From: Candidatus Geocrenenecus dongiae
GTDB lineage: Archaea; Thermoproteota; Nitrososphaeria_A; Caldarchaeales; Wolframiiraptoraceae
Direction: 5' to 3'
Length of the DNA stretch: 32,725 nucleotides
Assembly: GCA_023267855.1 (NCBI GenBank)
Contig: JALNLN010000018.1
Coordinates: 1 to 32,725 of the forward strand
Positions 1 to 32,725 of this stretch are shown here, piece after piece. How positions within the stretch are numbered: the stretch's first letter is position 1; each line of letters starts with the position of its first letter. Under the pieces are notes generated by a model. That model was not told the DNA's origin and searched no databases. It was given only the letters and a program-made list of their open reading frames with translations. The position numbers were made by a program, and so were the translations under genes.

Positions 1-100
1 ATGTAGGTATAGCTATAACACCCCAATCGGGATGTAGAACACCTTTAACAGCGAAAATGTCCCCCCGAACCATCACGTAGTATCCTTCAAGAAGAACCAT
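1..100 (-). CDS. Partial N-terminus of an archaeal nucleotidyltransferase-like protein
   Basis: An open frame reads leftwards from an ATG at 98-100 and runs off the window edge; only 33 residues are visible. They include FAVKGVLHP followed by GVIAIPT. This resembles the start of the archaeal predicted nucleotidyltransferase family COG1665, whose members carry an early VKG..HP element; that match is from memory and covers a short stretch. The frame stays open upstream to about position 145, so a longer start is possible. An AT-rich TATA-like stretch near 138-148 would suit a promoter shared with the divergent methyltransferase gene. Confidence 0.5.
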   Translation of the reverse strand, partial: MVLLEGYYVMVRGDIFAVKGVLHPDWGVIAIPT

Positions 101-195
101 AATCAGATACGCAAATTGTTTAGACAATCTGATATAATAAATTTACTATTTAAAGTGTAATGATTAAGTTTCAGTATGCTTAGATTAGAGATGTT

Positions 196-879
196 GTGAT
201 ACGTTTAGCTAGTTTCACGATCAGAGGTTTTACAGTAAAACTACTATTAGACTCAAAGGTTTACAGACCATCTTATACTACGAAGCTTATCGCCGAATCT
301 CTTCCAGATCTAAGTGGACTTTACGTACTAGATCTTGGAACAGGCAGCGGCATACTATCTATCATAGCTTCTATGCTTGGAGCAAGAAAGATAATTGCTA
401 CAGATATCTCGAGAAGAGCTTTAAAGAATGCTTCAGAAAACCTCAAGTACAACAATATAGATAATGTTGAGCTTAGATTGGGAGATCTATATGAACCAGT
501 CTATGGAGAATCTTTCGATGTTATAATTTCCAACCCGCCTATGACTCCCTCTCCAACTCCTCTGCCTAGCTATACTTGGGGAGGAGTAGATGGTAGAAGA
601 ATACTAGATGCTGTAATAAAAAATTCAGTAAACTACTTGAAGAGTAATGGAAGATTGATTATTCCAACGATCTCCATAGTAGGTATAGAGAAGACTTCAA
701 GCTTATTGAGAGATCTAGGATTTAAAGTAAAAGTTTTAGGATACGGTTATCATTCTTTTGGAAGGATTCTTCTCAAACTTAAAGAACATATAGATAGACT
801 TCCTTCAGCCGAATATTTCTATGATGTTTATGGAAGACCTTGCTGGAGACTCGTAGTATATGAAGCTTCAGTTAGGTAG
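196..879 (+). CDS. Class I SAM-dependent methyltransferase, HemK/PrmC-like
   Basis: A 227-residue Rossmann-fold methyltransferase. The SAM-binding motif I, LDLGTGSG, is at about residues 45-52, the acidic end of strand 2 is ATD at 68-70, and an NPPM catalytic motif is at 113-116. The (N/D)PP(Y/F/M) motif is typical of enzymes that methylate amide or amino nitrogens (HemK/PrmC, Mtq2 and relatives), so a glutamine or nucleobase N-methyltransferase is likely, but the substrate cannot be read from sequence. Translation appears to begin at GTG 196. It is divergent from the partial gene at the left edge. An archaeal release-factor methyltransferase is one possibility among several. Confidence 0.75.
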   Translation: MIRLASFTIRGFTVKLLLDSKVYRPSYTTKLIAESLPDLSGLYVLDLGTGSGILSIIASMLGARKIIATDISRRALKNASENLKYNNIDNVELRLGDLYEPVYGESFDVIISNPPMTPSPTPLPSYTWGGVDGRRILDAVIKNSVNYLKSNGRLIIPTISIVGIEKTSSLLRDLGFKVKVLGYGYHSFGRILLKLKEHIDRLPSAEYFYDVYGRPCWRLVVYEASVR

Positions 880-907
880 TTCTCTACACGTCTCTACCCC
901 TAGACCT

Positions 908-1840
908 CTACTTCTTTATCCTGCTACTTACAAGCTCGATTATCTCACAAGCTCTACAAATCTTTCTAGACGTCGGCTCCCCACATATAGCACAAAAGCT
1001 TCCATCTTCCTGTGAGCTCCTTGCAAACATTTTTTCAAAACTACTTAATGCTGTGTATAATGTTCCTGGAAATAGTTCTTCATATTCTGTTAGGAATGAT
1101 CTTATCTTATCTCTCATAGAAAGTTCTGTATAAGGACATGTATATGTTTGGAAAGGTATCTTAGAGAAGTATGCATAGAGAACTATTTCTCGTTCAGGTA
1201 TTAATCTAAATGGAGCAATTCTCGGAATAACTCCTGGAACTTCTCTCCTAACACCTATAGGTGTTAACCTAGTATCTCCACGTAATATATTCATGAGATA
1301 TGTTTGAACTATATCGTCTAGTGTATGAGCTGTAGCTATAACTGACGCTCCACATTCTTTAGCAGCTACCGTTAATGCTCTCCTCCTCAGGATGCCACAA
1401 ATAGTACATGGTTGTAGATTTAGAGATCTAGATACATTAGATTCTACGACTTCTGTAAGAGTGAAGCCATAGAGTTCTTTAAACGATACTACTCTATGCT
1501 CTACCCCCAACTCTGAAATAAATCTTACTGCATTCTCTACAGCTTCATCTCTATACAGAGGTATCCCTTCATCAACAGTTATGGCCACTAAACTAGCTCT
1601 CGGAAAATCTCTCTCAATCCTAACCAGTATTTTTAATAGAGAGAGACTGTCTTTTCCTCCTGAGACAGCTACAGCTATTCTATCAAAAGGATTTAGAAGC
1701 TCATACTTTGATATCGTTGCTTTAACTCTCTCAACCATATTCTCTAAGAAACATCTACGGCATAATGTTTCTCCAGAATAACGTCTAACATATACTACTT
1801 CACTTGTACCACAAAACGTACACTTAACAACCATTCCCAT
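908..1840 (-). CDS. ttuA: tRNA 2-thiolation protein, TtuA/Ncs6 (CTU1) family
   Basis: A 310-residue PP-loop ATPase that adenylates a tRNA uridine before sulfur insertion (s2U/s5U family). An N-terminal zinc ribbon has Cys7, Cys10, Cys27 and Cys30. The PP-loop SGGKDS is at 60-65. A central PCTIC cysteine pair and a later TCPYTE cysteine match the Fe-S-binding cysteines of TtuA, and a C-terminal ribbon has CAIC and CRAC. The length and zinc-PP-zinc layout are those of the family. In TtuA systems the sulfur is delivered by a ubiquitin-like thiocarboxylate carrier; a candidate carrier is encoded at 14150-14461. Start ATG 1840 has ATG 1834 as an alternative; a GGTGGA ribosome site lies upstream. 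Confidence 0.87.
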   Translation of the reverse strand: MGMVVKCTFCGTSEVVYVRRYSGETLCRRCFLENMVERVKATISKYELLNPFDRIAVAVSGGKDSLSLLKILVRIERDFPRASLVAITVDEGIPLYRDEAVENAVRFISELGVEHRVVSFKELYGFTLTEVVESNVSRSLNLQPCTICGILRRRALTVAAKECGASVIATAHTLDDIVQTYLMNILRGDTRLTPIGVRREVPGVIPRIAPFRLIPEREIVLYAYFSKIPFQTYTCPYTELSMRDKIRSFLTEYEELFPGTLYTALSSFEKMFARSSQEDGSFCAICGEPTSRKICRACEIIELVSSRIKK

Positions 1841-2182
1841 ATCCCTGTTACTCCACCAGGAATAATAGGAGAAACCTTCTATAAACTATTCACACCTACT
1901 AAAATTGAATGATACATTAAGAGAACTGTTTTCTCCACCTCTCTGTAAAATTTTCTTTTAGGCCATGAGAGGTTCCCCTAAGTACTGTTTCTGAATTTCC
2001 GTCTTTTCCTCCAACCCATGATCTCCAATCTTTATAAATAGTTTCTTAAATGATTTCAAGCGTTTTCTACTCATCAGCATGTATACTTTCTAATATTGTT
2101 ATGGTATTCCGTAGAGATTCTTAGTTAAATGTATCTATGAAAACCTATATCTACTCTCTCACAGAATTTTATACTGCTTGAA
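1841..2182. other. Intergenic region, no gene recognised
   Basis: No convincing coding frame on either strand. A palindromic TATA-like TTTATAAA lies at 2031-2038, and a 7-bp inverted pair (ACCTCTC / GAGAGGT) sits around 1938-1976. The last 60 nt hold AT-rich promoter-like sequence (CCTATATC near 2146) for the next gene. A small RNA on either strand is possible but not supported. Confidence 0.4.
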
Positions 2183-2638
2183 TTGATTCCGAAGACTTCC
2201 CGGAGAAGAATAAAATTAGAGTTAACGAATGATGAAGGTGATCGGTTAATATTGATAATGGAGGGCAGGATAGATAGAGGTAAAATCATGCAACTTGCAG
2301 ATTTCCTAGAACTCTACGGAGGAGGGGATCAACGTTCAGAAACATATGCTTTCGAGAATAGTAAGATATCTAAGCTCATGAGGATAATATCGAAGTATTT
2401 CTCTCTAAGCTTCTTTTCTTCAAGAGAAGTACTTGAAGCATACATTATGGAGTACAGAGAACCTATGAGCTTATCGACAGTCTCAACATATCTAGCTAGA
2501 CTTGCAGATAGAGGAATACTTGAAAGACATGGTTCTGGAAACAATCTTAGATATAGGCTATCTACAAAATACGTAAATCGTGTAAACTTAGAAGATAGTT
2601 TTCAAGAAGAACCTTCCAATACATTCATCCAACCCTAG
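2183..2638 (+). CDS. Winged-helix DNA-binding protein
   Basis: A 151-residue hypothetical regulator. The N-terminal half (about 10-60) is a beta-rich region of unknown fold. Residues about 80-130 look like a winged helix: SREVLEAYIMEYREPMSLST, then a recognition-helix-like YLARLADRGILERHG and a basic wing ending RYRLS. No cysteines and no membrane segment. TTG at 2183 is the start that suits a TATA-like box near 2146-2153; an internal ATG at about residue 26 is the alternative. It is followed by a T6 run. Specific family not recognised. Confidence 0.6.
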   Translation: MIPKTSRRRIKLELTNDEGDRLILIMEGRIDRGKIMQLADFLELYGGGDQRSETYAFENSKISKLMRIISKYFSLSFFSSREVLEAYIMEYREPMSLSTVSTYLARLADRGILERHGSGNNLRYRLSTKYVNRVNLEDSFQEEPSNTFIQP

Positions 2639-2664
2639 AGAATTAAAATCATGGTCTGAGACTC

Positions 2665-2670
2665 TTTTTT
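2665..2670 (+). terminator. Oligo-T terminator candidate
   Basis: A run of six T lies 27 nt after the stop codon of the preceding winged-helix gene. Archaeal RNA polymerase terminates at oligo-T without needing a strong hairpin. Assigned on this alone. Confidence 0.35.
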
Positions 2671-2944
2671 CTCAAGTAGTTTTCATAACCGATTACATAT
2701 TTATTTAAAGGAAAAAGATTGATAAAGATTTCACGAGGCACGGGATCCGTAAAGGTTAAAGATAACAATTTTAGGAAAGTTGTAAAATCAGCTTAAAGAG
2801 CAGAATGTTTTCTAATGAATTTCAGAGAAAACATGTATCATCTTCACCTCGAGATTATCTGAGAGATTACCTTTAGTTGGATAGAAAGTTCTCCATAAAT
2901 AGTAGCCCGTTATACATTTTTGTATAACGGTAGGGGGACAGACT
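2671..2944. other. Intergenic leader region upstream of the regulator pair
   Basis: Most of the gene-free stretch 2639-2944. The only peptide frames are very short. The 3' end holds a TATA-like CCATAAATAG at 2894-2903, a perfect palindrome at 2907-2930 and a G-rich ribosome site near 2932-2937; the rest shows nothing recognisable. Confidence 0.4.
2907..2930. promoter_or_regulatory. Perfect palindrome, likely operator
   Basis: Arms CCGTTATAC (2907-2915) and GTATAACGG (2922-2930) are perfect 9-bp inverted repeats around a 6-nt AT spacer. They lie just downstream of a TATA-like CCATAAATAG (2894-2903), where transcription would be expected to start, and end 14 nt before GTG 2945. This is the geometry of a repressor site over a start site. 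The neighbouring gene products look DNA-binding, so autoregulation is the simplest reading (inference). A 5' UTR hairpin is the alternative. Confidence 0.55.
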
Positions 2945-3361
2945 GTGAACAAGAAGGTTTTAGATTTCCTTAAAAATTTGGGGATAAATATTGATTCGGA
3001 CCCCATCCTAAAGATCTTGTTAAAAGAATCTTCTCTTACAGAAACCCAGTTAGAAACTCTTCTACTAGAAATTGCTTCTAAATTTAATGGTAATAATGGT
3101 AGAGAAAGAATAGATATGGGGTTTAGAGCTTCTTTAAGAGGTGTTAGTAAAGGAGCTTATGCTAGAACAAAAACACAAGCCTTAAATAATATTAGGAAAA
3201 GTATCTGCACTCTCCTTCTACTAAGATATATTGGAGTTATCAATGATGATTTAGCATCTTTAATCTTTGAGTTAGCGGATAGATTGAGGGAGAGAGATAT
3301 TGAAAGATCTATAAACATGATTAGGTATGTGATAGAATGTGATATCACAAGAACAGGTTGA
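2945..3361 (+). CDS. Helical HTH-like protein, putative regulator
   Basis: A 138-residue, predicted all-helical protein. Residues about 57-85 contain GFRASLRGVSKGAYARTKTQ, a basic segment that reads like a helix-turn-helix (turn at GVS), followed by LLLLRYIGVI. I recall similar crenarchaeal proteins with a GVSKG..RT element but cannot assign a named family. Start GTG 2945 is preceded by the G-rich site AGGGGG at 2932-2937. It is spaced only 4 nt from the next gene, which encodes a membrane-tethered winged helix, so the two probably share a transcript and a regulatory job. A perfect palindrome lies in the leader. Confidence 0.55.
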   Translation: MNKKVLDFLKNLGINIDSDPILKILLKESSLTETQLETLLLEIASKFNGNNGRERIDMGFRASLRGVSKGAYARTKTQALNNIRKSICTLLLLRYIGVINDDLASLIFELADRLRERDIERSINMIRYVIECDITRTG

Positions 3362-3365
3362 GAAA

Positions 3366-3767
3366 ATGGATATAGACTTAAATACCCTGATAATCTTTTC
3401 TGTATTATTCACAGTTCAGACAATTGTCTACACAGTATTACTACTTAGACTAAAGAAGAAAATAAATGATCTATCAAAAACATCACAAAGATCACAGATA
3501 TCACAAGAAATCAGTGAAGAACAATTAACAGAAGAGAAGATAAATGAAAGCGTTAAGAAAGCATTAGAAGTAATTAGTTCTGGATCTATGAGTGCCAGAG
3601 AAGTAAGTATCAAGTTGGGGTTAAGCCGTGAACATACAGCAAGATTACTTAAGAGAATGGTAGATACAGGATTGGTGGTTAGAGAAGGAAAACCATTTAA
3701 ATATAAGCTAACTCCACTAGGCTATTCTCTAATCACTAATAAGAAGAATGAAGCTAGGAATTCCTAG
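3366..3767 (+). CDS. Membrane-tethered winged-helix regulator
   Basis: A 133-residue protein with one N-terminal membrane helix (about 7-27), a charged, probably coiled-coil linker (30-65), and a C-terminal winged helix (66-125) with SAREVSIKLGLSREHTARLL as the helix-turn-helix and a wing ending FKYKLTPLG. The architecture implies a cytoplasmic DNA-binding domain anchored to the membrane. ATG 3366, 4 nt after the upstream stop, is preferred; GTG 3339 would overlap the upstream gene by 23 nt and place charged residues ahead of the membrane helix. Likely co-transcribed with the preceding HTH-like gene. Target and signal unknown. Confidence 0.65.
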   Translation: MDIDLNTLIIFSVLFTVQTIVYTVLLLRLKKKINDLSKTSQRSQISQEISEEQLTEEKINESVKKALEVISSGSMSAREVSIKLGLSREHTARLLKRMVDTGLVVREGKPFKYKLTPLGYSLITNKKNEARNS

Positions 3768-3771
3768 CTTT

Positions 3772-4353
3772 TCATTTTATTTGAGCCCATCTACGGTATA
3801 GATTGTGTTCTATTCCCAGATTATCAAGTATCTTGCCAACTATGAAATCTACTAAGTCTTGGATAGAAGTTGGTTTATGATAGAAGGCGGGCATAGCTGG
3901 AAGTATTACTACCCCTATTCTAGCTAGTTCAAGCATATTCCTTAAATGTATTGAGCTTAAAGGTGTTTCTCTAGGAACGAGGATAAGTTTTCTTCCTTCT
4001 TTTATAGTTACATCTGCAGCTCTAAGTATTAAGTTACTGGAGAAGCCTGAAGCTATGCCTGCAATTGTTTTAAGACTACACGGCACTATTATCATCCCAT
4101 CTGTTTTGAATGATCCACTTGCTAAAGGTGAATCAAGATCATTTTCACTATAATTGTAATCTGCGTATTTCTCTAAATCTCTTCTAGAAATACCTAATTC
4201 ATACTCAATAATCTTCTCAGCACTTCTACTAATCACTAGATGTATTTCTGCATCTTTATCTTTCAAAACTTCGAGTAGACGTTTACCGTAAATTACACCA
4301 CTAGCACCTGTAATAGCTACAATAAACCTCGAAGAATGATGCCCCCCGAACAT
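3772..4353 (-). CDS. ubiX: Flavin prenyltransferase, UbiX/Pad1 family
   Basis: Makes prenylated FMN, the cofactor of UbiD-type decarboxylases, from FMN and a dimethylallyl phosphate. Family landmarks are clear: the N-terminal FMN loop VAITGASGVIYG, the central DGMIIVPCS with SLKTIAGIASG, and LVPRETPLSSIHLRNM followed by PAMPAFYHKP. About 193 residues from ATG 4353, the normal size. ATG 4386 gives 11 more residues that do not look like the family. A TATA-like stretch (about 4360-4370) sits unusually close to ATG 4353, so the true transcript start is uncertain. Convergent with the regulator pair. No UbiD is visible in the window. Confidence 0.87.
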   Translation of the reverse strand: MFGGHHSSRFIVAITGASGVIYGKRLLEVLKDKDAEIHLVISRSAEKIIEYELGISRRDLEKYADYNYSENDLDSPLASGSFKTDGMIIVPCSLKTIAGIASGFSSNLILRAADVTIKEGRKLILVPRETPLSSIHLRNMLELARIGVVILPAMPAFYHKPTSIQDLVDFIVGKILDNLGIEHNLYRRWAQIK

Positions 4354-4457
4354 GAAGATAATATATATCAAACTGGAAATTAACACTTCTCCTACGACTA
4401 TGTTGGTGATAAAATTCTTCGATTAAAGATATATTTTGGTATGGGAAGTAGATTTAC

Positions 4458-4525
4458 AGCGATGATGATGGACTCTGAGGGCGAGATGAAATTATAGATG
4501 AGTTAGCCCTGGGGGAGCTGAGCAA
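4458..4525 (+). ncRNA. Possible C/D-box guide RNA
   Basis: A box-C-like ATGATGA (4462-4468), CTGA (4475-4478), GAGATGA (4483-4489, one mismatch to box C') and a terminal CTGA (4518-4521) occur in the C, D', C', D order over 60 nt, the usual archaeal size. Short GC flanks could close the ends. A TATA-like AGATATATTTT at 4428-4437 would start transcription at about 4458 and has no other obvious gene to serve, since the next CDS has its own box near 4582. Against it, the C-to-D' interval is only about 6 nt and the C'-to-D interval about 28 nt, so guide spacing is not canonical. Confidence 0.3.
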
Positions 4526-4615
4526 CATAACAATACACTTCCATCTCATAGAAGTTTATGTTTCCCCATATAGAGGACATCTTTTTAACCATGTTTTCAC
4601 TATTAATGGTCTGGT

Positions 4616-5299
4616 ATGAGACGAGCTAAGTCTAGGAGAACATCAAAACTTCTCTTCTACATCACTGCTACTCTAATCTTCATAATCTTAATCTTAGCTT
4701 TCTCAGAATTTACCACTAAGCCAAGCTCTACAGATAGAACTGAATTTCTAACTTCTTATCTAACGATTAGTAGAACCGAGACGGTTATCAGTACTGTTAC
4801 TCACACTGTTACTAAGATCGTTACTGAAACTATTACCAAAACTGAGCTTTACGAAAAAACTGTAGGTGAAGTTATAGATGTATGTTTCTCTGCTACTGAA
4901 GATTGCTTGAGTAAACTAATCTACTGGATAAATCGAGCCAATAGGAGCATTCACGTAATGATCTACAGCTTTACAGAGGAAAAAATATCAGAAGCCTTAG
5001 TTAGAGCGAGAAATAAAGGAGTTTCAGTCGAAGTCGTATTTGAGAAAGATCAAGTAAACCAGTATTCAGAATATGATAAACTCAGAGAATCGAATGTAAA
5101 AGTGTATCTAGATGGGAACAGGTACACTATGCATCACAAAGTCATGATAATAGATTCCTATATTGTGGTGACTGGAAGCTATAACTGGTCATACTCTGCA
5201 GAACATAGGAATGATGAAAACTTCGTAATCATAAAGAGTGAGAGGATCGGAGCTTTATTCGAGAAAGAATTTGAGAGGATTAAAAAGATAGCGTCATGA
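4616..5299 (+). CDS. Membrane-anchored phospholipase D-family nuclease
   Basis: A 227-residue protein with a basic N-terminus, one membrane helix (about 12-30), a Thr/Val-rich stalk (about 40-80) and a single PLD domain (about 85-225). The catalytic HKD motif is complete: His173, Lys175, Asp180, then Gly187-Ser188 and Asn190. One HKD per chain, like the Nuc endonucleases, means it should act as a dimer. The anchor places the nuclease outside the cell. Likely a DNA-degrading, nutrient-scavenging or defensive surface nuclease; phospholipase activity is less likely. TATA-like CTTTTTAA at 4581-4588 fits a nearly leaderless ATG 4616. Confidence 0.82.
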   Translation: MRRAKSRRTSKLLFYITATLIFIILILAFSEFTTKPSSTDRTEFLTSYLTISRTETVISTVTHTVTKIVTETITKTELYEKTVGEVIDVCFSATEDCLSKLIYWINRANRSIHVMIYSFTEEKISEALVRARNKGVSVEVVFEKDQVNQYSEYDKLRESNVKVYLDGNRYTMHHKVMIIDSYIVVTGSYNWSYSAEHRNDENFVIIKSERIGALFEKEFERIKKIAS

Positions 5300-5303
5300 A
5301 AAT

Positions 5304-5726
5304 CTACACAGTTTCTATCACAACTTCACTAAAACTTTTTAAGTGTTCATTTATCATCCAAGCTTTAAAATTTACATGTATACCTAAGAATGAAATTATG
5401 AGGTAAACATATGTCGGTATGGCTAGTTCCAAGTCTTTCAGAGAAGGATTGACTCCATAAAAAGTATGAGAATGGAATGCTCCAACTATCTCTAACCCTT
5501 TCTCAGAAGCTATTCTATCAACTTCAAGATATTCTTTTGGATCTATAGTGTATCTGAATCTTCTATCACCTTCAAACACGTTTGCAGTACTCTTAAAGTC
5601 TTCCACCACTATTTTCTCTCCACATCTCTTTCCTACTAGGAGCCCACAACATTCTTCTGGATAAACCTCTGAACAATGTTTTATTATCTCTTCGAGATGT
5701 TCTTTTCTTATCTCTATTTTCAACAT
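5304..5726 (-). CDS. JAMM/MPN+ metalloprotease, ubiquitin-like-protein type
   Basis: A compact 140-residue MPN+ domain. The zinc site is intact: Glu24/25 in PEECCGLL, His85 and His87 in HSH, and Asp98 in the HxHx7Sx2D motif with Ser95. Small archaeal and bacterial JAMM proteins cleave ubiquitin-like or sulfur-carrier proteins from conjugates or C-terminal fusions. A MoaD-like protein ending in Gly-Gly is encoded at 14150-14461 and TtuA at 908-1840, giving possible partners (inference). It starts 1 nt after the ilvE stop, so the two genes are co-transcribed. Confidence 0.83.
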   Translation of the reverse strand: MLKIEIRKEHLEEIIKHCSEVYPEECCGLLVGKRCGEKIVVEDFKSTANVFEGDRRFRYTIDPKEYLEVDRIASEKGLEIVGAFHSHTFYGVNPSLKDLELAIPTYVYLIISFLGIHVNFKAWMINEHLKSFSEVVIETV

Positions 5727-5727
5727 T

Positions 5728-6618
5728 CTATATCTTTACACCATATCTTTCGTCTCCCTTCAATTTCTCAAATTCTTCAATAAGTTTCGATGTAACTGGT
5801 CCAGGTATTTTTTCACCTATCTTTCTTTTGTTTATTTCTGCTACTGGCACTATTTCAGCAGCTGTTCCCGTTAAGAATACTTCGTCAGCTGTTATCAATT
5901 CGTATGGGGTTATATCTCTTTCATTAACTCTGTATCCTAGTTTTACTGCAAGTTCTATTACGGTTGCTCTAGTTATTCCTGGAAGTATTCCAGCTGTTTG
6001 AGGTGGGGTGGAGATTACGTTATTCTTCACCATGAATATGTTTGCTGCACTTGCTTCCGAAACAAATCCTCTATCATCTAAGAGTATCGCATCATCTACG
6101 CCTGCATTTATAGCTTCTATCTTTGCTAGTATGCTATTGAGGTAGTTTAATGTTTTTGCTTGATGAGTTGTAGCATCGACACGATCTCTCCTCACAGAAG
6201 ATACTATCAATCTTACACCCTTCTCTTTAACATCCTTGCCTAAGAGCGGCTCCATAGGCTGGGTTATGATGAATATTGTTGGTTTAGTACATTTCCTTGG
6301 ATCTAGACCTAGGTCTCCTACACCTCTAGTTACCACTAATCGTATGTATGCGTCTCTCAGATTATTTCTCCTCAAGGTTTCTAGGATAGCATTTATCATC
6401 TCTTCCTTGTTCATAGGTATCTCCAGCATTATCATTTTTGCAGATTCGTAGAGTCTATCTATGTGTTCTCTAAGCTTGAATACCACGCCTTTGTAGACTC
6501 TAATTCCCTCGAAGACACCATCACCATAAAGGAGCCCGTGATCAAATACAGAGACACATGCTTTAGAGGCAGGTACGAAATCACCGTTCAAGTATACTAA
6601 CCATTCACCACCTGACAT
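5728..6618 (-). CDS. ilvE: Branched-chain amino acid aminotransferase (fold IV)
   Basis: PLP fold-type IV transaminase interconverting branched-chain 2-oxo acids and amino acids with glutamate. The N-terminal [18 protein letters not shown], the PLP lysine in [19 protein letters not shown] and the C-terminal [12 protein letters not shown] are typical of IlvE. About 296 residues, the normal size. ATG 6618 is preferred over the adjacent TTG 6621; an AT-rich TATA-like stretch near 6641-6652 makes the message almost leaderless. It heads an operon with the JAMM protease. A D-amino-acid or aminodeoxychorismate lyase paralogue is less likely. Confidence 0.9.
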
Positions 6619-6732
6619 CAAGAATACACTCTAAAACTCTAAATATTAAGCATTGATCAAGTTTAGTTACTGAGTAATGTGAATAGACAAAAGGAGACCT
6701 TAATAATCAGGTTTTCCTAGGTATAAGTTGGT

Positions 6733-7065
6733 ATGGGGAAACGGAAGATAGTTTCTGAGCCAGATGAACTTGAGCAGATGATGGAGCCAGGTCCAGGAGA
6801 TGTCTACGGAGTAGTTGTTAAGATGTATGGTTACGATAGAGTTTTAGTAGAATGTAGTGATGGAAAGACTAGGCTATGCAGGATTAGAGGTCAGCTTAAG
6901 AGAAGAATATGGATAAAGGAGGGAGACTTGGTACTTGTTAGTCCATGGGATTTCCAGAGAGATACACGTGGGGATATATGGTGGAGATTTACGAAAACAC
7001 AAGCATTAAAACTTGCAGAATCAGGTGTTCTCCCCGATTTCTTAAAAGCAAAAATCTCAGAATGA
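6733..7065 (+). CDS. eif1a: Translation initiation factor aIF1A
   Basis: A 110-residue S1-like OB-fold protein that binds the ribosomal A site during initiation. Typical stretches are GDVYGVVVKMYGYDRVLVEC, the basic RIRGQLKRRIWI and GDLVLVSPWDFQ near the end of the fold. Charged N- and C-terminal tails as in the family. TATA-like CCTTAATAATC around 6696-6706 suits ATG 6733. In many archaea this gene runs with a Rio kinase and the KH gene; here those two lie convergent on the other strand, 20 nt away. Confidence 0.93.
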   Translation: MGKRKIVSEPDELEQMMEPGPGDVYGVVVKMYGYDRVLVECSDGKTRLCRIRGQLKRRIWIKEGDLVLVSPWDFQRDTRGDIWWRFTKTQALKLAESGVLPDFLKAKISE

Positions 7066-7085
7066 TCCCACTCTACACAATCTTC

Positions 7086-7670
7086 TTATCTTCTAACAAA
7101 TCTAAGTTTTCTCATTCTACTATACTCATTAAGCATTCTGTAAACTGATGTGTGTGGGGCACCGTTTATCAACGATACTATCGCTTCTTCTGCAGCTCTA
7201 ACATCTTCTTCGTTTTCACCTATTATAGCTACTGTATCACCGTATATCGAGATATACGTATCCGTGGTTTCTTCTATTATTTTCCTCGTCTTTCCCTCAC
7301 TTCCAATAAGCCTAGCTCTCACCCTCATGAGATTATTCCTAGTAGGCTTAACGTAGTCATCTATTCTTATTATCTTAAGCATCCCAGTTTCAGAAAATAA
7401 TCTAAAAGCTCTTTCAGGCGAGAAACCTCTACCAATTGCTTCGATTATATCTCTAGCTTTAAATAATGCCACTGGGTCTCCTCCTTCTTCTATAGGTTTA
7501 GCTAACGCTATCTTAACACTTCCAGAATGACTATCTATCTCAAGTTCTACTCCAAGCCTCTCTTCTATCATCTTCTTTACAGAACCATTCTTACCTATCA
7601 AGACGCCGACCCTCTCTAATGGAATATTCACTAAAAATTGAGGTGTCTCCAAACTCTCAACCTCCTTCAT
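7086..7670 (-). CDS. Archaeal KH-domain protein, Dim2/Pno1 (Krr1) family
   Basis: A 194-residue RNA-binding protein with two KH modules. The first has GKNG at 26-29 (GVLIGKNGSVKKMIEE); the second has the degenerate GSEG in RLIGSEGKTRKIIEE. The eukaryotic relative Pno1/Dim2 acts in small-subunit rRNA maturation, and the archaeal gene is found next to Rio1 as here. ATG 7670 lies 1 nt after the rio1 stop and is preferred; TTG 7682 would overlap rio1 by 11 nt. It is the second gene of a rio1-KH operon. Confidence 0.85.
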   Translation of the reverse strand: MKEVESLETPQFLVNIPLERVGVLIGKNGSVKKMIEERLGVELEIDSHSGSVKIALAKPIEEGGDPVALFKARDIIEAIGRGFSPERAFRLFSETGMLKIIRIDDYVKPTRNNLMRVRARLIGSEGKTRKIIEETTDTYISIYGDTVAIIGENEEDVRAAEEAIVSLINGAPHTSVYRMLNEYSRMRKLRFVRR

Positions 7671-7671
7671 T

Positions 7672-8490
7672 CTAAACTCCAACTAAACCATAATATTCTG
7701 GTGCATTTCCAGTTATCTCTTCAAATAACTTTGATGGTTCTCCTACTTCTAAACCATTCTTCTTGAAGTATCTTGTTATATTTGTTAAGTCTCTTAGTAG
7801 TAGTTGGTGGGAAAGGGGTTGATCTACGTGTAGTGCTTGGGATAAATCTATGAGCACTATCCTGTTGTCTGGAAGTATGAAGATGTTATACTCGCTTAGA
7901 TCCCCATGAACAAGTTTCGCCTCTCTATAAAGTTTCTTAACAGCTTCAATAATCTTCGGATATATTTCTTCAAGTTGTTCTTTCTCAAGTTCTACTTCAA
8001 CCATAGTTGGAAAACGCACCCCATCTTTACCTATAAACTCCATCCCGAGAATATTGTTCTTCACGAAACATGGTTTAGGCACAGGAACACCTACACTATA
8101 TGCAGCTTCTAGATTACTGTACTCTCTCCTAGCCCAGAGATATATGAAATCTCTAAAATCATTTGGAATACGTTTAAACCTCGGATCCCCAGATACATAT
8201 ATGATTCTGTTTTTCCTAAATTCAGCTGTTGTCACAAGATAGATCTTAACGGCAATATAATTTAAATTACCATCTCTAGCTAAATATATTCTAGACTCTT
8301 TTCCCGCACTAACAACACCATAGAAATCTTTAATCAGCTTCCTATTCATTAAACGGTAAATCGTCATTAACGTAATTTGATCAAACACTTCTTCAAGAAC
8401 TTCATTTAATTCAGATCTTTTTCTCAGATACCTCTGCTCTCTCTCATACCTATACATCTTTCTCCAAAGCTTCTTCTCAGCTTTACTCAT
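7672..8490 (-). CDS. rio1: Rio1-type serine/threonine protein kinase
   Basis: A 272-residue atypical kinase/ATPase of ribosome biogenesis. The RIO1 signatures are present: ATP loop SAGKES (61-66), Lys82 in AVKIY, the flexible-loop region 88-112, catalytic HGDLSEYN (195-202) and metal-binding LIDLSQAL with Asp215. ATG 8490 gives MSKAEKK and fits a TATA-like TTTTTATGATT about 30-40 nt upstream; the frame extends to 8526 without family similarity. It leads the operon with the KH protein, consistent with joint work on 30S subunit maturation. Rio2 is excluded by the lack of its N-terminal winged helix. Confidence 0.92.
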   Translation of the reverse strand: MSKAEKKLWRKMYRYEREQRYLRKRSELNEVLEEVFDQITLMTIYRLMNRKLIKDFYGVVSAGKESRIYLARDGNLNYIAVKIYLVTTAEFRKNRIIYVSGDPRFKRIPNDFRDFIYLWARREYSNLEAAYSVGVPVPKPCFVKNNILGMEFIGKDGVRFPTMVEVELEKEQLEEIYPKIIEAVKKLYREAKLVHGDLSEYNIFILPDNRIVLIDLSQALHVDQPLSHQLLLRDLTNITRYFKKNGLEVGEPSKLFEEITGNAPEYYGLVGV

Positions 8491-8700
8491 CCATACTTCC
8501 ACACTAATACATCCAAAAAGAATCATAAAAAGTTAAAACATTCAACATCTTTAACTTAACCTACTCTCTTTCCATGTTTTCATCAAGCAACTGGATACGT
8601 GAAAAAATTCTTGTTTACTTTCATCTTAGGAGTCTAATTAATGTTTTTTCTATTTTATTAAAACGTTTATAATGTACCTATTAATTATTACGATATTGTG

Positions 8701-9906
8701 ATGTCTGCAAATAAGAATTTTCATATTCCAAGACATATTACAAATGTAACTCCGGAGACTGCTTTCATAGTATTAGAGAAAGCTAAGATGATTGAAAGAC
8801 AGGGTAGAGAAGTCATACATTTAGAGATAGGTGAACCTGACTTCGATACACCTAGACATATAAAGGAAGCTGCTGTAAGAGCTTTGGAAAGAGGAGAAAC
8901 CCACTACACTCCTACTCCAGGTATACCTGAACTTAGACAGGCGATCGCAGAATATCTTAAAGAAGTTTACGGAGTAGATTATGACTGGAGAAATAATATC
9001 GTAGTAACTACCGGAGCTAAACAAGCAATCTACGCTGCTATGTTTACACTTCTAGAAGATGGAGACGAGATAATTTATCCGAATCCCGGATACCCCGCGT
9101 ATCCTGCTGCAGCAGTCTGTGCTAGAGCTAGACCAATACCGTATAGACTTACCATGGAAGATGGATTCTCTATTAAACCTGAAAAACTCGCAGAACTTTT
9201 AACACCTAAAACGAAGATTGTTGTATTAAATTCTCCGAATAATCCTTGTGGATCAGTTATGCCTCGAGAAGATGTTAGAGGCATAGTGGAGCTTGCAGAA
9301 GATCACGGGTTCTATATTCTCTCAGATGAGATATACCGTCCGATAATATTTGATGGACTTAAACATGAGTCCCCACTTAATTATGCTTCCAACATAGATC
9401 GAGTAATATTCGTTGACGGCTTCTCTAAGAGATACGCTATGACAGGCTGGAGACTCGGATACTTAGCCATCTCTAAAGAAATACATCCATACATAGTTAA
9501 AGTCTTAAACATAATGACTTCGTGCCCAGTATCTTTTACACAGTATGCTGCTATAGAAGCTTTACGTGGTCCGCAGGAGCCAGTGTATGAGATGGTTAGA
9601 GAATATGAGAAAAGAAGAAATGTGTTAATTGAAGAGCTTTCAAAAATAGATCATATAAGATTCATTAAACCCTCTGGAGCATTCTATGCTTTTGTAGATG
9701 TCTCACGTGTTCTTAAGAAAGTTGGGATGAATTCTGAAAACTTCGTTATGCATTTAATCGAGAATTATGGTGTTGCTCCTTTACATGGTTCTGCTATGGG
9801 AGAATATGGTGAAGGATACATTAGGATCTGTTTTGCAAACTCGATGGAAAATATTAGAAAAGGTGTAAAAAAGATAGGACAGGCAATTGAAAGAATATTC
9901 TCTTAA
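8701..9906 (+). CDS. aspC: Aspartate-type aminotransferase, class I/II
   Basis: A 401-residue PLP fold-type I transaminase. Landmarks: IGEPDFDTP, HYTPTPGIPELR, SPNNPCGS, SDEIYRPIIF and the PLP lysine in DGFSKRYAMTGWRLGY, followed by the carboxylate-binding arginine in GYIRICFAN. Aspartate is the likeliest donor, though archaeal members of this subgroup often accept aromatic or branched substrates. ATG 8701 is taken over GTG 8698; TTTATAAT at about 8668-8675 is a well-placed TATA box, so the message is nearly leaderless. It is divergent from rio1. Confidence 0.88.
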   Translation: MSANKNFHIPRHITNVTPETAFIVLEKAKMIERQGREVIHLEIGEPDFDTPRHIKEAAVRALERGETHYTPTPGIPELRQAIAEYLKEVYGVDYDWRNNIVVTTGAKQAIYAAMFTLLEDGDEIIYPNPGYPAYPAAAVCARARPIPYRLTMEDGFSIKPEKLAELLTPKTKIVVLNSPNNPCGSVMPREDVRGIVELAEDHGFYILSDEIYRPIIFDGLKHESPLNYASNIDRVIFVDGFSKRYAMTGWRLGYLAISKEIHPYIVKVLNIMTSCPVSFTQYAAIEALRGPQEPVYEMVREYEKRRNVLIEELSKIDHIRFIKPSGAFYAFVDVSRVLKKVGMNSENFVMHLIENYGVAPLHGSAMGEYGEGYIRICFANSMENIRKGVKKIGQAIERIFS

Positions 9907-9943
9907 AAAATAAGAAAACACAATCTATAAACTTATTCTTTAC

Positions 9944-10519
9944 TCACTTTTTTAATAATTCTTCGTAAGCACTTTTCATCTTTTTATAAGTTTCTTCATC
10001 TATCTTCTTTTCTCTTAGCATTTTCTCCAATTCACGTAGTTTCTCATCTACCGTTTTTCTGAATGTCTCATATGTTATAGGTTTCTTCTCTTCTACTTCT
10101 CCTACTGTCTCCGCTTTAACTAATGTTTGAGTAATATGGGTTAAGCTATACAATACTTCTTCGAAACGGATATCTTTCATACTTGATAGCATAGAAAATA
10201 GATTTGACGCAATTTCTAGGGAAAGATTTCCAGAGAAAATTTTCTTTTCAATCTTTATAGCGGGGAGTTCTTCTAAATCAAATGTCTTCTTTATTTCTCT
10301 CTCATGTATCTTTAAGATTTTCCAAACCTCGAATTCAAGATCTTTGTATTTGGCTAACTCTGACAGTAACCTTATCTTAATGCTTGTTATAATATGGCCT
10401 GGCCAGACAGTTCTAGAAGATACACTAATCCTATCCTTAACTTTACTAATAAACTCGTTAAGAAAATTTTCAAGTTTTCCTGATAACTCATCTTCTGAGA
10501 GAAAGAAGATAATCTTCAT
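9944..10519 (-). CDS. Unknown protein, possible cysteine-less thioredoxin-like fold
   Basis: A 191-residue protein I do not recognise. The N-terminus starts with a hydrophobic strand (KIIFFL). Around residues 85-110, ELPAIKIEKKIFSGNLSLE has the spacing of the cis-proline region of a thioredoxin fold (xPxxxIxxxxxxGN), but there is no CxxC and no cysteine at all. A charged linker then leads to a C-terminal helical pair (about 155-191) resembling a SHOCT-type short helical domain: LREKKIDEETYKKMKSAYEE. ATG 10519 follows TTG 10522. It is divergent from L10e. Function unknown; the fold suggestion is inference. Confidence 0.5.
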   Translation of the reverse strand: MKIIFFLSEDELSGKLENFLNEFISKVKDRISVSSRTVWPGHIITSIKIRLLSELAKYKDLEFEVWKILKIHEREIKKTFDLEELPAIKIEKKIFSGNLSLEIASNLFSMLSSMKDIRFEEVLYSLTHITQTLVKAETVGEVEEKKPITYETFRKTVDEKLRELEKMLREKKIDEETYKKMKSAYEELLKK

Positions 10520-10649
10520 CAAACAACATGCTGTAGTTTTAAATTATTAATGTTTCGCTTATTGGTAAAAAACATTATTTCTTCTCTAATCTAATTTTCA
10601 GGTTCGGCATGTTGTTTTAATTTAAATATTTAAATTGAGGTGTATCGTG

Positions 10650-11177
10650 ATGTTGTCCGGAATGAAGGCTAAGAATTGGAGGGCGACTGAGAGACCGTAT
10701 ACTAGAAGTGATTATATTCATGGTGCTCCACATTCGAGGATAAATAAGTACAGTATGGGAACCTATAAAGAAGATTATACTCATGAACTTCTACTAGTAG
10801 CGAAGGAAGAGATGCAGATAAGAGATGTAGCAATAGAATCAGCGAGAATAGCTGCAGACAAGTACCTTTCAAGAAAGATGGGTGAGAATAATTACTTCTT
10901 AGAGATTAAAGCTCACCCCCACCATGTACTTAGAGAGAATAAGATGATTTTTGGAGCACACGCAGATAGATTACAAGAAGGTATGAGGAGAGCTTTCGGG
11001 AAACCTATGGGTAGAGCTGCACAAGTACGTGTAGGAGATCCAGTACTAAGAGTTCTCACCTACGAGCACTTTGTAAATGTAGCGAAAGAAGCTCTAGAAC
11101 TTGCATCTAAGAAATTACCGAAAAACTATTCAATCATAATCTCAAAACTCTCTGAGAAGAAAAGTGTAGCCGCTTAA
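10650..11177 (+). CDS. rpl10e: 50S ribosomal protein L10e (uL16)
   Basis: Archaeal uL16, near the peptidyl-transferase centre. The family pattern is clear: an N-terminal KAKNWRATERPYTR segment, KEDYTHELLLVAKEEMQIRD, HPHHVLRENKM, AHADRLQEGMRRAFGKP and the C-terminal RVLTYEHFV. ATG 10650 sits 7 nt after GAGGTG (10637-10642) and downstream of an AT-rich TATA-like stretch at 10617-10630. ATG 10662 would give the minimal family start. About 175 residues, normal. Confidence 0.94.
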   Translation: MLSGMKAKNWRATERPYTRSDYIHGAPHSRINKYSMGTYKEDYTHELLLVAKEEMQIRDVAIESARIAADKYLSRKMGENNYFLEIKAHPHHVLRENKMIFGAHADRLQEGMRRAFGKPMGRAAQVRVGDPVLRVLTYEHFVNVAKEALELASKKLPKNYSIIISKLSEKKSVAA

Positions 11178-11253
11178 ACAGTATAGAATCATCTAAACAC
11201 ACTCTACTCTCAACATATTTAGTAGGAGGGATTTTGGAGAGGTGTAAACATAC

Positions 11254-11676
11254 GTGAAGAAATTAAAGATATTTTTTGATGGTTCTTCTCACGGTAACCC
11301 TGGTCCATCTGGAATCGGTATAGTAGTTTACGATGAATGTGGAAGAGAAGTTCTTGAATTTTCTGAATATGTTGGAGTGAAGACGAATAATGAGGTGGAG
11401 TATCTTGCTCTGATTAAAGCTCTAGAGATAGCCTTAAAGTTAGGTGCCTCTGAGATTGCTCTCTATTCTGATAGTGAGCTAATAGTTAAACAGATGAAAG
11501 GAGAATATGCTGTTAGAGACGTAAAGTTAAAAGAACTTTACGAGAAAGCTGTAAAACTCATGGAGAAGATAAAGATAAACATAATCCATATAAGTAGAGA
11601 AGAAAATATTTTAGCTGATAAACTTGCAGATAAAGCTGCTTCAAACAACTCTCCACCAGTTTATAACATCATGTAA
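11254..11676 (+). CDS. rnhA: Ribonuclease HI-type RNase H
   Basis: A 140-residue type 1 RNase H that removes RNA from RNA:DNA hybrids. The catalytic residues are present: Asp9 in FFDGSSHGNPGPSG, Glu49 in NNEVEYLAL, Asp73 in YSDSELIVKQ and Asp122 in ILADKLADKAA. It lacks the bacterial basic protrusion, as archaeal forms do. Start GTG 11254 with a GAGGTG ribosome site 9 nt upstream. It follows L10e by 76 nt and may share its transcript. Confidence 0.93.
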   Translation: MKKLKIFFDGSSHGNPGPSGIGIVVYDECGREVLEFSEYVGVKTNNEVEYLALIKALEIALKLGASEIALYSDSELIVKQMKGEYAVRDVKLKELYEKAVKLMEKIKINIIHISREENILADKLADKAASNNSPPVYNIM

Positions 11677-11711
11677 ATATTAAAATTCTACTTATATCAA
11701 TTCTTAGAGAT

Positions 11712-12884
11712 ATGGGTAAACCTATTCATAGACCTATATTGATGATTCCTGGTCCAACTGAAGTACTGCCTGAAGTTCTTTCTTCTATGTCTATGCCTCT
11801 GTATCCACATTATGGTAAAGAGTGGGGTGAGATATATGAAGAAACAGTTAAGTTTGCAGGGCAGGTTTTCAATACAAACGGTACTGTTATAATATTCCCA
11901 GGACCCGGTTCTGCAGCTATAGAGATGGGGATATCTAACTTGATAGCCCCTGGTGAGAAGATTATTGTTATATCGAATGGTTTCTTCGGAGAGAGAATGG
12001 TAGAGATAGCCCGCCATGTAGGTTGTAGAGTTGTAGAAGTTGAAGCAGAGTATGGTGAAGTTGTACATCCACAAAATATCGAAGAATTACTGAAGATGCA
12101 TAAAGATGTGAAAGGGTTAGCTGTAGTCCATAATGAAACATCTACAGGAGTACTTAATCCTATTAAGATGTATGGTAAGATAGCTAAAGAATACAATCTA
12201 TTCTACATAGTTGATGCAATATCTTCTTACGGTGCAACTGAGATACAGGTAGATGATTGGGGAATAGATTTCTGCGTAGGATATGCTGGTAAGGCTCTTT
12301 CATCAGTTCCTGGAGTATCTCCAGTCGCAATAAGCCCAGAAGCTTTTAGATATATAGAGAAGAGAGCTTGGAAACCTTCTTCATGGTTTCTCGATCTATC
12401 TGTATGGAAATACTATATGGATGAGTGGAAAACTATAGGTCATCCATACCCTACCACCGTCCCAACGCATAGTATAGTAGCTTTAAGAGAAGCTTTGAAG
12501 ATAGCTTTAACAGAAGGGTTAGAGAATAGGTATAGAAGACATGAAGTTATGGCCTCAGCATTTAGAAAAGCTATTAAAGCTCTCAAATTAGAAGTAGTAG
12601 CTACAGAAGAACATGCTTCTCCAACAGTAACCGCTGTAAAATGTGCTGAAAATACTAGTAGTAGGATAGCCAGGACTATGCTTGAAAAATTCGGGATAAT
12701 GATCTCCGGAGGCTTAGGTAAATTAACTGGAAAATCTTTCAGAATAGGTCACATGGGATTAACCGCAACCCCGAGATATCTAGTATACACAATCTCAGCA
12801 TTAGCGAATACATTATCGAATCTCGGATATACTGTAGATCAAGAAAAAGCATTGGAAGAATTTTATAAAGTTATAGAAGTCTAA
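11712..12884 (+). CDS. Class V aminotransferase, alanine/serine-glyoxylate type
   Basis: A 390-residue PLP fold-type I, class V transaminase. PGPTEVLPEVL at the N-terminus, the PGPGSAAIEM substrate loop, VDAISSYGATE with Asp168, and the PLP lysine Lys194 in GYAGKALSSVPG match the AGXT/serine-glyoxylate/ureidoglycine transaminase group. In archaea it probably uses glyoxylate or pyruvate with alanine or serine; the exact pair is unresolved. ATG 11712 lies 36 nt after rnhA. No glyoxylate-metabolism gene is adjacent. Confidence 0.85.
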   Translation: MGKPIHRPILMIPGPTEVLPEVLSSMSMPLYPHYGKEWGEIYEETVKFAGQVFNTNGTVIIFPGPGSAAIEMGISNLIAPGEKIIVISNGFFGERMVEIARHVGCRVVEVEAEYGEVVHPQNIEELLKMHKDVKGLAVVHNETSTGVLNPIKMYGKIAKEYNLFYIVDAISSYGATEIQVDDWGIDFCVGYAGKALSSVPGVSPVAISPEAFRYIEKRAWKPSSWFLDLSVWKYYMDEWKTIGHPYPTTVPTHSIVALREALKIALTEGLENRYRRHEVMASAFRKAIKALKLEVVATEEHASPTVTAVKCAENTSSRIARTMLEKFGIMISGGLGKLTGKSFRIGHMGLTATPRYLVYTISALANTLSNLGYTVDQEKALEEFYKVIEV

Positions 12885-12933
12885 GTTCTAGAGAAATGTT
12901 TTTCAATACCGATATCTCATCTAATTCTTTAGA

Positions 12934-13587
12934 ATGAGTTTACTGGAAGAGAAGGATAGAGAATTTCTTAGAGAGAAATTTGAGAAAGAATTAGAAGATG
13001 AGGTTAAGCTAATCCTTTTCACGAAAAGAGATAATTGTGAGTATTGTGAGATAGCTGTACAGCTTGTTGATGAACTAAGCCTCATATCAAGTAAGATAAA
13101 AGTGTCTAAATACGATTACAATAAAGATAGACATTTAGCAGAGAGCTGGAACATAGATAAAGTTCCCGCATTCCTACTTTTCGGTAAGAGAGAATACAAT
13201 GTAAGATTCTTCGGTTTACCGGCTGGATACGAGTTTACAACATTGATAGAAGATATAATAGACGTATCGAAAGGTATGACTAGACTCACCCCTAAAACGA
13301 AAGGAGTCTTGAAAACAATAAGTAGCCCAGTACATATCCAAGTATTTGTAACACCTACATGTCCTTATTGTCCAAGAGTTGTTAGACTTGCACATCAATT
13401 CGCTATAGAGAACTTGAACATAGTTAGCGATATGATAGAAGCGATGGAGTTCCCCGATTTAGCAAACAAGTATAATGTTTTAGCTGTCCCTAAGACAGTA
13501 ATAAATGATAAAGTGTTCTTTGAGGGCGCTATTCCAGAACCCGTCTTCCTGCAGAACATACTGAAAGCATTAGAAGAGAAAGATTAA
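12934..13587 (+). CDS. pdo: Protein disulfide oxidoreductase, tandem glutaredoxin/thioredoxin fold
   Basis: A 217-residue two-domain oxidoreductase with active sites Cys35-Cys38 (CEYC) and Cys143-Cys146 (CPYC), each followed by its cis-proline element (KVPAFLLF and AVPKTVIN). This is the classic PDO of hyperthermophiles, which forms and reshuffles cytosolic disulfide bonds that stabilise proteins. The length matches. It starts at ATG 12934, 50 nt after the class V aminotransferase, and ends 2 nt from the converging Cgi121 gene. Confidence 0.92.
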   Translation: MSLLEEKDREFLREKFEKELEDEVKLILFTKRDNCEYCEIAVQLVDELSLISSKIKVSKYDYNKDRHLAESWNIDKVPAFLLFGKREYNVRFFGLPAGYEFTTLIEDIIDVSKGMTRLTPKTKGVLKTISSPVHIQVFVTPTCPYCPRVVRLAHQFAIENLNIVSDMIEAMEFPDLANKYNVLAVPKTVINDKVFFEGAIPEPVFLQNILKALEEKD

Positions 13588-13588
13588 A

Positions 13589-14146
13589 CTATCTCTCGAC
13601 ATCTATTGTTGTAATCTTCTCTAGTATAGATAATAGTACTGACTCGTATAAATCTCGTGTTTGGATAGATTTCATATAATCTGTGAGTCCATAGAATTCA
13701 ACTGCTCTCCGTAACCTCTCTTCAAGGTGTAGATCTTCTTCATGCATCTCTTCACCATCAACTATAGATCCAACTTCCACCATAAGCTTCTGCAATCTAT
13801 CTAGATTACTAGATATGATCAGTACTCCAATTTCACGTAGATCATCTCTAACCATTACTTTTTCTAGAACTCTGTTTATTTGGGTATCTGCAGAAAGCCT
13901 TAACATAAATTCTATTGCTAGATTCCTCGCAATATTTTTGTTGGATCTAAAGGCAAGTACGGAAGATACTGCAGCTACGTGGACTTGCTTTAAAGATATT
14001 AGGAAATCAGATCTGAAGATTATCATGTAATCTGTATCTTTAGATTGTTTTAGAGCTGTCTCTAATAGCTTTCTTAGAGATTCTCTACTAACGTTTCTAT
14101 AGACGCCTGCTGCAGTGAAGATGTCTTTAAACTTCGAGATCTCCAA
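13589..14146 (-). CDS. cgi121: KEOPS complex subunit Cgi121
   Basis: A 185-residue protein matching Cgi121/TPRKB, the KEOPS subunit that binds Bud32 and recruits tRNA for t6A37 synthesis. Diagnostic region: QVHVAAVSSVLAFRSNKNIA, followed by LAIEFMLRLSADTQINRVLE and a VRDDLREIGVLIISSN stretch. It starts at TTG 14146, 3 nt after the stop of the MoaD-like gene; the ribosome site GGAGGGT is formed by that gene's final Gly-Gly codons and stop. It carries a longer helical C-terminus than minimal forms. Bud32 is encoded 3.4 kb away. Confidence 0.85.
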   Translation of the reverse strand: MEISKFKDIFTAAGVYRNVSRESLRKLLETALKQSKDTDYMIIFRSDFLISLKQVHVAAVSSVLAFRSNKNIARNLAIEFMLRLSADTQINRVLEKVMVRDDLREIGVLIISSNLDRLQKLMVEVGSIVDGEEMHEEDLHLEERLRRAVEFYGLTDYMKSIQTRDLYESVLLSILEKITTIDVER

Positions 14147-14149
14147 AGA

Positions 14150-14461
14150 TTACCCTCCATGTATTACTGGTATTATTACGATTGTATCTCCATCTTCAAC
14201 ATACATGTCTCCAGAACCAGCAGACCTGAACTCAACACCGTTGATCAAGATGAGTAAATCTGGAGAAATAGATCTCCCAGATCTAAAAACTATTTTCTTT
14301 AAATCTTCTGGAAGTTTCTCTAAAACTTCTCTCAAAGTAGATCTTCTCTCAAGTTTTATCTCCAGCATATCTACACCAACTATTCTCTTCAATGATCCTA
14401 CAAGTTCTATTTTCAAGAGACCACACCTTTGCCCCAGCTCAGTGAGGTGCATGTTCATCAC
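14150..14461 (-). CDS. MoaD/ThiS-like beta-grasp protein with C-terminal Gly-Gly
   Basis: A 103-residue ubiquitin-like/sulfur-carrier protein. The fold starts near residue 16 (LKIELVGSL), and the end reads VEDGDTIVIIPVIHGG, the pattern of MoaD and SAMP proteins whose terminal glycine is adenylated and thiocarboxylated by an E1-like enzyme. Roles could be molybdopterin synthesis, sulfur donation to TtuA-type tRNA thiolation, or protein conjugation. No moaE lies nearby; instead it is translationally coupled to Cgi121. The first ~12 residues look extra, so an in-frame start nearer LKIELV is possible. Confidence 0.87.
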   Translation of the reverse strand: MMNMHLTELGQRCGLLKIELVGSLKRIVGVDMLEIKLERRSTLREVLEKLPEDLKKIVFRSGRSISPDLLILINGVEFRSAGSGDMYVEDGDTIVIIPVIHGG

Positions 14462-14610
14462 AGATCTTGCACAGGTCTAGTTTCATCATCCTGGGCAAAT
14501 ATAATATCTTAAACCCTATATATTAAGATAAATTCTGGTATGATTCTTCTATTCTCCTTAAACTGATCACACATATTTCATATTTTTATCTAACCTCTAA
14601 ATAAGTTGTT

Positions 14611-15135
14611 ATGATGGTGGGTTTCGGGAGAAGAGTTTCTAGAAAGATATCGTTGATAGCTCTCTTCTCCATAATTGTTTTTCTCTCAAAGATTTGGCTT
14701 CCATCTCCAATAGATAAATTCCTAATCTTTATACAAGCTCTCTGTTATGCTCTAGCTAATCTTTTAATTGGAAGATTTGGTGGAACGATAACAGGGATGG
14801 TCTCTGGTTTAATGATCCAATTCTGGAGACCTGCCTTCATCCCATTCACATTTCTCTTCGCAGTATTCTACGGTTTACTAATAGACTTATCTATACTCAT
14901 CTTTAAAGTAAGGAGTTCTAGCAATGTTCCTACGTTAAAGATGATCTATGCACTTTCAACAGCTTCTATAATTCTCGGTGTTGTTAGTATGTATGTAACT
15001 GTTTCTCTAGGTGTGATGCCTCCTATACCTCTACTCTACTTAGCGATACTAATTGGAGGAACTCTAAATGGAGCTTTAGCAGGGTACATCGCATCACAGA
15101 TATGGAATAGATATCTATTAAAGAAGAAATTATAA
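14611..15135 (+). CDS. ECF transporter S-component-like membrane protein
   Basis: A 174-residue, strongly hydrophobic protein with about five to six membrane helices. The plan (basic start ISLIALFSIIVFLSKIW, then FGGTITGMVSGL and a late LYLAILIGGTLNGALAGYIA) resembles substrate-binding S components of energy-coupling factor vitamin transporters, which have six helices and a Gly-rich GxxxGxxxG pattern. The substrate cannot be inferred, and no ECF ATPase or T component is adjacent. ATG 14611 with ATG 14614 as the alternative. Divergent from the MoaD-like gene. Confidence 0.6.
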   Translation: MMVGFGRRVSRKISLIALFSIIVFLSKIWLPSPIDKFLIFIQALCYALANLLIGRFGGTITGMVSGLMIQFWRPAFIPFTFLFAVFYGLLIDLSILIFKVRSSSNVPTLKMIYALSTASIILGVVSMYVTVSLGVMPPIPLLYLAILIGGTLNGALAGYIASQIWNRYLLKKKL

Positions 15136-15162
15136 ATATCTTGAAAATATTTCTAGAAGTTT

Positions 15163-16350
15163 CTATTCTGCTCGTACAGCAGTTTTTACTTTTTCTCTTC
15201 TAATCTCCATGAAGACTCTTATAAGTGATTCGGTTATACTGTCTATATCGTTTGTTGTTATCATGTATGGTGGTAGAAATCTCACAACAAGCTTCCCAGC
15301 TCTAAGAGTTATTATATTATTTTCTTGGAGTTTTTTGATAACTTCACGTGGATCAAATCTTAATTCTAGTCCGAGCATAAGCCCCCTACCCCTCACTTCT
15401 CTAACAACATCGCTGAATTCTTCTTTCACTTTTCTCAAGTTTTCCTTGAAGATCTGCCCTATCTCAACTACACGTTCTACGATTCTCTCTTCAAGTAGGG
15501 TTTCTATAGCTGCAGATAAAGCTCTTAATGCTAGAGGGTTTCCTCCGAAAGTTGATCCATGATCTCCTTCTTTCAATTTTCCTCCAATTTCATTTGTAAA
15601 TGCTGTTAAGCTTACTGGGAATCCTCCTCCGATAGATTTACCAGCGATTAGTACATCGGGTTCTATGTTAGCATGCTGGTGTGCCCAGAGATATCCAGTT
15701 CTACCGAAACCTGTTTGTACTTCGTCTACTATCATTTTTGCACCATGTTTATCACATGCTTCTCTTACAGCTTTTAGGAAATCTATTGATGCTTCATTCA
15801 ATCCACCTTCACCTTGAATAACTTCAAGGATAACTCCAGCTGTTTCATCATCTACTTCTTTCTCAATTGCTTCAATTTTATTGTATGGTAGGAATTTTAC
15901 TTCCCATGGGAATGGGTCGTAGCCTTCACGGTATCTGGGATTCCATGTAACTGATAGTGCACCCATAGTCCTGCCATGAAATGCATTAATGAATGAGATA
16001 AACTTCTTTCTTCCCGTAATCTTTCTTACAGCTTTGAGTCCTAGTTCTACAGCTTCAGCACCACCATTAAATAAATAGAAGTATTCGAGGTTTCTAGGTA
16101 GAATTTTTTCAAGTAAACTAATCGCTCTTTCCTTAACTTCTGTATCAAATGCTGGGTATAATCCATAGATCTTATCTAATTGTTCTTTCAAAGCATTAAC
16201 TATACGGGGATTCCTGTGACCTAGAAATAGAGAACCATACTGAGTATGACAATCAATATATTTTCTTCCTTCAGTATCCCAGACATACTGCCATTCACTC
16301 TTAACAATCTTCAGACCTCTAGGAGCATAAAATTCTATTAATTTCAACAT
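15163..16350 (-). CDS. lysJ: LysJ/ArgD-type class III aminotransferase
   Basis: A 395-residue ornithine/lysine-biosynthesis transaminase. Key parts: YVWDTEGRKYIDCHTQYGS, FNGGAEAVELGLKAVRK, FHGRTMGALSVT, VDEVQTGFGRTG, the PLP lysine in IAGKSIGGGFPVS and GSTFGGNPLALRA. In archaea such enzymes act on substrates carried by LysW in lysine or ornithine synthesis; none of the other lys/arg genes is here, so acetylornithine or LysW-linked specificity cannot be separated. ATG 16350 follows a GGTGGT ribosome site and a TATA-like element at 16383-16392 flanked by an inverted repeat. Confidence 0.85.
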   Translation of the reverse strand: MLKLIEFYAPRGLKIVKSEWQYVWDTEGRKYIDCHTQYGSLFLGHRNPRIVNALKEQLDKIYGLYPAFDTEVKERAISLLEKILPRNLEYFYLFNGGAEAVELGLKAVRKITGRKKFISFINAFHGRTMGALSVTWNPRYREGYDPFPWEVKFLPYNKIEAIEKEVDDETAGVILEVIQGEGGLNEASIDFLKAVREACDKHGAKMIVDEVQTGFGRTGYLWAHQHANIEPDVLIAGKSIGGGFPVSLTAFTNEIGGKLKEGDHGSTFGGNPLALRALSAAIETLLEERIVERVVEIGQIFKENLRKVKEEFSDVVREVRGRGLMLGLELRFDPREVIKKLQENNIITLRAGKLVVRFLPPYMITTNDIDSITESLIRVFMEIRREKVKTAVRAE

Positions 16351-16368
16351 GCATACCACCAACTACGT

Positions 16369-16413
16369 TAAACGTAAACCATCTTAAAAATCTTTTAGTA
16401 AAATGTACGTTTA
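16369..16413 (-). promoter_or_regulatory. Inverted repeat flanking the lysJ TATA box
   Basis: TAAACGTA (16369-16376) and its exact complement TACGTTTA (16406-16413) lie either side of the TATA-like GATTTTTAAG of lysJ (16383-16392 on this strand). The inner copy also overlaps an 11-nt palindrome, ACGTTAAACGT (16365-16375). Paired half-sites bracketing TATA would suit a dimeric or looping regulator such as an Lrp-family protein, which controls lysine genes in other crenarchaea; the regulator identity is inference. Confidence 0.45.
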
Positions 16414-16602
16414 CCGAAAGTTTATCTACAAGAATCATACCTGAAAATCTGCTGAAAACATACATCATTAAAAACAATCAAACAAAACCATTATATAAGC
16501 TTACTTAAAGCAACCTGAACAAAACAACAATTCATGAAAAAAGAAGATTCATTAAGTTCTTTTAAGAAAAATCTAACAGAAAGTAGAAAATAAATGAAAA
16601 TG

Positions 16603-16692
16603 GCCCCGGTAGCTCAGCCTGGTAGAGCACTGGCTTGGTATAAGGGATTTCTAGAAAGCCAGGGGTCGCGGGTTCAAAGCCCGCCCGGGGCT
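16603..16692 (+). tRNA. tRNA-Thr(GGT) with a 16-nt intron
   Basis: Acceptor GCCCCGG (16603-16609) pairs with CCGGGGC (16685-16691); discriminator T16692. D arm GCTC/GAGC, T arm GCGGG-TTCAAAG-CCCGC. Anticodon stem CTGGC/GCCAG closes a loop in which GGT is at 16637-16639. The intron at the canonical 37/38 position is 16641-16656. Its splice site forms a strict bulge-helix-bulge: TTGG pairs with CTAG in a 4-bp central helix flanked by 3-nt bulges TAT and AAA. G1-C72, C2-G71 and U73 fit archaeal threonine identity. A TATA-like CTTTTAAG near 16558 precedes it. Confidence 0.93.
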
Positions 16693-16728
16693 CTACGTTA
16701 CTCTACATTTATGGTAAGAATGAATAGG

Positions 16729-17158
16729 TTAAAAAATAGAGTGGGGTTGTGGGGGCTTAGCTTGTTGTGGAATACTGCTGTCCTCTCCTTCTTTCTTAAT
16801 GAATTTTAGAGTGTTTAGACAGCTCCTACAATATGAAGCTTCTAGAGCAAGCAATTCCCTAGAATCTACATCTAATGCAACCATACGTATACTATAGTCT
16901 TCTCAACTTTAAGCTCTGTTTCATCAATAGCTATGCATCTCCTATACCTTGATTCTAACACTATCTTCAATTTAGAAGATATGATCTTTGGAAGATAATG
17001 TACATCCGACTTACTTATAGGTTCTATAGCAATGCTTAGAATCTTCGAGACCTTCCTACAACTACCATGAAACATACACTCTAATACAGCTAAAACCTTA
17101 ACATCCCTACTTTTCTATTACACTTAAAACAACTAGAGATTAGGGCTACAATATCCAT
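16729..17158 (-). pseudogene. Decayed DDE transposase fragment
   Basis: Three frames are needed to read it. From 17158: an N-terminal piece with a zinc-finger-like SCFKCNRKVGM. Then a shift into the frame 17075-16872: CRKVSKILSIAIEPISKSDV (helix-turn-helix) and CIAIDETELK with the first catalytic Asp, then VYVW. Then a further shift at about 16878 into ALDVDSRELLALEASYCRSC. The frame stops at 16729, before the second Asp and the Glu of a DDE triad. This resembles IS6/IS240-type archaeal transposases. Two frameshifts and a missing C-terminus mean it is dead. It ends 37 nt from tRNA-Thr; no intact terminal repeats were identified. Confidence 0.7.
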
Positions 17159-17385
17159 GAAGATAACAAGCTAGACCCCATTTAAATACATTACCTTATT
17201 TGGACACTATCAAGATTTCTTAGCTAATCTAGTGACACTCTCTATTTTCTGTAGACTGTATTCTGTGGGTGAATGAACATAACTAAGGCTGTTGTTTATG
17301 TATGTTAATTTTTACTATGTTTTGATTTACTTATGTGTATGGAAGATTTTTAGAATAGTCTTTTTACATATTTTTGATAGTTTGT

Positions 17386-18039
17386 ATGGATAGTGTTATC
17401 AGGATTGGTGCTGAGGCGGTTGTATATAGGGTTAGCTGGATAGGTTTAGATCTTGTATGTAAACATAGAGTCCCGAAACCATACCGTATCCCTGAACTTG
17501 ATAAGAAGATTCGTGAACAGAGAACTATGCATGAAGTTAAGATTATGCTTATGTTGAAGAAAGCATATGTTCCATGTCCAGCAGTTGTATTGGTGAATCT
17601 TGTAGATGCGGAGATATATATGCAGTATATAGAAGGAGTGGAGCTTAGAGATTGGCTGAGTAAAGCTAACATGGAATCAATCGTAAAAATTGCTAGAGAA
17701 CTTGGAAGAATAGTAGGTAGGATGCATCTCTCTAAGATAGCTCACGGAGATTTAACAACCTCAAACATAATAATAGATAGAGAAGATAGAATGTATTTGA
17801 TAGATTTCGGGTTAAGCATATTTACAGAAGACATAGAAGACATAGCTGTAGATATACATCTACTTGATCGGAGCCTCCAGAGCACCCATTACAATATACA
17901 TAAGATATTCATGGAGAACTTTCTCCAAGGATATGCTGAGACGGCTGGAAAAGATTTTACCGATAAGATAAAGAGAAAGATTAGAGAAATAAGAATGAGA
18001 GGCAGATACGTGGAGGAAAGGAGAAGATGCGTTTCATAA
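17386..18039 (+). CDS. bud32: KEOPS kinase/ATPase Bud32
   Basis: A 217-residue minimal atypical kinase that supports Kae1 in t6A37 tRNA modification. Visible: GAEAVVYRV, Lys26 in VCKHRVPKPYR, the Glu-containing helix TMHEVKIMLMLKKA, catalytic HGDLTTSN with Asp122, and IDFGLS with Asp140. The C-terminus ends in the basic tail typical of Bud32. ATG 17386 is chosen (TATA-like CTTTTTACATATTT about 25 nt upstream) over GTG/TTG codons 12 nt earlier. It overlaps rdgB by 13 nt, forming an operon. It is not fused to Kae1, and kae1 is not in the window. Confidence 0.92.
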   Translation: MDSVIRIGAEAVVYRVSWIGLDLVCKHRVPKPYRIPELDKKIREQRTMHEVKIMLMLKKAYVPCPAVVLVNLVDAEIYMQYIEGVELRDWLSKANMESIVKIARELGRIVGRMHLSKIAHGDLTTSNIIIDREDRMYLIDFGLSIFTEDIEDIAVDIHLLDRSLQSTHYNIHKIFMENFLQGYAETAGKDFTDKIKRKIREIRMRGRYVEERRRCVS

Positions 18040-18638
18040 TTGTAACAACAAACAAATGGAAAGTAAGAGAGTTTCAGGAAATCTTCAAACCATACAATCT
18101 AAGATATAGAGTGGAGCCTCTAAAAACAAGGGAAATACAATCAGTAGATCTTAAAGAAGTAGCTATAGAGAGTGTACTCTATGCATATAATATTCTACGA
18201 GAACCAGTAATGGTGGAGGATGCAGGTCTATTCATAGATGCATTAAACGGGTTCCCAGGACCATACTCTTCCTACGTATATAGAACGATAGGTGTGAAAG
18301 GTGTATTGAAACTTCTCGAAAACCTACAAGATAGAAAAGCAAAATTCGTCTCAATAATAGCATTCTATTCACCATTTACAAATCTTAAGACTTTTACTGG
18401 AGAAGTAGAAGGTAGGATATCTTACGAAGCTAGAGGAGAGTCTGGGTTCGGTTTTGATCCGATCTTTATACCAATAGATGGAGACGGTAGAACATTTGCA
18501 GAAATGAATTTAGAAGAAAAGAACAAGATATCTCATAGAGGTAGATCGGCAAGGAAGTTTGCTGAATGGATTTCTAGTCTCAGAAAGCTACCACCACCCT
18601 ACGTAGATATGTCGGAGGAAAAGAATGAAGTCTTCTAG
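18027..18638 (+). CDS. rdgB: Non-canonical purine NTP pyrophosphatase (RdgB/Ham1)
   Basis: A 203-residue ITPase that hydrolyses ITP, dITP and XTP to monophosphates and so keeps deaminated bases out of nucleic acid. The family motifs TTNKWKVREFQ, VEDAGLFIDALNGFPGPYS and GFGFDPIFIP are intact, as is the late NKISHRGRSARKF. It overlaps the end of bud32 and is presumably co-translated. The last 4 nt overlap the 3' end of the converging pheS. Confidence 0.93.
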   Translation: MRFIIVTTNKWKVREFQEIFKPYNLRYRVEPLKTREIQSVDLKEVAIESVLYAYNILREPVMVEDAGLFIDALNGFPGPYSSYVYRTIGVKGVLKLLENLQDRKAKFVSIIAFYSPFTNLKTFTGEVEGRISYEARGESGFGFDPIFIPIDGDGRTFAEMNLEEKNKISHRGRSARKFAEWISSLRKLPPPYVDMSEEKNEVF

Positions 18639-20086
18639 ATTAATCCGATTTTCTTCTCTAAGTATATTGTAGGGATACTGTGTATCCATCTTAAATCGTT
18701 TACATAAAACATTCTAATGTCTTCGAGATTGTAGAGTGCGAGTGCAAGCCTCTCTAAACCTCCACCCCATGCAAGTACTGGATACTTTACTCCAAGCGGT
18801 CGTGTAACTTCGGGTCTAAAAATCCCCATACCTATAAGTTCAAGCCACACCTTCTTATCTTCAAGATAAACTAACGCTTCTGCAGAAGGCTCAGTGTAGG
18901 GGAAGTAGCTAGGTCTAAATCTAATGTTCTTTAAGCCAAGTCTTGAATAGAATTCTTTAATAACTCCTAGTAGATCTCTGAAACTTACGTTTCTATCCAT
19001 TATGATTCCTTCTATTTGGTGAAATTCAGCGAGATGTTTCCAATCAACTTTCTCGTTTCTATATATTCTGTCTACTGAGAAGACTTTTACAGGAGGATTT
19101 GGGTTTTCAGCGAGATAACGTATGGTTGTAGCTGTGGTGTGTGTTCTAAGTATAAGTTTTTCAGCTTCTTCTCTACTCCACTTATACCTCCATCCTAGAG
19201 AACCTGTTCCACCACCTGTTTCATGAGCTTCCTTAACATTCTCAACGAAAGCTTCTGGTAGAACACCTCTACTAGGCTCTAGTAGGTAGAATGTATCATG
19301 CATATCTCTGGCAGGATGATCCTGCGGTTGGAAGAGAGCATCAAAATTCCAGAAAGCAAGTTCAACTATAGGCCCCCTTATTTCTTCAAAACCCATCTCA
19401 ACGAAGATCTCTTTAATCAATTTTATTAATCTCTCAAGTGGATGCCTCTTAACGATGTACGCAGGCCTGGTTGGAGCTCTTATATCAAATCTACTAAACT
19501 TCACCTTCCTCCAAGAACCTGCGATAAGCATTTCCTGGGTCAGCTTGGTAACTTCAGTGGTCTGTAGTTCTTCTTCACTTATCTCCAAAGCTCTGCTGGT
19601 TAATTTGACGAAATGTTTCCTAACTTCAAAAGACTTAATCACTGATTGTCTTTTAGATAAGTTTTCTACAGCTTTCTTCAAATCATCGCTAAGTTCTTCA
19701 TAATACAGGTAACCTTCATCTTTGAGAATCTTAAGGAGTTTTTCTTCTACGGTTTCTTCAGGATACTTTATCAAAACAATATGCTTACCGTTTTCTCCAA
19801 CTTCAATCTTCACCCAACCATTTTTCTTCGCCCACATCAGACTTATTTGGAAATACCTCTCACCTAGAATCTTATTAACATCTTCCATACGCATAGAACC
19901 TCCAGATTCTTTCAGTAAATCTACGAGTTTCCTTTCAGGCAACTTGGAGTATGCATATTCTCTCCCCTCTTCTCCAAGCTCTATACGATGTTTAATTATT
20001 TCATGGACTTCTACGAGATTTTTACTTCTAAGCCATTCTACAGACTTAGCTACAGATCCAACATCTTTCCCAATTTTCTCCGCCAC
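18635..20086 (-). CDS. pheS: Phenylalanyl-tRNA synthetase alpha subunit
   Basis: Catalytic alpha chain of the heterotetrameric PheRS. Class II motifs are clear: FEEIRGPIVELAFWNFDALF, PARDMHDTFYL, HTTATTIRYLAENP, motif 2 around KVFSVDRIYRNE, and motif 3 WGGGLERLALALY. The first ATG/GTG/TTG in frame is GTG 20086, giving 483 residues, but the frame stays open upstream to about 20229. The 30 codons before GTG, including LHWLEKSLLQVLRREDRPLS, complete the N-terminal winged helix seen in archaeal PheS, so the protein very likely begins at a non-canonical codon near 20170-20176 (about 513 residues). Confidence 0.9.
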   Translation of the reverse strand: MAEKIGKDVGSVAKSVEWLRSKNLVEVHEIIKHRIELGEEGREYAYSKLPERKLVDLLKESGGSMRMEDVNKILGERYFQISLMWAKKNGWVKIEVGENGKHIVLIKYPEETVEEKLLKILKDEGYLYYEELSDDLKKAVENLSKRQSVIKSFEVRKHFVKLTSRALEISEEELQTTEVTKLTQEMLIAGSWRKVKFSRFDIRAPTRPAYIVKRHPLERLIKLIKEIFVEMGFEEIRGPIVELAFWNFDALFQPQDHPARDMHDTFYLLEPSRGVLPEAFVENVKEAHETGGGTGSLGWRYKWSREEAEKLILRTHTTATTIRYLAENPNPPVKVFSVDRIYRNEKVDWKHLAEFHQIEGIIMDRNVSFRDLLGVIKEFYSRLGLKNIRFRPSYFPYTEPSAEALVYLEDKKVWLELIGMGIFRPEVTRPLGVKYPVLAWGGGLERLALALYNLEDIRMFYVNDLRWIHSIPTIYLEKKIGLI

Positions 20087-20169
20087 CTCTTCAAAAGATA
20101 GAGGTCTATCTTCTCTCCTAAGAACTTGTAGAAGAGATTTTTCTAACCAGTGGAGAACAGGCTTTGAAA

Positions 20170-20187
20170 CAATAATCGCGCACCTGC
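20170..20187 (-). promoter_or_regulatory. Candidate pheS ribosome site and ATT start codon
   Basis: On this strand AGGTG (20185-20181) is followed by CGCG and then ATT-ATT-GTT in the pheS frame (20176, 20173, 20170). Spacing to the second ATT is 7 nt, the same as GAGGTG to ATG in L10e here. TATA-like GGTTTAAG at about 20211-20217 places the transcript start just upstream. No ATG, GTG or TTG occurs in frame between the upstream TAA and codon 20086. Confidence 0.5.
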
Positions 20188-20320
20188 GATATTGTCTCTC
20201 CCAGCTCCACTTAAACCTTTTCCCTTCTTACTGGAAATCTTTCAAAGAAATCCTATGGTGAGAGATACTTCAAATTCTTCTAGTATTTCTTTATGGTTAG
20301 AGTGGAGGGTAGTAGAAGAC

Positions 20321-20860
20321 ATGGCCGAACCCTATAGCAAGATGATAGAAGCAGAGTTTTCGAACGGTATCGTTAAGACTGTTTCAAATGATCTTTCTAG
20401 AGAATATCTCAGAAAAGGATTTGGCGTAGAAGAAGGAGAATTCATAGTCTACTCTCCTATAGAAGCACTTTACCTAGTTGAGATGAAGAAAATGATAGTG
20501 AGAGATCATGAAAATAAAGAACTTAGATTTAACGATTTACTTACAATATTCTCAAAAATAAATCAGAATATTTGGAAAGAATATATAGTTTACAGAGACC
20601 TTAGAAAGAGAAACTATGTAGTTAAAGATGGTTTCAGCTCTGAGCTTAGATTTAGAATCTTTGATAGAGGAGAATTTTCTGAGAAGCCTGCCAAGTATCT
20701 TTTAGCAATAGTATACGAAGGTAGAAACGCCCCCATAAGAAAGATTGTAGAATGGCTTGAAATATGTAAGAACATGAAGAAAGAACTAGTACTCGCAGTT
20801 GTCGATAGAAGAAACGAGGTAGTATACTATACGGTCAAGATGGTAGACTTAAAACCTTGA
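20321..20860 (+). CDS. endA: tRNA-splicing endonuclease structural (non-catalytic) subunit
   Basis: A 179-residue EndA-family protein. The N-terminal domain has the YSPIEALYLVE element; the C-terminal nuclease fold has YIVYRDLRKRNYVVKDGF, LRFRIFDRG, KYLLAIVYEG and NMKKELVLAVVD. The catalytic triad is degraded: the Tyr site is Phe114 and the His site (normally HxKYLV) is Pro123; only the Lys (153/154) remains. Crenarchaeal endonucleases are heterotetramers of catalytic and structural chains, and this fits the structural chain; the catalytic partner is not in the window. ATG 20321 follows a GGAGGG ribosome site; ATG 20255 is an alternative. Confidence 0.85.
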   Translation: MAEPYSKMIEAEFSNGIVKTVSNDLSREYLRKGFGVEEGEFIVYSPIEALYLVEMKKMIVRDHENKELRFNDLLTIFSKINQNIWKEYIVYRDLRKRNYVVKDGFSSELRFRIFDRGEFSEKPAKYLLAIVYEGRNAPIRKIVEWLEICKNMKKELVLAVVDRRNEVVYYTVKMVDLKP

Positions 20861-20912
20861 GAACTAGGATAAAGTAATTGTTTAAATCTTCATATTTCTA
20901 GAATTGTTTTCG

Positions 20913-21758
20913 ATGTATAGGGTTAAAGCTTACTTTACAATTACTAGACCTATAAATGGCTTCATGATGTTTCTAGCAGTTCTTTCAGGTATAGTTCTTT
21001 CATACGAGAAGAACATTAATCCGACGACTTTACTCTACGCCTTCATAACAGCATTTACTTTAAATGGAAGTTCAATGATTTTTAATGATTATTTCGATAG
21101 AGAGGTTGATAAAGTGAATGCTCCACATAGACCGATACCTTCAGGCTTGATATCGCCTATGAATGCTGTTGTATATGCTTTTATTCTTGGAGTTGTGGGT
21201 TTAGCTTCTTCCTACATGATATCGTTTACATGTATGATGATTGCGACTGCATCCTACATAGCTACACTACTATATAATATGAGATTGAAGAGAACAGGGT
21301 TGCTTGGAAATCTCATCGTAAGCATAGTTGTAGCTACACCATTCATCTTCGGTTCAACCATGAGTGATGGATATGTATCGGAAAGAATAATAGCATTCAT
21401 AATTCCAGTTATACTTTCAAATACAGGTAGAGAAGTAATTAAAGGAATAGCAGATGTAGAAGGTGATGCAGTTAGGAACGTCATGTCTATTGCTAGAACA
21501 AAAGGTTTAAAAAAAGCTGCAGAAATAGGTGCGATACTGTATTTGAGCGCTGTTGCTTTCAGCCCAATACCGTATCTCTTAAATTATGTTTCAGAAATAT
21601 ATCTACCGATAGTACTAATAGCCGATGCTGGATTCATAGATTCATCACGAAGTATTTTGAAGAAGCCTACTAGGGAAAATGCTCTGAAAGTTAAGAATCA
21701 GACACTTTTATGGATGCTGATCGCATTGATAGCTTTTATCTTAGGTGGATTGTTATGA
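20913..21758 (+). CDS. Geranylgeranylglycerol-phosphate geranylgeranyltransferase (DGGGP synthase), UbiA family
   Basis: A 281-residue intramembrane prenyltransferase adding the second geranylgeranyl chain in archaeal ether-lipid synthesis. It has about eight to nine membrane helices and the two aspartate-rich motifs: NDYFDREVD (58-66) followed by APHRPIPSG, and the later DVEGDAVRN. The PHRPIPSG sequence is characteristic of the archaeal lipid branch of UbiA. ATG 20913 is chosen over TTG 20904; TTTAAAT at about 20881-20887 is a fitting TATA box for a leaderless message. Confidence 0.88.
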   Translation: MYRVKAYFTITRPINGFMMFLAVLSGIVLSYEKNINPTTLLYAFITAFTLNGSSMIFNDYFDREVDKVNAPHRPIPSGLISPMNAVVYAFILGVVGLASSYMISFTCMMIATASYIATLLYNMRLKRTGLLGNLIVSIVVATPFIFGSTMSDGYVSERIIAFIIPVILSNTGREVIKGIADVEGDAVRNVMSIARTKGLKKAAEIGAILYLSAVAFSPIPYLLNYVSEIYLPIVLIADAGFIDSSRSILKKPTRENALKVKNQTLLWMLIALIAFILGGLL

Positions 21759-21760
21759 TA

Positions 21761-22597
21761 CTATTCTCTCTTCTCTAGAAGATAGTAGCAAATCTTTCTA
21801 CATGGATCTTTCAAAACATCTGCAACTACATATCCTCTAGACAGATATCTTTCAAATATCTTTCTACTAACTTCTCTCCACTCTAATGCTACTGATGGAT
21901 CCTTCTTCTTAATCATCTCTATGTTTGATGGGAGCTCTGCGAGTATCTTATCTGAATTTAGACTTAATTTGTAGTCTAGAATCTTGAGTAAATGTCCATC
22001 TTCTATTGCTACTATACTCTTATCTAGTTTCTCCAGCATACTACTAGAATACTCACATTCTTTATCTATACTCGATACTCTATTAATTACACGCTCAGAC
22101 TCGAGATCCCATTCTACCAGTATTCTATCAGATTCAAGTCCTCTATTATATGGATCTCTCATGAATCCGTAAAGATTCCTCTGATACTTGATCCCAATCC
22201 CACCGAGCTTATGTATACTAAGATAAGCTTCATTGACGTTTAGAGGATCGATGAACCACTTTGCATACTCTATCCCTTCCTGTAGTAAGTGTTTCCTTAA
22301 TTCTAAGATCATGTTTATACTCAAATTGCTTCCAGCATGTTCTGGAAGGATACCTACTGCATGCATGTAGAAGAATACTTCTCCACTAACATAGGAGGTG
22401 TATCCAAATAGTATACCAATAGGTTTATCCTGCTTATCGTATGCAACGAATACTGCACCACCCATATTCTGAAAAGCAATTAAGAGATGATAGGGAATTA
22501 CCTCACTCCTTCCCCAAATCTGTGATTGCAAAATCTCTAATTGTTTAAAAGCTTCGACATCAGTTAACCTAACGATCTTAACGTCATCTTCTCTCAT
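21761..22597 (-). CDS. Predicted GNAT-superfamily acetyltransferase, COG3375-like
   Basis: A 278-residue protein. The first ~150 residues follow a GNAT plan: VFVAYDKQDKPIGILFGY, then a strand with HAVGILPEHAGSNLSINMIL as the acyl-CoA loop, then AKWFIDPLNVNEAYLSIHKL with the asparagine typical of GNATs and the NLYGFMRDPYNRG segment shared by COG3375 proteins. The remainder is a family-specific C-terminal domain. No characterised substrate. It ends 2 nt from the converging DGGGP synthase gene and is probably monocistronic. Confidence 0.7.
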   Translation of the reverse strand: MREDDVKIVRLTDVEAFKQLEILQSQIWGRSEVIPYHLLIAFQNMGGAVFVAYDKQDKPIGILFGYTSYVSGEVFFYMHAVGILPEHAGSNLSINMILELRKHLLQEGIEYAKWFIDPLNVNEAYLSIHKLGGIGIKYQRNLYGFMRDPYNRGLESDRILVEWDLESERVINRVSSIDKECEYSSSMLEKLDKSIVAIEDGHLLKILDYKLSLNSDKILAELPSNIEMIKKKDPSVALEWREVSRKIFERYLSRGYVVADVLKDPCRKICYYLLEKRE

Positions 22598-22744
22598 AAC
22601 CTCTAAGATAATTAGTGCCTAAGAAGTATTAAGAGTTTTATCTAAAATCTTTAAAGACTCTCAAACATTTCACAAGAACGTGAAGTCTTCGATCTCTCTA
22701 CATTCTATCTCAGGTACTGTAGATTATTTATTTACAAACCATAT

Positions 22745-22886
22745 TTATTCTCTCAAATTTATGATAACCGAATCATTTCCATCTCTTATAAGCATCTGTA
22801 TTAATTCTTTTATTTCTTCTTTAATGAATGGATCTCTAGAGATTATTCATGAATCTGGAAATCTCTTTGCAGAAATAAACTTTCAT
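22745..22886 (-). pseudogene. Possible remnant of a small gene
   Basis: Part of the 383-nt gap 22598-22980. From ATG 22886, 16 codons are open (MKVYFCKEISRFMNNL) to TAG; a +1 change of frame at 22837 then gives a coding-looking stretch, RDPFIKEEIKELIQMLIRDG, ending ..INLRE at TAA 22745. The joined reading looks like a single ~48-residue helical peptide broken by a frameshift. The opposite-strand 72-codon frame (22680-22898) has poor composition. The remainder of the gap holds only the tRNA-Arg promoter. Confidence 0.25.
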
Positions 22887-22980
22887 AAATTACAATGATG
22901 TTTATTTTCAGATTTCGTCACGCTTTTCTCTATTTTAAAGTAGTTAAAGTAATATTTTAGGCTCAGAGAATAATATAATG

Positions 22981-23071
22981 GGGCCCGTAGCTCAGCATGG
23001 ATTAGAGCATCGGCCTCCTAATTTATATAGAAGATAGCCGGTGGTCGGGGGTTCGAGTCCCCCCGGGCCCG
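22981..23071 (+). tRNA. tRNA-Arg(CCT) with a 15-nt intron
   Basis: Acceptor GGGCCCG (22981-22987) pairs with CGGGCCC (23064-23070); discriminator G23071. D arm GCTC/GAGC, T arm GGGGG-TTCGAGT-CCCCC. Anticodon CCT is at 23017-23019, and the anticodon stem TCGGC/GCCGG is completed after removal of the intron at 23021-23035 (37/38 position). The splice site is a relaxed bulge-helix-bulge: CTCC faces GAAG with one C-A mismatch in the central helix. TATA-like TAATATTTT lies near 22950. Confidence 0.93.
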
Positions 23072-23294
23072 CATCGTTTATTATTGTTAGTTTTGTGGCT
23101 TAGAGTTAGCTGACCATAAAGTTGGGAGAGTGCGATGAATATTGGTTGGCTTAAAATCTTGAGCTAAAAACTAGAAGTAGTAAGTAAGAGAAAAGCGATA
23201 AAGTTGTAGAGAACAGTTCTATAAGATTGAGTATCTATTATTTTATTTGTAATTATGTGTTTTTAGAGAGAATGTTAATTAGTTGGTTTTATTT

Positions 23295-23612
23295 ATGTTG
23301 AAGATAGTTATGGCTATTGAAGGTATTGAGTGGCTTTTTATAGCTTTAATAGTTACGATGTTTATTTTATGGGCTCCTGAAAAAATTCCAAAATTTGCGC
23401 AAGCAATTGCTAAAGCTAGAAAAGAGTTTGAAAATGCTTATAGAGAATTACATACAGAACTTGAAAAAGAGGTTGTGAATATAGAACTCTCTAATGAGAG
23501 TAGCGATGAGAAATTAATAGAAGTGGCTAGAAGTCTCGGTATAGAGACCAGAGGAAAGACGAGAGAAGAAATAATGAAAGAAGTTAAGGAAAAGACTAAG
23601 GAAATTAAATGA
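23295..23612 (+). CDS. tatA: Twin-arginine translocase subunit TatA/TatE-like
   Basis: A 105-residue protein with a short periplasmic N-terminus, one membrane helix (about 12-26), a Pro hinge (WAPEKIP) and an amphipathic helix KFAQAIAKARKEFENAYREL, then a charged helical tail. This is the TatA layout, although the usual FGPxKLP hinge is changed to WAPEKIP. TatA oligomers form the pore for folded proteins. No tatC in the window. ATG 23295 is preferred; ATG 23310 and TTG 23283 are alternatives. Confidence 0.85.
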   Translation: MLKIVMAIEGIEWLFIALIVTMFILWAPEKIPKFAQAIAKARKEFENAYRELHTELEKEVVNIELSNESSDEKLIEVARSLGIETRGKTREEIMKEVKEKTKEIK

Positions 23613-23641
23613 AATCCTTAATGATGAAATAGGTTAATGAA

Positions 23642-23671
23642 GTGGAGAAAACTTTAAGAATATTTCTCCAC
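23642..23671 (+). repeat. Perfect inverted repeat after tatA
   Basis: GTGGAGAAA (23642-23650) and TTTCTCCAC (23663-23671) are perfect 9-bp arms around a 12-nt AT loop, 30 nt after the tatA stop and about 105 nt before rpoH. It could be a transcript-end hairpin or a protein site; no strong T-run follows immediately. Confidence 0.4.
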
Positions 23672-23711
23672 ATACTTTTGTGAAAAAGTTGATGTGTTAT
23701 ATACGATGTTT

Positions 23712-23735
23712 AACTCTTCTCTATGTAGAAGAGTT
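23712..23735 (+). promoter_or_regulatory. Palindrome at the rpoH promoter
   Basis: AACTCTTCT (23712-23720) and AGAAGAGTT (23727-23735) are perfect 9-bp arms with a 6-nt loop. A TATA-like GTTATATACG at about 23696-23704 would start transcription near 23728, so the palindrome covers the start site of rpoH and would form a hairpin in its leader. Operator or leader structure cannot be separated from sequence. Confidence 0.4.
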
Positions 23736-23759
23736 TAATAGATGTTTATCACATTGACT

Positions 23760-23778
23760 AGGAGGGTGAAGATAGCTG
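23760..23778 (+). promoter_or_regulatory. Strong Shine-Dalgarno before a CTG start codon (rpoH)
   Basis: AGGAGGGTGA (23760-23769) is the strongest ribosome-binding sequence I noticed in the window and is followed after 6 nt by CTG 23776-23778. The codon immediately before CTG, in the same frame, is TAG (23773-23775), so translation of the RpoH frame cannot start upstream. Confidence 0.65.
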
Positions 23779-24063
23779 TCAAAGAAAGTTAAAAGAGAAA
23801 AAGTTCAGAAAAAAGAAGAGAAACCAAAGTTCTCTATTCTTGAACATGAACTTGTACCAGAACATAGAATTTTAAGTCCTGAAGAAGCTGAACAAGTATT
23901 GAAGAAATATGGTGTACGTCCACAGCAACTGCCTTACATACTAGTTTCTGACCCAGTTGTAAAGGAGATAGGTGCGAAACCTGGAGACATAATAGAGATT
24001 AAGAGAAAGTCTCCAACAGCTGGAGAAGCAGTATACTATCGTGTAGTGGTAACAGGCGAGTAG
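23776..24063 (+). CDS. rpoH: DNA-directed RNA polymerase subunit H (Rpb5 C-terminal domain homologue)
   Basis: About 95 residues. A Lys-rich head ([12 protein letters not shown]) leads to the canonical RpoH core: [20 protein letters not shown], then KKYGV, the [20 protein letters not shown] element and a final [14 protein letters not shown]. It contacts DNA at the jaw of RNAP. It has no ATG, GTG or TTG upstream of codon ~41; the only reasonable initiation site is CTG 23776 behind a strong Shine-Dalgarno. The core is complete, so this is not a pseudogene. In many crenarchaea rpoH leads into rpoB; here a converging small gene follows, so it is transcribed alone. Confidence 0.9.
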
Positions 24064-24087
24064 AAAGAAGATTCTACTAAGATACCA

Positions 24088-24309
24088 CTATTCTTTCTCT
24101 GAGAATGGGCCTGGGGCTGTTATCATTATGTACCCAACCCATGAAGCTATAAAACATACTCCTAAAACTATTATGAGTACAGGTATCTTGACAGCGAGTT
24201 CAGGATCTATTGGTAGTAAGCCGAAAAACCAGAAAATATAGAATATGCTGAAAGATACTGAGAACGTTACTATGATTACACCAAGTATCTTAGAAAACCT
24301 CATATTCAT
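24088..24309 (-). CDS. Small two-helix membrane protein
   Basis: 73 residues with two membrane helices (about 8-31 and 41-64) joined by a short outside loop (LPIDPELAVK) and ending in a short charged tail, ITAPGPFSEKE. I recall small conserved archaeal membrane proteins with a comparable TxPxP tail but cannot name a family. Start ATG 24309; it is divergent from the membrane-linked winged-helix gene at 24372 and converges on rpoH. Confidence 0.55.
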   Translation of the reverse strand: MNMRFSKILGVIIVTFSVSFSIFYIFWFFGLLPIDPELAVKIPVLIIVLGVCFIASWVGYIMITAPGPFSEKE

Positions 24310-24371
24310 ACCAGATTATTAAACTAGTAAACATTATTTAATAGAGGTTTCCTCATTTTTTAGACTATGAA

Positions 24372-24800
24372 ATGTCTAAGGATAGAGATTTGTCCCATGA
24401 GCTTAGAGGGAAAACACTGAAAGTCTATCTCTTATTGTTGAAGAAAGGTAGACCTGTAGGTGTGAGAGAAGTTCAAAGAGAGCTTGGGTTTTCCAGCCCC
24501 AGTATCGCGTATCATCATTTAGAGAAGCTTAAGGAGATGGGGGTTGTCTCTAAAGATGATGTTGGGAGGTATGTTATCTCAGAGAAAGTTGATGTAGGAC
24601 TATTGAAAATGTTCATTATAATACGTGGAAAAATTCTTCCAAGACTATTATTCTACGCAATCTTCTTTACAACATTATCACTCCTCTATATATTCAACCA
24701 CTACCAAGATCCCGATCCCTATGCTCTAACATTCTCAGTAGCTTCTACGATAGCCATGTGGTATGAAACATTAAAAACATGGAGGGGGAGAGAATGGTAG
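24372..24800 (+). CDS. Winged-helix regulator with C-terminal membrane helices
   Basis: A 142-residue protein with an ArsR-like winged helix at about 13-75 (GVREVQRELGFSSPSIAYHH as helix-turn-helix, then VSKDDVGRYVIS wing) followed by two membrane helices (about 89-108 and 117-131). The DNA-binding domain must be cytoplasmic and membrane-bound. It heads a same-strand cluster with two further membrane proteins (gaps of 42 and 11 nt), whose outer loops could supply the signal (inference). ATG 24372. Confidence 0.68.
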   Translation: MSKDRDLSHELRGKTLKVYLLLLKKGRPVGVREVQRELGFSSPSIAYHHLEKLKEMGVVSKDDVGRYVISEKVDVGLLKMFIIIRGKILPRLLFYAIFFTTLSLLYIFNHYQDPDPYALTFSVASTIAMWYETLKTWRGREW

Positions 24801-24842
24801 AGATAGATGTTCTAGTATGTAGAATTATCTATAGGTCTGGTG

Positions 24843-25193
24843 ATGTATAATATGGTTGAAATGAGGTTAGTTAAGGTAGTCATAGCGGCGATACTACTCT
24901 CACTGCTAATCTATTATCTACCAACAATACTATTAGAGAAAGGAGTGACAGTAAGAATGTTAGAAGAAGCTAGAGGAAATGTTTCAGTAACATTACATGA
25001 AAATCAAACTACTCTTAGTGAAGAAATGATCCAAAAAGCATACTCAACTACTAAAATGGAGAAGATGGAAGACATGATCGATAGATTAAGAGAGAGCTTA
25101 AACACCTACTTTATGGGGAACCTCTTTATCTCAATACTTACTGCATTAACGATATCAATTATAGTTAAGAGAAATTATCTGGAAAAAGAGTAA
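24843..25193 (+). CDS. Two-helix membrane protein with external helical domain
   Basis: 116 residues: membrane helix about 9-28, a polar external segment (about 32-85) with N-glycosylation-type NVS and NQT sites, then a second helix (about 88-106). The external part ends in a charged helical stretch (KMEKMEDMIDRLRESL). Family not recognised. ATG 24843 is preferred over GTG 24840; it lies between the membrane winged-helix gene and a multi-helix protein, probably in one operon. Confidence 0.55.
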   Translation: MYNMVEMRLVKVVIAAILLSLLIYYLPTILLEKGVTVRMLEEARGNVSVTLHENQTTLSEEMIQKAYSTTKMEKMEDMIDRLRESLNTYFMGNLFISILTALTISIIVKRNYLEKE

Positions 25194-25204
25194 GAATTTA
25201 TATA

Positions 25205-26167
25205 GTGTGTTTAGCACGCTTTATAGAGAAGTGGATGAGTTTGAGTAGTTTATTCTTACCGAGTAAGCTTATTGAACTAATAACTTCGGATAGGAGAGAA
25301 TTGAAGAAAAGGTTGAGTATTGGAGTCATTTTATTTGTAGCTTCTATATTATTTTTCACGTTCCTATACTACTTGTTTATTATGGAGAAATTTGAAGCAA
25401 GATTTGAGCTTACAGGTTTCGAATCTGTGAGTATCCCTATTCCAGATTTTAACCAGATACTTCTCTCTAGAGTAATATATATGAGTATAGCGGTGGCCGT
25501 AATTTTCCTCGTTATGAGAATTGCGCTCCAGTTTCTCAGAATCGAAAATGCAAAATCAAGCGTACTGATAACATTCATACTAAACTCATTCATAATAATA
25601 CTCATAGTGCTTACGATATTTACACCATTACTACTCACTCAACCGAAAACAGAGTATATAATAGTTGATGTTGAATTACAAAATGCGACATTATATAATG
25701 TAACGTTATCTGGGTATGGAGAAGATAAGATGCTGAGTTTGAAGGCCTCTAAAATAGATGCTGGTTATGTTAGAGCTTATAGAGTGTATCCAGACATGAG
25801 CCTCGTAGACTGGCAGAGAATAAATGCAAGTCTCATAGAGAAGACAATTAAAGAGTCTAGAACACTTATGAATATGACGAGCTTGAAATGGGTTGAAGAC
25901 AATGTAGAAAAGACTCTCGATAAATTGGACTTGGCTGTTGGTAGCTGGGACATGCTCACATACAGATTCTTTGTAAATGCTGTGTGGATAAACGTATCTA
26001 CAGGGATTGCATACTCGATATTCAGCATGGTGTCTCCTGTAAGTTGGGGGCTACTATTACTCTACAATGTGAGATGTTTCATGAAGGCTTATAAAACATC
26101 TACTATGGTGGCGGTAGCTATCTGGATACTTATATACCTGGTATTCTTCCTCACAGGCGTAATTTAG
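25205..26167 (+). CDS. Polytopic membrane protein of unknown function
   Basis: 320 residues. A short cytoplasmic head, then helices at about 38-60, 92-110 and 125-145, a roughly 120-residue external domain (about 147-270) rich in NVT/NAS/NMT sites, and C-terminal helices at about 270-290 and 297-318. The alternation of hydrophobic bundles is vaguely Yip1-like, but the external domain is not, so no family is claimed. GTG 25205 is 11 nt after the preceding stop; ATG 25235 is equally plausible. Likely operon partner of the two upstream genes. Confidence 0.55.
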   Translation: MCLARFIEKWMSLSSLFLPSKLIELITSDRRELKKRLSIGVILFVASILFFTFLYYLFIMEKFEARFELTGFESVSIPIPDFNQILLSRVIYMSIAVAVIFLVMRIALQFLRIENAKSSVLITFILNSFIIILIVLTIFTPLLLTQPKTEYIIVDVELQNATLYNVTLSGYGEDKMLSLKASKIDAGYVRAYRVYPDMSLVDWQRINASLIEKTIKESRTLMNMTSLKWVEDNVEKTLDKLDLAVGSWDMLTYRFFVNAVWINVSTGIAYSIFSMVSPVSWGLLLLYNVRCFMKAYKTSTMVAVAIWILIYLVFFLTGVI

Positions 26168-26182
26168 AAGAAGTATTAGAAA

Positions 26183-26938
26183 CTAGGTTAAACATCTTCC
26201 CGTAGCATCTATCTCACCCTTAGCTATCCGTGTACTTGAGATAGGTTTTCCATCATCGGAGACAACAAGCGGACATACAGCTACATCGAGAGGTCTAAGA
26301 TTTTTCTGAGCTCTTATAGCATTTATCTCCACCGCTCTTTTATAAGTCATAGGGCTTACAACCAATAATTCTATCTCCGGGTCATTGACAGCTGGACCGT
26401 ATGGATCTTCGATAGGCATTATCTTACATCTCTCTAACCAGCCGTAAGATGAAAGAGTTTCCTCCAATCTTCTAACTCTTTCATTAAAATTTCTTACTGA
26501 ATGGTTCTTTCCAAGAGATTTTACAAAATCGTCTGTGGTAACACCTATCACAAGATTTTCACTATTCTTTACTCCTGTAAGTATTAATGCTAGGTGACCG
26601 TAATGTACTTCATTGAAAGTTCCTCCTAGAACTGCTTTCCTATACCTGGGTTTGGGAAAATCTTTACGTAATTCTTCTTCTAAATCTTCTCTCCAAAATC
26701 TTAGCTCACTAAGTATAACCATGGATTCTCCAATGGTTATGTTGAGCATTACTGCAAGTTCTCCGAAAGTGATGTCTGGGTTTTCCAGCAAAACTACGTC
26801 TCGTACATAAGATTTATGCTCAGCATACATGGGCATATTTTTAACTACATCTACGAGTATCCTCCATAAAGGATGCTTCTTAAAATTTTCTGGAACTTTC
26901 CGCATCTTCACTAAATCCTCATAGATTTCCTTTTCCAC
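26183..26938 (-). CDS. coaD: Archaeal phosphopantetheine adenylyltransferase-like protein with N-terminal extension
   Basis: 251 residues. Residues about 98-251 form a nucleotidylyltransferase: GGTFNEVHYGHLALI (HxGH-type motif at 112-115), VIGVTTDDFVKSL, VSPMTYKRAVEIN and ISSTRIAKGEID at the end, matching archaeal PPAT (COG1019), which makes dephospho-CoA. About 95 N-terminal residues are additional; 55-80 (ITFGELAVMLNITIGESMVI) read like a helix-turn-helix. A related cytidylyltransferase specificity is possible. Convergent with the membrane cluster. Confidence 0.78.
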   Translation of the reverse strand: MEKEIYEDLVKMRKVPENFKKHPLWRILVDVVKNMPMYAEHKSYVRDVVLLENPDITFGELAVMLNITIGESMVILSELRFWREDLEEELRKDFPKPRYRKAVLGGTFNEVHYGHLALILTGVKNSENLVIGVTTDDFVKSLGKNHSVRNFNERVRRLEETLSSYGWLERCKIMPIEDPYGPAVNDPEIELLVVSPMTYKRAVEINAIRAQKNLRPLDVAVCPLVVSDDGKPISSTRIAKGEIDATGRCLT

Positions 26939-27084
26939 AAAAGGAAACTATAGACTTTCTCTTATTATCTATTGCTCTCCATATACCAGTATTCCATCTT
27001 ATCTCATATGATCATGATAACCCATTTATATTTTCCTGATAATATCTTTTTATCTTAGAATTGTGAGAATGTATATGAGCCGCG

Positions 27085-27315
27085 GTGGAAGTAGAATCGT
27101 TAATAACGAGTCTTCTTGAAGATTTGAAGGTCTGCGAAGAATACTTGAAGAAAGAAGTTAGAGTAGATCTTGTTCTAAGAATGCTTGAAGAACTGATGGA
27201 GAGGTTGGATCAGCTGAAAAATGTCGTAGAGATAAAAGATATAGAAGAAAAAGCAAGAATACTTTACCATAGAGCTCTAACACTCGCAACTCTAAATGAG
27301 GAAGTCAAAAAGTAA
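27085..27315 (+). CDS. Small helical coiled-coil protein
   Basis: 76 residues, almost entirely helical and strongly charged, with heptad-like spacing (LLEDLKVCEEYLKK, LRMLEELMERLDQLKNV). One cysteine. It somewhat resembles the archaeal DUF357 helical domain, which is found near CoaD-like genes, but key aromatic positions are not obvious. GTG 27085 suits a TATA-like CTTTTTATC at about 27046. Divergent from the coaD-like gene. Confidence 0.5.
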   Translation: MEVESLITSLLEDLKVCEEYLKKEVRVDLVLRMLEELMERLDQLKNVVEIKDIEEKARILYHRALTLATLNEEVKK

Positions 27316-27319
27316 TGTT

Positions 27320-27475
27320 TTAAAATTCTAGTAAGCAGGTTCTTGAATTAGGGTAATCTAGATTATCTTTTGTCGCACAGAATCTAGGACGTCTCAACTC
27401 CAGCTCAATATTTGTTATCCCTTTAAACCACTTCAGAAGAATTTCACCCATTGATTGAAGTTCTATGCAGAACAT
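27320..27475 (-). CDS. Small ORF, 51 residues, unknown
   Basis: ATG 27475 to TAA 27320. The peptide has four Cys, a central LLKWFKGITNIELELRRPRF and ends in DYPNSRTCLLEF; the mixed, aromatic-rich composition looks coding rather than random, and it could be either a small protein or the surviving C-terminus of a longer gene. An in-frame TAA lies seven codons upstream. No family recognised. Confidence 0.3.
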   Translation of the reverse strand: MFCIELQSMGEILLKWFKGITNIELELRRPRFCATKDNLDYPNSRTCLLEF

Positions 27476-27480
27476 TCCAC

Positions 27481-27666
27481 ATGCTTGAAAACATTAAAGA
27501 GCTCTTTCATAGTACAAGAAGTCCAGAAGTCACTTTTAAGGAAGAATATGACACATACAATCATTTGCAAAGAGCTACTCTAAGCACATTTGACTTAGTA
27601 CTCTACTTAACGCTAGCTATAACAGAATTGATTATGAAATTTTTCATTAAAAGATCTCGGAACTAG
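27481..27666 (+). CDS. Small ORF, 61 residues, unknown
   Basis: ATG 27481 to TAG 27664-27666; an upstream TTG (27451) would overlap the divergent small ORF. The first half is polar (HSTRSPEVTFKEEYDTY), the second has one hydrophobic segment (FDLVLYLTLAITELIMKFF) and a basic end. It might be a single-pass membrane peptide or a gene remnant. Evidence for expression is weak. Confidence 0.25.
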   Translation: MLENIKELFHSTRSPEVTFKEEYDTYNHLQRATLSTFDLVLYLTLAITELIMKFFIKRSRN

Positions 27667-27719
27667 AAAAATTAAGAAAAACTAAGAGATGTTGTTAAAT
27701 ATAGATTGGGGGAGAAGTG

Positions 27720-29462
27720 TTACCTGGACCTCTTTTTCTTCAATTCTTCTCTTAGCTTCTTTGTTTCATCCCATTTTATTTCTAGGGTTTTCGGATCTAG
27801 GACTACTCCATAGACATCTCTAGCTGTCTCAATCGTCACGTACTCGTTCTTGACATCCATCCTAACCATTTCTGGATCTCTTTCAAGAGGATCTCCCCAG
27901 CCTCCTCCACCTCCAGACCTAAGACTTACCATATCTCCTTTCTTCAGTTTCACTGCTGCTACTTTTCTAACGATCTTGGGTTCCTCGCCTTGCTTGAAAA
28001 TTACGCAGTAGTTTGGTGTTCCGTTCATTCCTCCAGCTACACCCCATGGTGGGAACTTGTTCCTACCAATAGATACTGTAAAATAGGCTTCACTGCATAG
28101 AACTCTATAGTCTTTTATTACTCCGAATCCCCCTCTGAACTTGCCGTGACCAGTCCCACTCTCAGTATTCAGGCAGTATCTCTCTACAAGTATCGGCATA
28201 TGTTTCTCGTAGACTTCGTTTGATGCTATGTAGGTCTCTCCGTCTCCACATGCCACTAGCCCGCTTTCTCCATCCATGTCATAGCCTGCGCCCCACCCTC
28301 CAGCCTGAGGCTCTACTATCGCGAAAGGTTCGCCTGTTCTTTCATCTACACCTCCTAGAATTGTTGCTAGAATTGATAGGAAGTGTCCAGCAGTTAGCTT
28401 ATCTGGCACATGTGGTGCCAACGCCTTCCATACTAGGTCTGTTGCATATGACATTGCTTCCCAGAATGTTGATGTAGGAGCTGGTTTAACAGGGTTAAAA
28501 GCTGAACCTTCTGGAGCGATAACTTTCAATGGTTTAAAGTAGCCGCCGTTTAAGTCTACGTGTGGGTCAGTTACGGCTATGTATGTCTCTCTAACTCCTG
28601 AGACGGTTGCAGGATACGGTGACGCTATAGATCCTTTCACGCTTCCACTTCCAGTGAAGTCCGCTATGAATTCTTCATCTGTTATGGTTACCTTTACTCT
28701 TACATATACTGGTTCATCTGTTAATCCATCGTCATCTAAATAATCCTCTGCCTCGAATACTCCCTTAGGCAGCTTCTTCAAGTTAAGCAGTGCGAGCTTG
28801 TATCCATCATTTATTATCTTCTCCATAGCGCTCTTAACGTTATCTATGCCATACTTCTCGATCAGTTTCTCAATTCTTCTAGCAGCCACCTTCATAGATG
28901 CAGCTTGAGCCTCCATATCTCCCAGCGTATGTAATGGTAGACGTGAATTCTCTAAGATTATGTCTATTACATCTTTGTTCGGTTTTCCTTCACGATAGAG
29001 TCTTACACAAGGAAACTGTACACCTTCTTGATATATTTCAGTTGAGTCAGACGTCCAGCTTCCGAAATGCATTCCTCCTACTTCACTCCAATGTCCTTTG
29101 TTTAAAATCATTGATATCAATTCATCTCGATAGAAGACCGGCATCGCTAGTGCAACATCATTCAGATGGGTTCCGGACTTATATGGTACGTTGAGAATAT
29201 AGATATCGCCTGGACGCATTTCTCCATCCCATTTCTCAAGTACTTCTCTGGCTACGAAATCTAAGACGCCTGAGAATCCTGGAACGCCTGGGGCTTGCGC
29301 AATCAGTTCTCCTTTCGAGTCGGTAATCCCTACGGCGTAGTCTAATACTTCGTAGATTACCGGACTCTTGGCAGTTCTTCCAAAAGCATAAAACATTTCT
29401 TCGTTAGCGGTTATCAAACCATTCTTGATTATCTCTAAAGTGAAGATATCTTTCTTACTCAT
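27720..29462 (-). CDS. hyuB: Hydantoinase B/oxoprolinase-family protein, HyuB
   Basis: About 580 residues, the size of HyuB, the second subunit of ATP-dependent N-methylhydantoinase, 5-oxoprolinase and acetone/acetophenone carboxylase complexes. Visible landmarks: NGLITANEEMFYAFGRTAKS, GVPGFSGVLDF, GDIYILNVPYKSGTHLNDV, QAGGWGAGYDMDGESG, GHGKFRGGFGVIKDYRV and GGGGGWGDPLERDPEMV. ATG 29462 lies 1 nt after the hyuA stop with a GGTGA ribosome site, so GTG 29471 is less likely. The true substrate (hydantoin, oxoproline, ketone) is not determinable. Confidence 0.9.
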   Translation of the reverse strand: MSKKDIFTLEIIKNGLITANEEMFYAFGRTAKSPVIYEVLDYAVGITDSKGELIAQAPGVPGFSGVLDFVAREVLEKWDGEMRPGDIYILNVPYKSGTHLNDVALAMPVFYRDELISMILNKGHWSEVGGMHFGSWTSDSTEIYQEGVQFPCVRLYREGKPNKDVIDIILENSRLPLHTLGDMEAQAASMKVAARRIEKLIEKYGIDNVKSAMEKIINDGYKLALLNLKKLPKGVFEAEDYLDDDGLTDEPVYVRVKVTITDEEFIADFTGSGSVKGSIASPYPATVSGVRETYIAVTDPHVDLNGGYFKPLKVIAPEGSAFNPVKPAPTSTFWEAMSYATDLVWKALAPHVPDKLTAGHFLSILATILGGVDERTGEPFAIVEPQAGGWGAGYDMDGESGLVACGDGETYIASNEVYEKHMPILVERYCLNTESGTGHGKFRGGFGVIKDYRVLCSEAYFTVSIGRNKFPPWGVAGGMNGTPNYCVIFKQGEEPKIVRKVAAVKLKKGDMVSLRSGGGGGWGDPLERDPEMVRMDVKNEYVTIETARDVYGVVLDPKTLEIKWDETKKLREELKKKRSR

Positions 29463-29463
29463 T

Positions 29464-31518
29464 TTACTCACCTCTCAATATATTCACGTTTCCATACTTA
29501 TCTACTATAACTTTCTGTGAAGCCAAGACTAGAATCGTTGAAGTTGGGTCTTCAATTATTGCTGGACCTTCAATCCTGAACTGTGGAGACAGCTTCTGCT
29601 TATTATACACGAGAACTTCCAGTTCTTCTCCATTTATATAAATTCTTCTTTCCTGCATAACAGCATCATCTAGAGAGTCCGCCGTATTATTTAGTTCTTT
29701 CAATTCAAATTTCTTAACCTTATACTCGCCTACTAGATGGAAGTTGACTATTTCAACAGGACTATCTAGTCTAAAAGCGTATTCTCTCTCATGGTATTCA
29801 TGGAATCTCTCTATTATCTTCTTAACCTCTTCACTATTTATTCTGCCCGAGGGTATAGGTACCTTAACAGTATGTTCTTGCCCATAGTATCTCATATCGG
29901 CGTATCTTTGGAGTATGATCTCTGATACACCTAGCTCTTCCTTAAAGATCTCGACCATCTTCTCTTCGAGGTCTCTATAAATTTCGTTCACCCTCTTTGA
30001 AGCATCTTCCCTATCTAGTCTAATAACCTCTGTAACCACTAGGTCGTGCCTGATATCTGTCGTCAACATCCCCCATGCACTGAATACTCCAGGCGGAATG
30101 ACTGGTACGATTATCTTCTTTATTTCTAGTTCCTCAGATATGAATGGAGCGAACATCGGACCAGATCCTCCGTGAGCTATTAATGTGAAATCTCTTGGAT
30201 CGTATCCTCTCTGTACAGATACTACTCTAATAGCGTAGGCGGCATTCTCGTTGGCGAGCTTAATTATTCCTTCTGAAGCTTCCTCGATCGATATGTTATA
30301 GTGGTCTGCAATCTTCTCTTTTATGGTTTTAACTGCTAGGTCTCTATAGATCTTCATAGCCCCTCCGAGAAGATACTCTGGGTTAATCAATCCATTAACT
30401 ACGTATGCGTCGGTGACGGTTGGCTCTTTACCACCTTTACCATAACATGCTGGACCAGGATAGGCTCCAGCTGCTTTAGGCCCTACTCTCAGGTTCCCGA
30501 TCTCATCAATCCACGCTATACTTGTTCCACCGTTCCCTATCTCAAATGTATCAACTACAGGTACCCGGACTGGATATCCGGCGGTGAACCTTGTTCTCTC
30601 CACATAGTATTCTGTATGGACTCGAGGTGTAAGATTTTCGACTAAGCTTGCTTTAGTTGTTGTACTACCTCCATCTAGTATGATTACATTCTTCTCGCCG
30701 ACCAGTTTTGCAATATAGATTCCGCCAATGACTCCTGCTACTGGGCCAGACTCTATAGTATATATAGGATAGTGTTTAGCGAAATCAAACGAGGCTACGC
30801 CTCCGCTTGAAAGCATGACGAAAGGTTTTCTAGAGAACCCTTGTTTAGCAAATTCTTTTTCTAGTTTCTCTAGATATTTCTCGAGTTTAGGCTTAACGTA
30901 AGCATTCAGTACAGCGGTAGCCGTCCTCTCATATTCTCTCCATTCACGTGTTATTTCATGACCTAACGTTATAGGCAGGTTAGTATGTTTACGCACTATC
31001 TCTCCAGCTTTTATCTCATGTGATGGATTAGCATAAGAATTTATGAAGCTGATACATATACTTTCAACTCCTTCTTCCAAAAGCTTCTGAACAGCTTTTT
31101 CAACATCTTTTTCATTCAGCGGTCTCAGAATCGTCCCATCTGACATTATTCGTTCATCAACTTCTAGTCTAAGATATCTTGGGACAAGAGGTTGAGGCTT
31201 CTTATATCTAAAGTTATACATATCTCTTCTATTCGATCTCTGAAGTTCGAGTACATCTCGATATCCTTTCGTTGTAATTAATCCTACCTTTGCCCCCTTC
31301 TTCTCGATGATAGTGTTAATAACTAGTGTTTGACCATGAATTATCGAGAAGACTTTCAAGAAATCAATCTTACTCTTTGATACCGTGTTTAATACTCCTA
31401 TTGAGGGGTCGTGGGGTGTTGTTTCATCTTTAACCCATATGAAGTCGCCTGTTTCATCATCATACGCGACTAGATCTGTAAAAGCACCACCAATATCTAT
31501 ACCTACACGGTATACCAT
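29464..31518 (-). CDS. hyuA: Hydantoinase A/oxoprolinase-family protein, HyuA
   Basis: About 684 residues with an ASKHA-type ATPase fold: phosphate-1 loop VGIDIGGAFTDLVAYDD at the start and phosphate-2 ILDGGSTTTKASLVE mid-protein, TYVERT-type N-terminal glutamate/arginine stretch REWREYERTATAVLNAYV, and the GNGGTSIAWID segment. It activates the ring carbonyl or ketone by phosphorylation and works with HyuB. ATG 31518 removes an unlike ten-residue head; a TATA-like CTTTAATAAATT lies about 34 nt upstream. First gene of a hyuA-hyuB operon, divergent from an ABC binding-protein gene. Confidence 0.9.
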   Translation of the reverse strand: MVYRVGIDIGGAFTDLVAYDDETGDFIWVKDETTPHDPSIGVLNTVSKSKIDFLKVFSIIHGQTLVINTIIEKKGAKVGLITTKGYRDVLELQRSNRRDMYNFRYKKPQPLVPRYLRLEVDERIMSDGTILRPLNEKDVEKAVQKLLEEGVESICISFINSYANPSHEIKAGEIVRKHTNLPITLGHEITREWREYERTATAVLNAYVKPKLEKYLEKLEKEFAKQGFSRKPFVMLSSGGVASFDFAKHYPIYTIESGPVAGVIGGIYIAKLVGEKNVIILDGGSTTTKASLVENLTPRVHTEYYVERTRFTAGYPVRVPVVDTFEIGNGGTSIAWIDEIGNLRVGPKAAGAYPGPACYGKGGKEPTVTDAYVVNGLINPEYLLGGAMKIYRDLAVKTIKEKIADHYNISIEEASEGIIKLANENAAYAIRVVSVQRGYDPRDFTLIAHGGSGPMFAPFISEELEIKKIIVPVIPPGVFSAWGMLTTDIRHDLVVTEVIRLDREDASKRVNEIYRDLEEKMVEIFKEELGVSEIILQRYADMRYYGQEHTVKVPIPSGRINSEEVKKIIERFHEYHEREYAFRLDSPVEIVNFHLVGEYKVKKFELKELNNTADSLDDAVMQERRIYINGEELEVLVYNKQKLSPQFRIEGPAIIEDPTSTILVLASQKVIVDKYGNVNILRGE

Positions 31519-31724
31519 TTTGAAATCACTTATAAGATATCTACTCACAATTTATTAAAGATTTAATGTCACGATATATTTGATCACCAATTTTATGGTA
31601 TGACACCTTAAGATATGGAAAAAAGTAATATCAATTTTATAAAAATCCTGTGTCTAAATAGATGCTCAATTTATTCTGAAGTTAAACCTTATATATGTTA
31701 TTAGGATAATATTTTAAGAAGATT

Positions 31725-32725
31725 ATGAGAAGGAGATTTGAGATTTTTAGGTCTAGATATCCTTCTACCAGGACAAAAGGTGTCAGTAAATCCGTAGTAA
31801 TTACAGTGGTAGTAGTCGTAGTGATAGTTGCTATAGCGAGTGCAGCCTACTTCATGGCGGCTCCTCCCACTCCAACAACACCTACGATCGTAACACCCAC
31901 GCCCGTAACGCCTACACCTACAACTGTAGTAACTACACCTACTCCAACCCCGACAACGCCTGTTACAACACCAACCACTACACCAGTTAAAGAAAGACTT
32001 CTAAGAGTATCATTCGCTAATGTTCCATACATGGATCCGGCTGTTGGATCTGATGAGGCCAGCTCAGTATACTTCATCAACGTATATGATACTCTAGTTT
32101 ATCCTACAAAGGAGGGAACAGTTAAGCCTCACGTTGCTGAAAGATGGGAAGTCTCTGAGGATGGTTTAACGTGGACTTTCTATTTAAGGAAGGGTGTGAA
32201 ATTCCATAGTGGGCGAGAGCTGACAGCGGAAGACGTAGTATTCTCATTGAGGAGAATGATTATCATAGGTGAAGGATACGGTTATCTCTTCAAGCCATAT
32301 GTAGACCTTGAAAAAACTAGGGCTTTAGACAAATACACCGTACAGATTGTTTTAAAGAACCCCTTTGGCCCCTTCCTTATCACGTTAGTGAGACTATACA
32401 TAGTAGATAGTGAATTAGTAAAGCAGCATATTGCTGAGGGACCTTACGGAGAGATGGGCGACTATGGCAAGACGTGGCTTATGAGTGGAGAAAGAGATGC
32501 TGGTTCAGGACCATATAAATTACATGAATATAAGAGAGGAGAATCTGTAACGTTGGTAAAGTTCGACGATTACTGGGGTGAGACAGCTCCAAATGCTCCA
32601 ACAAAAGTGATAATGTATGGTTTCACTGAGCCGACCACTATACGTACTATGATAGAAAAGAGACAGCTAGAAGTTACAGATCAATGGCAACCTCTCGAAA
32701 ACTATGAAGCTATGAGTAAGATACC
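31725..32725 (+). CDS. Oligopeptide-type ABC transporter substrate-binding protein, partial
   Basis: The first 333 residues of a family 5 (DppA/OppA-like) binding protein cut by the window edge. Head: basic, then KG-VSKSVVITVVVV, i.e. a class III (archaellin-like) signal with Lys18-Gly19 before the hydrophobic helix (about 20-43). A Pro/Thr-rich stalk follows (about 46-85), then the family core: PHVAERWEVSEDGLTWTFYL, KGVKFHSGRELTAEDVVFSL and a GSGPYKLHEYKRGE element. TATA-like CTTATATATG at 31689-31698 suits ATG 31725. Solutes could be peptides or the cyclic compounds opened by the divergent HyuAB (inference). Confidence 0.88.
   Translation, partial: MRRRFEIFRSRYPSTRTKGVSKSVVITVVVVVVIVAIASAAYFMAAPPTPTTPTIVTPTPVTPTPTTVVTTPTPTPTTPVTTPTTTPVKERLLRVSFANVPYMDPAVGSDEASSVYFINVYDTLVYPTKEGTVKPHVAERWEVSEDGLTWTFYLRKGVKFHSGRELTAEDVVFSLRRMIIIGEGYGYLFKPYVDLEKTRALDKYTVQIVLKNPFGPFLITLVRLYIVDSELVKQHIAEGPYGEMGDYGKTWLMSGERDAGSGPYKLHEYKRGESVTLVKFDDYWGETAPNAPTKVIMYGFTEPTTIRTMIEKRQLEVTDQWQPLENYEAMSKI

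What the first reader, a model, noticed from the sequence alone, without database searches (positions are those of the whole stretch)
20087..20230. pheS probably initiates at ATT (or GTT) upstream of the first standard start
GTG 20086 would cut the N-terminal winged helix of PheS in half. The open frame upstream encodes LHWLEKSLLQVLRREDRPLS, which fits that helix, yet has no ATG/GTG/TTG back to a TAA. AGGTG then CGCG then ATT-ATT-GTT, downstream of a TATA-like box, is a plausible AUU start. With rpoH this makes two essential genes in one window with non-canonical starts, hinting at relaxed start selection (or a regulatory use of weak starts, as for E. coli infC).
Basis: partly seen in the sequence, partly recalled or inferred. 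Interest (0 to 1): 0.65.

Follow-up and report, generated by a model that had tools for sequence, protein, structure and literature searches.

The report
Archaeal pheS starts at AUU codon
In a family of hot-spring archaea, an essential gene (the alpha subunit of phenylalanyl-tRNA synthetase) appears to begin translation at the rare codon AUU, which has stayed unchanged in 13 species; such rule-breaking starts are known mainly from a few bacterial regulatory genes.

Summary
On the minus strand the pheS frame has no ATG/GTG/TTG between TAA (20230) and GTG 20086, and that GTG lies inside the second helix of the winged-helix domain. The genome is Caldarchaeales (Aigarchaeota), genus Ca. Geocrenenecus. 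In 13 species of three genera (Geocrenenecus, Wolframiiraptor, one unnamed) T-ATT-GTT-TC behind a Shine-Dalgarno (SD) site is identical, although the proteins are only about 61-71% identical to the window's. A 14th species has ATA there; the sister genus Terraquivivens has ATG. Six species have TAG two codons before this ATT, and two have no standard start until codon 113 or 118, so a standard start is excluded. The rpoH CTG start (23776) is also supported, but only in this species. A survey of about 500 orthologue pairs found further SD-led near-cognate starts (CTG, ACG, ATT) in core genes, roughly 1% of genes; pheS is the most conserved. The AUU start is strongly supported; any regulatory role (aIF1 control, or an overlapping UUG-UUU frame) is inference. 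No proteomics was available.

The parts
18635..20173 (-). pheS CDS, read from ATT 20173 (512 codons plus stop); N-terminus M(I)-V-S-K-P-V-L-H-W-L-E-K
   Evidence: NF003210 E = 3.5e-177; alignment; model
20171..20173 (-). Proposed start codon ATT (AUU)
   Evidence: Invariant in 13 species, ATA in G006, ATG in sister genus one codon further on; aligned SD spacing 4 nt
20166..20174 (-). Invariant nonamer T-ATT-GTT-TC (-1 to +8 of the start); holds an out-of-frame TTG (20172-20170) followed by TTT
   Evidence: Identical in all 13 species, longest invariant block of the region; codon-level invariance unusual for the gene
20181..20185 (-). Shine-Dalgarno core AGGTG (full form GGAGGTGATC)
   Evidence: AGGTG, GAGG or GAGGTG at this place in all 13 species; aligned spacing 3-4 nt
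20211..20215 (-). TATA-like box (TTTAA; TTAAAT in most relatives), about 40 nt upstream; implies a short leader
   Evidence: Invariant TTAA in the 13-species alignment; leader length is inferred
20084..20086 (-). GTG, first standard start codon in the frame; rejected as the start (residue 30, inside helix 2)
23776..24063 (+). rpoH (RNA polymerase subunit H) read from CTG 23776; TAG directly upstream, SD AGGAGGGTGA at 23760-23769
   Evidence: Pfam RNA_pol_Rpb5_C E = 1.2e-34; same-genus relatives have TTG or ATG at the aligned codon

Best explanation
PheS translation begins at AUU 20173-20171. A short leader carries an SD helix (AGGTG) that places the small subunit so that initiator tRNA (anticodon CAU) pairs with AUU at the same distance as in ordinary genes; Met is inserted and the protein starts M-V-S-K. 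The weak codon is tolerated because the SD does the positioning and perhaps because U at -1 and G at +4 (both invariant) add pairing to A37 and U33 of initiator tRNA. It has been kept since the common ancestor of Geocrenenecus, Wolframiiraptor and two further genera. The most likely purpose is to keep PheS translation low and sensitive to the fidelity factor aIF1, as bacterial infC and sigR are to IF3. Shown (comparatively): the place of the start, its conservation, its SD. Inferred: Met at AUU, extra pairing, aIF1 control.
For: NTT-ATT-GTT-TCN in 13 species, 9 nt identical, ATA in a 14th. TAG two codons upstream of ATT in six species and no standard codon until 113 (G001) or 118 (G012) exclude ordinary starts. 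Only 5 of 208 invariant degenerate columns are single-codon, two of them ATT and GTT. Aligned SD spacing 3-4 nt (5 for ATA) against a genome-wide mode of 2-5. One clade in the PheS tree, 99/96, sister to the ATG genus. Other near-cognate starts at the same spacing exist in these genomes. aIF1 and a normal initiator tRNA are present; in Sulfolobus and Pyrococcus aIF1 counter-selects non-AUG starts (PMC6237735).
Against: No peptide, ribosome-profiling or 5'-end data; all genomes are metagenome-assembled. GTT as codon 2 is also invariant, which an AUU start alone does not explain. A standard start codon (UUG, +1 frame) overlaps AUU by two bases at an equally good SD distance and should compete. 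The aIF1 role is by analogy only.
Confidence: 0.8

Rival explanations
1. The start is GTT 20170 (GUU), one codon further on, giving M-S-K; it replaces the ATG that stands at the ungapped aligned place in Terraquivivens and HR01.
For: GTT is invariant too; ungapped alignment puts ATG of L014-L018, L020 and L051 on it; GTT/GTC starts exist in Streptomyces sigR (PMC5472188).
Against: Aligned SD distance 6-8 nt, on the tail of the distribution. It would leave the invariance of ATT unexplained. In G006 the codon there is ACA while the ATT place holds ATA, a near-cognate.
Confidence: 0.1
2. Recoding at initiation: the ribosome starts at the overlapping standard codon UUG (20172-20170, +1 frame) and the initiator tRNA slips back one base to AUU, entering the pheS frame, perhaps when the next UUG-frame codon, UUU (Phe), cannot be filled for lack of Phe-tRNA.
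For: Explains the exact invariant string A-UUG-UUU; UUG is a common start in this genome (54 of 251) and sits at good SD distance.
Against: No slippery precedent at initiation that I know of; G006 has ATA-ACA, with neither UUG nor UUU; the +1-frame peptide is not conserved beyond its second codon.
Confidence: 0.05
3. Ordinary start at a downstream standard codon (GTG 20086 in the window), the upstream similarity being untranslated or spurious.
For: It is the first ATG/GTG/TTG in the frame.
Against: Upstream residues are protein-conserved with free third positions, form helix 1; the first standard codon differs from species to species (5 to 118).
Confidence: 0.02
4. Assembly or sequencing error, or an mRNA-level repair (intron, editing) that restores a standard start.
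For: All genomes are MAGs; archaeal mRNA introns exist in other genes (own knowledge).
Against: The same bases in 13 independent assemblies; promoter, SD and start lie within about 45 nt, leaving no room for an intron (inference).
Confidence: 0.03

Closest known systems
infC (IF3) of E. coli and Streptomyces, AUU / AUC start, autoregulated by IF3
   Same: Non-standard AUN start behind an SD in an essential translation gene, conserved across species
   Different: Bacterial; regulated by IF3, which archaea lack. Here the gene is a tRNA synthetase subunit in an archaeon and no regulation has been shown
sigR of Streptomyces, GTC (GTT in two species) start repressed by IF3 (PMC5472188)
   Same: Conserved non-standard start found from genome comparison; 32 of 34 species GTC; strong SD (AGGAGGTG)
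   Different: Tested there by mutation and N-terminal sequencing; different codon, domain and gene
Archaeal start-codon fidelity by aIF1 (Pyrococcus, Sulfolobus; PMC6237735)
   Same: Same machinery is present here (aIF1, initiator tRNA, SD-led mRNAs)
   Different: Work there concerns discrimination against non-AUG codons in vitro; no natural AUU gene is described in it

Membership tests
Archaeal/eukaryotic-type PheS (phenylalanyl-tRNA synthetase alpha) | Full-length match to the family model including the N-terminal winged helix | tested here: met
   NF003210, residues 8-503 on model positions 4-493 of 496; human PheRS alpha 3l4g aligned from residue 14
Genes with a conserved non-standard start codon (infC/sigR kind) | No ATG/GTG/TTG in the possible start region, in several species | tested here: met
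Genes with a conserved non-standard start codon (infC/sigR kind) | Near-cognate codon at normal SD distance, conserved as nucleotides | tested here: met
Genes with a conserved non-standard start codon (infC/sigR kind) | Initiation at that codon shown by mutation or N-terminal sequencing | not testable with these tools
   needs proteomics or reporters
Genes with a conserved non-standard start codon (infC/sigR kind) | Expression responds to the initiation fidelity factor | not testable with these tools
   aIF1 gene present and intact; response unknown

The most novel reading that the evidence does not exclude
The invariant string A-UUG-UUU is a start-site switch: AUU (pheS frame) and UUG (+1 frame, next codon UUU for Phe) compete for the initiator tRNA, so that PheS output rises when charged Phe-tRNA is short: a frame choice at initiation that makes a tRNA synthetase sense its own product.
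Probability: 0.05. Interest if true: 0.9.

Novelty: new variant of a known kind. Interest (0 to 1): 0.62.

Why it matters
I found no natural AUU-started archaeal gene described in the held library (it lacks most subscription journals). If confirmed, it shows that an archaeal lineage has kept an AUU start in an essential gene over deep divergence and tolerates CUG, ACG and AUU starts in core genes such as RNA polymerase and ribosomal proteins. Standard gene callers miss or truncate such genes: PheS would lose its first helix, or 113 residues or more in some relatives. It gives a natural substrate for testing aIF1 fidelity in archaea, whose initiation factors resemble those of eukaryotes.

Tried and rejected
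The first ORF comparisons were swamped by shadow ORFs and were filtered. Candidates dropped after reading: Spt5/NusG, dCTP deaminase, acyl-CoA synthetase, ThiL and Nop10 all have a usable ATG or TTG a little downstream. An automatic start-register count was too noisy to use. A leader RNA structure was looked for and not found (-1.5 kcal/mol). A conserved +1-frame peptide was looked for and not found beyond codon 2. TATTGTTTC behind an SD recurs at a start nowhere else that I recognised in the sampled genome. No striking change in aIF1 was seen, but Terraquivivens rows fell out of that alignment. A leaderless or upstream start is excluded in six species by the in-frame TAG.

Full report
What is there. 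The minus-strand frame 18635-20230 encodes archaeal PheS.

The upstream part is protein. Fifteen PheS sequences align without trouble from the ATT on; L7 H8 W9 L10 E11 and L18 are invariant. A structure model of residues 1-200 from the proposed start (mean pLDDT 92.6) has helix 1 at 9-21 and helix 2 at 27-34; GTG 20086 is residue 30. Starting there would destroy the first winged helix.

The start codon is non-standard across the clade. In five Geocrenenecus, six Wolframiiraptor-genus and two further species the sequence is SD, about six bases, ATT-GTT-TCN. Six of them have in-frame TAG two codons before this ATT, so nothing upstream can serve. Downstream, the first standard codon varies from codon 5 to codon 118; in G001 there is none between TAG and codon 113, and in G012 (contig of W. 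sinensis) none between codon -5 and codon 118. One species of a fourth genus (G006) has ATA at the same place. Terraquivivens has ATG one codon further on by ungapped alignment. The PheS tree puts the 14 AUU/AUA species in one clade (99/96), sister to Terraquivivens, so the change arose once and was inherited.

Selection acts on the bases, not only on the residues. Among 208 alignment columns with an invariant degenerate amino acid, five use a single codon in all 13 species; two of the five are adjacent, ATT and GTT at the start. The invariant block is TATTGTTTC, -1 to +8. Taking the other three of 206 as background, the chance of both named columns being single-codon is about 2e-4. This treats columns as independent.

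Which codon? With SD registers aligned to GGAGGTGATC, canonical starts in these genomes peak at 2-5 nt. ATT 20173 lies at 3-4 nt in all 13 species; ATA in G006 at 5. ATT 20176 would lie at 0-1 and is not conserved; GTT 20170 at 6-8. ATT 20173 is therefore the best choice. An out-of-frame TTG overlaps it (20172-20170) at an equally good distance; that UUG ought to compete is the main loose end, along with the invariance of GTT.

rpoH and the wider picture. rpoH in the window starts TAG-CTG-TCA-AAG behind AGGAGGGTGA; the four same-genus relatives have ATG or TTG at the aligned codon. I compared 1.03 Mb of this genome with 0.78 Mb of G003 (G. huangii contigs) and 0.40 Mb of G012: 501, 234 and 172 reciprocal pairs. 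After reading each candidate, these near-cognate starts stand, all behind an SD with a run of 5-9 matches at 3-5 nt: in G000, rpoH CTG, a 2-hydroxyacid dehydrogenase CTG, a Clp1-like kinase ATT (relatives ATG/GTG/TTG) and a xanthine-dehydrogenase-type subunit CTG; in G003, rpoA1 ACG (relatives ATG), an Hsp20-like protein ACG, a probable TrpB CTG (by eye) and the same dehydrogenase subunit CTG; in G012, ribosomal protein eS31 CTG. eS31 has CTG in nine species of three genera including Terraquivivens, and rpoA1 has CTG in G025 of another family of the order. This is roughly 1% of testable genes per genome. Only 30% of canonical starts (75 of 251) had an SD run of 5 or more, so strong SDs seem to go with weak codons, although one candidate (Hsp20) was found through its SD.

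How it works. Shown by comparison: where the start is, its SD, its conservation. Inferred: that initiator tRNA (anticodon CAU, ordinary loop) inserts Met at AUU, helped by the SD and possibly by U(-1) and G(+4). aIF1 is present in all relatives with adequate genomes; in other archaea it destabilises complexes on non-AUG codons (PMC6237735). Control of PheS level by aIF1, in the manner of IF3 on infC and sigR (PMC5472188), is the likeliest function of keeping AUU, but I give that part no more than about 0.35. A fixed low rate of initiation without regulation is about as likely.

Comparison. The closest known cases are bacterial infC and Streptomyces sigR. By defining features (no standard start, near-cognate codon at SD distance, conservation) pheS here belongs to that kind; experimental proof and factor response are untested. 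No archaeal AUU gene turned up in the held literature, which is not a complete literature.

Limits. All genomes are metagenome-assembled and no expression data exist here. The outgroup control of the near-cognate rate could not be run.

Noticed in passing
L313, L316, L318, L321, L323, L324, L326, L327 (and L314): Ribosomal protein eS31 (S27ae) begins with CTG behind GGAGGTG/GGAGG in nine species of three genera; a stop lies between SD and upstream frame in most, and the aligned codon is TTG or GTG in Geocrenenecus and ATG in another family.
   Followed up: partly
L265 (G003 rpoA1) and L285 (G025 rpoA1): RNA polymerase subunit A1 begins with ACG (AGGAGGTGATGTAGA-ACG) in G003 and with CTG in G025, where sisters have ATG and TTG.
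   Followed up: partly
L287 (G000 Clp1-like kinase): TAA-ATT-CCA-GTA-CAT behind GGAGGTG; relatives have ATG, GTG or TTG at the ATT. A second, species-specific AUU start in the window's own genome.
   Followed up: partly
G003 C7 minus strand, Hsp20-like gene: GGAGGTGATTGAGA-ACG-TCT, ATG in G000; an in-frame TTG overlaps the SD, so ACG is likely but not certain.
   Followed up: no
L239, L243-L247, L249, L250, L252-L256, L260: The aIF1 gene is preceded by the invariant string AAAGGAGGTAGGTAATG in the family's genomes, possibly an upstream gene's end overlapping the start (TAATG).
   Followed up: no
window 20192-20860 +: tRNA intron endonuclease gene divergent from pheS; the ORF as listed runs into the pheS leader, so its true start is probably an ATG further in.
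   Followed up: partly
window 22981-23072 +: ARAGORN reports a tRNA-like gene with an unreadable four-base anticodon (tcct); perhaps an intron-bearing tRNA misread.
   Followed up: no
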